A DNA stretch of 64,000 nucleotides, taken from contig NZ_CP007453.1 of assembly GCF_000597865.1 (NCBI RefSeq), positions 372,001 through 436,000 on the forward strand. Reading direction: 5' to 3'. This DNA is from Peptoclostridium acidaminophilum DSM 3953. Lineage in GTDB: Bacteria > Bacillota > Clostridia > Peptostreptococcales > Peptostreptococcaceae. Positions 1 to 64,000 of the stretch are shown piece after piece. A program made the translations under genes and the position numbers. Numbering within the stretch: position 1 is the stretch's first letter; every line of letters starts with the position of its first letter. The notes under the pieces are model-generated. The model worked only from the letters and a program-made list of their open reading frames with translations, had not been told where the DNA came from and searched no databases.

Positions 1-188
1 GGCTTGTATTTTCTGATCTTTTCGAAAAGCTCCTGAGGAGAAAGCTCGCTGCCCCCGTCTATGTCCCACGTGTCCGGATTGTGGCAGTATGAGCACCTTA
101 AGGGGCATCCCTGGAAGAATGCCACAAATCTAATGCCGGGGCCATCGAGAAGCCCCATAGTTTCAATAGAATGTATCTTTCCTTTCAT
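1..188 (-). CDS. pflA: Pyruvate formate-lyase activating enzyme, N-terminal part (runs off window)
   Basis: The minus strand reads from an ATG at 188 off the left edge for 62 codons. The protein opens MKGKIHSIET and carries GPGIR followed by the radical-SAM signature CPLRCSYC (CX3CX2C), which ligates the 4Fe-4S cluster. The family installs the glycyl radical on PflB using SAM and reduced flavodoxin or ferredoxin. It starts 4 nt after the pflB stop with no strong ribosome site of its own, so translational coupling to pflB is likely. Only the start is visible, so length and C-terminus cannot be judged. Confidence 0.93.
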   Translation of the reverse strand, partial: MKGKIHSIETMGLLDGPGIRFVAFFQGCPLRCSYCHNPDTWDIDGGSELSPQELFEKIRKYK

Positions 189-192
189 CAAT

Positions 193-2421
193 CTACATAG
201 TTTCATGGAAGGTCCTCTTTATTACCTCGAGTTGCTGATCTCTGGTGAGCCTGTTGAAGTTAACGGCGTATCCCGAAACCCTTATTGTAAGGTTAGGGTA
301 GTCATGAGGATTGGCCATGGCATCCATCAGCATGTCCCTGTCCATTACGTTTACGTTTAGATGATGGGCTCCCTGAGAAAAATACCCGTCTAGTATTGAA
401 ACAAGGTTGCCGATTCGAACGTCCATGTCGCTCCCAAGAGCCTTGGGTACTACGGAGAATGTGTTCGACACACCGTCCTGGCAGACCCCGGAGTAGGGAA
501 GCTTAGCGACGGAATTGAGCGATGCCAGGGCTCCAGATATGTCTCTGCAGTGCATCGGATTGGCTCCCGGCGCGAAGGCTTCGCCGCTCCTTCTTCCGTC
601 CGGAGTTGAACCGGTTTTTTTGCCATATACGACATTTGAAGTTATCGTAAGCACTGAAAGAGTGTGCTTTGAGTTCCTGTAGGCTTTGTGCCTTTTGAGA
701 CAGGCGGAGAACTTTTCGGCGATTTCAACCGCTATTGAATCCACCTTGTCGTCGTCGTTGCCGTATTTTGGGAAATCTCCATTTATTTCGAATTCAACGC
801 ACAGCCCATTTTTCCTGACGGCTCTTACTCTGGCGTGCTTTATGGCGCTTAGCGAATCGGCTGCCACGGAAAGGCCTGCAACCCCGAACGCCATGAGACG
901 CTCCACGTCGGTGTCATGGAGTGCCATGAGTCCGGCCTCGTATGCGTACTTGTCGTGCATGTAGTGTATTATGTTCATTGTATTTGAGTAAAGCTGCGCC
1001 ACCTTTTCAAGAACGCTGTAAAATCTAGTTTTTACATCCTCGTAGGAGAGCATATCGCCATCAGCCGGTTCAATACCTTCGATGACCTTCTTGCCGCTGA
1101 TTTCATCGACACCGCCGTTTATTGCGTACAGCAGAGCCTTTGCAAGGTTGCATCTGGCGCCGAAAAACTGCATCTGCTTGCCCATTTGCATAGCCGAAAC
1201 ACAGCATGCTATTCCGTAGTCATCGCCGTATATGGGCCTCATAAGATCATCGTTTTCGTATTGCAGGGCGCCAGTTTGTATGGATATTTTGGCGCAGTAT
1301 TTCTTGAAGCCTTCAGGGAGGTATTCTGACCAGAGCACTGTCATGTTAGGTTCCGGAGAAGGCCCCAGATTAGTCAGCGTATGGAGGAATCTGAAGGAGG
1401 TTTTAGTCACGAGAGTCCTTCCATCAACACTCATTCCGCCTATTGACTCGGTTATCCAGTTTGGGTCGCCCGCAAATAGATTGTTGTATTCGGGAGTTCT
1501 AAGGTGTCTTGCCATCCTTAGCTTGATTACCAGCTGGTCTACAAGCTCCTGTGCCTGTTCTTCGCTCAGTATGTCCTTACGCATATCTCGCTCTATATAT
1601 ATGTCCAGGAAAGTGCTTACCCGTCCAAGTGACATTGCTGCGCCGTTGTTTTCCTTTATTCCTGCAAGATACGCAAAATACAGATGCTGCACAGCCTCTT
1701 GTGCATTTGCGGCTGGTTTGGACATGTCGTATCCGTACGATGCGGCCATGTCTTTAATCTTTGAAAGAGCCCTTATCTGCTCGGAAAGCTCTTCCCTTAT
1801 CCTTATATGCTCTTCGTTCATTTCGCCACAGGCAGATTCAAGATCCGCCTTTTTGCTCTCTATGAGCATGTCAATGCCGTAAAGGGCTGCTCTCCTGTAG
1901 TCTCCAATTATCCTTCCTCTTCCATATGAATCGGGAAGGCCGGTTAGGAGTCCTGCGCTCCGTACCTTTCTCATTTCAGTTGTATATGCATCGAAAACGC
2001 CCTGGTTGTGGGTCTTTCTGTATTTGCTGAATATCTCTTCGGTCTGTTTATTCATTTTGTAGCCATAACTTTCGAGTGCAGACTTTGCTGTTCTGATGCC
2101 TCCGAAGGGATTAAGTATGCGCTTTAATGGCATGTCTGTCTGTAAGCCGAATATCACCTCATTTTCAACGTCTATATAGCCGGGTTTGAAGCTGTCTATG
2201 CCAGATATATTTTCCGTATCAACGTCGAGAACCCCTTTTTCCAGCTCCTGTGAAAGAAGAGACTTGCACTTTCCCCAAACTTGAACTGTCCTTTTGCTCG
2301 GACCCGCAAGAAACTCTGAATTTCCTTTGTAGGATGAGAAGTTAGTCTGTATGAAGTCGCGAACATTTATCTCGTTGGACCAAACTCCGTTTTTAAAACC
2401 TTCCCAATACATCTTGAACAT
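193..2421 (-). CDS. pflB: Pyruvate formate-lyase (formate C-acetyltransferase)
   Basis: This 742-residue glycyl-radical enzyme splits pyruvate with CoA into acetyl-CoA and formate in the cytoplasm. The active-site cysteine pair lies in GIACCVSAM at residues 406-407 and the radical glycine is Gly717 in RVSGYAV, 25 residues from the C-terminus, as in the family. The start is the ATG at 2421, preceded at 7 nt by a GAGGAGG ribosome site; an in-frame ATG 13 codons upstream lies in the leader terminator region and has no such site. pflA follows after 4 nt. Expression is set by the ZTP riboswitch and attenuator upstream, linking formate production to one-carbon/purine status. Length is normal for the family. 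Confidence 0.97.
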
Positions 2422-2469
2422 GAAAAAACCTCCTCGACATTTTGTGTGTCCAGGAGGCAAAAAATAGGT

Positions 2470-2511
2470 ACAAAAACTAAACGCCGCCTGGACATTAGGG
2501 TGCCCAGACGG
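2470..2511 (-). terminator. Riboswitch-controlled intrinsic terminator of pflB
   Basis: On the minus strand an 11-bp stem (arms 2511-2501 and 2494-2484, 6-nt loop) is followed by a U-rich run. The 5' arm is the same CCGUCUGGGC segment that the ZTP aptamer needs for its second domain. Ligand binding should therefore block the terminator and turn pflB on. A further arm at 2457-2448 can pair with the terminator 3' arm. Confidence 0.85.
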
Positions 2512-2575
2512 TCGGCTTATATGAGGATGCGCACTCCCTGTGGTTTATTCCACTTTTCCGCCAGTCATGCGCTCC
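2500..2575 (-). promoter_or_regulatory. ZTP (pfl motif) riboswitch aptamer
   Basis: The minus-strand leader contains the conserved blocks of the ZTP riboswitch in order: GACUGGCGGAA, GUGGAAUAAACCAC (a hairpin), GGGAGU and the 3' block GCCGACCGUCUGGGCA. GGCGG near the 5' end can form the family pseudoknot with CCGUC near the 3' end. The class senses ZMP/ZTP, signalling 10-formyl-tetrahydrofolate shortage. It is named for its occurrence upstream of pfl genes, so the context also fits. The 3' part is shared with the terminator, as expected for an ON switch. Confidence 0.93.
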
Positions 2576-2599
2576 TTGAATTACATGTTGTATACACAT

Positions 2600-2628
2600 A
2601 TAATACTCAAGGCTTACCAATATGTCAA
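2600..2628 (-). promoter_or_regulatory. Sigma-A-type promoter of the pfl riboswitch transcript
   Basis: Minus strand TTGACA (2628-2623), 17-nt spacer, TATTAT (2605-2600). It lies 25 nt upstream of the aptamer, the correct side and distance to transcribe the ZTP riboswitch and pflBA. Confidence 0.85.
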
Positions 2629-2724
2629 CAGGCTAAATAATAGTTCGTGTATTCTGTAGAGTATGATTACTAGCAATGAAGCGAAAATATTTTATCAGAA
2701 GAAAAATTATTTTCTGAAAATATA

Positions 2725-2753
2725 TTTACAAAGTAATGCATGAGTAGTATTAT
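2725..2753 (+). promoter_or_regulatory. Promoter of the YheO-type regulator
   Basis: TTTACA (2725-2730), 17-nt spacer, TATTAT (2748-2753). An imperfect inverted repeat (about 2686-2722) lies just upstream of the -35 and a perfect 25-bp palindrome lies just downstream of the -10, so the promoter is flanked by candidate operators. Confidence 0.7.
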
Positions 2754-2772
2754 GAAATCAGCGCTAGATTCA

Positions 2773-2797
2773 GATTGAATTTTCGGAAAATTCAATC
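2773..2797. promoter_or_regulatory. Perfect 25-bp palindrome, candidate operator
   Basis: Twelve-base arms GATTGAATTTTC and GAAAATTCAATC flank a single central G. A one-base centre fits a DNA site for a dimeric regulator better than an RNA hairpin. It sits about 20 bp downstream of the -10 and 35 bp before the regulator gene, so autorepression is plausible. No T-run follows, so it is not a terminator. Confidence 0.6.
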
Positions 2798-2831
2798 CTC
2801 AAACAATCTTTTGTACAAGAGGGGAATTTAA

Positions 2832-3518
2832 ATGTCACTAAGCGGTTTAAATGAAAAGCAGCAGCTTTTCGAAATCTATAAAAAGTTCATAGATTTCCTT
2901 GGAGATTTTCTGGGAAGCGACTACGAGCTTGTGCTACACGATACAGACAACGTTGAAAATTCAATAGTCTATATAAAGAATAGCTTCTCGGCAAGGAAGA
3001 TAGGCGGATCGATAACGGAGCTTGGCCTTAGATTCATCAAGGAAAAGACATACGAGGGCGAGAACTACTGCGTCAATTACTCTAGCAAGCTTGCTGACGG
3101 AAGAACAATAAGGTCTGCCACGTATTTTATAAAGGACAGCAGCGGCAAGCTTGCAGGACTGCTGTGCATAAATGTGGATGTCACTAAGGCTATGCTTTTT
3201 GATGACTACATCCAGGAGTTTATAAAGGGCCAAAGGACTCTGCCGCCTATAAAGGATACGCAGCAGCCATATACAAAGGGAAGTTCCTCTCAGACACTAA
3301 GCGACTCCATAGAGGATGTAGCCCAGGAGATGATTAACGGAGTAATATCCGGATTTGGAATCCCGGTGGAGAGAATGTCCCTTGACGAGAAGAAGGAAGC
3401 CATAAGCCAGCTTGACGGCAAGGGGCTTTTCCTTATAAAGGGGAGCGTCAAGTCTGTATCAGCAAGGCTTCAAGTGTCAGAGGCCACTGTATACAGGAGC
3501 ATAAGCTCTGCCAAATAA
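2832..3518 (+). CDS. YheO/DauR-family PAS-HTH transcriptional regulator
   Basis: The 228-residue protein has an N-terminal YheO-like PAS domain (about residues 10-125; GSDYELVLHD, then LAGLLCINVDVT) and a C-terminal helix-turn-helix (about 165-225; SVKSVSARLQVSEATVYRSI). Family members are DNA-binding metabolite sensors; DauR controls D-arginine use. Here the gene stands between pflB (divergent) and porGDAB (same strand, 118 bp on), so a role in pyruvate or 2-oxoacid metabolism is inferred from position only. The ATG follows an AGAGGGGAA ribosome site. The palindrome in its leader suggests autoregulation. Confidence 0.85.
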   Translation: MSLSGLNEKQQLFEIYKKFIDFLGDFLGSDYELVLHDTDNVENSIVYIKNSFSARKIGGSITELGLRFIKEKTYEGENYCVNYSSKLADGRTIRSATYFIKDSSGKLAGLLCINVDVTKAMLFDDYIQEFIKGQRTLPPIKDTQQPYTKGSSSQTLSDSIEDVAQEMINGVISGFGIPVERMSLDEKKEAISQLDGKGLFLIKGSVKSVSARLQVSEATVYRSISSAK

Positions 3519-3581
3519 AAAGGCCCATACAAAGAATTGAAAAAATTTTATGTTTTTTCAGTCGGAGGTTTTTTTAAGCCA

Positions 3582-3610
3582 TTGATGCCAAATATTAATA
3601 AATATAGAAA
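3582..3610 (+). promoter_or_regulatory. Weak candidate promoter of porGDAB
   Basis: TTGATG (3582-3587), 17-nt spacer, TAGAAA (3605-3610), 26 bp upstream of porG. The -10 is poor; the operon could also be read through from the regulator gene, as no clear terminator separates them. Confidence 0.35.
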
Positions 3611-3636
3611 TATATTCAAGGAGGCGAGGTAATACA

Positions 3637-4203
3637 ATGTTAGAGATTCGCTGGCACGGAAGAGGAGGGCAAGGAGCAAAGACAGCATCACTGCTGCTTG
3701 CAGACGTTGCTTTCAACACAGGCAAGTACGTTCAGGGATTTCCGGAGTACGGCCCTGAGAGGATGGGTGCACCGATAACTGCATACAACAGGATTAGCGA
3801 CGAGAAGATAACTATACACTCGAACATATACGAGCCTGATTTTGTTGTCGTAGTGGATGAGTCGCTGCTTGAGCCTGTCGACGTTACAAAGGGCATAAAG
3901 GAAGGCGGCGCTATACTCATAAACACTGACAAGAACGCCGAGGAGATAAAAAATTCGCTCAAGGGATTTAATGGCACGATATATACGATAGACGCAAGGG
4001 CGATATCCGAAAAGTGCCTTGGAAGGTATTTTCCTAACACCCCTATGCTTGCAGCTGCTGTCAAGATATGCGGCATAATGGAGGATGAAGCCTTCCTCAG
4101 AGAGATGCAGGGCTCCTTTGAGCACAAATTCGCATCGAAGCCCGAAGTGATAGAGGGCAACATGAACGCACTCAAAATGGCGATAGCGGAGGTGGGCAAA
4201 TAA
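3637..4203 (+). CDS. porG: Pyruvate/2-oxoacid:ferredoxin oxidoreductase gamma subunit
   Basis: 188 residues with the gamma-subunit opening IRWHGRGGQGAKTAS and the FPEYGPERMGAP loop typical of the family. The gamma subunit helps form the CoA-binding site of the four-subunit enzyme that oxidises a 2-oxoacid to acyl-CoA and CO2 while reducing ferredoxin. It overlaps porD by one base (TAATG), showing tight coupling. The order gamma-delta-alpha-beta matches bacterial and archaeal POR/VOR. Pyruvate is the favoured substrate because pfl is adjacent; a branched-chain 2-oxoacid cannot be excluded from sequence alone. Confidence 0.9.
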   Translation: MLEIRWHGRGGQGAKTASLLLADVAFNTGKYVQGFPEYGPERMGAPITAYNRISDEKITIHSNIYEPDFVVVVDESLLEPVDVTKGIKEGGAILINTDKNAEEIKNSLKGFNGTIYTIDARAISEKCLGRYFPNTPMLAAAVKICGIMEDEAFLREMQGSFEHKFASKPEVIEGNMNALKMAIAEVGK

Positions 4204-4505
4204 TGAAAAAAATGCCTGAAATAAACGAGTCAATAAACTGGAAGGAAATAACACCAGGTGGAACTGTTTACGAGGCCGCATATTCGCTCAAGTTCAAGAC
4301 TGGCGACTGGAGAAGCATTAAGCCGGTATTCAATGAGGAAAAGTGCAAGCAGTGTCTGCTTTGCGCACCTGTATGTCCGGATTGCTCAATACCGGTTGTA
4401 GCCGGAAAAAGGCTTGATTTCAACTATGATTACTGCAAGGGCTGCGGCATTTGCGCAAAGGCGTGCCCTTTCGATGCCATAGAAATAGTAAAGGATGAAA
4501 AGTAG
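4203..4505 (+). CDS. porD: Pyruvate/2-oxoacid:ferredoxin oxidoreductase delta subunit (2x 4Fe-4S)
   Basis: This 100-residue ferredoxin-like subunit has two CX2CX2CX3CP motifs, CKQCLLCAPVCP and CKGCGICAKACP, in its C-terminal half. Each binds a 4Fe-4S cluster that passes electrons from the TPP site to external ferredoxin. The N-terminal 40 residues (INESINWKEITPGG) match the usual delta-subunit extension. The start ATG overlaps the porG stop. porA follows after 11 nt with its own GGAGG site. Confidence 0.93.
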   Translation: MKKMPEINESINWKEITPGGTVYEAAYSLKFKTGDWRSIKPVFNEEKCKQCLLCAPVCPDCSIPVVAGKRLDFNYDYCKGCGICAKACPFDAIEIVKDEK

Positions 4506-4516
4506 GAGGTGCTGGT

Positions 4517-5698
4517 ATGGCTATAAGAGACAGATTATCAGGAAATGAGGCAGTTGCGATTGCCATGAGACAGATAAATCCCGATGTATTTCCAGCTTTT
4601 CCAATAACGCCTTCGACGGAGATACCGCAGTTTTTCTCGCAGTATGTGGCGGACGGAAAGGTTGCCACCGAGTTCATAACTGTGGAATCGGAGCACAGCG
4701 CCATGTCGGCCTGCATAGGAGCCCAGTCAGCTGGAGCAAGATCTATGACTGCGACTTCATCTGCGGGATTTGCCTACATGTGGGAGGTGCTCTATGTTGC
4801 AGCTTCGTGCAGGCTTCCTATAACGCTGGCCTGTGTAAACAGGGCGCTCACAGGACCTATAAACATCAACTGCGACCACTCGGACGCAATGGGCGCAAGG
4901 GATGCAGGCTGGATACAAATATACAGCGAAAACAACCAGGAAGCTTATGATAACTTCATACAGGCTGTAAGGATTGGCGAGCACGCTGACGTTCAGCTTC
5001 CTGTAATGGTTTGCCAGGACGGCTTCATAACAAGCCACGCCGTTGAAAACATAGAGCTCATAGAGGACGAAAAGGTCAAGGCATTCGTGGGAGAGTACGA
5101 ACCAGAGGAATATCTTTTGAACGCCGCTCAGCCTATAGCTGTTGGGCCTTACGACTCTTCCGCCTACTATATAGAGCACAAGAGGAACCAGGCGGAGGGC
5201 ATGATAAAGGCAAAAGACGTTATACTTCAGGTGGCAAAAGAGTTCAAGGATATGTCAGGAAGGGAATATGGCCTTTTCGAGGAGTACAGACTTGACGATG
5301 CCGAGCTGGTAATAGTAGTTATCAACTCGACAGCTGGCACAGCAAAGGCCGCGATTGACAGCCTTAGAAAGATTGGAGTAAAGGCTGGACTTTTAAAGAT
5401 AAGGGTATTCAGGCCGTTCCCTATGCAGGAGATTGCAAAGGCGCTTTCAGGCAAGAAGGCAGTAGCTGTCATGGACAGATGCGAGGGCTTCTCGGCAGCA
5501 GGCGGACCGCTATTTGCAGAAATCAGGTCAGCGCTATATGATGCGAGCGACAGGCCTATGGCTGTAAACTACATATACGGTCTTGGCGGAAGAGACGTTA
5601 CTACTGGAGACATCGAAAAGGTATATTCTGACCTTGCGGATATGGCCACATCAGGTGAAGCAGGCGAAACTTACAGATACTTAGGCGTTAGGGAATAG
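4517..5698 (+). CDS. porA: Pyruvate/2-oxoacid:ferredoxin oxidoreductase alpha subunit
   Basis: 393 residues, the usual length for the alpha subunit of the four-subunit enzyme. Residues 1-240 form the TPP-enzyme pyrimidine-binding domain (GNEAVAIAMRQINPDVFPAFPITPSTEI, shown here only by its parts GNEAVA and PITPSTEI), with ATSSAGFAYMWE as the conserved active-site loop; the C-terminal third is the transketolase-C-like domain. It pairs with PorB to form the catalytic heterodimer. An AGGAGG site precedes the ATG. Adjacent genes on both sides are its partner subunits, spaced 11 nt. Confidence 0.93.
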   Translation: MAIRDRLSGNEAVAIAMRQINPDVFPAFPITPSTEIPQFFSQYVADGKVATEFITVESEHSAMSACIGAQSAGARSMTATSSAGFAYMWEVLYVAASCRLPITLACVNRALTGPININCDHSDAMGARDAGWIQIYSENNQEAYDNFIQAVRIGEHADVQLPVMVCQDGFITSHAVENIELIEDEKVKAFVGEYEPEEYLLNAAQPIAVGPYDSSAYYIEHKRNQAEGMIKAKDVILQVAKEFKDMSGREYGLFEEYRLDDAELVIVVINSTAGTAKAAIDSLRKIGVKAGLLKIRVFRPFPMQEIAKALSGKKAVAVMDRCEGFSAAGGPLFAEIRSALYDASDRPMAVNYIYGLGGRDVTTGDIEKVYSDLADMATSGEAGETYRYLGVRE

Positions 5699-5709
5699 GG
5701 GGTGCCGAT

Positions 5710-6645
5710 ATGGCTTACAATTTCAAGGAAGTAATGAGCAAGCCCGATAGGTTCAACGGCGGACACAGGATGTGCGCAGGCTGCGGAGCGCCGCTGGCAG
5801 TAAGAGGAGTCCTAAGGGCCGTAAAGGAAGAGGACAAGGCTGTGATAGGCTGCGCTACAGGATGTCTCGAGGTGTCATCGTTTGTGTATCCATACACAGC
5901 GTGGAGCGACTCGTTCATACACACCGCGTTCGAGAATGCCAGCGCCATGACAGGTGGAGTGGAGGGCGCATACAACGTGCTAAAGAGAAAGGGCAAGATA
6001 AAGGATACATTCAAGTTCATAACATTCGGCGGAGACGGCGGCACATATGACATAGGATTCCAGTCACTTTCGGGAGCAATGGAAAGAGGGCATGACATGG
6101 TTTATGTATGCTACGACAACGGAGCCTACATGAACACGGGGATACAAAGATCATCGGCGACTCCTAAGTATGCGGACACGACAACGACTCCTGCAGGCAG
6201 CGAAATACAGGGTAAGCAGCAGTTCAAGAAGAATCTTACCGACATAATGGTGGAGCACAACATACCTTACGCTGCTCAGACAACATTCATAGGCAACTTC
6301 AAGGACCTGCATGAGAAGTCCGAAAAGGCCATATATAAGAAGGGTCCGGCTTTCCTCAACGTACTGGCTCCTTGTCCTAGAGGCTGGAGGTACGAGACAG
6401 AGGACCTTATGGAGATGTGCAAGCTGGCAGTGGACACATGCTTTTGGCCGCTTTTCGAGGTTGAGGACGGTAATTGGACTCTTTCCTACGAGCCAAAGAC
6501 AAAGCTTCCAATAGAGGATTTTTTAAGACCGCAGGGAAGGTTCAAGCACCTATTCAAGAAGGGCAACGAGCACATGATAGAGGAGCTTCAGAGGGAAGTC
6601 GACAGGAAGTGGGCCAAGCTTCTTGACAAGTGCAACGCAAAGTAG
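5710..6645 (+). CDS. porB: Pyruvate/2-oxoacid:ferredoxin oxidoreductase beta subunit (TPP-binding)
   Basis: 311 residues. The TPP/Mg site is seen as GDGGTYDIG followed by the distal DNGAYMNTG, the GDG-Xn-N pattern of TPP enzymes. CAGCGAP near residue 22 and a later CATGC supply cysteines for the beta-subunit 4Fe-4S cluster. The beta subunit performs decarboxylation and hands electrons to PorD. It is the last gene of the operon, ending 41 bp before a strong bidirectional terminator. Confidence 0.94.
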   Translation: MAYNFKEVMSKPDRFNGGHRMCAGCGAPLAVRGVLRAVKEEDKAVIGCATGCLEVSSFVYPYTAWSDSFIHTAFENASAMTGGVEGAYNVLKRKGKIKDTFKFITFGGDGGTYDIGFQSLSGAMERGHDMVYVCYDNGAYMNTGIQRSSATPKYADTTTTPAGSEIQGKQQFKKNLTDIMVEHNIPYAAQTTFIGNFKDLHEKSEKAIYKKGPAFLNVLAPCPRGWRYETEDLMEMCKLAVDTCFWPLFEVEDGNWTLSYEPKTKLPIEDFLRPQGRFKHLFKKGNEHMIEELQREVDRKWAKLLDKCNAK

Positions 6646-6686
6646 GCTTGGAAAGCATGCAAGGACATAATTTCAAACTATTTTAC

Positions 6687-6728
6687 AAAAGGCGGGGAAA
6701 TTTGCTCTAGTCAGCATTCCCGCCTTTT
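6687..6728. terminator. Bidirectional terminator between porB and the sugar ABC operon
   Basis: AAAAGGCGGG and CCCGCCTTTT arms flank a roughly 20-nt loop, with A-run on one side and T-run on the other. It lies between convergent porB (+) and the permease gene (-). Confidence 0.85.
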
Positions 6729-6760
6729 GATGGTTTCAGGCATATTTTTTAAATGAAAAC

Positions 6761-7603
6761 CTACCCTTTTACCGAACCCTGTGTCAAGCCTAAAATTAGT
6801 GACTTTCTGAATACTATGGCCACGACAGCAGGCGGAAGAAGGGCCAATATTCCGGCAGCTGCGGTAACGCCATACTGAATCAAATCCTTGGATGTGAAAT
6901 CGGCCACAATCATGCTCAAAGGTTTCGTATCCAGTGATGAAGCAAGTATAAGAGGTATTTGGTACTGGTTCCATGTCATTAAAAATATCATGAGTACTAT
7001 TGCGAAAATAATTGCAATGGAATTAGGCAGTATGATGACAAAAAAAACCTTTATACGCCCGCAGCCATCCAGGAATGCCGCTTCATCAAGCTCACTTGGA
7101 ATTGTGTTCATATAGTTTGACAGCACCCATGTTACCATAGGCAGAAAGGACGAGACGTATACAAGCGAAAGCCAGAATATGTTGTCTAGTATCCCAAACT
7201 CCGCAAACATGGCATACAAGGGAATAATAGTTGTGAAAACAGGTATTACAATAGTAATGAGCAGCGCCATGCGTATAGCTCTCTTGTATTTGAAATCAAA
7301 GCGTGACAATGCGTAGGCAGTCATAAGTGATACGGGAAGACCGACAAGAAGTGTCATGGAGACCGCCTTCATAGAGTTCCCTAGCCCTGTCAGAAACGTT
7401 TTTCCCTGCCTTGAACTAAAATCCAGGAGCTGAATATAATTCTCGAATGTGGGGTTTTCGGGCAGAAAGCGTGTGGTGTTTCCGAACATCTCGCTTTCTG
7501 GGCTTATACTTACGGTGAAGCACCACAATATGGGACCTAGTGTGAACAAAAGGAACATGACTATGACAAAGCCATAGACTAATTTTTTAAAGGATAGTTT
7601 CAT
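6761..7603 (-). CDS. Carbohydrate ABC transporter permease, MalG/UgpE type
   Basis: 280 residues with six predicted membrane helices starting at residues 9-30. The EAA loop contacting the ATPase is present as EAAFLDGCGRIKVFF. Type I sugar importers use such a subunit with a MalF-type partner; that partner is the gene immediately upstream, and the two overlap by 4 nt (ATGA coupling). The order binding protein, MalF-type, MalG-type is standard for the family. No ATPase gene follows, so an ATPase encoded elsewhere must serve it. The sugar cannot be read from the permease. Confidence 0.92.
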   Translation of the reverse strand: MKLSFKKLVYGFVIVMFLLFTLGPILWCFTVSISPESEMFGNTTRFLPENPTFENYIQLLDFSSRQGKTFLTGLGNSMKAVSMTLLVGLPVSLMTAYALSRFDFKYKRAIRMALLITIVIPVFTTIIPLYAMFAEFGILDNIFWLSLVYVSSFLPMVTWVLSNYMNTIPSELDEAAFLDGCGRIKVFFVIILPNSIAIIFAIVLMIFLMTWNQYQIPLILASSLDTKPLSMIVADFTSKDLIQYGVTAAAGILALLPPAVVAIVFRKSLILGLTQGSVKG

Positions 7604-8472
7604 GACTTGCCACCTCCGAAATGCAGGCTGCGGATATAGAAATAGCCGAAGACTCCTGAAGCAATCATTATAATATAGGTAATCGCGCTGCCGTATCCGA
7701 AATTCATAAATGAGAAGGTCTCTGTATAGTTGTATATCAAAAGTGGTTGCCCCATGTTCCTGAATCCCACCAATGCGGCTATTTCATCAAACACATTTAT
7801 AGAGCTCATGGTTAGATTTGTCAAAGCAATAGCCACCGAGGGCATAAGGTGGGGCATTGTTATATATAGAAAAGTCTTTCTGCTGTTTGCCCCGTCCACC
7901 TTCGCCGCATCGTAAACCTCCTGCGGTATTGATTGCATGTTTGCCAGAAAAACTATGGCGCAAAACGGAATGGTGCGCCACGCCACAATTAGGCCGACGA
8001 TTAGAAGTGTTCCAAATCTGGTGTTGAGCCATCTTACAGGCTCGTCGATTAAATCCAGGTTGTAGAGCAGCTTGTTCAGGAAGCCTTGGCCCGGGTAAAA
8101 TATGAACTTCCACACTACGCCGTTTACAACGGGAGGAAGCGCCCAGGGTATGACTGCAACTGCTGTAAGCAGACCGCTCAGTCTAGTCTTGCCGTAAAGT
8201 ATTAGAGCTACGACTATGCTTGAAAAAAGCCCCACTATGAGCACAATTCCCATTATTAAAAGAGTGTTAACAATGGCATAATGGAAGGCGGGGCTCCTTA
8301 GGACAGCGGCATAATTTTCAAATCCTATGAAACCTACTTTGTCGGGCTCGGTCAGCTTGTACCGCTGAAGGCTGAAAATAAAGGTTCTGATAATAGGATA
8401 AAACACCAGTCCAAGCATAATAATGGCCATTGGCATCAAAAAACCCAAGGCCTTTTGGACATCTCGCTGCAT
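7600..8472 (-). CDS. Carbohydrate ABC transporter permease, MalF/UgpA type
   Basis: 290 residues, about six membrane helices, with the EAA-loop consensus in VYDAAKVDGANSRKTFLYITMP. The first helix begins at about residue 10 (LGFLMPMAIIMLGLVFYP). An AAGGAGG site stands before the ATG. It forms the transmembrane heterodimer with the next gene and receives sugar from the lipoprotein encoded 67 bp upstream. Confidence 0.92.
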   Translation of the reverse strand: MQRDVQKALGFLMPMAIIMLGLVFYPIIRTFIFSLQRYKLTEPDKVGFIGFENYAAVLRSPAFHYAIVNTLLIMGIVLIVGLFSSIVVALILYGKTRLSGLLTAVAVIPWALPPVVNGVVWKFIFYPGQGFLNKLLYNLDLIDEPVRWLNTRFGTLLIVGLIVAWRTIPFCAIVFLANMQSIPQEVYDAAKVDGANSRKTFLYITMPHLMPSVAIALTNLTMSSINVFDEIAALVGFRNMGQPLLIYNYTETFSFMNFGYGSAITYIIMIASGVFGYFYIRSLHFGGGKS

Positions 8473-8539
8473 AAAAGCCTCCTTGACATGTCAAAGAGGA
8501 AGGTTTCCCTTCCTCGATGTTGTTCAGTATTTATTCGGT

Positions 8540-9802
8540 TTATTGTTTAGCCAAGCTGGTCACTTTTGCATTCATTTCCTCAAAGGCTTGCTCAGGTGTC
8601 AATTGGCCTAGTGCCATTTTGTTGACAGCATTATATATTGCTGAGCTCATTTCGGCATAGTATTTTGGCACTCCTGTAGGGAATGGCGACTGTATAAGCT
8701 TGGATGTTTCAAGCATAGCTCCTGTGTTTTTCATCTTTCCAGTGTCTATAAGCTCCTTAAGCACGGTTGTTCTTGTAGGTATGGCGCTTTGCTCGTCATA
8801 CATTTTAGCTTGCATTTGCTTTGATGTGTACCATTTTACGAAAACCTCGGCAGCTTCCTTGTTTTCTGAATACTTAGTAACACCTATGCCTTCAACAAGG
8901 GCCATTGTTTGCGTAGCTTTTTCGGTTCCGCCAGGAGGCACAATTGGCATTATTTTTCCTACTACCTTGGATTCCTTTTCATCATTGGCTCTTCCCACAA
9001 AGGAAGTTGGGCCAACCATGAACGCTGCTTCGCCGTTTGTAAGCTGACGATACGTGTCGATATCTTTAGTTGTAGTGTTAACAGGATTGATCAGGCCCTG
9101 CTTGATCATGCTGTCAACGAATTCCAAGGTTTTCATTACATTTTCCTTGTTAAGTGTATTATCGTCGTTGAATACCTTGCCGTCTCTCAGGTATGTCAGC
9201 CAAATCATAGATGTAGTAGTTCCCTCTCCTGCTGTTAGAGGCAATGTATACGGATTTGCTAGCAGGTTTTGATCCTTTATTGCTTTCATCTGAGCGGCTA
9301 CGTCGTCCCATGTCTTAGGTTCTGTTAGGCCGGCTTTTTCGTAGATTTCAGTGTTGTAGTATCCGATTCTGAAATCGTTGGCGTAAGGAATGCCCAGAAT
9401 CTTGCCATCAACGGTGAATGAAGACAAACTCGGGATGTCGTCTATATCCTCTTGAGTCAGAGTAATAGGCTCAAGCCATCCCGCGCTGGAGAATTCCCCA
9501 ACCCAAGACCAGTCAACCTCGATTACATCGGCAGGCGCTTTTTTGCCCGCGGCGGCAACGGCTATCTTGTCGCGTATGTCGTCCCATGCAACGGTTTCCA
9601 CGTTTACAGTAATGCCTGTTTCAGCTGTAAACTCGTCGAGCATCTCCTGAGAAGGAACACCCCACTCCGGAATCATGAACGTTATTTCCGAGCCTTCCAG
9701 AGGCTTTGCCGCCTCCTCCTGCTTCTTGCCGCATGCCGCTAAAGAAACGGTGAGCACAAGAATCATTGCGATACTCAATATTCTTTTCATTTTTTTCATC
9801 AT
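8540..9802 (-). CDS. Sugar-binding lipoprotein of ABC transporter (family 1 SBP)
   Basis: 420 residues. A lipoprotein signal ends in LAAC with lipidated Cys24. The mature protein has the type-1 extracellular solute-binding fold (EITFMIPEWGV; GKILGIPYANDFRIGYYNTEIYEKAG; AAFMVGPTSF). It would be anchored outside the membrane and deliver an oligosaccharide to the two downstream permeases. The start at 9802 is chosen because a GGGAGGA site lies 6 nt upstream; an in-frame ATG five codons earlier overlaps that site. The ligand is unknown. Confidence 0.92.
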   Translation of the reverse strand: MMKKMKRILSIAMILVLTVSLAACGKKQEEAAKPLEGSEITFMIPEWGVPSQEMLDEFTAETGITVNVETVAWDDIRDKIAVAAAGKKAPADVIEVDWSWVGEFSSAGWLEPITLTQEDIDDIPSLSSFTVDGKILGIPYANDFRIGYYNTEIYEKAGLTEPKTWDDVAAQMKAIKDQNLLANPYTLPLTAGEGTTTSMIWLTYLRDGKVFNDDNTLNKENVMKTLEFVDSMIKQGLINPVNTTTKDIDTYRQLTNGEAAFMVGPTSFVGRANDEKESKVVGKIMPIVPPGGTEKATQTMALVEGIGVTKYSENKEAAEVFVKWYTSKQMQAKMYDEQSAIPTRTTVLKELIDTGKMKNTGAMLETSKLIQSPFPTGVPKYYAEMSSAIYNAVNKMALGQLTPEQAFEEMNAKVTSLAKQ

Positions 9803-9868
9803 AATAATTCCTCCCAAGCTAGATTTTATGAATAAATGCCATTGCAGAGCAACGACAGTTTATTTCCA

Positions 9869-10735
9869 TTATAGTGTCTTTTCACGCCAGATAATGCCGC
9901 AGCCGGCGCCGAGTTTGTTGAAGCTGCCAAGGACCTTCCTCTGGAGGCTTGTTTCCTGGGGATAGTCCTTCTTGTACCTGTACCTTTTAAAGTAGATATA
10001 CTTAATTGCCATATCCTTGTCGGTTGCTTCACCTATAAGCTGGAACCTGGCGGCAAAATCCAGTATGTTGCTGGTGGGGGCAAGAAAGGCCTCATTTCCC
10101 GGATAGAGCATCCACGAGTTGCAGGTGTAAGCCACGAAGTCATGCCCTGGAAAATGCTCCGCAAAAAAGCTCTCGGCCCTTTGAAAGGAGCTGTCGACAG
10201 CGTCTCTGGAAAAATCCACACCCCTTCTAATGTGGACGTTGAGTGTTGGAACGCCCTCGGGTATCAATTCAGATACTCCTTCAATATACTTTATGCCCTT
10301 CCATTTCACATATTTCATGTCAGTTATTTCAAACTGCAGCGCTCCCAGCTTGAATATTTTAAGCTGGTATATTCTTTTAAGCCACATAATGTCTTCGTCG
10401 GACAATCCCAGCTTGCCATGCATCATTTTGTAAAGCCTTTGCCGCAGTGTCACATCCGAAAGAGTGTCAAGTATCACATTCTCTGGCAGCCCTTTCTCCT
10501 TGTACGTATCCGACAGCTCAACCATTTTGAATATGAGGATCATAAGTTTCGTATGGGGTTTCCTCTTTTTAATAGGATCGCTGTCGTCGTCAAGAATGTA
10601 TGCTTCTTTAGCAGCTTTGGAAATATAGCCATAATGGGCAGGTATATATTTTAAAGCATCATGCTTTGCCTCCACATCAAAGTCTAACTGTGATAATATG
10701 CTGTTCAGCTTGAACATGAATTCATTTTTTGTCAT
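9869..10735 (-). CDS. NAT_N/GNAT_C-type acyltransferase-domain protein
   Basis: 288 residues, no signal peptide or membrane segment. The N-terminal helical part and the C-terminal part (VPTLNVHIRRGVDFSRDAVDSSF; FVAYTCNSWMLYP, quoted in pieces: LNVHIRRG, CNSWMLYP) resemble the paired NAT_N/GNAT_C domains of poorly characterised acyltransferase-like proteins that often accompany sugar transporters and glycosidases in Firmicutes. I assign the family from pattern memory and not by alignment. It is the first gene of the ABC operon; the ATG at 10735 follows an AGGTGA site, whereas the upstream GTG overlaps it. A sugar-modifying or regulatory role is possible but unproven. Confidence 0.6.
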   Translation of the reverse strand: MTKNEFMFKLNSILSQLDFDVEAKHDALKYIPAHYGYISKAAKEAYILDDDSDPIKKRKPHTKLMILIFKMVELSDTYKEKGLPENVILDTLSDVTLRQRLYKMMHGKLGLSDEDIMWLKRIYQLKIFKLGALQFEITDMKYVKWKGIKYIEGVSELIPEGVPTLNVHIRRGVDFSRDAVDSSFQRAESFFAEHFPGHDFVAYTCNSWMLYPGNEAFLAPTSNILDFAARFQLIGEATDKDMAIKYIYFKRYRYKKDYPQETSLQRKVLGSFNKLGAGCGIIWREKTL

Positions 10736-11184
10736 AGATTTCACCTGCCTGAGTAATAGATTTACAATAATGGAAAGATGTTGTGCTATTGGTTATATGA
10801 CTAATAGATAATTATACATATCTATCGCCAAAACACAACAATCATAAGAAATTACAATAGATATGAAAATTGTCATAGAAAAAGCATATTAATCTCAATG
10901 GAAATAAAGTACATTGACTTGAATTATTCATACCCGGAGCGTATTTGAGCCGGAATCGCTTCTGATTGGGCGGCATTATATATAGAAAAAAATTATAATA
11001 TTAGTTTAATTCATAATATAATTCTATGTTTTAATTATTTAAATGTCAGTGGGTATAATATTTTTAGCATATGCAATTGCAGTCTGTGCATGCGAAGGCG
11101 AAGTCTCCTTATATAAAGGAACTGACTATGCCCGGAATTATCGGAATTATTTGAAATTAAAAAAGTAAAAGGCGGTGGTAGAAA
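10736..11184. other. Divergent intergenic region between sugar operon and yedE
   Basis: A 449-bp AT-rich gap between divergent genes. It contains a TATAAT at 11054-11059 that could serve yedE, a small palindrome TCCTTATATAAAGGA near 11107, and the sequence GAATTATTCAT near 10921 that is shared with the inverted-repeat element at 15.4 kb. No ORF or recognisable riboswitch was found. Confidence 0.5.
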
Positions 11185-12270
11185 ATGAAAAATTATTTAG
11201 GCGGCAAGTGGGGAATTGTTGTTGTTGGACTAATTATCGGAATTTTAGCATCTTTACTTCAGTTTTGGGGGAATCCGGGAAACATGGGGATTTGTGTAGC
11301 CTGCTTTGAGAGGGACATCGCGGGAGCTCTTGGCCTGCACAGGGCGGCAGTAGTTCAGTATATGCGCCCAGAGATTATCGGTTTTGTCTTGGGCTCGTTC
11401 ATCGCGGCCAACATGTTCAAGGAGTTTAAAGCTCGCATGGGCTCAGCTCCAATAGTGAGATTCGTGCTTGGTATTTTTGCAATGATTGGCGCCCTTATTT
11501 TTCTTGGCTGCCCATGGAGAGCGCTGCTTCGCCTTGCGGGCGGTGATTGGAATGCTATATTGGGTCTCATCGGTCTCGCTTTTGGAATATGGATTGGAAC
11601 GAGATTTTTACAAAGCGGATACAGTCTTGGCCGTAACTATAAAACATATAAGTCGGCAGGATGGATTATGCCTTTGACTATGCTGGGATTCCTGGCAATA
11701 TTGCTCTTTGACCCTCAAGTAGCAGGAGCGGATAAAGGTAAGCTTTTATTCTATAGCATAGAGGGACCAGGCTCAATGCATGCGCCCTTGCTCATAGCCC
11801 TTGCAATAGGCTTGCTAGTTGGGTTCCTGGCTCAAAGAACTCGCTTTTGTACAATGGGAGCCATCAGAGATCTAATTCTATTCAAGGATGCCCACCTCTT
11901 TAAAGGTGTTGCGGCATTAGTTGTTGCAGCTTTTGCAGCAAATCTGGCGCTTAACCAGTTCCACCCTGGATTCACTGAGCAGCCTGTAGCTCACACCATG
12001 CATCTGTGGAATTTTGCTGGAATGGCTCTTGCCGGTCTTGCTTTTGTATTGGCAGGAGGTTGCCCTGGAAGACAGCTTTTCCTTGCTGGAGAAGGCGATG
12101 GTGACGCTGCAGTGTTTGTATGGGGTATGATTACCGGAGCGGCTTTAGCGCATAACTTTGGATTGGCAAGTTCTCCGGCCGGAGCTACACCATATGGTAT
12201 GGTAGCAGTAATCATAGGGTTTATAGTGTGCCTGTTTATTGGATTTACTATGAGAGAAAAGATAAGTTAA
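11185..12270 (+). CDS. yedE: YedE-family putative selenium/thiosulfate-type transporter
   Basis: 361 residues, very hydrophobic, with two YeeE/YedE repeats. Each repeat has the conserved cysteine loop: GCPWRALLRLAGGDW near residue 110 and GGCPGRQLFLAGEGD near 290. Family members move thiosulfate (YeeE), and the subgroup encoded with YedF and selD is annotated as a putative selenium importer. The gene leads a plus-strand cluster yedE-yedF-DUF3343-kinase that converges on selD, supporting a selenium role. GGCGGTGG precedes the ATG. Confidence 0.85.
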   Translation: MKNYLGGKWGIVVVGLIIGILASLLQFWGNPGNMGICVACFERDIAGALGLHRAAVVQYMRPEIIGFVLGSFIAANMFKEFKARMGSAPIVRFVLGIFAMIGALIFLGCPWRALLRLAGGDWNAILGLIGLAFGIWIGTRFLQSGYSLGRNYKTYKSAGWIMPLTMLGFLAILLFDPQVAGADKGKLLFYSIEGPGSMHAPLLIALAIGLLVGFLAQRTRFCTMGAIRDLILFKDAHLFKGVAALVVAAFAANLALNQFHPGFTEQPVAHTMHLWNFAGMALAGLAFVLAGGCPGRQLFLAGEGDGDAAVFVWGMITGAALAHNFGLASSPAGATPYGMVAVIIGFIVCLFIGFTMREKIS

Positions 12271-12301
12271 TTATTTAAGCAGCATATGGGAGGGTATAGA
12301 A

Positions 12302-12523
12302 ATGGATGAAAGAATTATTGATGCGAGAGGGCTTTCGTGTCCGCAGCCTGTGATACTGACTATAAATGCAATGAAGAAGCTAGGTAGTGGTGAACTGACT
12401 ATTCTGGTAGATACGGACACAGCAAAGGGAAATGTTAGCCGCGCCGCAAAAGCTCAGGGATGGGAGGTCAAAAATATCCAATCTGAAGGGGATGCTTACA
12501 GAGTGATATTAATAAAAGCATAA
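12302..12523 (+). CDS. yedF: YedF/TusA-family selenium or sulfur carrier
   Basis: 73 residues, a stand-alone TusA/SirA fold. The conserved CPQP (Cys14) in DARGLSCPQPVI is the residue that would carry a persulfide or perselenide. Selenium-linked YedF proteins often have an additional C-terminal DsrE domain; here only the TusA-like half is present, and a separate DUF3343 gene follows 36 bp later. It likely relays selenium from YedE towards SelD. Confidence 0.85.
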   Translation: MDERIIDARGLSCPQPVILTINAMKKLGSGELTILVDTDTAKGNVSRAAKAQGWEVKNIQSEGDAYRVILIKA

Positions 12524-12559
12524 TATTTGATACTGATATTATAGGAAAGGAGGAAACCT

Positions 12560-13105
12560 ATGTTTAATTTCTTCAAGAAAAAAACTAAAAGCGAACCAGA
12601 GATGGTAAAACAAGATCGCGGAATACTCGTTTTTGCAAATACCAGCGAAGTGATAAAGGCTGAGAATGCATTAAAAAATGCAGGATGGGAGATAAGGGTT
12701 ATGGGCCCGCCGCCAGAGATACGCAGCGGGTGCGACCTTGTAATAGAGTTTCCTCTTATTGAAGAAATGTCTATAGTAAGAAGGCTTTCGGAAATCAATC
12801 TCAAACCCACGCAAATAGTACCTGTTACCAGTGTTTTGTTAGAGCCTGTAAGCCTCTGCCAAGAGAAGGAATTTGGGAAATACATTATGGTAAGGGCGGC
12901 AAACATGAAAATAACTGTGGACAGGGAAACTTTGCTTATAGTAAACATATCCGGAGGTGGTTGCCCGGATGTGCCGTATTTGGCAGAGCAGATGGTAAGC
13001 AAGCATTTAAGCGACGCACCGCAGCCGCGTGATATCGGCTATACTCTCTGCGCTTACGCTCTTCAGATTGCATACGAAAGGGTGAAGGAAATATGTTTGG
13101 CATAA
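12560..13105 (+). CDS. DUF3343-containing putative Se/S carrier-like protein
   Basis: 181 residues. An early LVFANTSEVIKAENALK segment matches DUF3343, a small domain often next to YedF, CsdB and SelD and proposed as a selenium/sulfur carrier. The C-terminal part (about 110-180) contains GGGCPDVPYLAEQM with a single cysteine that could be functional and does not belong to the DUF3343 core as I know it. It overlaps the next gene by 13 bp, so the two are co-translated. The function is inferred from neighbours. Confidence 0.7.
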   Translation: MFNFFKKKTKSEPEMVKQDRGILVFANTSEVIKAENALKNAGWEIRVMGPPPEIRSGCDLVIEFPLIEEMSIVRRLSEINLKPTQIVPVTSVLLEPVSLCQEKEFGKYIMVRAANMKITVDRETLLIVNISGGGCPDVPYLAEQMVSKHLSDAPQPRDIGYTLCAYALQIAYERVKEICLA

Positions 13106-13968
13106 TAGGAGCTATTCCAAATGAGAAATTCCCGCTTATAGCTGGAACGGTTTTGTTGGAAAAAGACCGTCTGGTTATTGGAGACGAGAATTGCGCAATA
13201 AGCCGTGGTACGCCGGCAATGATAGCAGCGGCTGTCGAAACACTTAAGTATCTTGGCAAGCCAAGTCCCTTTTGTTTTCTGGTTGGAGACATCGGCAATG
13301 GGAAAGGCTGCATTCGTCTTTATAAGCATTTAGCAGAGCATCTTCCTGAAACTGCTTATGCTACACTGACGTTCCACTATTTTCAGCCTTATGTAGTTTC
13401 GTTTCAGCAGGTTATGGATGCTATCAATACAATGAGCGTCCGTCCAACCTTGATTGCCGATGCCGGATTCATGTACGTTGCAAAAATGAGCGGCCTGGCA
13501 ACTTCCTTTGATCTGTTCACGCCGGATGCGGGTGAGCTTGCATATCTGGCTGACGAGGAAGCCCCGCATCCTTTCTATACACGCGGATTCATATTGGATG
13601 AAAAGAATTACGTACCCGATCTTATAGAAAGAGCGTATCTTCATAACAACGCTTCGCACTATCTCCTGGTCAAAGGGGAAACCGATTATATTGCAAACAG
13701 GGATGGAATAATTTCAATAGTAAACAATCCCGTCGAAGAGGTACTTGAAGCCATAGGCGGCACCGGAGATACTCTGACTGGAATTGTTTCAGCATTGATA
13801 GCCTCGGGCATGGAAATAAGCTCGGCAGCGACGATGGCTGCCAGGGTTAATAGACTTGCAGGATGCCTTGCAAAGCCAACGCCGGCAACTCAAATAATTG
13901 ATATAATAAGGCACATTCCGCAAGCTCTTGAAGAAGTATTGGGCAAAGAAGATTTGCAAGGTCTTTAG
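13093..13968 (+). CDS. Ribokinase-fold enzyme related to NAD(P)HX dehydratase, in selenium cluster
   Basis: 291 residues. The C-terminal GGTGDTLTGIVSALIASG (about 236-253) is the phosphate-binding GXGD motif of ribokinase-like kinases and ADP/ATP-dependent NAD(P)H-hydrate dehydratases; the order FTPDAGELAYLAD ... YLLVKGETDYI fits the dehydratase branch. The N-terminal segment differs from canonical NnrD and there is no epimerase domain. Its fixed position after DUF3343 and opposite selD suggests a selenium-metabolism specialist. It overlaps the upstream gene by 13 bp. The substrate is unknown. Confidence 0.65.
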   Translation: MFGIIGAIPNEKFPLIAGTVLLEKDRLVIGDENCAISRGTPAMIAAAVETLKYLGKPSPFCFLVGDIGNGKGCIRLYKHLAEHLPETAYATLTFHYFQPYVVSFQQVMDAINTMSVRPTLIADAGFMYVAKMSGLATSFDLFTPDAGELAYLADEEAPHPFYTRGFILDEKNYVPDLIERAYLHNNASHYLLVKGETDYIANRDGIISIVNNPVEEVLEAIGGTGDTLTGIVSALIASGMEISSAATMAARVNRLAGCLAKPTPATQIIDIIRHIPQALEEVLGKEDLQGL

Positions 13969-13997
13969 CGTACAATATAATCCGGGTTGTTGAATTT

Positions 13998-14037
13998 AAA
14001 AAATCCTGACGACAATAGGCTGTCAGGATTTTTTTTT
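13998..14037 (+). terminator. Terminator of the yedE-yedF cluster
   Basis: Arms AATCCTGAC and GTCAGGATT around an 11-nt loop are followed by nine T residues, 30 bp after the stop of the ribokinase-fold gene. Confidence 0.92.
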
Positions 14038-14098
14038 GAAAATTGCAATTATAATTATAACGGTTAATTGTAATAGTAAGTTGAAGTAACACACAATT

Positions 14099-14154
14099 AA
14101 GCCCCTGACATAGGTTTGCTCGACAGCTTGCGTCAGCACCGAAATCAGGGGCTT
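14099..14154. terminator. Long hairpin with internal stem between convergent genes (selD 3' end)
   Basis: Arms AAGCCCCTGA and TCAGGGGCTT (10 bp) enclose a 36-nt loop that itself folds: on the minus strand GCUGAC and GUCGAGC pair with one bulged G. There is no good U-run on either side. It may be a weak selD terminator or a structured 3' UTR. Confidence 0.5.
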
Positions 14155-14179
14155 TACAATTTCAATTTATCCGAATGGT

Positions 14180-15283
14180 CTATCGTACTATAACATACTT
14201 GTCTGCTTTTGGTATGACTCTGCCCACTATTCTAGCGTCAAGGCTGCCGTATGCAAGCATCTTCGCTACAAGAGCTTTGGCGTCATTTTCGGGAACAGAA
14301 ACCAAGAGTCCTCCGGCTGTCTGCGGATCATAGAGTATGTCGGATATGTGATCAGCAATACCCTCCATACGGACATCGTTTTTGACAAAATCCCTGTTAC
14401 GATATGCTCCTGCTGGAATTATACCTGATTTTGCAAGCTCCTCTGTTTCGGCTATGAACGGTATTTGGGCTACAGTGATTTCAATTGTGACATCAGAGCC
14501 CCGTGCCATCTCCATAGTATGTCCTAGGAATCCAAAACCAGTTACATCCGTTGCAGAATTAACCCTTATATCATCAAAAGCCAGGGCTGCATACTTGTTC
14601 AGGTGAGTCATGATCTTTACAACCTCATCGACTGTCTGCTGACCTACGATTCCCGCCTTTATTCCTGTATTTATTATGCCTGTTCCAAGAGGCTTTGTGA
14701 GCACAAGTACATCGCCAACCTTTGCTGCAGAGTTTGAGAGCACTCTGCCTGGATGGACAATGCCGCACACAGAGAGCCCGTATTTTGGTTCGTTGTCATC
14801 CACTGAATGGCCCCCCACAAGAATTGCTCCAGATTCTTGAACCTTGTCAAAGCCGCCTTTTAGAATTTGTGCCAATATGCCAACGTCCTTGCAGGCTGGA
14901 AAGCAGACGATATTCATTGCGACAAGTGGCTTGCCGCCCATAGCATACACGTCAGAGAGTGAGTTCGTGGCTGAAATCAATCCGAAGAGATAGGGGTCGT
15001 CGACTACAGGTGTGAAAAAATCCAGCGTCAGTATTAGTGCCGTCTCACTGTTTATCCTATAGACTGCAGCGTCATCTGAGTGCTCATAGCCTACTAAAAG
15101 ATCCTTGTTGAATACCTGAGGAATTATTTCAAGCGCTTTGGCCAGATACTCCGGCCCCAGCTTAGCGGCTCAGCCAGCTGCCCGAACCATCTGAGTCAGC
15201 TTAACCTCTTCCTCATAATGTTTATTTGTTTTTAACTTGTTTGTTTCGAGTCTATGATGAAGCTTTAGTTTCTTAATATCCAT
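14180..15283 (-). CDS. selD: Selenophosphate synthetase, selenocysteine-containing
   Basis: SelD makes selenophosphate from selenide and ATP for selenocysteine and selenouridine synthesis. Read through an in-frame UGA at codon 38, the gene gives 367 residues: LTQMVRAAG[12 protein letters not shown] aligns with the LTQ...GAGC-x-CK active-site segment of E. coli SelD, with Sec at the catalytic Cys17 position and Lys41 at Lys20. Downstream are [20 protein letters not shown] and the GG motif GGHSVDD that bind ATP/Mg. The start at 15283 has an AAGGGGG site; without readthrough the gene would appear as two unusable fragments. It converges on the yedE cluster. Confidence 0.95.
15170..15172 (-). other. 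Selenocysteine UGA codon of selD
   Basis: Minus-strand context GCAGCTGGC-TGA-GCCGCTAAG. Beginning 14 nt after the UGA, GGCC and GGCC can pair around a 9-nt loop (GGAGUAUCU), at the distance where bacterial SECIS hairpins lie. The flanking protein is conserved on both sides of the UGA, which argues against a nonsense mutation. Confidence 0.9.
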
Positions 15284-15785
15284 ATAATAGCCCCCTTTTA
15301 TGTTGCTTTTAAGCTGTGAATATAATAAAAATATAAAATCTAATGAATATATACCCCGCAATTGCACACAAGTAAATAGGCATAGAGCGCATTAGATAAT
15401 ATAATAGCTATGTAATCGGATATAGAAAAAAACTATATCAAGCCCGAATTATTCATGCAGTGTTAGATTTGCTAAAAAACTACTCTTCACTTTTGGCTTT
15501 CACTCATTGGGTGCAGAGTGAAAAATCGCAATATTTAAGCAATATCAATGATTACGGCAGAAAGTTGTTGTTGTCATGAATAATTCGGGATTAAAATTAA
15601 CAAACTGCCGGAAATTTAAAATATACATTATTAGGCAAATGTATAAAAAATACTAATAGAACGATGTTATATCATAGGAAATATTAATAAATATAGTCAA
15701 AACAATTTGAAATGATTATAATTATAAAACGGATCCTCAAAAGCAGGGGACAAACAATATAAAAACCAGGGGGTTATTATCTAAT
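15284..15785. other. AT-rich intergenic region upstream of the sugar/corrinoid operon
   Basis: 502 bp between divergent selD and the binding-protein gene. It holds the 147-bp inverted-repeat element described separately, then about 195 bp of AT-rich sequence that must carry the promoter of the operon. I could not pick a convincing -35/-10 pair and saw no known riboswitch. Confidence 0.5.
15443..15589. repeat. 147-bp element bounded by 15-bp perfect inverted repeats (MITE-like)
   Basis: The ends CCCGAATTATTCATG (15443-15457) and CATGAATAATTCGGG (15575-15589) are exact reverse complements. The interior is non-coding and includes a smaller hairpin TTTCACTC/GAGTGAAA. There is no obvious target-site duplication. 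Size and ends resemble a non-autonomous transposable element or the remains of an insertion sequence. Confidence 0.55.
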
Positions 15786-17030
15786 ATGAAAAAGAAATTC
15801 AAGGGTATTTATTCGGCGCTGATACTGTTGCTTGTAGCCTGTGTTGCGGGCTCAATGGTGGGCTGCACAGGAAAGAAAACAGAAGAGGCAGCTGGCGAAA
15901 AGCAGGTAATTAAAATATTCATTCCGGGCTACGAAGACGAGCTCTGGAAGGGGCTTTACGATGCGGGTATAAACGACTTTGAAAAGGAAAACCAGGGCGT
16001 AGATGTTGAAGTAGTGCCTGCAGGTTGGGACGAGGCCAACAGCAAAATAGTTTCGCTGATACAGGCAAATGAGGCGCCGGATGTTATGATAACAGGCTCC
16101 AGGTCGCTCAGACAGTTTGCGGCGATGGGAGCAATAGAAAAGCTGGACCAGTACATGACTGACGAATTCAAGGCTGGTCGTGTAAAGCCTGTTCTGGCTA
16201 CTGCAAATATAAGCGGAACGCAATACGGAATTCCACTGGCATTCTCGTCAAGGGCTCTTTACTACAGAACTGACCTTATACAGACTCCTCCAACTACTTG
16301 GGACGAGCTTTATGCAGCTGCTGAAAAGGTCAAGAAAGAGCATCCTGAAATGTACGGCTTTGCAATACCAACAGACATCACTTCAGGAACAGATGAGCTG
16401 TTCAACTTCATATATCAAAACGGCGGCTCGGCTACCGACGCGGATGGCAACATAAAGCTGGCCACAGCTGAAAACATTGCAACACTGGAATTCTTGAAGA
16501 AATTCAGTGACAACAAGCTAATACCTGATCCAGTTTCAACATCAAGGTCAAGCCAGGCTCCAATGTTCCAAAACGGAGATCTTGCAATGTTCATATCGGG
16601 ACCATGGGAACAGAAAACGCTTGATGAGAGTGCAGACAAGGCTCCATATGGAGTGGCTGTGCTTCCTTCAGGCACAAAGATGGCTGAAACACTAGTAACC
16701 GACTCATTTTCAATATCCTCGCAAAGCAAGAACAAGGAGCTTGCGTGGAAGCTTATAGAGCATATGGGCAAATTCGAGTATCAGAACGCATACGACGAGG
16801 CGATAGGTTTCTTCCCTATACTAGTAGAGGAAGAGAAGGAAGAAAGATATAGCAGCGATTTCCTAAAGCCGTTTAAGGAAATGATACAATACGGTGTGGC
16901 AGAGCCACAGGTTCCAGTTTGGGATACTTTCAACGAGCAGTTTGTAACTGCCGTTCAAAAGGTCTTGACTGGAAACGCGACAGCAGAGGATGCGTTGAAA
17001 GCTGCCGAAGCTGAACTTACAACAAAATAA
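15786..17030 (+). CDS. Sugar-binding lipoprotein of the sugar/corrinoid operon
   Basis: 414 residues, signal peptide with lipobox MVGC (lipidated Cys27). The mature protein is a family 1 solute-binding protein (VIKIFIPGYEDELWKGL; IPLAFSSRALYYRTDL; DLAMFISGPWE, all typical positions). It heads an eight-gene plus-strand cluster with its own two permeases and ATPase, so the importer is complete. A stable intercistronic hairpin follows, as often seen after highly expressed binding proteins. The ligand is unknown; downstream genes suggest a methylated or N-acetylated saccharide. Confidence 0.9.
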   Translation: MKKKFKGIYSALILLLVACVAGSMVGCTGKKTEEAAGEKQVIKIFIPGYEDELWKGLYDAGINDFEKENQGVDVEVVPAGWDEANSKIVSLIQANEAPDVMITGSRSLRQFAAMGAIEKLDQYMTDEFKAGRVKPVLATANISGTQYGIPLAFSSRALYYRTDLIQTPPTTWDELYAAAEKVKKEHPEMYGFAIPTDITSGTDELFNFIYQNGGSATDADGNIKLATAENIATLEFLKKFSDNKLIPDPVSTSRSSQAPMFQNGDLAMFISGPWEQKTLDESADKAPYGVAVLPSGTKMAETLVTDSFSISSQSKNKELAWKLIEHMGKFEYQNAYDEAIGFFPILVEEEKEERYSSDFLKPFKEMIQYGVAEPQVPVWDTFNEQFVTAVQKVLTGNATAEDALKAAEAELTTK

Positions 17031-17050
17031 ACAACAAAATAAAACTAAAC

Positions 17051-17080
17051 AAGAAGGTAGCTGATTTCAGCTACCTTCTT
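17051..17080 (+). promoter_or_regulatory. Intercistronic hairpin after the binding-protein gene
   Basis: Fourteen-base arms AAGAAGGTAGCTGA and TCAGCTACCTTCTT are exact complements around TT. No T-run follows, so it should act as an mRNA-stability or partial-termination element that keeps binding protein in excess over permeases. Confidence 0.6.
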
Positions 17081-17105
17081 GCAATACAAGAGCATGGAGG
17101 AAGTT

Positions 17106-17987
17106 ATGTTTACAGAGCTAAGGAAAAGGCATGCAACGCCATATGCGCTGATAGCTCCCGTATTGATATTCATGATTATAGTATACGGATACCCTCTTCT
17201 ACTTACATTCAAATACTCATTCCAGGATGTATCGCTTATTGGAAGCAAGAGCATATTCGTGGGGCTTGCGAATTACAAGAGGGTGCTGACTGATCCGAAA
17301 TTCTACAACACGCTTATACTTACATTGAAATGGACAGTGTTGACTGTTGCTTTGAAAATTGGCTTTGGATTTATTCTGGCTATGTTTTTAAACGGAGAAA
17401 TATATTTAAAAAAAATATACAGATTTCTTGTGCTTATTCCATGGGCTATTCCACAAGTTGTCGTATCTATACTCTGGGCATGGATACTCGACGGACAGTA
17501 TGGATATCTAAACTACTATCTTCAGAAAATGGGACTCATAGAAAACGCCATTTATTGGCTTTCAAGCCCGAGACTGGCATTCATATCGACCTCCGTAGTA
17601 GATGCATGGATTGGAATTCCGCTGGTGACGATGATATTCCTGTCAGGGCTGAGCGCCATACCCGATTCATTTTATGAGGCAGCCAGGGTGGACGGAGCAA
17701 ATGCTCTGCAAAAATTCGTCCATATAACCTTGCCAAGCATGAAGAAGGTAATCCTGATTGCTCTAACCTTGACAACCATTTGGACTTTTAACTCATTCAA
17801 TGTGATATTTGTGCTTACGGGAGGCGGGCCTATGGGTGGAACGGAGACAATGATGATAAGGATATACAAGGAGACCTTCGGCAAGTATAATCTGGGCATG
17901 AGTGCGACATTGTCGGTGGCTGTTTTCGTAATTTTAACTGCGCTAAGCATATTTTACTGGAAGCAGATTAACAAGGATGAGGATTAG
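17106..17987 (+). CDS. Carbohydrate ABC transporter permease, MalF/UgpA type
   Basis: 293 residues, about six membrane helices beginning at LIAPVLIFMIIVYGYP. The EAA loop is EAARVDGANALQKFVHI. The ATG at 17106 has GGAGG 5 nt upstream; a TTG nine codons earlier is in frame but lacks a site. It pairs with the next gene, which starts 3 nt after this stop. Confidence 0.92.
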   Translation: MFTELRKRHATPYALIAPVLIFMIIVYGYPLLLTFKYSFQDVSLIGSKSIFVGLANYKRVLTDPKFYNTLILTLKWTVLTVALKIGFGFILAMFLNGEIYLKKIYRFLVLIPWAIPQVVVSILWAWILDGQYGYLNYYLQKMGLIENAIYWLSSPRLAFISTSVVDAWIGIPLVTMIFLSGLSAIPDSFYEAARVDGANALQKFVHITLPSMKKVILIALTLTTIWTFNSFNVIFVLTGGGPMGGTETMMIRIYKETFGKYNLGMSATLSVAVFVILTALSIFYWKQINKDED

Positions 17988-17990
17988 GAC

Positions 17991-18830
17991 ATGAAAATAA
18001 AAAAAATACCTATTCTAAAAATAATAAACACGGCAATTATAACTGTGATAATAGGGCTGATGATAGTGCCTTTTTTCATAATGATATCCACTTCGCTCAA
18101 GTCGTATGCGGAGGTCACAAAATGGCCTCCCGTCTGGCTGCCGGACATTCCAAAATGGGAGAATTTCAGCACCGTTTGGAGCAAGGCGGGGAACATAAGA
18201 ATTGCCTTTGTAAACAGCCTCATAGTATCACTCAGCACGATGCTGCTGTGCACGGTGCTCGGCTCATTTGCGGCTTATAGCGCATCAAGATTCAAGTTTG
18301 CGGGAAAGAAACCTTTTCTTTTTGGAGTTATAATAACCCAGATGTTTTCTGCAGTGATTCTGATTGGACCAATGTATGGAATAATAAGAGACATGGGCCT
18401 GCTGAATACCCATCTTTCACTTATTATTCCCAATACGGCATTTTCACTGCCGATGACCGTATGGCTTTTGTACGGGTATCTAGACGGCATATCGCCAAGC
18501 CTTGAGGAGGCCGCGATGCTGGACGGCTGCACGAGGCTGCAGGCGGTAACTAGGATACTTATGCCGCTACTTGCTCCCGGCATTATAACATCGGGACTGT
18601 TTGCGTTTATCGTCTCCTGGAATGATCTTATATTCGCAAACTCCTTCATCACCCGCACCGAAATGAGAACGCTGTCGGTGGCTCTGACTTCATACCGCTC
18701 ACTGTTTGAGACATACTGGCACAACATGATGGCGGCTTCTTTGATTTCCGTAATACCGGTTTTCGTACTCTTTCTGATGATACAGAAGTACCTTGTGAAG
18801 GGATTGTCGGCGGGAGGCGTAAAAGAATAG
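17991..18830 (+). CDS. Carbohydrate ABC transporter permease, MalG/UgpE type
   Basis: 279 residues, about six helices, EAA loop EEAAMLDGCTRLQAVTRI. It begins 3 nt after the MalF-type gene and is followed by the ATPase gene after 56 bp. It completes the membrane channel of this importer. Confidence 0.92.
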   Translation: MKIKKIPILKIINTAIITVIIGLMIVPFFIMISTSLKSYAEVTKWPPVWLPDIPKWENFSTVWSKAGNIRIAFVNSLIVSLSTMLLCTVLGSFAAYSASRFKFAGKKPFLFGVIITQMFSAVILIGPMYGIIRDMGLLNTHLSLIIPNTAFSLPMTVWLLYGYLDGISPSLEEAAMLDGCTRLQAVTRILMPLLAPGIITSGLFAFIVSWNDLIFANSFITRTEMRTLSVALTSYRSLFETYWHNMMAASLISVIPVFVLFLMIQKYLVKGLSAGGVKE

Positions 18831-18886
18831 TCAGTATATGGATATAAGCATGATGACAAGGAATAAGACTGAAAAGGAGATAAAAA

Positions 18887-19981
18887 ATGTCGAGTTTAAC
18901 ATTCAAAAACATAAATAAGGTTTATCCTGGAAATGTCAGGGCTGTTTCTGATTTCAATCTGGACATAAAACATGAAGAATTCATTATACTTATCGGACCG
19001 TCTGGATGCGGAAAATCGACTATGCTCCGTATGATTGCAGGTCTCGAGGACATAACCGAGGGCGAGCTCTATATAGACGAAAAGCTCGTGAACGACGTGG
19101 AGCCAAAGGACAGGGACATAGCCATGGTGTTCCAGAATTATGCTCTCTATCCACATATGACCGTATATGAAAATATGGCTTTCGGCCTCAAGATGAGAAA
19201 GATGCCAAAGGAAGAGATTGAAGAAAGGGTAAGCAGGGCGGCCGACATTCTCGGAATAAACGAATTGTTGGGCAGGAAGCCGAAGGCCCTTTCCGGAGGA
19301 CAGAGGCAAAGGGTTGCACTCGGAAGGGCGATTGTGAGGAGCCCGAAGGTGTTTCTAATGGACGAGCCCCTGTCAAATCTTGACGCAAAGCTTCGGGTAC
19401 AGACAAGGGGAGAGATAGTCAAGCTGCACAAAAAGCTGGGGACCACTTTCATATACGTTACGCACGACCAGGTTGAAGCTATGACAATGGCTGACAAGAT
19501 AGTAGTAATGAAGGACGGCATCATTCAGCAGTTTGCCTCACCGCAGGAGCTCTATCAAAATCCTGCAAATCTTTTCGTGGCCGGCTTCATTGGGAGTCCC
19601 CAGATGAATTTCCTTGAGGTAGATGTTGTTGAAAACGGAGCTGAAATCTATCTGAAAAGGGACGGTATGAAAATAAGGCCATCAGGCGAGGCTGAAAGCA
19701 GGCTCAGGGAAAAGGGCTATGTGGGAAAGGCGCTTAAAATAGGAGTGCGTCCCGAAGACGTATATTTAGGCCATGACGAAGAGGCATATCCAATAAAAGC
19801 CGAGGTGGATGTGATTGAGAACATGGGGAGCGAAAAGTATCTCTACTTAAAAGGCGGGCATGGCAGCGTAACCGTAAAAGCTGGGAGTGATGTGGCTGTC
19901 GACCTTGGAGATGAAGTGCAATTTAATTTCGAGGCAAATAAGCTGCACTACTTCGACAAATCCAGTGAGCTAAGCATATAA
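18887..19981 (+). CDS. Sugar ABC transporter ATPase, MsmX/UgpC/MalK type
   Basis: 364 residues. Walker A GPSGCGKST (about 36-44), Q-loop MVFQNYALYPHM, signature LSGGQRQR, Walker B VFLMDEPLSNLD and switch His in YVTHDQVEAMT are all intact. The C-terminal third is the TOBE/OB regulatory domain of the MalK class. MsmX-type ATPases are known to energise several sugar importers in Firmicutes, so this one may also serve the ATPase-less operon at 6.7-10.7 kb. AAGGAG precedes the ATG. Confidence 0.94.
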   Translation: MSSLTFKNINKVYPGNVRAVSDFNLDIKHEEFIILIGPSGCGKSTMLRMIAGLEDITEGELYIDEKLVNDVEPKDRDIAMVFQNYALYPHMTVYENMAFGLKMRKMPKEEIEERVSRAADILGINELLGRKPKALSGGQRQRVALGRAIVRSPKVFLMDEPLSNLDAKLRVQTRGEIVKLHKKLGTTFIYVTHDQVEAMTMADKIVVMKDGIIQQFASPQELYQNPANLFVAGFIGSPQMNFLEVDVVENGAEIYLKRDGMKIRPSGEAESRLREKGYVGKALKIGVRPEDVYLGHDEEAYPIKAEVDVIENMGSEKYLYLKGGHGSVTVKAGSDVAVDLGDEVQFNFEANKLHYFDKSSELSI

Positions 19982-20043
19982 CATATAGGTATTCTGGTGC
20001 TCCTGGAACAATCTGAAGGCTATGAATAGGAGTGATGAGAAAT

Positions 20044-21777
20044 ATGAAACTTGATTATAAGATTCTGGATTCATCAGTAAAGCATATAAAGGGAAGCGAA
20101 GAAACCATAAAAAGCGGAGATTTTTATCTGGAGGTGGCTAAGGAGGAATCCTTTGCATTCCAGATATTCATAAGAGCAGATAAGCCGTTCTTTGGCACGC
20201 TCGGAAAGAATAGAGACATACACTGGAAGGGACTCGGCGACAGAATCCGCATAGAGATAGCCGGCCACGAAGGTCTACTAGATATGAGTTTTCTCGGATA
20301 TGTGCAAATTGATGATGGAAGCATAGTCGCAGACCCCATACTTAAGAAAAAATCACTTTATATCGAAAGCGGATACCAGATGATCTGGGTGCAGGGCAAG
20401 GTGCCGAAAGGATTTTCAAAAGCTAATTTGGAATTGGAGCTAAGAGCGTATCATTCTAACGGCTATAGAGCGGAAGAGCTGGTTGCAAAAGAAGATGTCA
20501 ATATAGGCGTGCTGGACTACGTCATTAGGCCGGTTAAGGAAGGTGGATTCTATCTGGACCTTTGGCAGCACCTTTGTAGCTGGGCCAGAGCATACGATGT
20601 AGAGTACTTTTCCGAAGAACACTTTCAGATAATTGACAACTATATAAAGGGGCTGTCGGAGCTCGGGCAGCGGGTTGTGGACCTGATAATTACAGACTAC
20701 CCATGGGCGGGCCAAAGATGCTACCAGTTCGAGGATAACGCTTCAAACCTTTATGAATTCAACATAGTAAAAGTAAGCAGAAAAAACGGCAGGCTAACCT
20801 GCGACTTTTCAGCGGTGGACAGGTATATCGATATATGCTTTGGCCACGGCATCGACGAGGAGATAAACATATTCGGAATAATAGGCAACTGGGATGCATA
20901 CTCATTTGGAAGCCCCATAGGAGACCTTAAGGACCCCATGAGGGTTGTCTGCTATGACGAGGATTTGGGTCGCTTTGACTATATAAGGTCAAAGGAGGAG
21001 TTCGGGGAGTATCTCCGTGCTGTCTTCAGACACCTTGCGGGCAGAGGGCTGTGGGACAAGGTGAAGATTATGAGCGATGAACCTAACAATGTAGAGCTTT
21101 TCAAGGAGACGCTTGAGCTCATAGAGTCGGCAGTGCCGGAGCGAAAGATCAATATTAAATGCGCAATACACGACCAGCACTTTTTTGATAATTACGGGGA
21201 CAACATACAGTACCTGTCACTCAACACATGCGAGCTTGTAAACAGTATGGAAAGACTCAATTCCATAAAGGACGAGGTCAACAGCCGAGGCGGAAAAATG
21301 ACGTGGTTTTCATGCTGCTTCCCTGAGGATTTGAACATTTTCATAAAGTCTCCGCTTATTGAAAGCAGGCTCAATGGCTGGTTCACGTACTACTGGGATC
21401 TGGACGGATTCCTTAGGTGGGCATATGCAATATGGCCGACCAATCCGCTTAAGGATGTAAGGTACAAGTATCCGAAATGGAACGCTGGAGATATGTTTTT
21501 TATATATCCGGGCAAGGACATGAAGCCCATGGGATCTGTGAGGGAGAAGAACTTCCTGTTTGGAATACAGGACTTTGGCATTTTCAAGGAGCTTGAGAAA
21601 AGTGGAATTTCAAAGACTGAAATAATAAGGGAGATGGAAAGACTTCTTGGAAGTAAGTGCGATATGGAGTTCGTACCGGAAAGAAGCGTCAGGATGAAGT
21701 ATTCGCTGGAATACAAAGAATACGCTGAGCTAAGAAACTCGCTGATTAAGAAGCACCTGCTTAATTCAAAGCTGTAA
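20044..21777 (+). CDS. GH123/DUF4091-like putative glycoside hydrolase
   Basis: 577 residues, no signal peptide, so cytoplasmic. The C-terminal region (WFSCCFPEDLNIFI; RLNGWFTYYWDLDGFLRWAY; GDMFFIYPG, each shorter motif visible) matches DUF4091, the catalytic half of GH123-type enzymes. A consecutive Asp345-Glu346 in KIMSDEPNN stands where GH123 beta-N-acetylgalactosaminidases place their catalytic pair. It would process the sugar brought in by the preceding transporter. The ATG at 20044 is preferred because the AGGAG lies 11 nt upstream; two earlier in-frame starts sit almost on it. Substrate unproven. Confidence 0.75.
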   Translation: MKLDYKILDSSVKHIKGSEETIKSGDFYLEVAKEESFAFQIFIRADKPFFGTLGKNRDIHWKGLGDRIRIEIAGHEGLLDMSFLGYVQIDDGSIVADPILKKKSLYIESGYQMIWVQGKVPKGFSKANLELELRAYHSNGYRAEELVAKEDVNIGVLDYVIRPVKEGGFYLDLWQHLCSWARAYDVEYFSEEHFQIIDNYIKGLSELGQRVVDLIITDYPWAGQRCYQFEDNASNLYEFNIVKVSRKNGRLTCDFSAVDRYIDICFGHGIDEEINIFGIIGNWDAYSFGSPIGDLKDPMRVVCYDEDLGRFDYIRSKEEFGEYLRAVFRHLAGRGLWDKVKIMSDEPNNVELFKETLELIESAVPERKINIKCAIHDQHFFDNYGDNIQYLSLNTCELVNSMERLNSIKDEVNSRGGKMTWFSCCFPEDLNIFIKSPLIESRLNGWFTYYWDLDGFLRWAYAIWPTNPLKDVRYKYPKWNAGDMFFIYPGKDMKPMGSVREKNFLFGIQDFGIFKELEKSGISKTEIIREMERLLGSKCDMEFVPERSVRMKYSLEYKEYAELRNSLIKKHLLNSKL

Positions 21778-21800
21778 CAAAGAGCAAAGGAGGCAAAATC

Positions 21801-22442
21801 ATGGATATATTAAGACAAATTTCCGACTGCATACTCAACATGGACGAGGAAAGCATAGGCACTCTGATAAGGCAGGCAATTGAAGCTGAGCATATACAGC
21901 TGCAGGATATATATGAAAAAGGTCTTAACGAAGGTATGGTAAGGGCCATAGACTTTTTCGAGAGCAAGCAGTATGACATACCGGAAATAATAGTGTGCGC
22001 CGACACATTAAACAAGGGCCTAAAGGCATTAAGTGAATACGGCAGCCTCAGCAGTGAGAGCAAGGGCAAGATACTGCTTGCTGTCGTAGAGGGAGACACA
22101 CACGAGATAGGCAAGAACATAGTAAAGATAATGCTCGAGGCGGCAGGGTATGATGTCGTAGATTTCGGGGTAAACAGAAGCGTCGATGAAATCATAAGCA
22201 TGGCCGCTTCGGAAGGCGCTCAGATAATTGGACTCTCGTCGATGATGACAACCACAAGGGGTGAGATGAAGAAGCTAATAGACAAACTCAACTCCATGGA
22301 TTCGGGGAAAAAGCCGTATATCATAATAGGCGGCGGAAGCGTCACAAAGAATTACTCTGTTGAAATAAACGCTGACGGCTACGCCTCAAATGCGCCAAAT
22401 ACAGTAAAGCTGGTTCAAGGGCTGCTGAAGGAGGGAAAATAG
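21801..22442 (+). CDS. Methyltransferase corrinoid protein (MtaC/MtvC-like)
   Basis: 213 residues: an N-terminal helical B12-binding cap (1-85) and a Rossmann-type cobalamin domain. The DXHXXG motif is GDTHEIGKN with His101 as lower axial cobalt ligand; GLSSMMTTT and IIIGGGSVTK are the other cobalamin-contact loops. Such proteins carry the methyl group between a substrate methyltransferase and a folate/CoM methyltransferase. It starts 23 bp after the glycosidase-like gene and abuts the UroD-fold gene, its likely partner. Confidence 0.92.
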   Translation: MDILRQISDCILNMDEESIGTLIRQAIEAEHIQLQDIYEKGLNEGMVRAIDFFESKQYDIPEIIVCADTLNKGLKALSEYGSLSSESKGKILLAVVEGDTHEIGKNIVKIMLEAAGYDVVDFGVNRSVDEIISMAASEGAQIIGLSSMMTTTRGEMKKLIDKLNSMDSGKKPYIIIGGGSVTKNYSVEINADGYASNAPNTVKLVQGLLKEGK

Positions 22443-23444
22443 ATGACTCTGCTTGAGTATATAAACAGCGAAGAAAGAAGCTTTTTTCTGCCTGACATGG
22501 GGACTAACGGTCTTTTTTTAACGGGCTACAAGGCCTACGAGGTTTACACTGACCCAAACAAGCAGCTTGAGCTTGCAAAGAAGATGAATGAGACCTTTGA
22601 AACCGACTTCATATATTCGCTGTGCGACGGTGCGATATTCTGCGAGACGCTGGGCTTGGACATATTGAAGCCCGATTATGACTTTCCAAGCGTGCTGAGC
22701 CATCCCATAGTGGATATTGAATCACTCCAACGCTTTGAAGTCTCCGACCCGTATAAATCGGGCAGGATGCCCGTTAACCTTAAAAGCCTGGAGCTGATAG
22801 CCACAAATATTGACAAGCCGCTCTTCGTGTCTATACAAGGGCCATTCACCCTGGCGGTACAGCTGGCGGGAGCAACTCATCTTCTAAGATGCGTAATAAA
22901 AGACCCGGAGTTCGTCGAAAATCTGCTTGAATTCACAACGGAAACTGTCAGAAGATATGCCGTGGCTGTCAACAAAGTCGGCGCCAAGTATATATCAATA
23001 GCAGAGCCGGCCACGGTAACCTTAGGACCCGAAAGATTCAAAAAGCTTGTAGTTCCTAATCTCAACAGGATATATGACGAGCTGGACTGCTGGAAAGCGC
23101 TTCACATATGTGGAGACACCAATTTCCTGCTGGATCTTATGCTCACATGCAATGTTGACGCCCTCAGCCTCGACCAGATAATGAATTATGAGGAGGTAAT
23201 GAAACGAATACCTCCAAACATAGTGCTGCTTGGAAATCTAGACCCTCTTGAGCTTCTCTTCAACTCAAATGTGGATACGATAAGGCTTGAGACGATAAAG
23301 CTGCTCAAGAAAATGAGGAAGTACGACAACTACATGTGCGCCTTCGGATGCAACTGCATGAATGACACGCCTGTTGAAAACCTCCAGGCTGCCATAAGAG
23401 CCGGCAGGATGTCATATGAAGAGCTTGACAATATAGAGGTTTAG
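22443..23444 (+). CDS. UroD-fold corrinoid-linked methyltransferase (MtaA/CmuA/MtvB-like)
   Basis: 333 residues. The zinc-binding pattern of the methyltransferase branch of the uroporphyrinogen decarboxylase family is present: His221-X-Cys223 in LHICGDT and Cys303 in FGCNCMND. It begins directly after the corrinoid-protein stop, indicating translational coupling. In acetogens, proteins of this fold remove O-methyl groups from phenyl methyl ethers; in methanogens they pass methyl from corrinoid to CoM. Here the sugar context suggests an O-methyl sugar as donor, but the direction and substrate are inference. Confidence 0.87.
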   Translation: MTLLEYINSEERSFFLPDMGTNGLFLTGYKAYEVYTDPNKQLELAKKMNETFETDFIYSLCDGAIFCETLGLDILKPDYDFPSVLSHPIVDIESLQRFEVSDPYKSGRMPVNLKSLELIATNIDKPLFVSIQGPFTLAVQLAGATHLLRCVIKDPEFVENLLEFTTETVRRYAVAVNKVGAKYISIAEPATVTLGPERFKKLVVPNLNRIYDELDCWKALHICGDTNFLLDLMLTCNVDALSLDQIMNYEEVMKRIPPNIVLLGNLDPLELLFNSNVDTIRLETIKLLKKMRKYDNYMCAFGCNCMNDTPVENLQAAIRAGRMSYEELDNIEV

Positions 23445-23446
23445 AT

Positions 23447-24088
23447 ATGAGACTAAAAATTAAAGATATAAATATAGACAAGGAGCAGGTGAAAAAATTC
23501 CTGGGCTATGCCAGCAAGCCATGCCCTCCTATAATCCTGAAAAAAATCGATGAGGAAATGGAAAGGGCTGCGGAGCTTTTTGAGCCCGAAGTATTAGTCA
23601 AGCGCTTTAAAATAGATTCCATTAAAGGCGCTGAAACACGCTTTGGTGGAACTACTTCAATTCAGAGCGAATATGTGGCGCAGGAGCTCGAGGATTCAAT
23701 AGAGCTCTATCTAGCGCTCTATACAATAGGAAACAGGATAGAAAAACGGATAAATGAGCATTCAATCGGTAGTGAGATGATACGGGCAATGATACTCGAC
23801 AAGATAGGCGTGGTGGCTCTTGACGATATTAACCGGCAGCTGAAGGAAGCAATTGAAGAGGAGTCTGCCCCTTATAAAATATCTGCGCAGATCTTTCCCT
23901 CGCAAAGAGATTTTGAAATATCGAATCAGAAAATGATATTTGAAGCGCTTGAAGCTGAAATAAGCAACATAACAATAAGCTCGCATTTCCAGTTTAATCC
24001 CATCAAAACAGTGGCAGTAATTTTTGGAATGGGAAGCGCTGCAGACAAGCTGAGCATGTGTGACAGATGCGAGAATAAATGTTTTTAG
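23447..24088 (+). CDS. Methionine-synthase activation-domain-like protein
   Basis: 213 residues, cytoplasmic. It resembles small proteins related to the B12-dependent methionine synthase activation domain (AELFEPEVLVKRFKI; ELYLALYTIGNRIE; MILDKIGVVALDD; FEISNQKMIFEAL), which often accompany corrinoid methyltransferases. The family could bind SAM and help reductive reactivation of Co(II) corrinoid, or assist methyl transfer to folate. A C-terminal CDRCENKC (near 205-212) offers three cysteines, possibly for metal or Fe-S binding. It starts 2 nt after the methyltransferase stop and ends the operon. Confidence 0.75.
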   Translation: MRLKIKDINIDKEQVKKFLGYASKPCPPIILKKIDEEMERAAELFEPEVLVKRFKIDSIKGAETRFGGTTSIQSEYVAQELEDSIELYLALYTIGNRIEKRINEHSIGSEMIRAMILDKIGVVALDDINRQLKEAIEEESAPYKISAQIFPSQRDFEISNQKMIFEALEAEISNITISSHFQFNPIKTVAVIFGMGSAADKLSMCDRCENKCF

Positions 24089-24092
24089 CAGG

Positions 24093-24121
24093 TTGACATA
24101 AAACCCATCGTATATTATTAT
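24093..24121 (+). promoter_or_regulatory. Promoter of the CDF exporter leader
   Basis: TTGACA (24093-24098), 17-nt spacer, TATTAT (24116-24121), placed 5 nt after the preceding stop codon and 16 nt before the aptamer. Confidence 0.85.
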
Positions 24122-24136
24122 ATTGAGTAATGTAAT

Positions 24137-24205
24137 ATTTGATTTGAACAGACGGTGCATCAATGCTGCATGCAGTCGGGCTTTGAACGAAGCAGTGGAT
24201 TAAAT
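24137..24205 (+). promoter_or_regulatory. Probable NiCo (czcD) riboswitch aptamer
   Basis: The leader has GAACAGAC, GCAGUCGGGC and GAAGCAGUGG spaced around short hairpins, the repeated CAG-containing blocks of the NiCo four-way junction. A P1 stem (24137-24144 with 24198-24205) closes it. The gene downstream is a CDF exporter, the classic NiCo target. I identify the class from remembered consensus, so a covariance-model test would decide it. Confidence 0.72.
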
Positions 24206-24249
24206 CCATGGGACAATTTTTAAGGTTTTATTGTCCTATGGATTTTTTA
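24202..24249 (+). terminator. Riboswitch-controlled terminator of the CDF gene
   Basis: Sixteen-base arms (24202-24217 and 24230-24245; AAATCCAT.. and ..ATGGATTT) with one mismatch precede a T-run. The 5' arm overlaps the P1 3' strand by four bases, so a metal-bound aptamer would prevent termination. Confidence 0.9.
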
Positions 24250-24276
24250 TTTTGCGCAAAGGAGCTATTGAGATAT

Positions 24277-25203
24277 ATGGAAAAATACAAGAAGGTCAAG
24301 AAAATACTATGGATAATACTTTTAGCCAACCTGTTTGTTGCGGTCTTGAAAATAGTAATAGGAATGATGATAAGCAGTGCGAGTATGACGGCCGATGGCT
24401 ACCACTCTCTTTCTGACGGCTCGTCAAACATAGTCGGCCTAATCGGCATAAGCATAGCGGCAAAGCCTGTAGATGAGGACCACCCTTACGGACACAAGAA
24501 ATTCGAGACGCTCTCTGGACTTTTCATAGCGGGCATGCTCTTTTTCATAGCGGGCAAGGTCATACTGGACGCTTTCGGCAGATTTGCAAATCCCGTCATG
24601 CCGGAGGTAAATATCGAAAGCATAGTGGCCCTTGTGATCACACTCATAATAAATATAGCTGTATCTACAATCGAGCTCAGGGAGGGCAGGAAGCTTGGCA
24701 GCGATATACTTGTAGCCGATTCGACCCACACAAGAAGCGACATATTCATTTCAATAGGCGTATTAGCGACGCTTGTTGGAATTAAGCTTGGAATGCCAGC
24801 GATAATAGACCCTATAGCATCTCTTGTGGTCGCAGGATTTATACTACATGCGTCATACGAGATATTCAACCATGCAAGCGGAGTACTTGTAGACAAGAGC
24901 GCAGTGTGCGACAAGAAGGTTTGCGAGATTGTAATGGGCTTCGATGAGGTAAAGGACGTCCATCACATAAGAAGCCGAGGAAGGGAAGATGACATACACA
25001 TCGACATGCATGTTATGACTGACCCGAACATGACTGTCCAGGAGGCCCATGTACTCTCTCACAGAATAGAGAAGCGGATTAAGGACGAGATAAACCACAA
25101 TACACAGGTGATCGTGCATATAGAGCCTTACGTAGAGTCTGGAGTCAAATCCAAGGACTATGAAGCGAAGAAAAATCAAAACCAGGAGCCAGAAAAAGAA
25201 TAG
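24277..25203 (+). CDS. Cation diffusion facilitator (CDF) metal exporter
   Basis: 308 residues with six membrane helices and a C-terminal cytoplasmic dimerisation domain. Metal site residues are in TADGYHSLSDGSSN (helix 2) and DSTHTRSDIFIS (helix 5), the HXXXD pairs of CDF transporters; DEDHPYGHKKFE is the family loop. It would export divalent metal by proton antiport. The start at 24277 is taken after AAAGGAG; upstream in-frame starts lie inside the terminator. The riboswitch suggests Ni2+/Co2+ specificity, relevant for a corrinoid-using organism. Confidence 0.92.
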   Translation: MEKYKKVKKILWIILLANLFVAVLKIVIGMMISSASMTADGYHSLSDGSSNIVGLIGISIAAKPVDEDHPYGHKKFETLSGLFIAGMLFFIAGKVILDAFGRFANPVMPEVNIESIVALVITLIINIAVSTIELREGRKLGSDILVADSTHTRSDIFISIGVLATLVGIKLGMPAIIDPIASLVVAGFILHASYEIFNHASGVLVDKSAVCDKKVCEIVMGFDEVKDVHHIRSRGREDDIHIDMHVMTDPNMTVQEAHVLSHRIEKRIKDEINHNTQVIVHIEPYVESGVKSKDYEAKKNQNQEPEKE

Positions 25204-25291
25204 ATTAGCAGGCACGTACCAGAAGAGAGAAGAAACATCTCAGTTTGTTTCAAAATTATTAAGCCAACCTAGTATGTAACGATATAATATG

Positions 25292-25330
25292 AAAAACGGC
25301 CTGATAGCTAAATGCTGTCAGGCCGTTTTT
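25292..25330. terminator. Bidirectional terminator between CDF gene and C_GCAxxG gene
   Basis: AAAAACGGCCTGA and TCAGGCCGTTTTT arms around a 13-nt loop, A-run and T-run on either side, between convergent genes. Confidence 0.92.
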
Positions 25331-25354
25331 GGATGGCGTATTTATTCAATGAGT

Positions 25355-25774
25355 CTATACTTTTCTTTTTGCTAGCTCCCTGTCCACAATCTCCTGGAGT
25401 ACTTCGCCGGCCGCAAAAATAACGTAGTTGCAGCCCTCTTCCTCAGTTCGGTAGAGGGGCTTAAGATCGGCGCACATGCTGGAACTGAGCTTGCTTTTGA
25501 ATTTGTCTATGAACTCGACTACAAGGGGCTCTAGATTCTCGCTCTGGTGGGCTACGTTGTCGGTAAAGAGCACGCCGAGCACAGCAAGGGATGCAGCCAT
25601 GGCTCCGCACACGCTTTCTACATACATGCCGGCGCTAAAGGGAGCCATCGACTTCATGGCAGGCTGGTTTAGGCCAAGGCTGTATTCCTCGTTTGCAGCG
25701 TAAATGATAGTTTCGGAGCAGCTAAGATCATATCTGCTCTTATCTCTATATTTTCTTACGGTATCCATTAGCAT
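25355..25774 (-). CDS. C_GCAxxG_C_C-family redox-type protein
   Basis: 139 residues. Cysteines at LSCSE, SVCGAMAAS, SMCADL and EGCNYV follow the C-GCAxxG-C-C pattern, although the central motif reads CGAMAASLAVLG. Family members are small cytoplasmic proteins thought to bind a metal or Fe-S cluster; their chemistry is not established. It follows nadA by 31 bp on the same strand, so the two are likely one transcript. The start has GGAGAGG 6 nt upstream. Confidence 0.8.
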   Translation of the reverse strand: MLMDTVRKYRDKSRYDLSCSETIIYAANEEYSLGLNQPAMKSMAPFSAGMYVESVCGAMAASLAVLGVLFTDNVAHQSENLEPLVVEFIDKFKSKLSSSMCADLKPLYRTEEEGCNYVIFAAGEVLQEIVDRELAKRKV

Positions 25775-25805
25775 ATTTATCCTCTCCCTCTATTCTTTCT
25801 GGCTT

Positions 25806-26717
25806 CTATTTCGTAAGCTCGTGCATTCTCTCAAGCGACTTGAGGGCCTTGACCCTGATTTCCTCGTCTATAGTTATGTTGTGCTGCATGTAGAGCAGGC
25901 TGTTGTAGACGTCCTCAAGCGTAGTCTTCTTCATGTTCTGGCATGTCATTGAGCCGCCAGGAATGTAGAAGTTCTTGTCCGGATTTCTTTTCTTAAGCTC
26001 GTAGAGGATGCCTTCCTCTGTGACTATTATGAAATTCTTCTTGTCGGAATTTGTGGCGTAGTCTATTATATGGCTTGTGCTGCCGATAAAGTCAGCCAGA
26101 TCCCTTATCTCCTTTTCGCATTCAGGGTGGGCCAGCACGAGCGCGTCTTCAATCTTTTCTTTTAATTCAATGACTTCTTCCGGCTCGACCCTGACGTGAG
26201 TTATGCAAAAGCCATCCCAGAGTATGAACTTCTTGTCTGGGAACCGCTCGGCTATATAGCCGCCAAGGTTCCTGTCTGGAAGGAATATTATCTCATCACT
26301 TTCTATGTTGCTTATTATCTTGTCGGCGCTTGATGAGGTCACACTAACGTCGCAAAGCGCCTTGACCTCCGTCGTCGAGTTGATGTAGCAAACTACGGTA
26401 GCATTGGGATGCTCCTCTTTGAGCCTTTGCACACCTTCAGTGTCAGCCATTTCTGCCATAGGGCAGCCGGCATCAAGCACAGGCAGAAGCACTGTCTTGT
26501 GGGGCGAGAGTATCTTGGCGCTGTCAGCCATGAATTTTACGCCGCAAAAGACTATCACGTCCTGTTCGCAATCCCTGGCGACCTTGCTGAGATAGTACGA
26601 GTCGCCTGTAGCATCGGCTATTTCCTGAATCTCTGGCCTCTGGTAGAGGTGTGCAAGTATTATGGCGTTCCTTTCCTTTTTAAGCTTGAGTATTTTCTCG
26701 CGAATATCAGCAGTCAC
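25806..26717 (-). CDS. nadA: Quinolinate synthase A
   Basis: 303 residues, the normal length for NadA, which condenses iminoaspartate with dihydroxyacetone phosphate in NAD synthesis. Three cysteines for the oxygen-sensitive 4Fe-4S cluster are seen in VFCGVKFMADSAKIL, HPECEKEI and GGSMTCQNMKK. The start codon is GTG with AAGGAGG 10 nt upstream. No nadB or nadC is next to it, which is unusual for Clostridia; the aspartate-oxidising partner must lie elsewhere. Confidence 0.95.
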   Translation of the reverse strand: MTADIREKILKLKKERNAIILAHLYQRPEIQEIADATGDSYYLSKVARDCEQDVIVFCGVKFMADSAKILSPHKTVLLPVLDAGCPMAEMADTEGVQRLKEEHPNATVVCYINSTTEVKALCDVSVTSSSADKIISNIESDEIIFLPDRNLGGYIAERFPDKKFILWDGFCITHVRVEPEEVIELKEKIEDALVLAHPECEKEIRDLADFIGSTSHIIDYATNSDKKNFIIVTEEGILYELKKRNPDKNFYIPGGSMTCQNMKKTTLEDVYNSLLYMQHNITIDEEIRVKALKSLERMHELTK

Positions 26718-27033
26718 TTATAAAGTCCTCCTTAAAATATATATCCAAATAATATGCTTTTGAAAATAGTAACCCTAAACAACTTGCCGGTCAACTTATA
26801 TTTTACAATATTTATGAAAATTATGATATATATAAAAATTAGCATGATTAGACAGAAGGAAAACTAATAGAGCTCTAGCGAGAGTTAGACTGGCAGTATT
26901 TTGTGAAAAAAATGATTTTTGTATGTTCAGAATCTATACATAGGGTATATAATCAAAATAGAGTTAAAATTACATAGGGACACAATAGTTATGATGTGAG
27001 CCTAAAATATAACATAAGGAAAGGTTGGTAGCT
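26718..27033. other. AT-rich divergent intergenic region nadA / aminotransferase
   Basis: 316 bp of AT-rich sequence. TATAAT at about 26948 could serve the aminotransferase gene, but no good -35 accompanies it. No riboswitch, repeat or ORF was recognised. Confidence 0.4.
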
Positions 27034-28218
27034 ATGATTTCAAAGAAAATGCAAGCACAGGTACAAAGCAGTTCAATAATAAGGGCGATGTTTGAAGAAG
27101 GTAAAAGACTGGCAGGGATTCACGGAGCAGAAAATGTATTTGATTTCAGTATAGGGAACCCAAGCGTTGAGGCACCTGACGAAGTGAAAAAGGCAATTGT
27201 AGATATTGTGAATTCCGAAGATGCTATGAGCATACATGGATACATGAACAACTCGGGCTATGAAGATGTTAGGGAAGCCATAGCCAAGTCAATAAACAAG
27301 AAATTCGGCACAGCTTTCAATCACAAGAACATACTCATGACAGTAGGAGCGGCAGGAGGACTAAACGTTGTATTCAAAACCCTGCTGAATCCTGGGGACG
27401 AGGTCGTCGTATTTGCGCCATTCTTTGGTGAATACAGAGCCTATGCTGACAACTTTGACGGCAAGCTCGTAATAGTATCGCCAAACACTGTTGACTTCCA
27501 GCCAAACCTTGAAGAATTCAAAGGAAAGATTACGCCAAACACTAAGGCTGTAATAGTTAATTCACCAAACAACCCAACGGGAGTAATATACTCGGAAGAG
27601 ACAATAGTTAAGCTGGCAAAAATTCTGGAGGAGAAGCAGAAGGAATTCGGAACAGACATATACATAATATCTGACGAGCCATACAGGGAGCTTGCATATG
27701 ACAATGCGCAGGTTCCATATTTAACTAAGTACTATGCAAACACAATAGTAGGTTACTCCTACAGCAAATCCCTTTCTCTGCCTGGCGAGAGGATAGGATA
27801 TCTTGTTATACCAAGCGAGGTTGCAGATTTTGAAAACGTGGTTGCCGCAGCCAACATAGCAAACAGAATCCTGGGATTTGTAAACGCTCCTTCGCTAATA
27901 CAAAAAGTGATAGCTAGGTGTCTTGATGCCGAGGTGGATGTAGAGGCTTACAACAAGAACCGCGAGCTTCTTTACAACAACCTTTCGTCATACGGCTATG
28001 AGTGCATAAAGCCCGAGGGCGCGTTCTACCTCTTTGTTAAGGCTCCGATTGAGGATGACAAGGAGTTTTGCGCGAAGGCTAAGGATAAAAACATACTCCT
28101 AGTGCCGGGGTCGGCATTCGGATGTCCAGGATATGTAAGAATTGCCTACTGCGTAGCCTACAAGACAATAGAAAGAGCGCTTCCAAGTTTCAAGGCTCTG
28201 ATAGATGAGCTGAAATAG
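27034..28218 (+). CDS. PLP-dependent aminotransferase, class I/II (aspartate-type)
   Basis: 394 residues. PLP lysine is in SYSKSLSLPGERIGY (about 248), with NSPNNPTGV and SDEPYRELAY as the other cofactor contacts. It matches class I aminotransferases of the aspartate/aromatic group; exact specificity cannot be set. The ATG at 27034 has AAGGAAAGG about 9 nt upstream; a TTG three codons earlier is too close to it. It stands alone, followed by a terminator. Confidence 0.88.
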   Translation: MISKKMQAQVQSSSIIRAMFEEGKRLAGIHGAENVFDFSIGNPSVEAPDEVKKAIVDIVNSEDAMSIHGYMNNSGYEDVREAIAKSINKKFGTAFNHKNILMTVGAAGGLNVVFKTLLNPGDEVVVFAPFFGEYRAYADNFDGKLVIVSPNTVDFQPNLEEFKGKITPNTKAVIVNSPNNPTGVIYSEETIVKLAKILEEKQKEFGTDIYIISDEPYRELAYDNAQVPYLTKYYANTIVGYSYSKSLSLPGERIGYLVIPSEVADFENVVAAANIANRILGFVNAPSLIQKVIARCLDAEVDVEAYNKNRELLYNNLSSYGYECIKPEGAFYLFVKAPIEDDKEFCAKAKDKNILLVPGSAFGCPGYVRIAYCVAYKTIERALPSFKALIDELK

Positions 28219-28297
28219 TCATAGAATTACATCGATGTTGCAGCAACAAAATATGTAAATTCATGGGACGGCTTTCTAAATGAATATAGTATAATAG

Positions 28298-28343
28298 ATA
28301 CAGGATAGATAGTCTGCTACAAGGCTGTTTATCCTGTATTTTC
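28298..28343 (+). terminator. Terminator after the aminotransferase gene
   Basis: ATACAGGATA and TATCCTGTAT arms around a 22-nt loop, then TTTTC. The T-run is short. Confidence 0.6.
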
Positions 28344-28386
28344 ATGATCGGGATGCAGTTTAAATATTGCAATAAGGGTGGATGCT

Positions 28387-29772
28387 ATGATGAAGGACTT
28401 GACCAAGGGGAATGAGACAAAGGCGATAGTATTGTTTTCAATACCGATGATAGCAGGAAATATTTTCCAGCAGCTTTACAATATAGTCGATACTGTGATA
28501 GTGGGCAGGTTCATAGGGCCGTCTGCGCTTGCAGCTGTGGGATCATCCTATACTCTTATGGTATTTTTGACTTCCATAATAATCGGGCTGTGCATGGGAA
28601 GCGGAGTGGTCTTTGCTTTTTTTTTCGGAGCAAGGGAGATGGAAAAACTCAAAAAAAGCTTTTTCTCATCCATGATTTTCATACTTGCAGTAACTGTGGT
28701 CATTAATGTGCTTGCGCTTGTTATGCTGGACAACATACTCGTGATGACAAACATTCCTAAAGACATTTATGCAGACACAAGAGAGTATCTGCTCATAATA
28801 TTTACTGGAATAATATTCGTATTTGTTTACAATTATTTCGCAGCTGTGCTCCGTAGCATTGGGGATTCGATTACTCCACTGACATTCCTGGTTGTTGCCG
28901 CGCTCGTAAATATAGGTCTCGACTTAATATTCATAGTGGGTCTTAAAATGGGAGTTGAAGGAGTAGCTTGGGCTACTGTGATAGCTCAGGCAGTATCGGC
29001 GGTCACAATAGCCTTCTACAGCTTTGCCAAAATGCCTGAAATTCGCCTGACATTCCAATCTTTTAACTGGGACGGCGTTATCGCAAGGCATATTGCAAAC
29101 CACGCGGTGCTGACTAGTGTTCAGCAGTCGATTATGAATTTGGGCATACTTACGGTCCAGGGACTTGTAAACAGCTTTGGAGTGACTGTTATGGCGGGAT
29201 TTGCAGCAGCGGTGAAAATCGACAGTTTCGCATACATGCCTATGCAGGATTTTGGCAATGCATTTTCTACATACACTGCCCAAAACATGGGCGCCGGGGA
29301 AGAAGAACGGATTCACCGGGGAATCCGCTCTACAACAATACTCATAACGCTTTTTTGCATTGCTGCTTCGCTGTTTGTATTTTTCTTTTCGGAAAATCTC
29401 ATGCAGATATTTGTCAGAAAATCCGAAGCGGATGTAATTGCAGTAGGAACTCAGTATCTGCACATAGTCGCCGCATTCTACTGTCTTATAGGGTACCTTT
29501 TCATGCTCTACGGCCTATATCGAGGGCTTGCAAAAACCTGGATGTCGATAGTGCTGACTGTCATATCGCTGGGCACTCGTGTGTTTCTCGCCTATTTTCT
29601 TGCGACCCAAACAAGTATTGGACTAGTAGGGATATGGTGGGCTATACCGACGGGATGGCTGCTGGCCGATGCATTCGGATTCATATATTATCTTAGAAAT
29701 TCAAAGAAGCTGCTTGCTTTCGATTTGGGAGGAAATTATGCCGACGTTGAGGATAGCAACATACAATATTAA
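28387..29772 (+). CDS. MATE-family efflux transporter
   Basis: 461 residues with twelve predicted helices. The first repeat opens with PMIAGNIFQQLYNIVDTVIVGRF (shorter hallmark: LYNIVDT), and the second with VQQSIMNLGIL, as in Na+/H+-coupled MATE exporters of the DinF/NorM class. It overlaps the following phosphatase-fold gene by 35 bp. The start lies after AAGGGTGG. Substrate unknown; drugs or metabolites are typical. Confidence 0.9.
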   Translation: MMKDLTKGNETKAIVLFSIPMIAGNIFQQLYNIVDTVIVGRFIGPSALAAVGSSYTLMVFLTSIIIGLCMGSGVVFAFFFGAREMEKLKKSFFSSMIFILAVTVVINVLALVMLDNILVMTNIPKDIYADTREYLLIIFTGIIFVFVYNYFAAVLRSIGDSITPLTFLVVAALVNIGLDLIFIVGLKMGVEGVAWATVIAQAVSAVTIAFYSFAKMPEIRLTFQSFNWDGVIARHIANHAVLTSVQQSIMNLGILTVQGLVNSFGVTVMAGFAAAVKIDSFAYMPMQDFGNAFSTYTAQNMGAGEEERIHRGIRSTTILITLFCIAASLFVFFFSENLMQIFVRKSEADVIAVGTQYLHIVAAFYCLIGYLFMLYGLYRGLAKTWMSIVLTVISLGTRVFLAYFLATQTSIGLVGIWWAIPTGWLLADAFGFIYYLRNSKKLLAFDLGGNYADVEDSNIQY

Positions 29773-30436
29773 ATGCGGGCATGGAATGGACGGAAAACTT
29801 GATTTAAAACGCACGGCCAGAGCACTGGAAGCCTTGGGAGCTGATGTAATATGCCTGCAGGAGGTGGATATGAACAGGGCTCGAACACTCTATGCTAATC
29901 AAGCCCTGAAGTTCGCAGGCCTGCTCGGTATGGAATATAGTTTTGGCGCCGCAATAAAATACAGCGGCGGCGGTGCGTACGGAAATGCCATACTCTCGCG
30001 GCATCCGATTGTGCAGCAGAAAAATCACAGGCTTCCGGGACAAGGCTCTAAAAGGGCGATTCAGGAGGTTCAAGTCGAGGTTGAGGGAAGCAGAATCGCA
30101 ATTTTCAACACTCACATGGAACTGGACCAGGAGCAAAGGCTTCAGCAGATTGAAGGCTTTATAGTACCGCTTGTTAGCTCGTATACCGGCCCGGCGGTGT
30201 TGTGCGGAGACTTCAATGAAAAACCGCAATCGCCCGGAATTCGCTGCCTTAGCAGGCATTTTAAGGACAGCCTGCATTCTAACTCCGGAAAGCTGACTCT
30301 AACCTTCCCTGCGGATATCCCCAAGTCGAGAATAGACTACATATTTCTGAATTCAAAATGTAGGGCGCTCGACTACAAGATTGTAAACTCCATAGCATCA
30401 GACCATCTGCCGGTGCTGGCGCTTGTAGAATTCTAG
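29738..30436 (+). CDS. Endonuclease/exonuclease/phosphatase (EEP) superfamily protein
   Basis: 232 residues, cytoplasmic. EEP motifs are complete: TYNIKCG, ICLQEVD, NTHMELD, CGDFNEKP, SRIDYIF and SDHLPV, giving the Asn, Glu, Asp and His of the Mg-dependent hydrolase site. The start at 29738 has GGGAGGA 4 nt upstream and lies inside the MATE gene. Members cut DNA, phosphoinositides or other phosphodiesters; the target is unknown. Its stop overlaps the converging antiporter gene by 4 bp. Confidence 0.87.
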   Translation: MPTLRIATYNIKCGHGMDGKLDLKRTARALEALGADVICLQEVDMNRARTLYANQALKFAGLLGMEYSFGAAIKYSGGGAYGNAILSRHPIVQQKNHRLPGQGSKRAIQEVQVEVEGSRIAIFNTHMELDQEQRLQQIEGFIVPLVSSYTGPAVLCGDFNEKPQSPGIRCLSRHFKDSLHSNSGKLTLTFPADIPKSRIDYIFLNSKCRALDYKIVNSIASDHLPVLALVEF

Positions 30437-31704
30437 ATTATCTTCCTAAGCACATGAGACTCGGAGGTTTCGCAATTATCCTCGAGCAGCCCGAGCCTCT
30501 GGGCAAGAGCCTGAGTCGTGCTGGCCTGCAGCAGAAGCGTCACAAGTATGGTCATGAAAACAACAGAAGATATTATTCCGCTGTGGGGTATTTGCATTGC
30601 AGCTATCATGCCCGAAAGTGCGGCGGGTATCACGCCTGTCTCCCTAACCCAGCACATGAACAGGATCTCCCTTAAGGTCCACTTCGCTTTTTTGTCGGGA
30701 AGCGCACATAATAAAACTGTTAGCGGTCTGACTACAAAAATAAGCAGCAAGACTATTTGGAGCGACTGCTTCCAGTACATTGCAAGCACAGTAAAATCCA
30801 CAGCTGTTCCCAGTATTATGAATATAGCCATTCTCAGCATGGTAGATAGCGTGTCTCTTACGTTAGTCTGAATCAGGGAAGAGTTTTTGGAAACAAAAAT
30901 ATCAAGCTCGGATTTGTTTCCGCATACAAGCCCTGTTATGAATGCGGCCATGTAACCGCTGCCGCCCAAATTTTCAGAAAGGACGTATGAAATTATAACT
31001 GCAAGTATTGATACAAGCGGGGCATATTCGTGCAGTATTCCTGCCTTGCCGTCGGAAATGGCGAAAGAGAGGATAATACCAGTAAGAGCTCCGACTATAA
31101 CTCCCCAGACAATCATATAGGCGAGTAGACTCAGGCTTGAATCTACTGAAAAAGTCCCGTTTTGTATAGCTGCTATTATCGAAAACACGAGAATGGCTCC
31201 CGCAGCATCGTTGAAGGCCGACTCGCTTATGATAGTCTGCTTTATCTTTTCTCGAAGCGATATGCTTTTGAACACTGGAACAAGCGTAGCCGGGTCTGTA
31301 GAAGCAATCACGGCTCCCAGAAGGAGTGCGTATTCAGGGTCGATGTAAAAAATCCTTGCAGCGACAAAGCCTGTAATCAATGTAGTCAGGGCAACTCCTA
31401 GAATGGCCAGCAGGCCTACCGTCATTTTCACACTGTTTAGTATATTTAGCCTGACTACTCTGCCACCGTCATAAAGTATGAATGCGGAGCCGAATGTAAG
31501 CAGCAGTTGTTCTCCTATTGTTGACACGTTAGTTCCAACAAGATCAAGAAAAAAAGGACCAATCAAAATTCCGCCAATAAGGAACATGACGACGTCAGGA
31601 AGCCTGAAAAAGCCGCTTAGCTTTCCTAGAATCATACCCGTTATGAGAACTATGGCAAAAAGCGATAGTATACTGTTGGTTGAGGCAATTAGTGAGGTTT
31701 CCAT
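30433..31704 (-). CDS. CPA1 cation:proton antiporter (copy 1 of tandem pair)
   Basis: 423 residues, about 12-13 membrane helices. SESAFNDAAGAILVF holds the ion-binding Asn-Asp of CPA1 exchangers and ASTDPATLVPVFKS is the other unwound-helix motif. It lacks the C-terminal TrkA_C domains of full NhaP2/CvrA. It is a close paralogue of the next gene (same FMCWVRETGVIPAALSGM segment) with a separate ribosome site; a terminator lies between them. Confidence 0.9.
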   Translation of the reverse strand: METSLIASTNSILSLFAIVLITGMILGKLSGFFRLPDVVMFLIGGILIGPFFLDLVGTNVSTIGEQLLLTFGSAFILYDGGRVVRLNILNSVKMTVGLLAILGVALTTLITGFVAARIFYIDPEYALLLGAVIASTDPATLVPVFKSISLREKIKQTIISESAFNDAAGAILVFSIIAAIQNGTFSVDSSLSLLAYMIVWGVIVGALTGIILSFAISDGKAGILHEYAPLVSILAVIISYVLSENLGGSGYMAAFITGLVCGNKSELDIFVSKNSSLIQTNVRDTLSTMLRMAIFIILGTAVDFTVLAMYWKQSLQIVLLLIFVVRPLTVLLCALPDKKAKWTLREILFMCWVRETGVIPAALSGMIAAMQIPHSGIISSVVFMTILVTLLLQASTTQALAQRLGLLEDNCETSESHVLRKII

Positions 31705-31792
31705 AGCAGTCTCCTTGTAATTATATTTGCTGGATATTTTAAACCATTAAATACAACTATAGGACATAATGCAAAATATTGCAAGAGGAGTT

Positions 31793-31832
31793 ATGTAAAA
31801 TAGCCCGCAATCCTGAAGGAATTGCGGGCTAT
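31793..31832 (-). terminator. Terminator after the second antiporter gene
   Basis: On the minus strand ATAGCCCGCAAT and ATTGCGGGCTAT pair around 9 nt and are followed by TTTTA. It separates the two tandem antiporter genes. Confidence 0.75.
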
Positions 31833-31852
31833 CACATACAGCGGTTAGATGT

Positions 31853-33130
31853 TTAATGTATTTCCTGCAAGCCTTTGAGTATAGCGGGCTTGTCAAATTC
31901 ATATCCATCAAGCAGGTCCAGCTTTTTCGCAAGCAGCTTAGTAGTTGTTGCCTGCGCTGTGAGCGTTAATAGTATGGTCATAAAGACAACGGATGATATT
32001 ATCCCGCTGTGCGGCATATTCATTGAAACTATCATTCCTGAAAGGGCAGCCGGTATAACGCCAGTCTCCCTCACCCAACACATGAACAGTATTTCCTTGA
32101 ATGTCCATCTAGCCCTTCTATCTGGAAGCGTACATGCGATTACTGATATCGGCCTAATTACAAACATAAGCAGGAACACTATCATCAGCGATTCCTTCCA
32201 GTATTGAGAAAGTGCCACGAAATCCACAGAAGTACCCAGCATTATGAATATTGCCATTCTCATGAGCGTTGACAGCGTTTCTCTGACATGAGTCTGAACA
32301 AGTGAAGAGGTTGGCGGAACAACAAGGCTGAATGTTGATTTGTTGCCGCATACCAGACCTGCCACGAATGTAGCCATGTAGCCGCTTCCATGTACTTTTT
32401 CGGCAAGCACGTAAGCTATTATGACGGCGAAAATTGACACAAGCGGCGCATATTCGTGAAGTATGCCGTATTTTCTGTCTGATATAGATAAAGAGAGCAG
32501 TATTCCAACGACAAGTCCAACGGTAATTCCACCGACAATCATTATTGCAAGCTCACCCAAACTGCTCCCCAGCGAAAACGTGCCGCTATGGATGGTGGCT
32601 ATTATTGAAAAAACTAGTATCGCTCCTGCCGCGTCATTGAAGGCAGATTCGCTTATTACCGTCTGCTTAACCCTGTCCCTTAGAGTTATGCTTTTAAAAA
32701 CAGGCACGAGCGTTGCTGGATCCGTTGAGGCTATGACAGCCCCAAGAAGCAGAGCATATATCATGTCTATATGGAAAATCTCTTTGATGGCATACCCAGC
32801 AATAAATGTAGATATTGCTACGCCGACAATTGCAAGCATGCCCACTGTAAATTTGACATTGTTGAGTATCCTTAGCCTTACTTCTCTTCCGCCGTCATAG
32901 AGAATGAATGCTGAGCCGAAAGTAAGCAGAAGCTGTCTTCCTATAGGTGACACATCGGAGTGCACAAGATTTAGAAAAAATGGACCCGCCAAAATCCCGC
33001 CCAGAAGAAACAATACCACATCGGGAAGCTTTAAAAAGCCGCTGAGTTTGCCTAGAACCATTCCGGCTATCAGCACTATCGCAAATAGCGAAAGAATTTC
33101 GTTTGTTGAAGTAATTAATGAGTTTTCCAT
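31853..33130 (-). CDS. CPA1 cation:proton antiporter (copy 2 of tandem pair)
   Basis: 425 residues, same architecture as copy 1: opening STNEILSLFAIVLIAGMVLG, DPATLVPVFKSI and SESAFNDAAGAILVF all retained. Divergence is greatest in the central loops, and this copy keeps RKYGILHEYAPLVS. An AAGGAG site precedes the ATG. Two copies could differ in Na+/K+ preference or pH response; that is inference. Confidence 0.9.
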   Translation of the reverse strand: MENSLITSTNEILSLFAIVLIAGMVLGKLSGFLKLPDVVLFLLGGILAGPFFLNLVHSDVSPIGRQLLLTFGSAFILYDGGREVRLRILNNVKFTVGMLAIVGVAISTFIAGYAIKEIFHIDMIYALLLGAVIASTDPATLVPVFKSITLRDRVKQTVISESAFNDAAGAILVFSIIATIHSGTFSLGSSLGELAIMIVGGITVGLVVGILLSLSISDRKYGILHEYAPLVSIFAVIIAYVLAEKVHGSGYMATFVAGLVCGNKSTFSLVVPPTSSLVQTHVRETLSTLMRMAIFIMLGTSVDFVALSQYWKESLMIVFLLMFVIRPISVIACTLPDRRARWTFKEILFMCWVRETGVIPAALSGMIVSMNMPHSGIISSVVFMTILLTLTAQATTTKLLAKKLDLLDGYEFDKPAILKGLQEIH

Positions 33131-33339
33131 GATTGCTTTTCTCCTTAAAATTCAGTGAAATTATTAATTGCTTTTGATACGATTACTCTAGTTTATTCGG
33201 GTTGCGGAAATATGTCCATCACTTAATTTAACTGAATTTCGTCTTTAAACGCTGATTAAGCCTTTTATTTAACGATGGAGTGATATATATTAACTTATCA
33301 TCAAATTTCACCTTTTTTCTCTCGAATTTAAACATCTCT

Positions 33340-33372
33340 AAAAAAAACCCATAATCCGTTTGGATTATGGGT
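33340..33372 (-). terminator. Terminator of hisC
   Basis: ACCCATAATCC and GGATTATGGGT arms with a 4-nt loop, followed on the minus strand by seven to eight U. Confidence 0.93.
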
Positions 33373-33392
33373 CATAATAATTAAGCAATTGA

Positions 33393-34460
33393 CTATTTAT
33401 AACTTTTAACGATGTCTTCAAGCACACTTAGAAAAGCGTCCATTTCTGCGTCAGAACCTATGCTTATCCTTAGATAATCCTCGATTCTTGGCTTTGCAAA
33501 GTGCCTTACTAGTATTCCACGATGCTTTAGCTGCTCATAAAGAGTCTGTCCGCTTATGGATTCGTGCTTTGCGAATATAAAATTGGCCTTGGAAGGCAGC
33601 ACGGTAAAGGCAAGCTTCTCCAGGCAAGGGACAACTCTTTCGCGAGTTTCTATAACAAGCCTTCTTGTAGCTTCAAAGTGTTCCACATCCCTTATTGATG
33701 CGGTAGCGCCAGCTATGGCAACCCTGTCTATAGTATATGAATTTATAGAGTTTTTTATCCTCTCAAGCGCCTCTATCAGTTTCTTGTCACCTATAGCAAA
33801 ACCCACCCTCATTCCGGCAAGGGATCTTGACTTTGAGAATGTCTGGGATACAAGAAGGTTATCGTATTTCTTAGTGAGACTTATGGCTGTTTCTCCTCCG
33901 AAGTCTATATATGCCTCGTCTACAAGCACCAGAGAGTGTGGGTTGCTTGAGACTATGTCCTCTATTTCACTAAGGGTCAGGCACACGCCTGTCGGAGCGT
34001 TGGGATTGGCAATTAGAATTCCTATGTTCTTGTTTTTGTATTTTTCAACCGGAATCGAAAAATCCTCGTTTAAAGGGATTCTCTCGCTTTCCACTCCCAA
34101 AAGACCCGCATAGACATCATAGAAGCTATAAGATATGTCGGGATATATGACTTTGTCGCCTCTGTTGAAAAAAGCCATGAATGAAAATGCAAGCACTTCG
34201 TCTGAACCATTGCCGACAAAAACCTCGTCCTTGTCTACGCCGTAGTACGCTGCTATTTCGCTCCTAAGCTCAAAGCATGTCGGATCCGGATACAGCTTGA
34301 GGTCGTCGTTGACGGCAGCCTTCATCGCTTCTATTGCAAGCTTTGAAACCGGATACGGATTTTCGTTTGTATTGAGTTTAATATATTTTTTGTCCTTCGG
34401 CTGCTCGCCGTAAGTGTAAGGCTTTGTTGTCTTAACTCTGTCACTCCAGAATTTGCTCAT
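33393..34460 (-). CDS. hisC: Histidinol-phosphate aminotransferase
   Basis: 355 residues. LNTNENPYPVS at the N-terminus, NPNAPTG, the PLP lysine in SQTFSKSRSLAGMRVG and RHFAKPRIEDYLRISIG at the C-terminus are HisC hallmarks. It converts imidazole-acetol phosphate to histidinol phosphate, and HisC enzymes may also act on aromatic amino acids. It is isolated from other his genes here, so an alternative aminotransferase role is possible. AAAGGACAG precedes the ATG. Confidence 0.9.
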   Translation of the reverse strand: MSKFWSDRVKTTKPYTYGEQPKDKKYIKLNTNENPYPVSKLAIEAMKAAVNDDLKLYPDPTCFELRSEIAAYYGVDKDEVFVGNGSDEVLAFSFMAFFNRGDKVIYPDISYSFYDVYAGLLGVESERIPLNEDFSIPVEKYKNKNIGILIANPNAPTGVCLTLSEIEDIVSSNPHSLVLVDEAYIDFGGETAISLTKKYDNLLVSQTFSKSRSLAGMRVGFAIGDKKLIEALERIKNSINSYTIDRVAIAGATASIRDVEHFEATRRLVIETRERVVPCLEKLAFTVLPSKANFIFAKHESISGQTLYEQLKHRGILVRHFAKPRIEDYLRISIGSDAEMDAFLSVLEDIVKSYK

Positions 34461-34715
34461 ATAAATCTGTCCTTTCGCACAATAAAGTATTAATACAATA
34501 ATAGCACATTTGATGCCTGTTTCGAATAGAAAATCTTTTCATTTTCGTATAAATATTTACATCTTTTTTTATCATTATTGAACTATATTCATATCAAATT
34601 TAATTTGGATAATTCTGATATATACACAAATTATAAATATAAAATCAAAAAATGGATATAAATAAAGTTATAGCTGTTCGATTGTATCAATTTGATACTG
34701 GAAGGGGACAATATA

Positions 34716-35894
34716 ATGAAAAAATGGTTTTTCACATCGGAATCAGTAACTGAAGGTCATCCAGACAAGATATGCGATCAGATAACTGACGGGATACTCG
34801 ATGCCATACTGGCGCAGGATCCATACGGCAGAGTGGCGTGCGAGGCTTCAGTAAGCACGGGTCTTATCCTGATAGATGGGCAGATAACTACGAATGCAAA
34901 CGTAAACATTCCCAGAATTGTGAGAAATATAGTGAAGGATATAGGATATACAACTGCGAAATTCGGATTTGACGGGGATGCCTGCGCAGTTTTGCCGGCA
35001 ATCGACGAGCAGTCGGCCGACATTGCGGTGGGTGTAAACGCTTCTGTTGAATACAAGGAGGGTTCTGGCGACGAGCTGGACCTGCTTGGAGCAGGAGACC
35101 AGGGGATAATGTTTGGTTTTGCATGCAATGAGACTCCGGAGCTAATGCCAATGCCTATATATCTTGCCCACAAGCTTGCCAAAAGGCTTGCAGGTGCGCG
35201 AAAGTCAAAGGAAATTCCTTATCTGAGACCTGACGGCAAAACACAAGTTACAGTGGAGTATCAGGGCAACGAGGTTGTCAGGGTGGACGCCATTGTGGTT
35301 TCATGTCAGCATGATGAAGTTGCAACCCAGGAGCAAATCAGTCAGGATATAATTGAGAAGGTTATAAAGATGGTAGTACCGGTAGAGCTTCTTGACGAGA
35401 ATACAAAGTACTATGTAAATACCACAGGCAGGTTCGTCATAGGCGGGCCACAGGCAGATTCGGGGCTGACAGGAAAGAAGATAATAGTGGACACATACGG
35501 CGGCTATTCAAGACACGGCGGAGGCTCCTTCTCGGGGAAGGACGCTACAAAGGTCGACCGTTCGGCAACTTACGCCGCAAGGTATGTAGCCAAGAATGTC
35601 GTAGCTGCTGGCCTGGCCGACAAGTGCGAAATACAGATTGCCTATGCAATAGGTGTTTCACACCCTATCTCCATACTGGTGGATTCGTTTGGCACGAATA
35701 AAATACCCGAAGAAAAAATAGAGGAGCTAGTTAGAAAGCATTTTGACCTTAGGCCTTCAGCCATCATTAGAGATCTTGACCTGAGAAGGCCAATTTATCA
35801 GCAGGTGGCATGCTATGGTCACTTTGGCAGAGACGATCTGGAGCTTCCATGGGAAAGGACGGACAAGGCGGAAGAGTTAAGGCTGGAACTTTAA
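34716..35894 (+). CDS. metK: S-adenosylmethionine synthetase
   Basis: 392 residues, full length. [18 protein letters not shown], the [12 protein letters not shown] loop and [17 protein letters not shown] are the ATP and methionine site motifs. It makes SAM, which the nearby SAM-dependent and corrinoid reactivation enzymes need. Start chosen at ATG 34716 with GGAAGGGG upstream. I found no SAM riboswitch in the 255-bp leader. Confidence 0.97.
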
Positions 35895-36056
35895 TTTAAT
35901 AAATGACTGTTTAATTCGATGAAGCGGAGATTCCATGTGAACAAACAATAAGAAAATATGGGTGTGGACACGGTGAAACACTTAATAATAATCGAAAAAA
36001 CTACCTAGTACATTGACCATAAACTAACTGGCGTATATTGAAGGGAAGATGATCAA

Positions 36057-36938
36057 ATGGAGCATCAAATAATTAACGGAAATTCCGTTGCAAAGATGTG
36101 TACTATGGGAGGGGAATTGATATCATATATTAATAATGATGTCGAATATATATGGAGTGGAAAACCAGAATATTGGAAGGGGCATGCACCAATTTTATTT
36201 CCGACAGTAGGTGCCTTGAAAAATAGAGAAACGGAAATCAATGGTACAAATTACAAGATGAAAAAACATGGATTTGCTAGAAATTGCGAGTTTGAACTGA
36301 TAAAAAAGGCTAAAGACCATGTCATATACTCATTAAAATCAAATGAGGAAACAAGGGCTATTTATCCATTTGATTTTGAATTGTGGATAATTCATACTGT
36401 TTATACTGATGGATTTAAAACTGAATTTCAAGTCTTTAATAAGGATAGAAGAGAAATTTTATTTGGGATTGGCGGCCATCCAGGCTTCAATTGTCCATTA
36501 TACGAAAATACTGAATTTTACGAGTACGATATCATATTCGATCGTATGGAAAAAGGTCCTTTCTATCGCATGAGACCAGACGACTATGACGGAGTAATAT
36601 ACCGTGAAGATAGGGTAAGGGAGTTAGAGGGGAAAAAAGTGATTAGACTTGAATATTCGTTATTTGATGAAGATGTTTTAATAATAGACAATATTAAATC
36701 GAATTCATTAAAGCTATTAAATAAAAATAACAAGGGATTTGAATTTAGATTTAAAGGATTCAATTCAATAGGATTATGGACGCCTCCGCTCAAAAAAGCA
36801 CCTTTTATATGTATTGAGCCATGGACTGTAAATCCAGATTTTATTGATAGTACGGGAAAATTCAGAGAGAAGCCAAATATCACTAGACTCATGCCTAATA
36901 GTGATTTTTCTGTTCATTATGAAATGAAAATAATATAA
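36057..36938 (+). CDS. Aldose 1-epimerase-family (LacX-like) protein
   Basis: 293 residues, galactose-mutarotase fold (FPTVGALKN; KKHGFARNCEFEL; GIGGHPGFNCPL; CIEPWT). Conserved His in GGHPGF and Glu in CIEPW correspond to the catalytic pair of the family. Base composition is clearly more AT-rich than the neighbours and codon use is different (many ATA/TTA/AAT codons), and an IS110 element follows, so recent acquisition is likely. Substrate unknown. Confidence 0.85.
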   Translation: MEHQIINGNSVAKMCTMGGELISYINNDVEYIWSGKPEYWKGHAPILFPTVGALKNRETEINGTNYKMKKHGFARNCEFELIKKAKDHVIYSLKSNEETRAIYPFDFELWIIHTVYTDGFKTEFQVFNKDRREILFGIGGHPGFNCPLYENTEFYEYDIIFDRMEKGPFYRMRPDDYDGVIYREDRVRELEGKKVIRLEYSLFDEDVLIIDNIKSNSLKLLNKNNKGFEFRFKGFNSIGLWTPPLKKAPFICIEPWTVNPDFIDSTGKFREKPNITRLMPNSDFSVHYEMKII

Positions 36939-37121
36939 AGAAATTACCATTAAAATATTTCTAATAAATGAAAAAATGAATTAACGAAAATGACAAGTCC
37001 AGCTAAGAAATGTCTACAGTTAAATTTAAAAATGCTTGATATTTCTTCAGATAAAAAAGAGTAACTTTAATAAGCCTTTTGAGCATATCTCAAAAAGTGA
37101 AAAATCAGACCATGGATTTAC

Positions 37122-38429
37122 TTACGCAGCTTTATCGCATTTAGCTCTTAAGTAATTCATTTGATGATCTTCTGGGGTGATGATAGCGAATTCTTTTTCA
37201 TCACGAAGTATTGCAAACACAATGTTACAGACTTTATGCATAACAGCTCCAAGAGCAACCATTTTAGGCTTTGATTGGCATTTCTTTAAATAGTAATCAC
37301 GCAAGACCGGATTTTTGGCAGAGCCATCTCTGTTCTTACTGATACTGATAAGAGCCATTGTATGAATAACTCTTCTGGCAATGCGGGAACCTCGCTTTGA
37401 CATGGAGATCTTTGTGCCTTCAAATTGCCCAGACTGCTTTACAGCTGGATCTAGCCCAAAATAAGCAAAGAGTTGCTTTGGTGAACGAAAAGATGAAAAA
37501 TCGCCAATCTCACCCATTAGACTCACTGCGGATAAGAAGCCAGCTCCTTTATAGGATTCAACTAAGCGGACTTGTTTCACAAAATCAGTAGTTTCATTCG
37601 TATCAACAAGTTCATGCATATCAGAAAGAACAGAGGCCACTTCAATATCATAGTTTCTGATAAAACGGATATATAGAAGTATTCGCTTGAAATTACTGCT
37701 TACAGAATACCCAAAGGTATTTGCATCATTTGCAGCCTGGATTATGGCATTATACTTGTTTTCAGCATATGTAAGTCCAAACCTGGCAGTAGACCTTATA
37801 GAATCAACAATCTCTTCTTTTGAGGCACTTAGAAATGCTTCAGGAGATGTGTATTTTTCCAGTAAGGTCAGAGCTGTATTTGTGGTTATCTTGGAAAATA
37901 TTTTTAAATACTGTGGAAATACCATGCGCAATTCTCCCTGTAGCTTATTCACATAGGCAGAGCGATTATCCATCAGATCGTAATACTCTCTTGAAAGATT
38001 TCGCAAATCAAGAGCAAGATCAGATGGCATTAGTGATACCTTTAAATCAGGTTTAAGACCTACCAATGCAACCTTTCTTGAATCAAAACGGTCATTATGT
38101 ACTTTTCTAATGTTGATGTTTGTGCTATTCTTAGTGATGATAGGATTGATAACCGCAATGTTAAAACCCTTATCACGAAGATAGCAGAAGAGTGGGTAAT
38201 GATAAATTCCCGTGGATTCCAGAAAGATGCGACTTTCTAAGGAATACAGCTCTTCTGCTTCTTTTATTTTAGAAACAACTAAGCTTAAGGAATTAAGGTC
38301 GGAATGCATGATTTTAAAAGGCTTTCCCACAAAGGTCTGGTTAGGCAGTGCGATAGACATCCAACTGAAGTCCGCACCAACATCAATACCGACCGAGATA
38401 AATAAATTTTCAAAAAGATTGTTTGACAT
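37122..38429 (-). CDS. IS110-family transposase (DEDD recombinase)
   Basis: 435 residues. The N-terminal RuvC-like domain has Asp16 in GIDVGAD, the glutamate in FLESTGIYH and the Asp pair in NDRFDSRK, the DEDD set. The C-terminal domain has GFLSAVSLMGEIGDFSSF and KISMSKRGSRIARR with the nucleophilic serine region. The gene is intact, so the element may be active. Family members are directed by a bridge RNA from the non-coding end. Start at 38429 after AAAGGAG; a TTG two codons upstream is less likely. Confidence 0.93.
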   Translation of the reverse strand: MSNNLFENLFISVGIDVGADFSWMSIALPNQTFVGKPFKIMHSDLNSLSLVVSKIKEAEELYSLESRIFLESTGIYHYPLFCYLRDKGFNIAVINPIITKNSTNINIRKVHNDRFDSRKVALVGLKPDLKVSLMPSDLALDLRNLSREYYDLMDNRSAYVNKLQGELRMVFPQYLKIFSKITTNTALTLLEKYTSPEAFLSASKEEIVDSIRSTARFGLTYAENKYNAIIQAANDANTFGYSVSSNFKRILLYIRFIRNYDIEVASVLSDMHELVDTNETTDFVKQVRLVESYKGAGFLSAVSLMGEIGDFSSFRSPKQLFAYFGLDPAVKQSGQFEGTKISMSKRGSRIARRVIHTMALISISKNRDGSAKNPVLRDYYLKKCQSKPKMVALGAVMHKVCNIVFAILRDEKEFAIITPEDHQMNYLRAKCDKAA

Positions 38430-38700
38430 GAGCAAAAGCTCCTTTCTGATAGGAATCCATTTCCATTAAATGAGTACACAACCTAGCATGTTATACAGGT
38501 ATAGCCTGAGGCTCCCAACCAGCCGAATCATAAAACCTCATTGAATGGACTAATTGACTTATTAATAGGTATGAGTCAGCAGGAACTGACTTCCCAAGGA
38601 GACGAACATTATTTGTCCTACCCTAGAGAATTATACTTTATGGAAAGTCTGGAGTCTATTAGGGAGCCATCAAACATGACAAATATTTATGGATAACATC
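38430..38700 (-). ncRNA. Candidate IS110 bridge-RNA region (left end)
   Basis: About 270 bp of non-coding DNA lie upstream of the transposase, where the IS110 group encodes its bridge RNA. Local folds are visible: GTCAG and CTGAC around 6 nt near 38580, and a long-range AGGCTCCC (38509-38516) with GGGAGCC (38662-38668). I could not assign target- and donor-binding loops. Confidence 0.4.
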
Positions 38701-38795
38701 TGATGAAGGAAGAACACCTTCTTCTGTTATCTGATATGGAAACTTATAAACTGTATAGCTGTAATGGCTATATCATTATTATACTAGGAGACGAC

Positions 38796-40838
38796 ATGAT
38801 GAAAAAAAACAATTACAATAACGTTTCAAGCAATGGAGAAACTCTTAAAATACTGGAAATCGACCCGTGGCTGAAACCCTACAAGAAAGATATCGGGCTC
38901 CGCATGAATAGCTATAAAAGGACTAAGCATTCGCTCCTCGGCGATGAGGGCAACTTCAAAGACTTTGCAAACGGCCATCATTTCTTCGGCTTTCATAAGA
39001 GCGAGGATGGCTGGTATTACCGCGAGTGGGCCCCGGCCGCCGAGGCATTGTTTCTAATCGGAGATTTCAACAGCTGGAATCGCGAATCGCACCCTCTCAC
39101 AAAAAAAGAAGGAGGAGTGTGGGAAATATTCATTCCGGGGAAAGAGGCGCTAGCCCACAAATCCAAGGTCAAGGTCCGTGTCAAGTCAAAGGGCACTGAT
39201 CGCGATCGCATCCCGCTATACATCAGAAAGGTAGTCCAGGATCCAAACACCCATGATTTCAGCGGCCAGATATGGGAGCCGGAAGAACCATACAAATGGA
39301 GCGACGAGAATTTCCGCGTTGACAGCGCAAAACCGCCGCTTATATATGAGACGCATATAGGTATGGCGCAGGAGAAAGAGGGCATAGGGACGTACAAGGA
39401 ATTTGAGGACAATATTCTGCCCAGGGTAAAAGCAATGGGCTATAATACGATACAGATAATGGCTATAATGGAGCATCCTTACTACGCATCTTTTGGATAT
39501 CACGTATCCAATTATTTTGCCGCCTCGTCATGGTTTGGGACACCGGAGGAGCTGAAGTCTCTCGTCGACAAGGCGCACAGCATGGGCATAGCTGTACTTA
39601 TGGACATAGTGCAGTCTCATGCGGTCAAGAATTTCGCTGAAGGCATCAATGAGTTTGACGGCACTGCTCACCAGTTTTTCCATTCGGGAGGCCGAGGCTA
39701 CCATAAGGCATGGGACTCGAAGCTGTTCAACTACGGGAAGCATGAGGTCATACACTTCCTGCTGTCGAGCATAAAATACTGGCTGGAGGAATACCATTTT
39801 GACGGATTCAGATTCGACGGTGTAACATCCATGATATACCACGACCATGGACTTGGAACGGCTTTTGACGAATACAGCAAGTACTTCAGCCTCAATACGG
39901 ACATAGAGGCTCTCACATATCTCCAGTTTGCAAACGAGCTGATAAAGGAAATCAGGCCGGATGCAATCAGCATAGCAGAGGATATGAGTGGAATGCCGGG
40001 CATGTGCCTTCCTGTTGCATATGGCGGAATAGGCTTCGATTATCGTCTGGCTATGGGCATGCCTGACTTTTGGGTCAACACACTCAAACGCAAGGACGAG
40101 GACTGGGATCTGGGCAAGTTGTGGCATGAGCTTTCAACAAGCCGCCCAGGAGAAAAACGCATAGCCTATGTGGAATCACACGACCAGGCGCTTGTGGGTG
40201 ACAAGACTCTTATATTCAGGATGGCTGACAAGGAAATGTACTGGCATATGAATAAGGACAGCCAAAACATTTCAATAGACCGTGCGATCGCCCTTCACAA
40301 AATGATCCGTTTTATAACAATTTCACTCGGCTCCGAGGGATATCTCAACTTCATGGGCAACGAGTTCGGGCATCCGGAATGGATTGACTTTCCGCGAGAG
40401 GGCAACGGCTGGAGCTTTAAGCACTGCAGAAGGCTGTGGAGCCTTTCGGACAATCCATTTTTAAGATACGAAGACCTTAAAAACTTTGACATTGCCATGA
40501 TAAGATTGATGAGCGAGGAGGGTCTCATCGGAGGCGGAAATCCCCAGCCACTCTGGCTTGATCAGAAAAAGAAGATTATAGCTTTTAGAAAGAGGGATTA
40601 TGTATTCATATTCAACTTCCATCCAACCGAATCACACGAAGGCTTCGGGATACCAATACATGAAGAAGGCAGCTATCAGGTTGTTTTGGATACTGACGAG
40701 CACAGATTCGGAGGTTATGAGCGCATTTCGCACAATACAGTTTATGAAGTGGGAACACTGCCTAAATACCATACCCATTCCGGAATTGTAATATATTTGC
40801 CAAGCCGTACAGCAATGGTACTCAAAAAAATAAAATAG
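38796..40838 (+). CDS. 1,4-alpha-glucan branching enzyme, eukaryotic (GBE1-like) type
   Basis: 680 residues. An N-terminal CBM48 domain (FGFHKSEDGWYYREWAPAAEALFLIGDFNSW, visible as REWAPAA and GDFNSWN) precedes a GH13 barrel. Catalytic Asp is in FRFDGVTSM, Glu in IAEDMSGMPG and transition-state Asp in VESHDQALVGDKT. The GVTSMIYHDHG loop and GDKT ending are the GBE1/GH13_8 pattern, not the E. coli GlgB pattern. No other glycogen genes flank it. The start follows AGGAGA; an earlier in-frame ATG has no site and covers the IS110 flank. Confidence 0.9.
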   Translation: MMKKNNYNNVSSNGETLKILEIDPWLKPYKKDIGLRMNSYKRTKHSLLGDEGNFKDFANGHHFFGFHKSEDGWYYREWAPAAEALFLIGDFNSWNRESHPLTKKEGGVWEIFIPGKEALAHKSKVKVRVKSKGTDRDRIPLYIRKVVQDPNTHDFSGQIWEPEEPYKWSDENFRVDSAKPPLIYETHIGMAQEKEGIGTYKEFEDNILPRVKAMGYNTIQIMAIMEHPYYASFGYHVSNYFAASSWFGTPEELKSLVDKAHSMGIAVLMDIVQSHAVKNFAEGINEFDGTAHQFFHSGGRGYHKAWDSKLFNYGKHEVIHFLLSSIKYWLEEYHFDGFRFDGVTSMIYHDHGLGTAFDEYSKYFSLNTDIEALTYLQFANELIKEIRPDAISIAEDMSGMPGMCLPVAYGGIGFDYRLAMGMPDFWVNTLKRKDEDWDLGKLWHELSTSRPGEKRIAYVESHDQALVGDKTLIFRMADKEMYWHMNKDSQNISIDRAIALHKMIRFITISLGSEGYLNFMGNEFGHPEWIDFPREGNGWSFKHCRRLWSLSDNPFLRYEDLKNFDIAMIRLMSEEGLIGGGNPQPLWLDQKKKIIAFRKRDYVFIFNFHPTESHEGFGIPIHEEGSYQVVLDTDEHRFGGYERISHNTVYEVGTLPKYHTHSGIVIYLPSRTAMVLKKIK

Positions 40839-40940
40839 ATTTAGAGCGCGGCAAAAACGAGCCATAATAATTTTTTTGTTCAGCTACCCTGCAGTGGGTA
40901 TATATAAAAAAACATCTTAAAAAAACAGGAGGGATTAAGC

Positions 40941-41180
40941 ATGCTAAGTGGTGTGGTTTATAAAATATTCCTAAACAATGAAGGAAATCTTGATGTTGCA
41001 GAAATTCATGAATCTGAAGACACGCTATGGGAGGGCATTGATTTTATGCCGGATGAAAACGGGAAAGAGCTAAAATTCACACGCAAGATGGAGGCTGTTC
41101 AGTGGCTGAGGGATAATTGCGTGCAAGACTTTATATCACCTGAATACAAGAAAATTGACTGGTCGAAATACAGGAAGTAG
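40941..41180 (+). CDS. Small conserved-looking protein of unknown function
   Basis: 79 residues, acidic, soluble, no signal or membrane segment. A strong AGGAGGG site precedes the ATG and a terminator follows, so it is a real single-gene unit. It contains KIFLNNEGNLDVAEIHES and KMEAVQWLRDNC but no family I can name. Confidence 0.6.
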   Translation: MLSGVVYKIFLNNEGNLDVAEIHESEDTLWEGIDFMPDENGKELKFTRKMEAVQWLRDNCVQDFISPEYKKIDWSKYRK

Positions 41181-41187
41181 AAATGTA

Positions 41188-41226
41188 AAATGCCTCGCTG
41201 ATAAGTAAATCATCGGGGCGTTTTTT
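41188..41226 (+). terminator. Terminator between small gene and MOT1-type transporter
   Basis: A 12-bp stem with two wobble pairs (TGCCTCG.. and ..CGGGGCG) is followed by six T residues. The next gene starts only 36 bp later. Confidence 0.8.
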
Positions 41227-41262
41227 CAATTCACAGCAAATTCAGAAGGGTGGTATGGATTG

Positions 41263-42381
41263 ATGAAAAACAAATACAGCTTGAATGAATGGGCTGGAGC
41301 GCTGGGAGATCTGGGCACCTTTATACCATTCGTATTGGGATACATAACAATAGCTAATATAGAGCCCACGGGCATGTTGTTTTCTTTTGGCGTGATGATG
41401 ATTTGCAGCGGCCTATTTTACAAAACACCTATGCCTATACAGCCTATGAAAGCTATTGGCGGTGCTGCAATTGCAGGGGGCGCAGCTATAACGCCTCAAA
41501 TTATCTGGGGAGCGGGATTGTTTACAGGTGTTTTCTGGCTATTTGTAGGATTGAGCGGTGCTACAAGGCATATTTGTAAGATAGTTTCAAAACCAGTCAT
41601 AAGAGGAATAGTGCTCGGTCTGGGAATGGCTTTCATGCTCGAAGGGATAGGCAGGATGAAAAGTGAGTTTCTGTTAGGACTGGTCGGACTGGCTATAGCT
41701 TTTTATTTGCTGGAAAGCAGAAAATTTCCGGCGATGTTTGCGCTCCTAATATTGGGATTTGCTTTTTCATTAGTCAAAAACCCAGAGCTGCTTCAGAGTG
41801 ACTGGCTCAAGGCTGAAATGCGCATTCCTGCGTTCGCCTTAAAGGATATGGCATGGGGTGATTTTGTGGAGGGGGCCATTTTGCTGGGAATACCTCAAAT
41901 TCCACTGACTTTGGGGAATGCCATTTTTGCACTGACCGCAGAAAATAACCGGCTTTTCCCTGAAAGACCTGTCACAGAGAAGAAAATAAGTATATCGCAT
42001 GGAGTAATAAATCTGTTCTCACCGATTTTCGGGGGGATACCAGTCTGCCATGGGGCGGGAGGTTTGCTGGGACATACACGCTTTGGGGCAAAAACGGGAG
42101 GAGCACTTGTGATATTAGGCTCGGTAACAATATTGTTGGCAGTTTTTTTTGGAGAGGCTGTCGTGGGAATTTTGAGGATGCTTCCGCCATCTATACTAGG
42201 TGTAATTCTTTTTGTAGCAGGCATTGAGCTTGCCTATAGCGCGCGGGACAGCGGCGCAGAAAAATCGGACTTTTATGTTGTGCTAGTCACCGCTGCTTTT
42301 GGAATAACAAACATGGGGGCGGGTTTCCTTGCAGGAGTGATTTTGGATCAGATGATAAAAAGAAAAATAATCAGGTTGTAA
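41263..42381 (+). CDS. MOT1-type putative molybdate/sulfate transporter
   Basis: 372 residues, about ten membrane helices, SulP-related without a STAS domain. GALGDLGTFIPFVLGY at the N-terminus, PIQPMKAIGGAAIAGG and GGIPVCHGAGGLLGH are hallmarks of the MOT1 branch (MFS_MOT1). It would import molybdate or sulfate. Start at 41263 following AAGGGTGG. It lies directly after a terminator without a clear promoter. Confidence 0.85.
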   Translation: MKNKYSLNEWAGALGDLGTFIPFVLGYITIANIEPTGMLFSFGVMMICSGLFYKTPMPIQPMKAIGGAAIAGGAAITPQIIWGAGLFTGVFWLFVGLSGATRHICKIVSKPVIRGIVLGLGMAFMLEGIGRMKSEFLLGLVGLAIAFYLLESRKFPAMFALLILGFAFSLVKNPELLQSDWLKAEMRIPAFALKDMAWGDFVEGAILLGIPQIPLTLGNAIFALTAENNRLFPERPVTEKKISISHGVINLFSPIFGGIPVCHGAGGLLGHTRFGAKTGGALVILGSVTILLAVFFGEAVVGILRMLPPSILGVILFVAGIELAYSARDSGAEKSDFYVVLVTAAFGITNMGAGFLAGVILDQMIKRKIIRL

Positions 42382-42612
42382 TCAAATTTTAAGCAAATCC
42401 TAAAAAATAAAGTCAAGCTGGCTATTATTCAAGCCTAAGGTTTCATGATTGCATGGTTGGGGTAATTATATAAATACATACTAAAAAACATTAAATTCCA
42501 GTTGCCATAAAAGTGCAATTGGAAATGTCGGAAATTTCCATGTAAATTCGACATTGATTAAAGTAATCGAGATATCGGTACGTATTCAATGAATATAAAG
42601 GAGGGCTTTACA

Positions 42613-42903
42613 ATGAGCGGATTAATGGATAAAATGGGGAAAATGTTCCATAAGGCCAAGGAAAAGGGTGAAGTTTTAAAAGATAAGGCAGAGGATGTTC
42701 TGGAAGAAGTAAAAGAAAAAGCCGAAGAAATAAAGGAAAACGTTGAGGATAAAGCAAAAGAGGCAAAGAAAAAAGTTGAAGAAGTAAAGGAAAAGGCAGA
42801 GGACAAAGCTGAAGAAGTTAAGGATAAAGCCGAAGAAGTAAAAGAAAAGGCAGAAGATAAAGCCGAAGAAGTTAAGGAAAAGATCGAGGAAATAAAGAAA
42901 TAA
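42613..42903 (+). CDS. LEA-like amphipathic repeat protein
   Basis: 96 residues, about half Lys+Glu. After MSGLMDKMGKMFHKAKEKG the chain repeats an 11-residue pattern KAEEVKEKAED, typical of group-3 late-embryogenesis-abundant proteins and YtxH-like stress proteins. It should be unfolded in solution and form an amphipathic helix on drying or on membranes. No membrane segment. An AAAGGAGGG site precedes the ATG. Protective function in osmotic or desiccation stress is inferred from composition. Confidence 0.7.
   Translation: MSGLMDKMGKMFHKAKEKGEVLKDKAEDVLEEVKEKAEEIKENVEDKAKEAKKKVEEVKEKAEDKAEEVKDKAEEVKEKAEDKAEEVKEKIEEIKK
42690..42895 (+). repeat. In-frame 33-nt-type tandem repeats in LEA-like gene
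   Basis: Repeated units such as GCCGAAGAAGT.AA and AAGGCAGA.GA.AAAGC encode the 11-residue repeat. The last units are nearly identical at DNA level, so the array could change length by slippage. Confidence 0.7.
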
Positions 42904-42911
42904 CAGGGCGG

Positions 42912-42958
42912 AATGCCTCTATCGTCAGGGAAATAGAAAAAGACGATGGAGGCATTTT
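42912..42958 (+). terminator. Terminator after LEA-like gene
   Basis: AATGCCTC-ATCGTC and GACGAT-GAGGCATT arms with a 15-nt loop and a short T-run. Confidence 0.75.
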
Positions 42959-43045
42959 GGCGAAGGAGGTTAAAAACAGCTTAATAAATATTGGATATTA
43001 TTAGACACTCGAGGTGTGATGTTATTATGTAAGAGGTGATGCATT

Positions 43046-43750
43046 ATGCCATTTTTTTATTCGGTAAGCAAGGCCGCGAAAATAATCGGCGTTTCAACTA
43101 AAACCATAAGGCGCTGGGACGCAAGAGGCATCATAAAAACATCGATGACTCCCGGAGGACACAGACGGATTTCGGACTCCGAGATAAACAGAATACTCAA
43201 AGAAAAAGATAGGTTTTTATCTAGCGAGAGTGAATCCGAAGGCTTCGTGAAAAACAACAGGGCGTTCATATACGCAAGGGTTTCAACCAAGAAGCAAGCT
43301 GGCGGCGGTAATCTCGAAAGGCAAAAGGAACGACTGGCCGGGTATGCCAGCGAAAACGGCTATGACATTGTAGGCGTATTTTCCGAGGTGGCCAGCGGCG
43401 TCAACGAAAACAGAAGCCAGCTGATTAAGATGCTCAACGGCATTCGCGACAAGAAGGCTGATTTCATAATTATTGAATATAAAGACAGGCTCGCCAGATT
43501 TGGGTACAGCTATATAAACAAATATGTGGAAGACAATGGGGCCAGGATAATCATCGTGAACGAAGTGCTTGAGATAGACGCCCAGCAGGAACTTGTAGAC
43601 GATTTGATTGCTATTGTAACATCGTTTTCAGCAAGGATTTATGGCAAGCGAGGCGGAGCGAATTTCGCCAAGGACATCAAAAAAATGCTCTGTTTGGATG
43701 GTGACACTTATGAAGACTGCGAGAATCCTGAAAATAAAAAAAACACCTGA
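43046..43750 (+). CDS. tnpA: IS607-type serine recombinase TnpA
   Basis: 234 residues. A MerR-like helix-turn-helix (SVSKAAKIIGVSTKTIRRWDARG, residues 6-28; motif VSTKTIRRW) precedes a resolvase domain with the catalytic serine in YARVSTKKQ. DRLARFG and ARIIIVNEV are further recombinase motifs. It transposes the element. tnpB starts within its last 41 bp. Confidence 0.93.
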   Translation: MPFFYSVSKAAKIIGVSTKTIRRWDARGIIKTSMTPGGHRRISDSEINRILKEKDRFLSSESESEGFVKNNRAFIYARVSTKKQAGGGNLERQKERLAGYASENGYDIVGVFSEVASGVNENRSQLIKMLNGIRDKKADFIIIEYKDRLARFGYSYINKYVEDNGARIIIVNEVLEIDAQQELVDDLIAIVTSFSARIYGKRGGANFAKDIKKMLCLDGDTYEDCENPENKKNT

Positions 43751-45260
43751 TACACCTATTGTCGCACTAGACGCTTTGATGCGAGAGTTTTGCGCGTCAA
43801 GGAGATACGCGTTCAACAGGTTGCTTGAAGGTTTTACTCCTAACGAGCTTAACAAGGCTATCCCTGCGATGTTCAAGCTGAACAAAAGATATGCCGAGGA
43901 TGCGACGATGCTTGCGAAAGCCATAATAAGCAGCCAAAAGGAGTTGCTGCCCTATCAACTTGAAGGCGTCCAAGGGAAAATAAGCAAGACCGAGCAAAAG
44001 CTCTCGGATTATGAATCCGGCAGGAAAACGCCCCAAAAGGTCGATTTGGAAACCTGCCTTAAAGGGCTTGGCAGACGGCTTGAAAAGCTCAGGGCGAGGG
44101 AAGCCTATCTGACAGATTGCATGGAGAAAGGCACTATTCCAAAGGTCATCTTTGGCGGAAGAAAGAATTTCTACGCCCGGATGAATGGCAAGCTCAATAG
44201 CTCCGAGTGGAAAGACATCCGCAGCAACGAACTCTACTCAAGGGGTGACAAGTCCAAAAGTGGCAACCTGAATATTCGGATATTTTATGAGGATGGCAGG
44301 TTTTTCCTCGAGATAGCCGACACCATAGGCAAGGATGCCAAGGCAAAACATAGCCCCCGCATCAGGGAGGAGCTTGTCATTCCCGACAAGTTCTTCGAGG
44401 AGATAGTCGACTTTGTTGTGCCTGACAAGGGCTACGACATGAAGGCAAAAAAGCATGTCGATGTTTACAAGCCCTACACGGTCCAGATACTTCGGAAAAA
44501 CGGCGAGTATTTCGTCACGCTCATAATGGACGAGGATGTGCCTGGCAGCGAGATGGAGTACGGAGCGCAAATCACTTCCGATCTTGTGGCAGGAATAGAT
44601 GTGAACATCGACCGAATCGCCGTGAGCATACTTTCGAAGAATGGTAATTTCAGAAAAAGCAAGGTCTTCTACTGCCATGAAATGGAGTATGTTTCGTCAA
44701 ACAGGCGCGACAATGTGGCAGGCGAGACAGCCAAGGCTGTCATAGACTATCTGCTCAGCGAGAATGTCGGAGCCGTAGTGCTCGAAGACATAAAGATCAA
44801 GCAAGACCACGACACCGACAATAAATTCAACAGGCTGACCCACAGCTTCGCTAAGACCAAAATCCAAAACTGCCTGATACGGCGTGCTCTTCGAAACGGG
44901 TTCCGGGTTAAAAAGGTCAATCCCGCCTATACATCAGTCATAGGCAGATTCAAGTATTCAAAGCTTTACGGCCTATCCGTGCACGAAGCGGCATCATTCG
45001 CCATAGGAAGGCGCGGTCTGGGCTTTGCCGAGAAAGTGCCAAGAGAGCTTATCTTCGCCCTAAAGGGCGGCGTAAAGAAACACCTCTTAAAGCTTATCAG
45101 GTCTAAGGAAGAAACCAAGCTAAGCAAAGAGCGTGTCAGATACATAAGAAAGCTCATAAAGACAATAGACGCCTTCAAGGAGCAGCATAGCTGGTCGGTG
45201 TGGAATGTAGTCCACAAAACGCTTAGGTACATGGACTACGAATACACTATCAATTTCTAA
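43710..45260 (+). CDS. tnpB: TnpB-like RNA-guided nuclease with non-canonical RuvC-III and no zinc finger
   Basis: 516 residues, larger than the roughly 400 of typical TnpB. RuvC-I Asp297 is in VAGIDVNIDRIAVSIL and RuvC-II Glu359 in VVLEDIKI. The C-terminal region reads VIGRFKYSKLYGLSVHEAASFAIGRRG (key piece SVHEAASFAIGRR), where canonical TnpB has a CxxC...CxxC zinc finger followed by DXNAA. Cys pairs are missing and the third acidic position is filled by His425-Glu426. Such TnpBs form a known divergent clade. Start at 43710 is inside tnpA. Activity cannot be told from sequence. Confidence 0.88.
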   Translation: MKTARILKIKKTPDTPIVALDALMREFCASRRYAFNRLLEGFTPNELNKAIPAMFKLNKRYAEDATMLAKAIISSQKELLPYQLEGVQGKISKTEQKLSDYESGRKTPQKVDLETCLKGLGRRLEKLRAREAYLTDCMEKGTIPKVIFGGRKNFYARMNGKLNSSEWKDIRSNELYSRGDKSKSGNLNIRIFYEDGRFFLEIADTIGKDAKAKHSPRIREELVIPDKFFEEIVDFVVPDKGYDMKAKKHVDVYKPYTVQILRKNGEYFVTLIMDEDVPGSEMEYGAQITSDLVAGIDVNIDRIAVSILSKNGNFRKSKVFYCHEMEYVSSNRRDNVAGETAKAVIDYLLSENVGAVVLEDIKIKQDHDTDNKFNRLTHSFAKTKIQNCLIRRALRNGFRVKKVNPAYTSVIGRFKYSKLYGLSVHEAASFAIGRRGLGFAEKVPRELIFALKGGVKKHLLKLIRSKEETKLSKERVRYIRKLIKTIDAFKEQHSWSVWNVVHKTLRYMDYEYTINF

Positions 45261-45480
45261 CATACATGGCGGCGGGTTTAACCCATAGAAGGACTTGCCC
45301 GTTGCCCCCAAGCCGTCCTTAACAGGGAACCACGGATTGTGTCTTTCGTTTTTCAAGGCGGATGACAAGGCCTCTGGCTTTTCTGATGGAACAGGGTGAG
45401 AGTCCCTGCGGTATGTTGTTTTTCCTGGTTCGACAGCGAAATTTTCGGATGTACAAGTTTGTACAAAATTTAGTAACCAG
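45261..45480 (+). ncRNA. Candidate reRNA/omega-RNA region at the IS607 right end
   Basis: TnpB guide RNAs usually span the tnpB 3' end and the element's right end. This segment is GC-richer than its surroundings and folds locally: GGGTTTAACCC, AAGGAC with GTCCTT, and CCTGGTT with AACCAGG. The guide would be the host sequence just beyond the true right end. Confidence 0.4.
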
Positions 45481-45488
45481 GCACAAGT

Positions 45489-45662
45489 ATGACTTCTGCT
45501 CAAGAGAAAAAATGTCGTGCTATAATCCATGGAGCATCAGCTGCAACAGCAGGTGTTGGTGCAGGTTTAGCTCAATTGCCAGGTTCGGATAATGCGGTGA
45601 TTGTACCGATTCAGGTGGGTATGATTATATTATAATTGGGTATGTTTCAGATTAGCGCATAA
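45489..45662 (+). pseudogene. Broken gene fragment next to the IS607 element
   Basis: From an ATG at 45489 the frame reads MTSAQEKKCRAIIHGASAA and then GVGAGLAQLPGSDNAVIVPIQ before a TAA at 45633-45635; the same frame continues LGMFQISA to a second stop. The segment is the start of a Gly-rich membrane-associated family, usually several times longer, in which this AxxxG/GSDNAVIVPIQ segment is conserved. The remainder is missing. It looks like a decayed 5' remnant left beside the element. Confidence 0.65.
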
Positions 45663-45752
45663 AAAAGCATTATTTTCTAAAACGCGTAGTCGGCAACTCG
45701 GCACCGGAATGGACGGTGAGATTATGGAAAAAAGAAAAATAAGAAGGACGAC

Positions 45753-45998
45753 TTGGAATCGATCCCCGGAGTCGGGAAAAGCATTGCGCAGGATTTGCGT
45801 GACATAGGCATAAATCGGCTTGATGATTTTAAGAAGCAGGAACCGGAGGATATGTATAGCAGGCTTACGGTTTTGAGAGGACATCACATTGACAGATGCG
45901 TGCTATATGTGTTCAGATGTGCAGTGTATTACGCTTCGGGCGAGAAACATGATCCAGAGCTTCTAAAATGGTGGAATTGGAAGGATAATAGGGTATAA
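45753..45998 (+). CDS. Cdd1-like helix-hairpin-helix protein
   Basis: 81 residues from TTG. LESIPGVGKSIAQDLRDIG is a helix-hairpin-helix DNA-binding motif and HHIDRCVLYVFRCAVYYA ... WWNWKD matches the Cdd1/pathogenicity-locus family. AAGAAGG lies 5 nt before the TTG. An ATG 32 bp upstream (45724) is out of frame by one base across an A-rich stretch, so either TTG is the true start or a frameshift in the A run has removed an ATG-start N-terminus. Confidence 0.75.
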   Translation: MESIPGVGKSIAQDLRDIGINRLDDFKKQEPEDMYSRLTVLRGHHIDRCVLYVFRCAVYYASGEKHDPELLKWWNWKDNRV

Positions 45999-46067
45999 AT
46001 GTAATGAGAAAAGGCTGATTAGAAGATTTTAGTGAAGATATTTTTTGTGGAGAAAGGGGATGAGCGT

Positions 46068-46316
46068 ATGAGTTTCATTTCTTGGATAATAGTAGGTGCG
46101 ATTGCTGGCTGGCTAGCTAGTATTATGTCTGGAGACAACGCAAAGATGGGAGCGTTGGCGAATATTGTCGTAGGCATAATAGGCGCATTTGTAGGAGGTT
46201 TCATACTGAGATTCGTAGGTGGCAGCGGAGTGACAGGATTGAACCTAAGGAGCATAATGGTTGCGACTTTTGGAGCTTTCATATTCTTATTCGTATTGAA
46301 TAAATTGAGAAAGTAG
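46068..46316 (+). CDS. GlsB/YeaQ/YmgE-family stress membrane protein
   Basis: 82 residues, three predicted membrane helices. SWIIVGAIAGWLAS, GALANIVVGIIGAFVGG and GLNLRSIMVATFGAFI are the family motifs (transglycosylase-associated protein). Members are small envelope stress proteins of unclear biochemistry. Start taken at 46068 after AAAGGGG. A hairpin terminator follows within 50 bp. Confidence 0.88.
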   Translation: MSFISWIIVGAIAGWLASIMSGDNAKMGALANIVVGIIGAFVGGFILRFVGGSGVTGLNLRSIMVATFGAFIFLFVLNKLRK

Positions 46317-46364
46317 CCAGGAGGATTCCTGTGAAAAAACATACTGCATGTAAATAACCGCATG

Positions 46365-46433
46365 AAAAAAGGACTTTTCTCTTTTAATTCAGTTTTTTTA
46401 AGTATACTGATATTAAAAGATAAGTCCTTTTTC
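46365..46433 (+). terminator. Long hairpin terminator after GlsB-like gene
   Basis: AAAAGGACTT plus TCTTTTAAT pair with ATTAAAAGA plus AAGTCCTTTTT, giving about 20 bp around an AT-rich loop, with a T-run at the end. Confidence 0.8.
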
Positions 46434-46580
46434 ATTTGATGACAAATTCTCAAACATATTGGGAATCTGCTCCTTTCGGGATATAGCATCCCTTTATATT
46501 TTTTTATATAAAAATTAAATATAGTATTTTCTTTAGTATAATCAATATTAGGATTTATTAAAGATATTTTTGTTATCTTC

Positions 46581-46607
46581 CATCATCTTACTTAAATTAA
46601 GATGATG
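46581..46607. repeat. Perfect 10-bp inverted repeat
   Basis: CATCATCTTA and TAAGATGATG flank a 7-nt AT loop. No T-run follows, so an operator or an RNA hairpin is more likely than a terminator. Confidence 0.5.
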
Positions 46608-46769
46608 ACTGATTTTATATCTTTACTTAACATCCTTTTATGATTATATTGAGATAAATAGTATATTTAATTGATATTAGATAAATACCCGCCAAGCAAT
46701 GCTTTAAACACAATATATAATAAAATATTAAATATATTTATACAATAATTTTGAAAGGGTGATGTGAAT

Positions 46770-47327
46770 ATGTATTATGAATCGATTGGCAAGGTAAATA
46801 CTAAATCAACAGTAGACCTTGCGATAAAGGCGGCAGGAGAGAAAAACATCAAAAATATTGTCGTGGCTTCTTCCAGCGGCGACACTGCAGGGCTTTTCAA
46901 GGATAGGAATGACATCAATGTAGTATGTGTGACTTATGTAAATGGATTCTCAGAGCCGGGCAAAAAATCAATGCAGCAGGAAGTCAAGGACGAGCTCGAA
47001 GGCGTGGGCATAAAAGTGCTGTCTACAACCCATGTACTTAGCGGCGCCGAAAGAGGCATAAGCAGAGCCTTTGGAGGGACTTATCCGGTGGAAATAATGG
47101 CAAACACGCTCAGGATGCTTGGCCAAGGCGTAAAGGTATGCGTAGAGGTGTCTGTAATGGCGCTGGATGCCGGGCTTATACCATATGGAGAACCGATTAT
47201 TGCAGTGGCAGGTTCAGGCAAGGGGGCGGACACAGCTGTTATAGTCACTCCTTCACATGCAAGCAGCATATTCGAAACAAAGATCAATGAAATAATTTGC
47301 AAGCCGTCATACTATACAGAGAAATAG
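46770..47327 (+). CDS. Stand-alone pyruvate kinase C-terminal (alpha/beta) domain protein
   Basis: 185 residues. NIVVASSSGDTAGLF, SRAFGGTYPVEIMANTLRMLG and GLIPYGEPIIAVAGSGKGADTA match the free-standing version of the pyruvate kinase C-terminal domain. There is no catalytic barrel, so it is not a pyruvate kinase; a ligand-binding role is likely but undefined. The ATG at 46770 is preferred over a GTG two codons upstream because AAAGGGTGAT lies at better distance. Confidence 0.85.
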   Translation: MYYESIGKVNTKSTVDLAIKAAGEKNIKNIVVASSSGDTAGLFKDRNDINVVCVTYVNGFSEPGKKSMQQEVKDELEGVGIKVLSTTHVLSGAERGISRAFGGTYPVEIMANTLRMLGQGVKVCVEVSVMALDAGLIPYGEPIIAVAGSGKGADTAVIVTPSHASSIFETKINEIICKPSYYTEK

Positions 47328-47374
47328 GAAATTAATGTGCAATACTATGTAATTCGGAAAACTTCCGGGAATAT

Positions 47375-47424
47375 AAACGAGGGCACGGCAAACTGCCTTG
47401 GCAGTATGCCGTGCCCTCGTTTTC
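47375..47424. terminator. Strong bidirectional terminator with nested hairpin
   Basis: Sixteen-base perfect arms (47375-47390 and 47407-47422; AAACGAGGGCACGGCA and its complement) surround ACTGCC/GGCAGT, which itself pairs. It separates convergent genes. Confidence 0.93.
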
Positions 47425-47427
47425 AAA

Positions 47428-48219
47428 TCATGACAGCAAAATCCTGTCATCCATGAGCTCTTTTTTTCTCTCCTTCGAGTAGTAGGTCAGCAACTCTTCT
47501 ACAGTCATATTGCTGCGCTCATCACCCTTTATATCCAGAATGATTTCGCCTTCATCCATCATAATAGTGCGGTTGCCAGTAGAAAGTGCGGATTTTATGT
47601 CATGCGTTATCATCATCGTCGTGATTTTTGATTCAGCAACAATCTCAGTAGTTATTTTAAGTATTTTCTGGGCTGTAGCCGGGTCGAGGGCTGCCGTATG
47701 CTCATCAAGAAGCAGTAGTTTGGGTGAAGCTATTGTACACATAAGAAGCGTGACAGCCTGCCTTTGGCCGCCAGAGAGAGTCCCTACCTTTGTTTTCATC
47801 CGGTATTCCAAGCCCAGATCTAATGAGGAGAGCAGTTCCCTGAAATGCCAGGAATCCCTCTTGTTCAAGGCAAAAAAGCTCTTCTTGGCCTTTCTGGTAT
47901 ACGCTAGCGCCAGGTTTTCCTCTATGGTCATGGATGGGGCAGTGCCTTTCATCGGATCCTGCATGAGCCTTCCGATGTCAAGCGCCCTTTTATAGTCCGG
48001 ATCTGCGGCGATATTATTGGCGTCTAGAATTATGGCGCCCTTGTCAATATAGAAGGCTCCGCCTATGGCGTTAAAGAGCGTTGACTTTCCGGCGCCGTTT
48101 GAGCCGATTATTGTGACAAAATCACCCGGGTCCAAATGGAGGTTTACAGAGTTTAGGGCTTTTTTTTCATTCACTGTTCCGGGATTAAAGGTTTTAGTTA
48201 CGTTTATCAAATCGAGCAT
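47428..48219 (-). CDS. trpZ: Tryptophan-type ABC transporter ATP-binding protein
   Basis: 263 residues. Walker A IGSNGAGKSTLFN, signature LSGGQRQAVTLLM, Walker B LLLLDEHTAALDP and His-loop MITHD are intact. This is the branched-chain/simple-sugar style ATPase used with TrpX/TrpY. It follows the permease after one base (TAATATG). The start at 48219 is chosen for that coupling; an ATG five codons earlier within trpY is possible. The operon is under the tRNA-Trp T-box. Confidence 0.85.
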   Translation of the reverse strand: MLDLINVTKTFNPGTVNEKKALNSVNLHLDPGDFVTIIGSNGAGKSTLFNAIGGAFYIDKGAIILDANNIAADPDYKRALDIGRLMQDPMKGTAPSMTIEENLALAYTRKAKKSFFALNKRDSWHFRELLSSLDLGLEYRMKTKVGTLSGGQRQAVTLLMCTIASPKLLLLDEHTAALDPATAQKILKITTEIVAESKITTMMITHDIKSALSTGNRTIMMDEGEIILDIKGDERSNMTVEELLTYYSKERKKELMDDRILLS

Positions 48220-48220
48220 A

Positions 48221-49141
48221 TTATTCCAAACCATTTTCAGTCAAATGGTTCTTGACCTCCCTTCTGATTTTTTTCTGCTGCCTGTTTGCTTTTATTGCAG
48301 GCCCTGAAAGAGCTACCATTACAATAACAGCGGAAATAAGCTTCAACGAATATGAAGGGAACAAGTCTATTTTCAAAGCAAATGCCAAGATTATCCTATA
48401 AATGATGGAGCCCACGGCCGCTGAAACGAGTCCGATGGTAACGCTGCGCTTTCCAAATACAGATTCGCCTATGATTACTGACGCCAGACCGATTACCACC
48501 ATGCCGCTTCCTGAGCCAACATCTGAAAAAAGCTGATACTGGCAGATCAAAGCCCCTGAGAGGGCTACGCAGGCGTTGCCCATTGACAGTGCGATGCATT
48601 TGGAAACATTGGCATTTATGGATGAGGAGCGAACCATGTCCTCGTTGTCTCCTGTTGCACGTATGGCAAGGCCAAACCTTGTCTTAAAGGCTACAGCCAG
48701 AATGAGTGTCATTAATATGCATACTGCCAGGGCAAGAAGAGTCCTGCTAATATCGACCGGAGCTCCAATTAAAGATTCTGCCGCAGTAAAAAAAGTCTCA
48801 TTGCCGACTACGGACAGATTGGCCTTGCCGCCCATAATCCCAAGGTTAACTGTATACAGACCTGTCATCACGAGGATTCCCGCCAGTATGGGATGTATGC
48901 TGAGCCTTGTCTGGAGCAGGCCGGTTGCCAAGCCGGCTAATGCGCCGGCAATTACAGCAATGAATAATGCAAGGAAAGGATGGCCACTTATAGTTACAAC
49001 GGCAGCACAAGCCATACCGAGTGAAAAGCTCCCGTCGACAGTCAGGTCCGGCAAATTAAGTATTCGAAATGTTATATAGATTCCCAGGGCCAATACGGCA
49101 TAGAGCAGACCAAGCTGTATGGAACCGATAAGTAATGTCAT
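48221..49141 (-). CDS. trpY: Tryptophan-type ABC transporter permease
   Basis: 306 residues, 8-9 helices, BPD_transp_2 type. FRILNLPDLTVDGSF near residue 28 and SGALICQYQLFSDVGSGSGMVV are characteristic of the YtrF/TrpY branch. The ATG at 49141 lies 9 nt after AGAGAGG; an ATG three codons upstream overlaps that site. It sits between its binding protein and ATPase. Confidence 0.87.
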   Translation of the reverse strand: MTLLIGSIQLGLLYAVLALGIYITFRILNLPDLTVDGSFSLGMACAAVVTISGHPFLALFIAVIAGALAGLATGLLQTRLSIHPILAGILVMTGLYTVNLGIMGGKANLSVVGNETFFTAAESLIGAPVDISRTLLALAVCILMTLILAVAFKTRFGLAIRATGDNEDMVRSSSINANVSKCIALSMGNACVALSGALICQYQLFSDVGSGSGMVVIGLASVIIGESVFGKRSVTIGLVSAAVGSIIYRIILAFALKIDLFPSYSLKLISAVIVMVALSGPAIKANRQQKKIRREVKNHLTENGLE

Positions 49142-49168
49142 AGCAAGCATCCTCTCTTATGATTTCTA

Positions 49169-50152
49169 TTATTTCTTTTCTTCTATGATTACGAATTTTT
49201 CCTTCAAGGCTTCAGGTATTGTTATGCCCAGTTCATTGGCAGTTTTCATGTTGATCATGTTTGAATATTCGGCTATCTGTTCAACTGGATTTTGAGCTAT
49301 TGTTTCACCGTTTACGATACGCACTATCATTGCGGCAGTCTGTTTTCCAAGCACGGTGTAGTCAATTCCAACCGTGGCCAGGGCGCCGTCGGCAACCATT
49401 GAATCGGCTCCAGCATATATTGGAAGCTTGGCGGCATTTGCAACCTGAAGGTAGGTAGGCATAGCCGAAGCTACGGTGTTGTCATTAGGAGTAAAGAAGG
49501 CATCCACCTCGCCAACGAGGGAAGAAGCCGCCTGCTGCAGATCAGTTGTTCCTGTTATTGTAGCCTCTTTGTATTGTATTCCGTTCTTATCGCAGTAATC
49601 CTTTGCCCTTTCAATTCCCGCTGTAGAGTTTATTTCGCTGCTGTTGTAAATAAAGCCGAAGACCTTTGCATCTGGTGTAAGCTCGGCTGCGAGCTTGAAA
49701 ATGTCCTCTATTGCTATAGAATTCGAAACCCCAGTAATATTGCCTGTTGTTTCCTCGAATGACTTCACAAGACCTGCCTCTATAGGATTGCTGACTGCCG
49801 AAAAAACTACAGGCACTGTTGTAGTGGAAGCCATAGCAGCCTGCGCTGTCGGTGTTGCGATTGGAACGAGCATATCCACGTCATCACTTAGCATGTCCTG
49901 CATGATTGAAGGCAGAAGGTTCATGTCGCCGTTGGCGTTCTTGAACTCGATTTCAACCTTGCCACTCATACCCAGCGCATCCAGTTCAGATACTATTGTT
50001 TCGCGAATCTGGTTGAGCGATGGATGATCCATTGGCTGTATTATAGCAATTTTATACACATCATCCTTAGCCGGTTCCTCCTTCCCTGCACATCCTGCCA
50101 AAGTTCCCAAAGCCATGCATCCTACGAGTAAAAGCGATATAAATTTTTTCAT
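49169..50152 (-). CDS. trpX: Tryptophan-type ABC transporter substrate-binding lipoprotein
   Basis: 327 residues, lipobox LAGC (Cys21). ABC_sub_bind family (PF04392 type): KIAIIQPMDHPSLNQIRETI, VPVVFSAVSNPIEAGLV, FGFIYNSSEINS and FTPNDNTVASAMP are in the expected order. Regulation by a tRNA-Trp T-box identifies the ligand class as tryptophan or a precursor. Two related orphan binding proteins lie at 60-62 kb. GGGGGAAA precedes the ATG. Confidence 0.9.
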   Translation of the reverse strand: MKKFISLLLVGCMALGTLAGCAGKEEPAKDDVYKIAIIQPMDHPSLNQIRETIVSELDALGMSGKVEIEFKNANGDMNLLPSIMQDMLSDDVDMLVPIATPTAQAAMASTTTVPVVFSAVSNPIEAGLVKSFEETTGNITGVSNSIAIEDIFKLAAELTPDAKVFGFIYNSSEINSTAGIERAKDYCDKNGIQYKEATITGTTDLQQAASSLVGEVDAFFTPNDNTVASAMPTYLQVANAAKLPIYAGADSMVADGALATVGIDYTVLGKQTAAMIVRIVNGETIAQNPVEQIAEYSNMINMKTANELGITIPEALKEKFVIIEEKK

Positions 50153-50190
50153 AGTATTTCCCCCTCTAAATAAATTTTTATAAACAAAAA

Positions 50191-50475
50191 AACTGCCCTT
50201 ACCATAAGGACAGTTGACATCTGATTTGCCACCTTAATACATTGAATATGAGCTATACTTCCGATTGGAAGAACAATTCTCATAAAGCGAAAATGCCAGC
50301 ACATTTCCTGTTGTTAACGCCAACACACGTCTCGGCTACTAGATTCAAGAGTATACATGAATCTTTCACCTCGCCCTCAATGGTCCATTTGCCAAACAGC
50401 ATCTCCGCAAGGTTTCCAGCATCCCCTGCTCTCTATAGGCGCTTATAAAGGCTTTATATCCACTTCATCAGTTTG
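50191..50475 (-). promoter_or_regulatory. T-box riboswitch, tRNA-Trp specific, with terminator
   Basis: On the minus strand, in order: AGAGAGC (50434-50428) and GGATGCTGGAAACC of Stem I, specifier TGG followed by A (50387-50385), and the T-box AAGGTGGC (50235-50228) whose TGGC would pair with a GCCA tRNA end. Bacterial tRNA-Trp has G at the discriminator, matching TGGC, and TGG is the Trp codon. CTGTCCTT completes the antiterminator or, with AAGGGCAG, an 11-bp terminator (50215-50191) followed by U8. Uncharged tRNA-Trp should switch trpXYZ on. Confidence 0.92.
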
Positions 50476-50484
50476 ATTAGATTT

Positions 50485-50513
50485 ATTATAATTACAGTAT
50501 GTATAATTGTCAA
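50485..50513 (-). promoter_or_regulatory. Promoter of the trpXYZ T-box transcript
   Basis: Minus strand TTGACA (50513-50508), 17-nt spacer, TATAAT (50490-50485): a consensus promoter 10 nt before the T-box Stem I. Confidence 0.93.
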
Positions 50514-50762
50514 GCAATTAGAGGAAAATTGTCGGAATATTTTGACTATATGTGCGGTGAAATGCAGGAAAAAATAGTTCTGAAAACAGTTTAGTTCAAG
50601 GCGGGTATGGATATATTCTTAATATGCATCATTTTTTTAACTTGATACTAACAATTTTACTAGATGATGTGGCGTAAAGGGCAATATAATTCTAGTTGAA
50701 GTTGCTTCACACCTACCATTTTGATTTTTTGTGTTTCCGAAGGGAAGAGAGGAGGCTGCAAT
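50514..50762. other. Intergenic region upstream of dodecin
   Basis: 249 bp, divergent. Contains a small palindrome TGAAGTTGCTTCA near 50699 but no convincing promoter or known RNA. Confidence 0.4.
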
Positions 50763-50966
50763 ATGTCAGTTGTTAAGGTTATTGAAATTCTGGCAGAATC
50801 GAATGAAAGCTGGGAGGCTGCGGCGCAAGCGGCAGTAACAGAGGTTTCCAAGACAGTGAGAAACATCGAATCTGTATATATTGAGAATATGCAGGCGATT
50901 GTAAAAGACAGCAAGATTGTTAAGTACCGCGTTAACGCAAAGATTTCTTTTTTAGTAACAGATTAG
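50763..50966 (+). CDS. Dodecin-family flavin-binding protein
   Basis: 67 residues, the usual dodecin size. VVKVIEILAESNESWEAAAQ and the ending KYRVNAKISFLV match the family, which assembles as a hollow dodecamer storing riboflavin-type ligands. The ATG at 50763 follows GAGGAGG. A strong terminator follows 14 bp after the stop. Confidence 0.92.
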   Translation: MSVVKVIEILAESNESWEAAAQAAVTEVSKTVRNIESVYIENMQAIVKDSKIVKYRVNAKISFLVTD

Positions 50967-50979
50967 GAACAGACAAGCT

Positions 50980-51011
50980 ATCCCCTGGGCATATAACCAG
51001 GGGATTTTTTT
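50980..51011 (+). terminator. Terminator directly before the restriction gene
   Basis: ATCCCCTGG and CCAGGGGAT arms with an 8-nt loop and seven T residues. The next gene's AGGAGGAA ribosome site begins one base later, so there is no room for a promoter between them. Confidence 0.93.
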
Positions 51012-51021
51012 AGGAGGAATC

Positions 51022-54000
51022 ATGCTAAGAGAGGGAATTTATGAAGAAATAATAACTGAAAAGATAAAAAGTGACATTGAAGCTCTCGAAATTGCCGATT
51101 TTGAAGTGTGCAAGGAGAGTTTGGACGTGGAGGAGGCACGAAAAACACTTTCCGCATACATCTCGGCTGTCACGAGAATGGCTCTCAAGTATGTAAGGGA
51201 CAGCAGCTCAGACGATCGGGAGGCGCTACTTCTGCAGATTGCCACATGCAACGATGTTATTTCTACTCTCAGCGAAAGGCTTGAGGAAGACGAGTTTGAC
51301 TCACTCAAAATAGGGGAGGAAGGAGAGGTCCTGACATCGATATATTCAAGGCTCAACAGCATAAGAGGGCTTAGAAATAAAAGGCAAGTAAGGCCTGTTA
51401 CGCCTCTTTCAGAGAGCTCTCTGTTTACAGGTTCTCACTATGAGCCCAGCATGCTAGAGGAGCTCAAAAAAGAGATCGCAACATCTGATTCTATAGACAT
51501 GCTCGTCTCGTTCATAAAATGGAGCGGCCTGAGATGCATAATAGAAGAGCTTAAGGATTTCACGGAAAACAGAAAGGGCAGGCTCAGAGTAATCACAACC
51601 TCGTACATGGAGGCCACCGATTATAAGGCTGTGCTCGAGCTTAGCCGCCTCAAGAACACAAAGGTCAAAATTTCGTACGATACAGACAGGACTCGACTTC
51701 ATGCCAAGGCTTACCTGTTCAAGCGGGAAACTGGATTTTCAACAGCCTACATAGGATCGTCGAACATCTCGAATCCTGCTCTCACCTCTGGGCTTGAGTG
51801 GAACATAAAGGTGACTGAAAAGGACTCCTTCGACATACTCAGAAAATTCGAGGCTACATTCGAGAGCTATTGGAACGACAGTGAATTCGTGCACTTTTGC
51901 GGGGGAAACGAGGAGGAGGTACAGAGGCTGAGAGCGGCGCTGAGCAAGAATCGTCAAGGCCGTGACGATTCATACGTTGAATTCGACATACAGCCCTATC
52001 ACTACCAGAAGGAGATGCTTGAAAAGCTTCGGGTGGAGCGCGAGGTGTTCGGCAGGTACAAAAATTTGCTGGTGGCGGCAACGGGAATCGGCAAGACTGT
52101 GATATCGGCCTTCGACTATAAAAGATTCAGGCAGGCCAGCAAGGCGTCTTCTCGCATACTGTTTGTGGCCCACAGAGAAGAAATATTAAAGCAAAGCCTA
52201 AGGACATTCAGGGTGATTCTAAAGGATCCAAACTTCGGGGATTTGCTTGTCGGAGGCAGCGTACCTGAGGAGATAGACAACCTTTTCATAAGCATACAAA
52301 GCTTCAATAGCACAAGGCTGTATGAAAGGACATCTGAGGACTTCTATGACTACATAATAGTTGACGAGTTCCACCATGCGGCAGCAGAGTCTTACCAGAA
52401 GCTGCTTGGCCATTACAAACCCAAAATACTACTTGGCCTTACTGCCACTCCTGAGCGTATGGACGGTAAAAATGTGCTTGAATACTTCGAGGACACAATA
52501 GCGGGTGAAATGAGGCTTAATGAGGCCATAGACAGAAAGCTCCTGTCTCCGTTCCAGTATTTTTGCGTTTCAGACACTGAAGACCTTTCAAGGCTCAAAT
52601 GGGGCAGAAGAGGCTACGACATCAGAGAGCTTGAAAATGTATATACTTCAAGCAAGCTCAGAAGCAAACAGGTCATAAACAGCCTGAAACGGTATGTGGC
52701 TGATATAAACGATGTCAAGGGACTTGGATTCTGCGTAAGCATAGAGCATGCAAAATACATGGCAGATTTTTTCAATAAGGCCGGCATACCCTCTGTTGCG
52801 CTTTTTGCGGGAGTTGAAGCAAGTGTTAGGACTGATGCCAGGCAAATGCTCTCAAGCGGAGAAGTAAAGTTCATATTTGTAGTGGACATGTACAATGAGG
52901 GAGTTGACATACCTGAAATAAACACTGTGCTCTTTCTGAGGCCAACAGAAAGCCTTACAGTTTTTGTGCAGCAGCTTGGAAGGGGTCTTAGGCTGTCAGA
53001 GGGAAAGGATTGCCTGACTGTACTCGACTTTGTGGGACAGGCCCACAGAAACTACAGCTTTGAAGAAAAATTCAGGGCGCTTACAGGTAAAACAAAGCAT
53101 TCCGTCAAGCACTACGTTCAGAACGGTTTTTTCAATCTCCCGAAGGGATGCTACATACAGCTTGAAAAGCAGGCAAAGGAATACATACTCAGAAACATAA
53201 AGGAAAGTTCCAGCAGCCGAAAGAATATTGTGGAAAAGATACGGTGCTTTCGCGCTGATACAGGCATGGAGCTAACTCTGGCTAATTTCCTTAAACACCA
53301 CCACCTGTCAATATATGATTTTTATGGCAAAAATGGCGACAGAACGCTAAGGAGGATGATGGTCGAGGCGGGAGTTAAGGAGGATTTCAACTATGAAGCC
53401 GAAATGGTCATAACAAAGAGGCTCCCAAGCCTTTTTCATCTGAATTCAAGGCGGCTCTTGGAATTCCTTATAGCTTATTTGGGCGGATGGCCTGCAGACG
53501 TGGAAGAGAAGAGGCTGATGCTTTCAATGCTTTATTATTCTTTCTACAACTCGCATCCGAATGCGGAGGGACTTGGCAGCATGGAGGAGGGGATAAGGAT
53601 GATACTCGAATGCTCTGAAATGAGGGAGGAAATCCTGGACATTCTCAATTACAACTACGAGAATATGGACATTGTTGAAATAGAAAGCAATCTGGGATTC
53701 GAATGCCCGCTCGGTGTCCACAGCAGCTATTCGACTTCGCAGGTGCTTGCGGCCCTTGGATATTTCAATGAAAGCAGCAGTCCGGCCTTTAGGGAAGGCG
53801 TAAAGTACTTTGCCGACAAGAAGCTCGACATATTCTTCATCACCCTCAACAAGTCGGAAAAGGATTTTTCGCCGTCGACGCTTTATGAGGACTATGCCAT
53901 AAACGACAGGCTGTTCCACTGGCAGACACAAAGCAGGACAGCCGAGGGAAGCGCTACTGCCAAGAGGTATATAAACCACAAGGCCACGGGAAACCGCATA

Positions 54001-54174
54001 GCTCTGTTTGTTAGGGAATACAAGACTGAAAACGCCTATACGTCTCCCTTCGTGTTCCTTGGAGAGTGCGACTATGTAAGCCACTCAGGGAGCAGACCCA
54101 TGAGCTTTGTCTGGAGGCTTAAGCATGACATGCCGCCTATGTTTGTCCCAAAGGCGAACAAGAGCATACTATAA
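51022..54174 (+). CDS. SauUSI-like modification-dependent restriction enzyme (PLD-helicase-DUF3427)
   Basis: 1050 residues, all domains intact. Order: a roughly 130-residue N-terminal extension; a phospholipase-D-type nuclease with His227-X-Lys229 in RLHAKAYLF and GSSNIS; an SF2 translocase with Walker A AATGIGKT (351-359), DEFHHA (Asp448) and TATPERMDG; a helicase-C domain with QLGRGLRLSEGKD; and a C-terminal DUF3427 region (YVSHSGSRPMSFVWRL). This is the architecture of SauUSI, a type IV enzyme that cuts DNA containing modified cytosine. No methylase accompanies it, as expected for type IV. The specificity is unproven. Confidence 0.88.
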   Translation: MLREGIYEEIITEKIKSDIEALEIADFEVCKESLDVEEARKTLSAYISAVTRMALKYVRDSSSDDREALLLQIATCNDVISTLSERLEEDEFDSLKIGEEGEVLTSIYSRLNSIRGLRNKRQVRPVTPLSESSLFTGSHYEPSMLEELKKEIATSDSIDMLVSFIKWSGLRCIIEELKDFTENRKGRLRVITTSYMEATDYKAVLELSRLKNTKVKISYDTDRTRLHAKAYLFKRETGFSTAYIGSSNISNPALTSGLEWNIKVTEKDSFDILRKFEATFESYWNDSEFVHFCGGNEEEVQRLRAALSKNRQGRDDSYVEFDIQPYHYQKEMLEKLRVEREVFGRYKNLLVAATGIGKTVISAFDYKRFRQASKASSRILFVAHREEILKQSLRTFRVILKDPNFGDLLVGGSVPEEIDNLFISIQSFNSTRLYERTSEDFYDYIIVDEFHHAAAESYQKLLGHYKPKILLGLTATPERMDGKNVLEYFEDTIAGEMRLNEAIDRKLLSPFQYFCVSDTEDLSRLKWGRRGYDIRELENVYTSSKLRSKQVINSLKRYVADINDVKGLGFCVSIEHAKYMADFFNKAGIPSVALFAGVEASVRTDARQMLSSGEVKFIFVVDMYNEGVDIPEINTVLFLRPTESLTVFVQQLGRGLRLSEGKDCLTVLDFVGQAHRNYSFEEKFRALTGKTKHSVKHYVQNGFFNLPKGCYIQLEKQAKEYILRNIKESSSSRKNIVEKIRCFRADTGMELTLANFLKHHHLSIYDFYGKNGDRTLRRMMVEAGVKEDFNYEAEMVITKRLPSLFHLNSRRLLEFLIAYLGGWPADVEEKRLMLSMLYYSFYNSHPNAEGLGSMEEGIRMILECSEMREEILDILNYNYENMDIVEIESNLGFECPLGVHSSYSTSQVLAALGYFNESSSPAFREGVKYFADKKLDIFFITLNKSEKDFSPSTLYEDYAINDRLFHWQTQSRTAEGSATAKRYINHKATGNRIALFVREYKTENAYTSPFVFLGECDYVSHSGSRPMSFVWRLKHDMPPMFVPKANKSIL

Positions 54175-54178
54175 GCAG

Positions 54179-54212
54179 AAAGCTGGAGAGATTGTTAGTC
54201 TTTCCAGCTTTT
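54179..54212 (+). terminator. Terminator after the restriction gene
   Basis: AAAGCTGGA and TCCAGCTTT arms with an interrupted inner AGA/TCT pair, followed by TTTTG. Confidence 0.75.
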
Positions 54213-54285
54213 GCATATTGAAATCAGGTCACGGTAAGTGATTTTACTCGAGCTCAGACTTTTTCTTTTTGAATTCCTCTTCATC

Positions 54286-54311
54286 AATAGCTTTCATTAA
54301 TAGCTTTCATT
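54286..54311. repeat. 13-bp direct tandem repeat
   Basis: AATAGCTTTCATT occurs twice in tandem in the gap before the MBL-rhodanese gene. It is probably a replication-slippage product. Confidence 0.6.
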
Positions 54312-54418
54312 CTTTGTGGATTTTCATGCCAAATATTATATAATGTATTTACAATAAGCTTATATTGATATAATTATTATATGCAGCGTAACAACCGCAA
54401 GACAAAGGAGGAATAAGC

Positions 54419-55489
54419 ATGCTATTTGAACAGCTAAATCCGCACTCCTGCAAAACATACCTCATAGCAAATGATGACAATTCAGCGGTGATAATTGATC
54501 CGGTCATTGAACATTTCAAATTTTATATCGAGCTGTTGAAAGAGAGGAAACTGAAGCTGACACACGTGATTGACACCCATACCCATGCGGACCACATATC
54601 AGCAGGCTCGGCCCTCAGGGATGCGACGGGGTGCGAGTATGTTATGCACGAGAACGCTCCGTCAAAATGCGTAAGCATACGTGTAGAGGACGGGGATGTA
54701 TTGAATATAAGCGGCATGGAATTCAAATTCCTCTACACGCCGGGACACACAAAGGATGCTGTGAGCATAATCGTTGGCGACAAGCTGCTTACTGGTGATT
54801 TTCTTTTCCTTGATGATGGCGGCGCAGGGCGAGACGACCTTCCGGGAGGAGATCCTGCAGACCACTGGGAGAGCCTAAAAAAGCTTGATGAGCTGCCGGA
54901 CGAGCTTGTAGTCTATCCAGCCCATGAGTACAGAGGCAGGCAGCCGTCAAATCTGGGAACTCAGCGCAAGACTAATCCCCACCTCCAAAAGCGAAGCAAG
55001 GACGAGTTCATTAGATATATTGAAGACCTGCGCCTTGGACCTGCAGAGTGGATGAAGGATGTCCTGAAGGCAAACTACGCCTGCTCGCAGGATCCCAACG
55101 CTGCATGGATACCTTTAGATATTGCGGCCTGCGAAATAAAGGGTACAATGGAGGAGGGCGTAAACGAGACTGAGGTGGATTATATTTCAGCGCACGAGCT
55201 CAATGAAAGGATTCGCGAGGGTCTGCAGGATACGCTGCTTGTGGACGTCCGTGAGGAAGACGAGCTTGAAGGCCCATTTGGCCATATTGAAGGGATTCAC
55301 AATATTCCAATCGGCGAGCTGGCAATGAAACAAAGGGAGCTTCAAAGCTTTAAAAATTCCAATATTGTAACTGTTTGCCGCTCAGGGGCGAGAGCTACAA
55401 CAGGAGCTCAGATACTAAAAAAGGCCGGATTTGAGAAGGTATTTGTGCTTGAAGGCGGCATGAAGGCCTGGAGAGAACACGGGTTCTAG
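54419..55489 (+). CDS. Persulfide-dioxygenase-like MBL fold fused to rhodanese
   Basis: 356 residues. The N-terminal metallo-beta-lactamase domain has THTHADHISAG, TPGHTKDAV and PAHEY, the iron ligands and layout of ETHE1/persulfide dioxygenase. The C-terminal rhodanese (about 255-356) has the active cysteine in TVCRSGARATTG. The natural fusion is known in PRF-type proteins acting on glutathione or other persulfides. In an anaerobe lacking glutathione the substrate may be CoA, cysteine or a protein persulfide; oxygen defence is another option. AAAGGAGG precedes the ATG. Confidence 0.87.
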   Translation: MLFEQLNPHSCKTYLIANDDNSAVIIDPVIEHFKFYIELLKERKLKLTHVIDTHTHADHISAGSALRDATGCEYVMHENAPSKCVSIRVEDGDVLNISGMEFKFLYTPGHTKDAVSIIVGDKLLTGDFLFLDDGGAGRDDLPGGDPADHWESLKKLDELPDELVVYPAHEYRGRQPSNLGTQRKTNPHLQKRSKDEFIRYIEDLRLGPAEWMKDVLKANYACSQDPNAAWIPLDIAACEIKGTMEEGVNETEVDYISAHELNERIREGLQDTLLVDVREEDELEGPFGHIEGIHNIPIGELAMKQRELQSFKNSNIVTVCRSGARATTGAQILKKAGFEKVFVLEGGMKAWREHGF

Positions 55490-55562
55490 AACTCAATAAA
55501 AAGCGCTATGAAATATACATTACAATCCAGAAAATATAATTGCTAAGACGAAGGAGAAAAAA

Positions 55563-56909
55563 ATGCTTAATATAACTTCACGCATAGACAAGTTGCCGAC
55601 TACACCTATGCTCAAAAAAATACTATTCTGGACAGGCATAGGCTGGATGTTCGATGCAATGGACCAGGGAATGGTGGCTGGAGTAATGGCAGCAATAGGC
55701 AAGGACTGGGAGCTTACCACCGGGCAGCTTGGGCTTCTTGGAAGCTCGGGTATGCTTGGAATGGCGCTTGGAGCTGCGCTCTCAGGCATGGCTGCCGACA
55801 GATGGGGAAGAAGAAAGGTAATAATGTGGACTCTTATCATTTACGGAATTGCCAGTGGGCTTTCAGGCTTTGCCACAAGCTATCCGATGCTTCTGGCGCT
55901 GAGATTCCTTACAGGCTTTGGACTGGGAGGCGAGCTGCCTGCGGCGTCCACGCTTGTCAGTGAATATTCGCCTACAAAGGACCGTGGGCGGAACGTAATA
56001 ATACTTGAAAGCTTCTGGGCTTGGGGCTGGATAGCGGCCGCTCTTGTGGCGTATCTAATGATTCCGGTTTACGGCTGGAGGACTGCGTTCTGGGTGGGCG
56101 CACTCCCGGCGTTGTTTGCGGCGTACTTTAGGAAGGTTGTTCCCGAGTCTCCCCGTTATCTTGAATTGACAGGAAGAATCAAGGAAGCCGACGAGCTTGT
56201 TGGAATAATGGAAAAGCAGGCCGGCATCAGCTATGAATCTGGAATAACGGCCAATGAGAATTCAAACCAGCAAGGCAATGGCCGGATTACATTTGCAGAC
56301 TTGTGGTCGAAAAAGTATATAAGGAGCACTGTTGTCCTTTGGGTGATATGGTTTGGAATCAACTTTGGCTATTATGGCTTTGTGCTCTGGACTCCTTCGC
56401 TGCTAGTTGACAAGGGCTTTGACCTTGTCAGGAGCTTTGAGTTTACACTTATAATGTGCCTTGCCCAGCTTCCTGGATATTTCAGCGCTGCTTACCTGGT
56501 TGAAAAGGTGGGAAGGAAAATGGTGCTTGCTGTATACTTTGCGGGCACAGCTCTTGCGGCCTGGCTGTTTGGCCATGCGGGAAGCAGCCTTGAGGTCATA
56601 ATATATGGAAGCCTACTGTACTTCTTCAGCCTGGGAGCCTGGGGCTGCGTGTACGCATACACTCCCGAGGTTTATCCTACGGTAGCCAGGGCGAGCGGAA
56701 CCGGCTGGGCTTCGGCCTTTGGTCGTCTTGGAGCCTTTTTGGCGCCCTTTGTAGTGCCGGTTGTCTACAAGTCCTTCGGCACACAGGCTGGCTTTGGCTA
56801 TGTGTTTTTAATGCTTACGGCTGTATTTGCTACTGTAGCATTAGTAGTTGCAGTCTTTGGAAAAGAGACCATGGGCAAGTCCCTCGAGGAGATAAGCATT
56901 CATATGTAA
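55563..56909 (+). CDS. MFS transporter, sugar-porter/AAHS-like (NaiP-like)
   Basis: 448 residues, twelve helices. WMFDAMDQGMVAGVM in helix 1, DRWGRRKVIM between helices 2 and 3, and PESPRYLELTGR after helix 6 are MFS sugar-porter/AAHS motifs. It resembles NaiP/YceI niacin transporters in overall layout, but the ligand assignment is tentative. AAGGAG precedes the ATG, and a terminator follows. Confidence 0.8.
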   Translation: MLNITSRIDKLPTTPMLKKILFWTGIGWMFDAMDQGMVAGVMAAIGKDWELTTGQLGLLGSSGMLGMALGAALSGMAADRWGRRKVIMWTLIIYGIASGLSGFATSYPMLLALRFLTGFGLGGELPAASTLVSEYSPTKDRGRNVIILESFWAWGWIAAALVAYLMIPVYGWRTAFWVGALPALFAAYFRKVVPESPRYLELTGRIKEADELVGIMEKQAGISYESGITANENSNQQGNGRITFADLWSKKYIRSTVVLWVIWFGINFGYYGFVLWTPSLLVDKGFDLVRSFEFTLIMCLAQLPGYFSAAYLVEKVGRKMVLAVYFAGTALAAWLFGHAGSSLEVIIYGSLLYFFSLGAWGCVYAYTPEVYPTVARASGTGWASAFGRLGAFLAPFVVPVVYKSFGTQAGFGYVFLMLTAVFATVALVVAVFGKETMGKSLEEISIHM

Positions 56910-56931
56910 ATTGGAAATCGAGTAATTAAAG

Positions 56932-56961
56932 AAGAGTCCCTTATATCCGGGACTCTTTTTT
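56932..56961. terminator. Terminator after the MFS gene
   Basis: AGAGTCCC and GGGACTCT arms, 8-nt loop, T-run on the plus strand; it could also serve the convergent hydrolase gene. Confidence 0.88.
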
Positions 56962-56980
56962 GCTGGCTTGGATTTTTTTG

Positions 56981-57607
56981 CTACTTTGCAATATCTCCTA
57001 TCATTTCAAACACTGCCTCTGCAAGAATCCTATGTGACTGCATGTCAATATGCTCGCCGTCGAGCTTGCTCGAGCTTATAATGCTGCCAGCATCAAGCAG
57101 GTGGCATTTGTCTTCCAGCAATCTTTTGAACTGCCTTGATAATCCAAGGCTTTTTTCTCTGCCCCCTTGCGAGTGGGAGTCTTCGTCGTCAGTCGTTTCG
57201 GTGGGCGGCGGTATTATCACTAGAATTTCTGGAGACTTCATATCCGGCCCGGCGCAGCTTGAGCTGGCAATTTTCACTAGAGTTTCAACGCCCTTGGCAA
57301 CATCGACGGCCTCAAGCGAGAAGCGGTGCTTTAGGTCATTAGTGCCTAGCATTATCACGAGAATATCGACAGGCTTATGTGATGCCAGGCATGTGAGCAG
57401 GAACCTCTTTCCGTTTCTGCACTCGAGGGATATAGGATCGTCCCACACGGTAGTTCTGCCGCATAGACCCTCAGCTATAACCTCATATGAGTCTCCGAGC
57501 ATGTTCTGGAGAACGCCTGTCCATCTTACATTCTTGGGATACCTGCTGCCATTTTCGGGATTCATGCCCCAGGTATTTGAGTCACCGTAGCAAAGAACTG
57601 TTTTCAT
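56981..57607 (-). CDS. SGNH/GDSL-family hydrolase (arylesterase-like)
   Basis: 208 residues, no signal peptide. CYGDSNTWG contains the nucleophilic serine, GLCGRTT the oxyanion glycine, MLGTNDL the asparagine block, and DGEHIDMQSH the Asp/His end. This is the arylesterase/acyl-CoA thioesterase-like branch. The second of two adjacent ATGs is taken as start because GGAGG lies 5 nt upstream of it. Substrate unknown. Confidence 0.88.
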   Translation of the reverse strand: MKTVLCYGDSNTWGMNPENGSRYPKNVRWTGVLQNMLGDSYEVIAEGLCGRTTVWDDPISLECRNGKRFLLTCLASHKPVDILVIMLGTNDLKHRFSLEAVDVAKGVETLVKIASSSCAGPDMKSPEILVIIPPPTETTDDEDSHSQGGREKSLGLSRQFKRLLEDKCHLLDAGSIISSSKLDGEHIDMQSHRILAEAVFEMIGDIAK

Positions 57608-57795
57608 CATTGCCTCCTGTAATAAGTATTGATGCAATTATAACAAATCCTGCTAAAACTATAAACACTTACAACAGATAAGGCAAATCGTTGCTAGCAC
57701 TATAAATTTCCCGGTTTTCTGCATATAAGTTGCGGGTGAAGGGTAAAAAATATCTTGAAGGCACAGAACATTGAATAATCAGGAGGTCAAAACCT

Positions 57796-58179
57796 ATGAA
57801 AAAAATAGAAACCGAGTTTTCAGTAAGAGACGGAGGACACTACTCCCCGGGGATGGTATATAATGGTGTGCTTTACATATCAGGGCAGCTGTCGATTGAT
57901 CCAAATACCGGAAAAAGACCCGAAGGGGGCGTAAAGGCGGAGGCGAGGCAGGCGCTTGAAAACCTCGACACGGTTCTTAAGGCAGCCGGGGCATCGCGCG
58001 ACAATGTCATCCAATGCAGGGTCTACATTCCGGATGTCTCCTACTGGCCGGACCTGAACGAGGTATATTCGGAATTCTTCGGCAGCCACAAGCCTGCCAG
58101 GATAGTAGTGCCGTCAAACAACCTCTACGGCGGATGCCTTGTTGAAATTGAAGCGATAGCGGAATGTGAGGAGGATTAG
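57796..58179 (+). CDS. ridA: RidA-family enamine/imine deaminase
   Basis: 127 residues, normal RidA length. GHYSPGMVYNGVLYISGQL, the catalytic arginine in VIQCRVYIPD and VEIEAIAECEE match the family. RidA hydrolyses reactive 2-aminoacrylate and other enamines released by PLP enzymes. The next gene, 2 bp on, is a PLP enzyme of the D-serine dehydratase class that would generate 2-aminoacrylate, giving a clear functional pair. AGGAGG precedes the ATG. Confidence 0.9.
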   Translation: MKKIETEFSVRDGGHYSPGMVYNGVLYISGQLSIDPNTGKRPEGGVKAEARQALENLDTVLKAAGASRDNVIQCRVYIPDVSYWPDLNEVYSEFFGSHKPARIVVPSNNLYGGCLVEIEAIAECEED

Positions 58180-58181
58180 CA

Positions 58182-59288
58182 ATGAAATATTACGAACTGG
58201 ATACGCCGGCGCTGCTGATTGATAATGAAATCATGACAGAAAACTGCCGCTTAATGCAAAAATATGCAGACAAGTACAATGTCGCCCTAAGGCCTCACAG
58301 CAAGACTCACAAAATGTCGAGGCTTGCCCGCATGCAGGAGGAGATGGGGGCAAAGGGTATTGCCGTTGCGAAGGTCGGAGAGGCCGAGGTTATGGCGGCA
58401 AACGGACTGAGGGACATATTCATAGCAAACGAAATCGTTGGCGACATCAAGCTTAACAGAATCAAAAAGCTATCTGAAACGGTAAACATATCATTCGGCC
58501 TCGACAGCATAGCCCAGGCGGAGATGGTCGAGAGGGTTTTTGAAGGCAGCAAAAGGCCTGCGCACGTGCTAATTGAAATAGAGGTCGGTGAGGAGCGCTC
58601 GGGAGTCATCGATAAGGAGGACTACATAGCTTTGCTTAAACACCTTAAGGGATGCAACAACATTTATCTTAAGGGGATATTCTCGCACGATGGTAACTCC
58701 TACGCCGCCGAAAGTATAGAGGCGTGCAGGGAGATTCACCTAAGGAGCCAGGAGAGAACCCTTAAATTTGCAAAAATTGCTTACGAAATGGGCTTTGAGC
58801 TCGAGACCGTAAGCATTGGCTCGACGCCTTCAATGCTCCACGACTTCCCTATACTTGACGGAGTTACTGAAATAAGGCCGGGAACGTATATCTTAATGGA
58901 CGCCTCACAGGCCAGCGTAATAGGCAGCCTGGAGAGGTGCGCCGCTTCTGTTCTTACAACAGTCATAAGCCTTCCGACTCCAGAAAGGGTGATAACTGAT
59001 GTGGGAGCAAAGGGCATAACAGCCCAGACTAGAAGCAAGGGCATAACAGCCACAAAGGGACTAGGGCTTATAAAGGGGTGGCCCGAGGTGTCAATTTTCG
59101 ACGTTTTCGACGAGCATGCCATAATATACAACAAAGAATTCCACGACGCCCTCAAGGTTGGAGACAAGGTGGAAATAATACCAAACCACATATGCCCGGT
59201 TGTAAACCTTCATGAAACCGCATATTTGATTTCCAATGGCGAAGTGGTTGAGGAGATACCTGTCGATTGCAGAGGCAAGCTGAAGTAG
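58182..59288 (+). CDS. DSD1-type PLP enzyme (D-serine dehydratase / D-threonine aldolase-like)
   Basis: 368 residues, alanine-racemase-fold barrel. The PLP lysine is in RPHSKTHKM near residue 40. SIGSTPSM binds phosphate, and IIPNHICPVVN near the C-terminus supplies the His-X-Cys zinc site of DSD1/D-threonine aldolase enzymes. It would break down D-serine, D-threonine or a 3-hydroxy D-amino acid. Coupling to ridA favours dehydratase chemistry that releases enamine. Confidence 0.85.
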   Translation: MKYYELDTPALLIDNEIMTENCRLMQKYADKYNVALRPHSKTHKMSRLARMQEEMGAKGIAVAKVGEAEVMAANGLRDIFIANEIVGDIKLNRIKKLSETVNISFGLDSIAQAEMVERVFEGSKRPAHVLIEIEVGEERSGVIDKEDYIALLKHLKGCNNIYLKGIFSHDGNSYAAESIEACREIHLRSQERTLKFAKIAYEMGFELETVSIGSTPSMLHDFPILDGVTEIRPGTYILMDASQASVIGSLERCAASVLTTVISLPTPERVITDVGAKGITAQTRSKGITATKGLGLIKGWPEVSIFDVFDEHAIIYNKEFHDALKVGDKVEIIPNHICPVVNLHETAYLISNGEVVEEIPVDCRGKLK

Positions 59289-59345
59289 AATATTAATGAA
59301 GAAAAAGGATGATAGCTATTTGTATACGTATGGGAGGATAATCTA

Positions 59346-59843
59346 ATGAAGCTCATGAAGTTCAATACAAGGACAATGCTTACAAGCATGGTTTTGATGG
59401 CTGTGCTGATTGTTGCAGGTTGCAGCAGGACACCAGAAAATATGATTAAAGAGGAAAAACAGGTAACTGAAACTGGAACAGGGGATGCGGCGGAAACGCC
59501 CGATGTGGACGGCGGCACAGACGGCCAAACGAAATGGCCGGAAGATATCCCATCGTATGTGCCGCGTCTTCCGGGTGAGATCTACAGCATAGCGGAGGAA
59601 AGGGAGGAGGGTATTGTTACCTATTCGATTTTTCTGAAAAACGTGACCGGCGTAGACATGGACTCATATGCCGATGCTCTTTTGAAGGAATCCCCTGACT
59701 GGAGTATTCTCAGCAAAACGGAGCTAGATGACGGCTGGAACCTGAAAGCCATAAAGGAAGGCGGAGAAAATGACACTGGATTGGTGGTATCACTGACTGA
59801 TGCAGGCAAGGGGGTCTTCCAGGTGTCCTTCCCATTGGAATAG
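59346..59843 (+). CDS. Putative lipoprotein of unknown function
   Basis: 165 residues. A signal peptide ends in lipobox VAGC (Cys26), followed by a Thr/Glu/Asp-rich linker and a small globular domain (WPEDIPSYVPRLPGEIYS; VDMDSYADALLKES). The domain has the look of many clostridial envelope proteins but I do not recognise a family. It is a single gene ended by a terminator. Confidence 0.75.
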   Translation: MKLMKFNTRTMLTSMVLMAVLIVAGCSRTPENMIKEEKQVTETGTGDAAETPDVDGGTDGQTKWPEDIPSYVPRLPGEIYSIAEEREEGIVTYSIFLKNVTGVDMDSYADALLKESPDWSILSKTELDDGWNLKAIKEGGENDTGLVVSLTDAGKGVFQVSFPLE

Positions 59844-59920
59844 AATTCGGTTGCCCATTGGTAAGAAGCGGGCAAAATGAGGACGGTCAATTGGACAATG
59901 TCATTAATTTAAGGTTCAAG

Positions 59921-59961
59921 AAAGAGTTTTGTGTTATGAATTGACACAAGGCTCTTTTTTT
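59921..59961 (+). terminator. Terminator after the lipoprotein gene
   Basis: AAGAG-TT-TTGTGT and ACACAA-GG-CTCTT arms (two wobble pairs) with a 9-nt loop and a T-run. Confidence 0.8.
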
Positions 59962-60036
59962 ATGAAAGACATTGGGATTTTTGAATCCTTCTTTGATGTC
60001 TTATAGTTTTCAGAAAAGTCTGAATATTTACAATCA

Positions 60037-60065
60037 TTTACATTTGCTCCCTCCTGTGTTAAAAT
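60037..60065 (+). promoter_or_regulatory. Promoter of orphan binding protein 1
   Basis: TTTACA (60037-60042), 17-nt spacer, TAAAAT (60060-60065). The second unit has the same hexamers at the same spacing at 61320-61348. Confidence 0.8.
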
Positions 60066-60076
60066 TGTGTCATGGT

Positions 60077-60154
60077 GAGGCACGCAATAAAATAGAATGT
60101 CTGCTTGAAAAGGCAGGCATGAGTAGGCCCTAGGGGCGAGTAGAAGAGTGCCTT
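60077..60154 (+). promoter_or_regulatory. Structured leader RNA, copy 1 (unassigned riboswitch candidate)
   Basis: A three-way junction: P1 GAGGCAC/GTGCCTT (60077-60083 with 60148-60154), P2 TGTCTGC/GCAGGCA (60098-60104 with 60113-60119), P3 GCCC-UAG-GGGC (60127-60137). The junction strands GTAG and AGTAGAA are identical in copy 2. CCTAGG (60129-60134), part of P3, can pair with CTTAGG (60185-60190) at the Shine-Dalgarno. It resembles no riboswitch class I know. Confidence 0.7.
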
Positions 60155-60201
60155 GCAGATGTAGACACACTTAAAATTACAAATCTTAGGAGGATGGTAG
60201 T

Positions 60202-61182
60202 ATGGTTAGGAAACTCATATCTGTTTTTTGTGCTTCAATTCTTTTGTCCACTTCTTTAATGGCTGGCTGCACTAAGGCATCGGGCGATTTGTCAGCTTCA
60301 GAATCCAAAACTTACAAAATCGGAATTTCACAGATTGTTGAGCACCCTGCCCTTGACGATGCAAGAAAGGGAATAATTGACGCGCTCAAGGAAGAAGGCT
60401 TTGTGGATGGGGAGAACCTGGAAATCGACTTTCAAAACGCCCAGGGCGACATGCCAACAGCCCAGACAATCGCTGACGGATTCGTTTCAGCCAAGAAAGA
60501 CTTGATTGTTGCCATTGCCACGCCATCAGCGCAGGCTGCGGCCAATGCTACAAAGGACATTCCCATAGTATTTACTGCAGTGACCGATCCCGTAGCTGCA
60601 GGTCTTGTAGCTGCTCTTGAAAAGCCCGGTGGCAATGTGACAGGCTCAAGCGATGCGGCGCCTATGGAAAAGCAATTCGAGCTTGTGAAAACTCTGGTTC
60701 CTAAAGCTAAGAGGATGGGAATCATATACAACACAAGCGAGGCCAACTCAATTGCACAGGTGGACAAGGCCAAGGAGCTTTCTGCCAAATTCGGCTTAGA
60801 AATAGTAGAAATAGGAATAACAACGGTAAACGACATCGATCAGGCACTTAGCTCGGCAAAGGGGGAAATTGACGTGCTCTATACTCCTACAGACAATATA
60901 GTTGCATCGGCAATGCCTCTAATAGCCAACAAGTGCATCGAAAACAAACTTCCTCTTATAGGAGCAGAAGACGCCCATGTCAAGAGCGGAGCCCTAGCCA
61001 CAGAAGGCATAAGCTACTATAACCTGGGACTGCAGACAGGCAAAATGGCAGCCAGGATACTAAAGGGCGAAGCGGCGCAGGACATGCCTGTAGGATTCCT
61101 TGAGAATACAGAGCTTTCAATAAATGACGAGACTGCCAAGCGTATTGGGCTAGATATACCAGAGAGTCTTAATAAAAAGTAA
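60202..61182 (+). CDS. Orphan ABC substrate-binding lipoprotein 1 (TrpX family)
   Basis: 326 residues, lipobox MAGC (Cys23). PF04392-type binding protein: KIGISQIVEHPALDDARKGI, IPIVFTAVTDPVAAGLV, MGIIYNTSEANS, YTPTDNIVASAMP. It is clearly related to TrpX at 49-50 kb and about 80% alike to the next gene. No permease or ATPase is adjacent, so it probably feeds trpYZ or a distant system. AGGAGG lies 8 nt before the ATG. The leader RNA presumably senses its ligand or a product. Confidence 0.9.
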   Translation: MVRKLISVFCASILLSTSLMAGCTKASGDLSASESKTYKIGISQIVEHPALDDARKGIIDALKEEGFVDGENLEIDFQNAQGDMPTAQTIADGFVSAKKDLIVAIATPSAQAAANATKDIPIVFTAVTDPVAAGLVAALEKPGGNVTGSSDAAPMEKQFELVKTLVPKAKRMGIIYNTSEANSIAQVDKAKELSAKFGLEIVEIGITTVNDIDQALSSAKGEIDVLYTPTDNIVASAMPLIANKCIENKLPLIGAEDAHVKSGALATEGISYYNLGLQTGKMAARILKGEAAQDMPVGFLENTELSINDETAKRIGLDIPESLNKK

Positions 61183-61207
61183 TCAAATCAAATATAAATC
61201 AAATTCT

Positions 61208-61260
61208 AAAGGCGCATTCGTATTGCTGAGTATAAACAGAGATATGAATGCTCCTTTTTC
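61208..61260 (+). terminator. Terminator after orphan binding protein 1
   Basis: AAAGG-GCATTC-TAT and ATA-GAATGC-CCTTT arms with small mismatches, 18-nt loop, T-run. Confidence 0.85.
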
Positions 61261-61319
61261 GTTTTTGAATCATCTGCTAGCTGATCCGCTGTATTTATAC
61301 GGAGAAAGTGACTGAATCC

Positions 61320-61348
61320 TTTACATATAAAAGGATGCATGTTAAAAT
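61320..61348 (+). promoter_or_regulatory. Promoter of orphan binding protein 2
   Basis: TTTACA (61320-61325), 17-nt spacer, TAAAAT (61343-61348), the same layout as copy 1 although the spacer differs in sequence. Confidence 0.8.
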
Positions 61349-61359
61349 CATTTAATAAT

Positions 61360-61434
61360 AAGACGCTTTAAGTGTAGGGCCTGATATTATATGCAGGCTT
61401 TTGTAGGCCCTGGGGGCAAGTAGAAATGCGTCTT
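61360..61434 (+). promoter_or_regulatory. Structured leader RNA, copy 2 (unassigned riboswitch candidate)
   Basis: P1 AAGACGC/GCGTCTT (61360-61366 with 61428-61434), P2 GCCTG/CAGGC (61379-61383 with 61394-61398), P3 GCCC-UGG-GGGC (61407-61417). Relative to copy 1, P1 shows compensatory changes at two base pairs while the junction sequence GTAGGCCCT and AGTAGAA is unchanged. CCTGGG (61409-61414) can pair with CTCAGG (61465-61470) at the Shine-Dalgarno. Confidence 0.7.
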
Positions 61435-61481
61435 ATCAGCAGCAACAATCCTAAAAATTCAAATCTCAGGAGGATGGTAGT

Positions 61482-62462
61482 ATGGTTAGAAAAATCGTAT
61501 CTGTTTTTTGTGCTTCAATTATTTTGTCCACTTCGTTAATGGCTGGCTGCTCTAAGGCTCCAGCTGATTCTTCAGCTTCAGGAAGCAAAACCTACAAAAT
61601 AGGCATTACGCAGATTGTAGAACACCCTGCCCTTGACGATTCAAGAAAGGGCATTATTGACGCTCTCAAGGAAGAGGGTTTTGTGGAGGGTGAGAATCTC
61701 GAAATTGATTTTCAAAATGCCCAGGGCGACATGCCAACAGCCCAGACAATAGCCGAAGGCTTTGTGTCGGCAAAAAAAGATATGATAGTGGCTTTATCAA
61801 CACCTTCATCGCAGGCGGCTGTAAATGCGACAAAGGAGATCACAATAGTATTTACTGCAGTAACTGACCCGGTAGGCGCAGGTCTTGTAGCTTCACTTGA
61901 AAAACCAGGCGGAAATGTAGCGGGAATAAGCGCTGCCGCGCCTACGGAAAAGCAGTTCGAGCTTTTGAAAACGCTAGTGCCGAATGCCAAGAAGGTGGGC
62001 ATATTATACAACACAAGCGAGGCAAACTCAATTTTCCAGGTGAACACAGCCAAAGCGATTTCAAGCAAATTCGGAATCGGAATAGTTGAAATAGGCATAA
62101 CATCATCAAACGACATTGACCAATCCCTAAGCTCGGTCATGGGAAAAATCGACGTTCTCTATACGCCAACTGACAATATCGTATCATCTTCAATGCCCAT
62201 GGTAGTCAATAAGTGTATAGAAAACAAGCTGCCGTTGATAGCTGCAGAGGAAGCTGCAGTCAAAGCCGGCGCACTTGCCACAGACGGTATAAACTACTAC
62301 AATCTTGGACTGCAGACAGGCAAAATTGCAGCTAGGATACTAAGGGGTGAAGCGCCACAAGATATACCTGTAGGAGCCCCTGAAAATACAGAGCTTGTGA
62401 TAAATGAAGAGACTGCTAAGAGCATAGGAATAACAATTCCGGAAAGCCTTAGGAAAAAATAA
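61482..62462 (+). CDS. Orphan ABC substrate-binding lipoprotein 2 (TrpX family)
   Basis: 326 residues, same length and signal (lipobox MAGC, Cys23) as copy 1. Framework motifs are kept (VEHPALDDSRKGI, VFTAVTDPVGAGLV, ILYNTSEANS, YTPTDNIVSSSMP), but pocket-side segments differ, for example STPSSQ for ATPSAQ and GISAAAP for GSSDAAP, so ligand preference may have shifted. Duplication of the whole promoter-leader-gene unit is the simplest history. No transport partners are adjacent. Confidence 0.9.
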   Translation: MVRKIVSVFCASIILSTSLMAGCSKAPADSSASGSKTYKIGITQIVEHPALDDSRKGIIDALKEEGFVEGENLEIDFQNAQGDMPTAQTIAEGFVSAKKDMIVALSTPSSQAAVNATKEITIVFTAVTDPVGAGLVASLEKPGGNVAGISAAAPTEKQFELLKTLVPNAKKVGILYNTSEANSIFQVNTAKAISSKFGIGIVEIGITSSNDIDQSLSSVMGKIDVLYTPTDNIVSSSMPMVVNKCIENKLPLIAAEEAAVKAGALATDGINYYNLGLQTGKIAARILRGEAPQDIPVGAPENTELVINEETAKSIGITIPESLRKK

Positions 62463-62503
62463 ATATTGCAGACTTGTTTTAAAATAAGCTTCGCATAATA
62501 TAC

Positions 62504-62598
62504 AAAACGGCTCCCTTGAGGCATGAACCGACCCCCAAAAGTTAGACCTAAAAATCTAACTTATTGGGGTCACATCAATTCCCAGGGGAGCCGTTTTT
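62504..62598. terminator. Bidirectional terminator carrying an inverted-repeat insert in its loop
   Basis: AAAACGGCTCCC (62504-62515) and GGGAGCCGTTTT (62586-62597) pair perfectly and are flanked by A- and T-runs. The loop is 70 nt and contains a second palindrome described separately. It lies between convergent genes. Confidence 0.85.
62530..62571. repeat. 42-bp palindrome resembling paired IS3-type ends
   Basis: GACCCCCAAAAGTTAGA (62530-62546) and TCTAACTTATTGGGGTC (62555-62571) are inverted copies with one mismatch and one shifted base, 8 nt apart. The GACCCC-AAAAGTTAGA pattern resembles terminal repeats of IS3-family elements. Internal sequence and transposase are absent. Confidence 0.55.
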
Positions 62599-63808
62599 AA
62601 ATATTATTTTCATTAGAGTTAAGGACTGATATCTGTTCGTTTAGTCTGATATCTTTCGAACTTTTGAGAAAAATTGCAAGAATTGCAGCCAGCAACGGTA
62701 TCAAAAACAGAAGCTGCATAGCAGCATCAATGCCAAATATGTCAGCGTATCGCCCAACGAGAGATACGGCAAGGCCGCCTATGCCGACAGCAAAACCCAT
62801 GCTAAGGCCTGAAGCCAGGGCAGTGTTTTCAGGGATGAGCTCCTGAGCCACAACCACTGTTACTGAAAACGACGATAAAAGAGCCATGGTGCCAATTCCA
62901 AGCAGTATGAACGAAACAGGCCCCGAGAGCGCAAAGAAACCGTAAAACGCTGCAGAAGCCAGGAGCATCGAGAAGAACATGAGCGGCTTTCTTCCGAAGC
63001 GGTCTGATATATAGCCGCCGATAATGCCTCCAACAGAACCGGCTGTAAGAGCAGCAAATATAAGAGAGCCTGTAAACTGCGCCGAAAAATTTCTGGATAG
63101 AAAGTATATTGGAAGCAGTGTCATGAGTCCCGTATGCACGACCGAGCGAAGGACTACAATGGCAATTAGCTTGAAAAGCTCTGAATTTGAGGAGTTTCCG
63201 ATGCTTTTCAAAAGCAGCCCTAGCTGTGGGGCATCCTGCTTTTTTGATGTCTCGATTCTGGGTGCATAAAAATATAGCAGCATTGCGGCAAGCAGTCCCG
63301 GGAATATAGCCACCCATGTATATTCGACGCCATAGTTGCTGAAAAGAGGCAGAAGAAGCATGGGGCTGATGGCGAGTCCCAGATTGCCCATTGCAATGAA
63401 TGCTGACATAACAAGTCCCTTGTTGTTTCTGCTCGACATGCCGACCATTGAGGCGGCCTGAGGGTGGAACGCGGCGGTACCCATGCCTGCCGCTGCCGCA
63501 ACCAGCATTAGAAGCGCCGTATTTGAGATATAGCCGGTCATGCTCAGCAGCACAGCCATCCAGAGCGTACCAATGTGCACAAACCATCGTTGTCCTCTTT
63601 GGTCGATGAGATAGCCAAAAATCGGCTGAGCAATTGATGAGCTTATAGTAAACGTTGCTATTATAAGAGTTCCGGCTGATACCGACAGCTTATTGCCGAG
63701 TATAAGCACGGCTGTAAGCTGGGGCAGGAAATTTGCATACATATCGTTCATCATGTGGGCGAAGAAAAGTATTGTTATAGAGGCTATGCCTATATTTTTG
63801 TTGTTCAT
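62597..63808 (-). CDS. MFS transporter, fosmidomycin-resistance (Fsr)-like
   Basis: 403 residues, twelve helices. FFAHMMNDMYANFLPQL in helix 1, IFGYLIDQRGQRW, GMGTAAFHPQAAS and GYISDRFGRKPLM are motifs of the Fsr branch of the major facilitator superfamily. It is an exporter of unknown compounds, perhaps of metabolites. AAGGAG precedes the ATG at 63808; an upstream in-frame start lacks a site. Confidence 0.85.
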   Translation of the reverse strand: MNNKNIGIASITILFFAHMMNDMYANFLPQLTAVLILGNKLSVSAGTLIIATFTISSSIAQPIFGYLIDQRGQRWFVHIGTLWMAVLLSMTGYISNTALLMLVAAAAGMGTAAFHPQAASMVGMSSRNNKGLVMSAFIAMGNLGLAISPMLLLPLFSNYGVEYTWVAIFPGLLAAMLLYFYAPRIETSKKQDAPQLGLLLKSIGNSSNSELFKLIAIVVLRSVVHTGLMTLLPIYFLSRNFSAQFTGSLIFAALTAGSVGGIIGGYISDRFGRKPLMFFSMLLASAAFYGFFALSGPVSFILLGIGTMALLSSFSVTVVVAQELIPENTALASGLSMGFAVGIGGLAVSLVGRYADIFGIDAAMQLLFLIPLLAAILAIFLKSSKDIRLNEQISVLNSNENNI

Positions 63809-63936
63809 AATATCTCCTTGCAACCAAATAGTGCCTTATAAGAATGTGTTAGGGGAAAAATCCTTCAAAAAAATTGTACTACATATACTCGAAATTGGAT
63901 ACATATAATATATAATATACTGCGGGGGGTGAGATT

Positions 63937-64000
63937 ATGGGGATGCCAATTACGCCCAAAAGCCGCGCCGGCAAATGGGCTGCTGAATTCAGCATTGTTT
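63937..64000 (+). CDS. Start of an unidentified gene (runs off window)
   Basis: An ATG at 63937 after GGGGGGTGAG opens a frame MGMPITPKSRAGKWAAEFSIV that continues to the window edge. Twenty-one residues are too few to name a family. It is divergent from the Fsr-like gene. Confidence 0.5.
   Translation, partial: MGMPITPKSRAGKWAAEFSIV

Follow-up and report, generated by a model that had tools for sequence, protein, structure and literature searches.

GUAG-bearing leaders and a HutP-like protein as a candidate regulatory system for transporter genes in Peptoclostridium and other Clostridia

Most of what is known about HutP comes from a single operon. A second protein, the trp RNA-binding attenuation protein TRAP (MtrB), recognizes UAG repeats that follow one another at a step of 5 to 6 nt, and it governs Trp genes through both attenuation and translation control. 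For the hut antitermination system of Bacillus subtilis (PF09021), one report describes the HutP targets as clusters of three NAG (PMC7430163). Genes of the TrpX type have a further described mode of control, wherein trpX of S. suis is reported to be subject to a T-box and to serve tryptophan uptake (PMC9382623).

The window analysed here, a stretch of 64,000 nucleotides from Peptoclostridium acidaminophilum DSM 3953, contains two leaders that, as an earlier note had described, share a promoter, the stems P1, P2 and P3 and a set of fixed junction bases, and that each precede a gene whose product belongs to PF04392 (Table 1). Both products score below the curated cut-off of 390 for the TrpX equivalog NF041285 (338.4 and 321.1 bits). 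Promoter-like sites with the score found in both copies number 6 in the region, compared with 2.6 in shuffled sequences. When folding is compared with that of shuffles, copy 1 has a z score of -4.66 and copy 2 a z score of -1.89. The earlier note had also placed the leaders outside the RNA classes known to it, which is borne out by Rfam, where there is no match at gathering score and all leader matches have E > 6; membership in a known RNA family was rejected for this reason. The leaders at ten relatives' loci were likewise without an Rfam match. The window leaders are a real, structured and duplicated RNA that is in no Rfam family. A scan found no terminator-like site in either of them, and no upstream peptide with Trp codons is visible by eye.

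Table 1. Positions of the leader elements and associated genes (window coordinates unless a contig is named).
Feature	Position	Strand	Basis or remark
Promoter-like TTTACA-17-TAAAAT, copy 1	60037..60065	+	consensus scan, 10/12 matches
Promoter-like TTTACA-17-TAAAAT, copy 2	61320..61348	+	consensus scan, 10/12 matches
Leader structure P1-P2-P3, copy 1	60076..60155	+	sequence, folding, covariation
Leader structure P1-P2-P3, copy 2	61359..61435	+	sequence, folding, covariation
P1, copy 1	60076-60083 with 60148-60155	+	
P1, copy 2	61359-61366 with 61428-61435	+	
P2, copy 1	60097-60106 with 60111-60120	+	
P2, copy 2	61377-61386 with 61391-61400	+	
P3, copy 1	60127-60130 with 60134-60137	+	
P3, copy 2	61407-61410 with 61414-61417	+	
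Region before and over start codon, copy 1	60161..60209	+	UAG at 60161, 60186, 60197, 60206
Shine-Dalgarno AGGAGG, copy 1	60188-60193	+	
Shine-Dalgarno AGGAGG (61468-61473) and start codon, copy 2	61466..61489	+	UAG at 61477, 61486
Orphan TrpX-type binding protein 1 (PF04392)	60202..61182	+	profile match
Orphan TrpX-type binding protein 2 (PF04392)	61482..62462	+	79% identical to protein 1
HutP2 gene	G000:C1:1877312-1877719 (other contig)		near complete binding-protein/permease/ATPase operon

The junction strands of copy 1 carry AUAG at 60092 and GUAG at 60123 and 60140, and those of copy 2 carry GUAG at 61374, 61403 and 61420, so that each strand holds one such element. We consider it probable, from sequence comparison, that the window leaders are folded, GUAG-based RNA sites for a HutP-family protein, termed HutP2 here, which would lower transporter expression and would respond to an aromatic effector. 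We infer both the RNA binding and its stoichiometry, in which HutP2, like HutP, would form an oligomer and recognize UAG elements in groups of roughly three. Its target in most relatives would be a linear cluster, GUAG-N4-GUAG-N4-GUAG, and in Peptoclostridium the P1-P2-P3 junction would present one (G/A)UAG per strand, with P2 and P3 serving as hairpin spacers. Clusters of three NAG are present in the relatives' arrays, and are present in the window copies only if the AUAG at 60092 is counted.

The other contig has a third core, GTAGGCCCTAGGGGCGCGTAGGA, ahead of a binding-protein/permease/ATPase operon (L003), and the binding protein of this operon is 77% identical to that of window copy 1. 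The TrpX-type genes in the window, which the earlier note had called orphans, are therefore orphans only in their local setting, since a complete operon with the same core exists elsewhere in the genome; the orphan proteins probably share the permease of that operon. The one other Peptoclostridium genome examined (G036) has one copy with P1 (L009) and one without (L010). Among these five homologous leaders, P1 is absent from two as read from the sequence (L003 and L010), because a TTGACT-17-TATAAT promoter leaves no room for its 5′ strand. A core of 23 nt is invariant in copies whose flanks differ, and in L003 and in L010 the core contains just two GUAG. When up to three mismatches are allowed, the core is matched in 3 of 71 genomes of the family, the third match (L008, sister genus G035) lying inside an ORF of 231 aa. 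In a collection of 84,980 species, the exact core pattern is present twice in a single Peptoclostridium MAG, at sites whose contig coordinates identify them as those of G036, and at one proteobacterial site that looks like a chance occurrence; viral contigs gave no match to the exact pattern. A tblastn search of plasmids returned 157 records, every one below 60% identity, and these were left out of the analysis.

The leaders of the nearest homologous genes contain repeated GUAG, and it was these UAG repeats in the relatives that led us to consider TRAP or HutP as the binder. HutP (PF09021) is above cut-off in 14 of the 71 family genomes, each of which has a copy whose start is 0.8 to 5.9 kb away from that of a PF04392 gene. 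We counted GTAG in the 300 nt upstream of 62 PF04392 genes. There are 3 to 13 in the 14 HutP-linked leaders, 3 or 4 in the three Peptoclostridium orphan leaders, two before a divergent second PF04392 copy near HutP in G067, and none or one in the remaining 44 leaders, one of which had only 9 nt of upstream sequence. Genomes of genus g22 have 9 to 13 GUAG per leader. In the sister genus G035, two GUAG are separated by a GCCGC-AGGCC-GCGGC hairpin that resembles P3 but has a different sequence. The excess of GTAG relative to shuffles is modest for individual Peptoclostridium leaders (p 0.016 and 0.008 for the window copies, p 0.072 for L009).

The HutP2 gene is on a contig other than that of the window, and therefore its product must act in trans on the window copies. 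Three HutP2 proteins, including that of the window's genome (151.6 bits), match PF09021 (the others at 149.5 and 150.2 bits), and none of the three matches NF002838, the equivalog model for HutP. The window's genome also encodes a canonical HutP paralogue, which matches NF002838 at 184.3 bits, matches solved HutP structures and adjoins hutH-like, hutU-like and formiminotransferase-like genes; a comparison of HutP2 with the PDB gave no convincing match. We take His 73, 77 and 138 of HutP to be the positions of the metal and histidine ligands. Of these positions, 73 and 77 are Gly in 8 of 8 HutP2 proteins and His 138 is retained; HutP2 has another invariant His ahead of the ligand site. Judged from these residues, the effector of HutP2 is likely to be something other than histidine.

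HutP2 and the hut system have the Pfam family and the UAG clusters in common, and the leaders of many relatives have a terminator-like hairpin. The two differ in that HutP2 misses NF002838 and has no His at positions 73 and 77, in that its target is a transporter operon with the start codon inside the site, and in that no terminator was found in the window copies. They differ also in repeat geometry. The canonical hutP-hutH leader of the window's genome (L095:4700-5560, minus strand), as read from the sequence, has UAG-CUAU-UAG-ACAU-UAG directly before a strong terminator, which is a 7-nt step compared with the 8-nt step of GUAG in HutP2 arrays. The three UAG of this hut leader fit the three-NAG clusters described in the HutP report (PMC7430163).

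The geometry of the arrays bears on how HutP2 might act. Statistics were compiled for 29 arrays, leaving out two of 31 starts that belong to the second copies L098 (one GTAG) and L213 (none), and all 31 were used for start contexts. The 29 arrays contain 173 GTAG, compared with 38.8 in shuffles, and 9 CTAC. The commonest step between GTAG elements is 8 nt (77 cases), followed by 9 nt (18 cases), and the relatives' arrays take the form GUAG-N4-GUAG on the sense strand only. Because GTAG-N-ATG occurs at 26 and ATGGTAG at 24 of the 31 starts, the start codon usually falls within a GUAG-N4-GUAG pair. In the 320 nt covered, 19 of the 29 arrays are preceded by a promoter with at least 9/12 matches. 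Array and gene are separated by a terminator-like hairpin at 21 of 29 loci under strict criteria and at 34 of 41 under looser ones. The last GUAG and the bases that follow it (GUAGGAGA in many families, GUAGGGAAA in f14) are complementary to the 5′ side of this terminator. This pairing scores 13.09, compared with 11.53 when arms are swapped between loci (0/1000, with kinship uncorrected), a first version of the test having been indecisive (5.81 versus 5.37). Stable hairpins of unrelated sequence stand between GUAGs at L171, L212 and L213 (0/100 shuffles as good) and at L077 (7/100), and 7 of the 45 inter-GUAG gaps tested for hairpins reach p 0.05.

In the mechanism that we propose, binding of the leader by effector-loaded HutP2 would cause transporter expression to fall. 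In most relatives, the bound protein would block the last GUAG from pairing with the 5′ arm of the terminator, so that the terminator forms, and HutP2 would also cover a start codon set between UAG elements. Because no terminator was found in the window leaders, control there would be translational. Start-codon occlusion is the likely route in Peptoclostridium. As to the effector, an aromatic amino acid is probable, because the associated genes include the TrpX family, a chorismate mutase and a neurotransmitter-type symporter, and because these leaders alternate with T-boxes. We infer the sign of control, as we do this effector, and repression is favoured because the sites overlap both the start codon and the predicted antiterminator.

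The sign could also be the opposite, because HutP activates in hut, where the canonical protein is an antiterminator according to the report cited above (PMC7430163). Effector-loaded HutP2 would then open the terminator or the start site, and uptake would be induced. We regard activation as doubtful, given that it is the predicted antiterminator strand, and not the terminator stem, with which the last GUAG overlaps, and that UAGs flank the start codon.

The earlier note had read the leaders as a candidate undescribed riboswitch, wherein P1-P2-P3 would form the aptamer and a ligand would free the Shine-Dalgarno sequence from the 5′ strand of P3. Both the compensatory changes in P1 and the invariance of the 23-nt core amid differing flanks are consistent with this. 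Among copies 1 and 2 and L009, pairing in P1 is complete (100%) with 2 of 8 pairs altered on both sides, P2 keeps its pairing with a compensatory change in 1 of 10 pairs, and P3 is invariant, with 0 of 4 pairs changed. Values as high as those observed also arise in 21 to 74 of 500 shuffles, and because only three sequences bear P1 we consider the covariation suggestive rather than strong. The pairing of the P3 5′ strand with the Shine-Dalgarno sequence (CCTNGG/CTYAGG) holds in both window copies and in L003, but a U-C mismatch interrupts it in L009 and L010, and the proposed switch was rejected because of these two mismatched leaders among five. Further evidence against a riboswitch is the absence of P1 from two of the five leaders, the confinement of the core to one genus, and the fact that the same operon elsewhere has GUAG arrays without this structure. 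The search for homologues that the note had called for did not widen the distribution, since model R1, used with strict filters on 297 genomes of the order, matched two, both Peptoclostridium. A riboswitch that acts without protein is unlikely, and we assign it quite a small probability.

TRAP, or a relative too distant to be detected, would account for UAG repeats before a tryptophan-type transporter in an attenuation layout, and TRAP likewise combines attenuation with start-site occlusion and with amino acid uptake. It is a protein unrelated to HutP2 and its repeat step of 5 to 6 nt differs from the 8 nt seen here. PF02081 reaches its cut-off in none of the 71 family genomes (best 17.9 bits, cut-off 21.3) and has no match at E 0.001 in the window's genome, and TRAP was rejected as the binder for its absence above cut-off in the 71 genomes; the prospect of such a protein is very slim. 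That a transcription factor uses the GTAG elements as operators on DNA is hardly credible, since only the palindromic character of GCCC-N3-GGGC as DNA speaks for it, and the strand bias (173 GTAG versus 9 CTAC), the unrelated hairpins between elements, the overlap with start codons and the promoters that precede 19 of the 29 arrays speak against it.

Binding by HutP2 is also consistent with the distribution of arrays beyond the family. Of the genomes sampled, 124 of 391 from the class and 67 of 393 from the order encode HutP2-like proteins. At 19 of 60 fetched HutP2 loci, genes for a binding protein, a permease and an ATPase are nearby, and chains of at least three GTAG at steps of 7 to 10 nt were found at 16 of these 19 loci versus 1 of the 41 others (a plain tandem repeat at L213 was excluded from the count). 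GUAG recurs in at least ten families as linear arrays that lack the three-way junction and are linked to a HutP-family gene. The 41 loci without a transporter beside HutP2 mostly have no arrays nearby, and the one among them with such a chain, L189, has it before a gene for a type I chorismate mutase (PF07736). A chorismate mutase homologue is beside HutP2 in 16 loci, mostly without arrays. Loci of the L083 type (L174-L199) often have HutP2 before aroH-cmk or cmk clusters and mostly lack GUAG arrays, and the same is true of family f10, where HutP2-like genes precede comEC-like genes. These chorismate mutase, cmk-like and comEC-like neighbours indicate that the HutP2 family is mixed, and profile scores of linked (185-253 bits) and unlinked loci (141-235 bits) overlap.

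We also compared leaders between genomes with and without HutP2 across the class. At least three GTAG are present in 26 of 52 leaders from HutP2-positive genomes versus 2 of 33 from HutP2-negative ones (Fisher p 1.4e-5), these 85 leaders being a chosen sample among the matches listed (135 genomes with a match) to which several genomes contribute two. The other 26 of the 52 have fewer than three. When 11 of the 26 GTAG-rich leaders, from places already analysed, are removed, the proportions are 15 of 41 versus 2 of 33 (p 0.002), and for chains of at least three at new places they are 6 of 41 versus 1 of 33, which is not significant (p 0.12). One leader from a genome with no HutP2 match (L336; G601, 83% complete) has nine GTAG before a binding-protein gene.

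Ten triple GTAG sites were picked among the matches listed. Three of them (L253, L254 and L255) precede the same operon, with HutP2 elsewhere in the genome. Two others, again among the matches listed, lie directly before a sodium:solute symporter (L257; PF00474) and a sodium:neurotransmitter-type symporter (L259; PF00209), which suggests a wider regulon. One is 286 nt upstream of an HMGL-like gene, and the remaining four among those listed (L256, L258, L260 and L261) have no regulatory placement, being inside an ORF, at its end or at a distance from any ORF.

Judged from sequence, HutP2 seems to govern the uptake of amino acids in many Clostridia. The fullest form of the proposal is that a widespread, undescribed Clostridia branch of HutP has become a TRAP-like regulator that senses aromatic amino acids and recognizes GUAG arrays, with transporters and, in a single genome, chorismate mutase as its targets, that it acts by attenuation together with start-codon occlusion, and that it has a Peptoclostridium target rebuilt as a three-way junction presenting three elements; we hold the chances of this whole account to be evenly balanced. 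If true, it would be a second solution to sensing through UAG repeats, unrelated to TRAP, and the leaders would be a case in which an apparent riboswitch is a folded protein-binding site. Because 124 of 391 Clostridia genomes carry HutP2-like proteins, a common gene would gain a testable RNA code (GUAG at an 8-nt step) and an amino acid uptake regulon. In the open-access literature, as covered by titles and the beginnings of abstracts, no description of GUAG/HutP2 leaders was found.

T-boxes are a common alternative for these genes, because a T-box-like core, GTGGTACCGC, is present in 20 of 59 newly fetched leaders. The window genes share the transporter family of trpX, and the leaders studied here differ from those of T-box systems in having GUAG elements instead of a T-box. 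The window's other TrpX-type operon (47428-50152, minus strand; binding protein, permease-like and ATPase-like genes) does have a T-box leader (50203-50477, minus strand), which scores 49.5 bits, below the Rfam cut-off of 93, is followed by a terminator and has by eye the specifier UGG (Trp). Elsewhere in the window, Rfam matches are present for the ZMP/ZTP riboswitch (2495-2578, minus strand) and the NiCo riboswitch (24134-24218, plus strand). Downstream of the second PF04392 gene, an inverted repeat, CGGCTCCC...GGGAGCCG, lies at 62510-62600 and is perhaps a shared terminator or a small mobile remnant.
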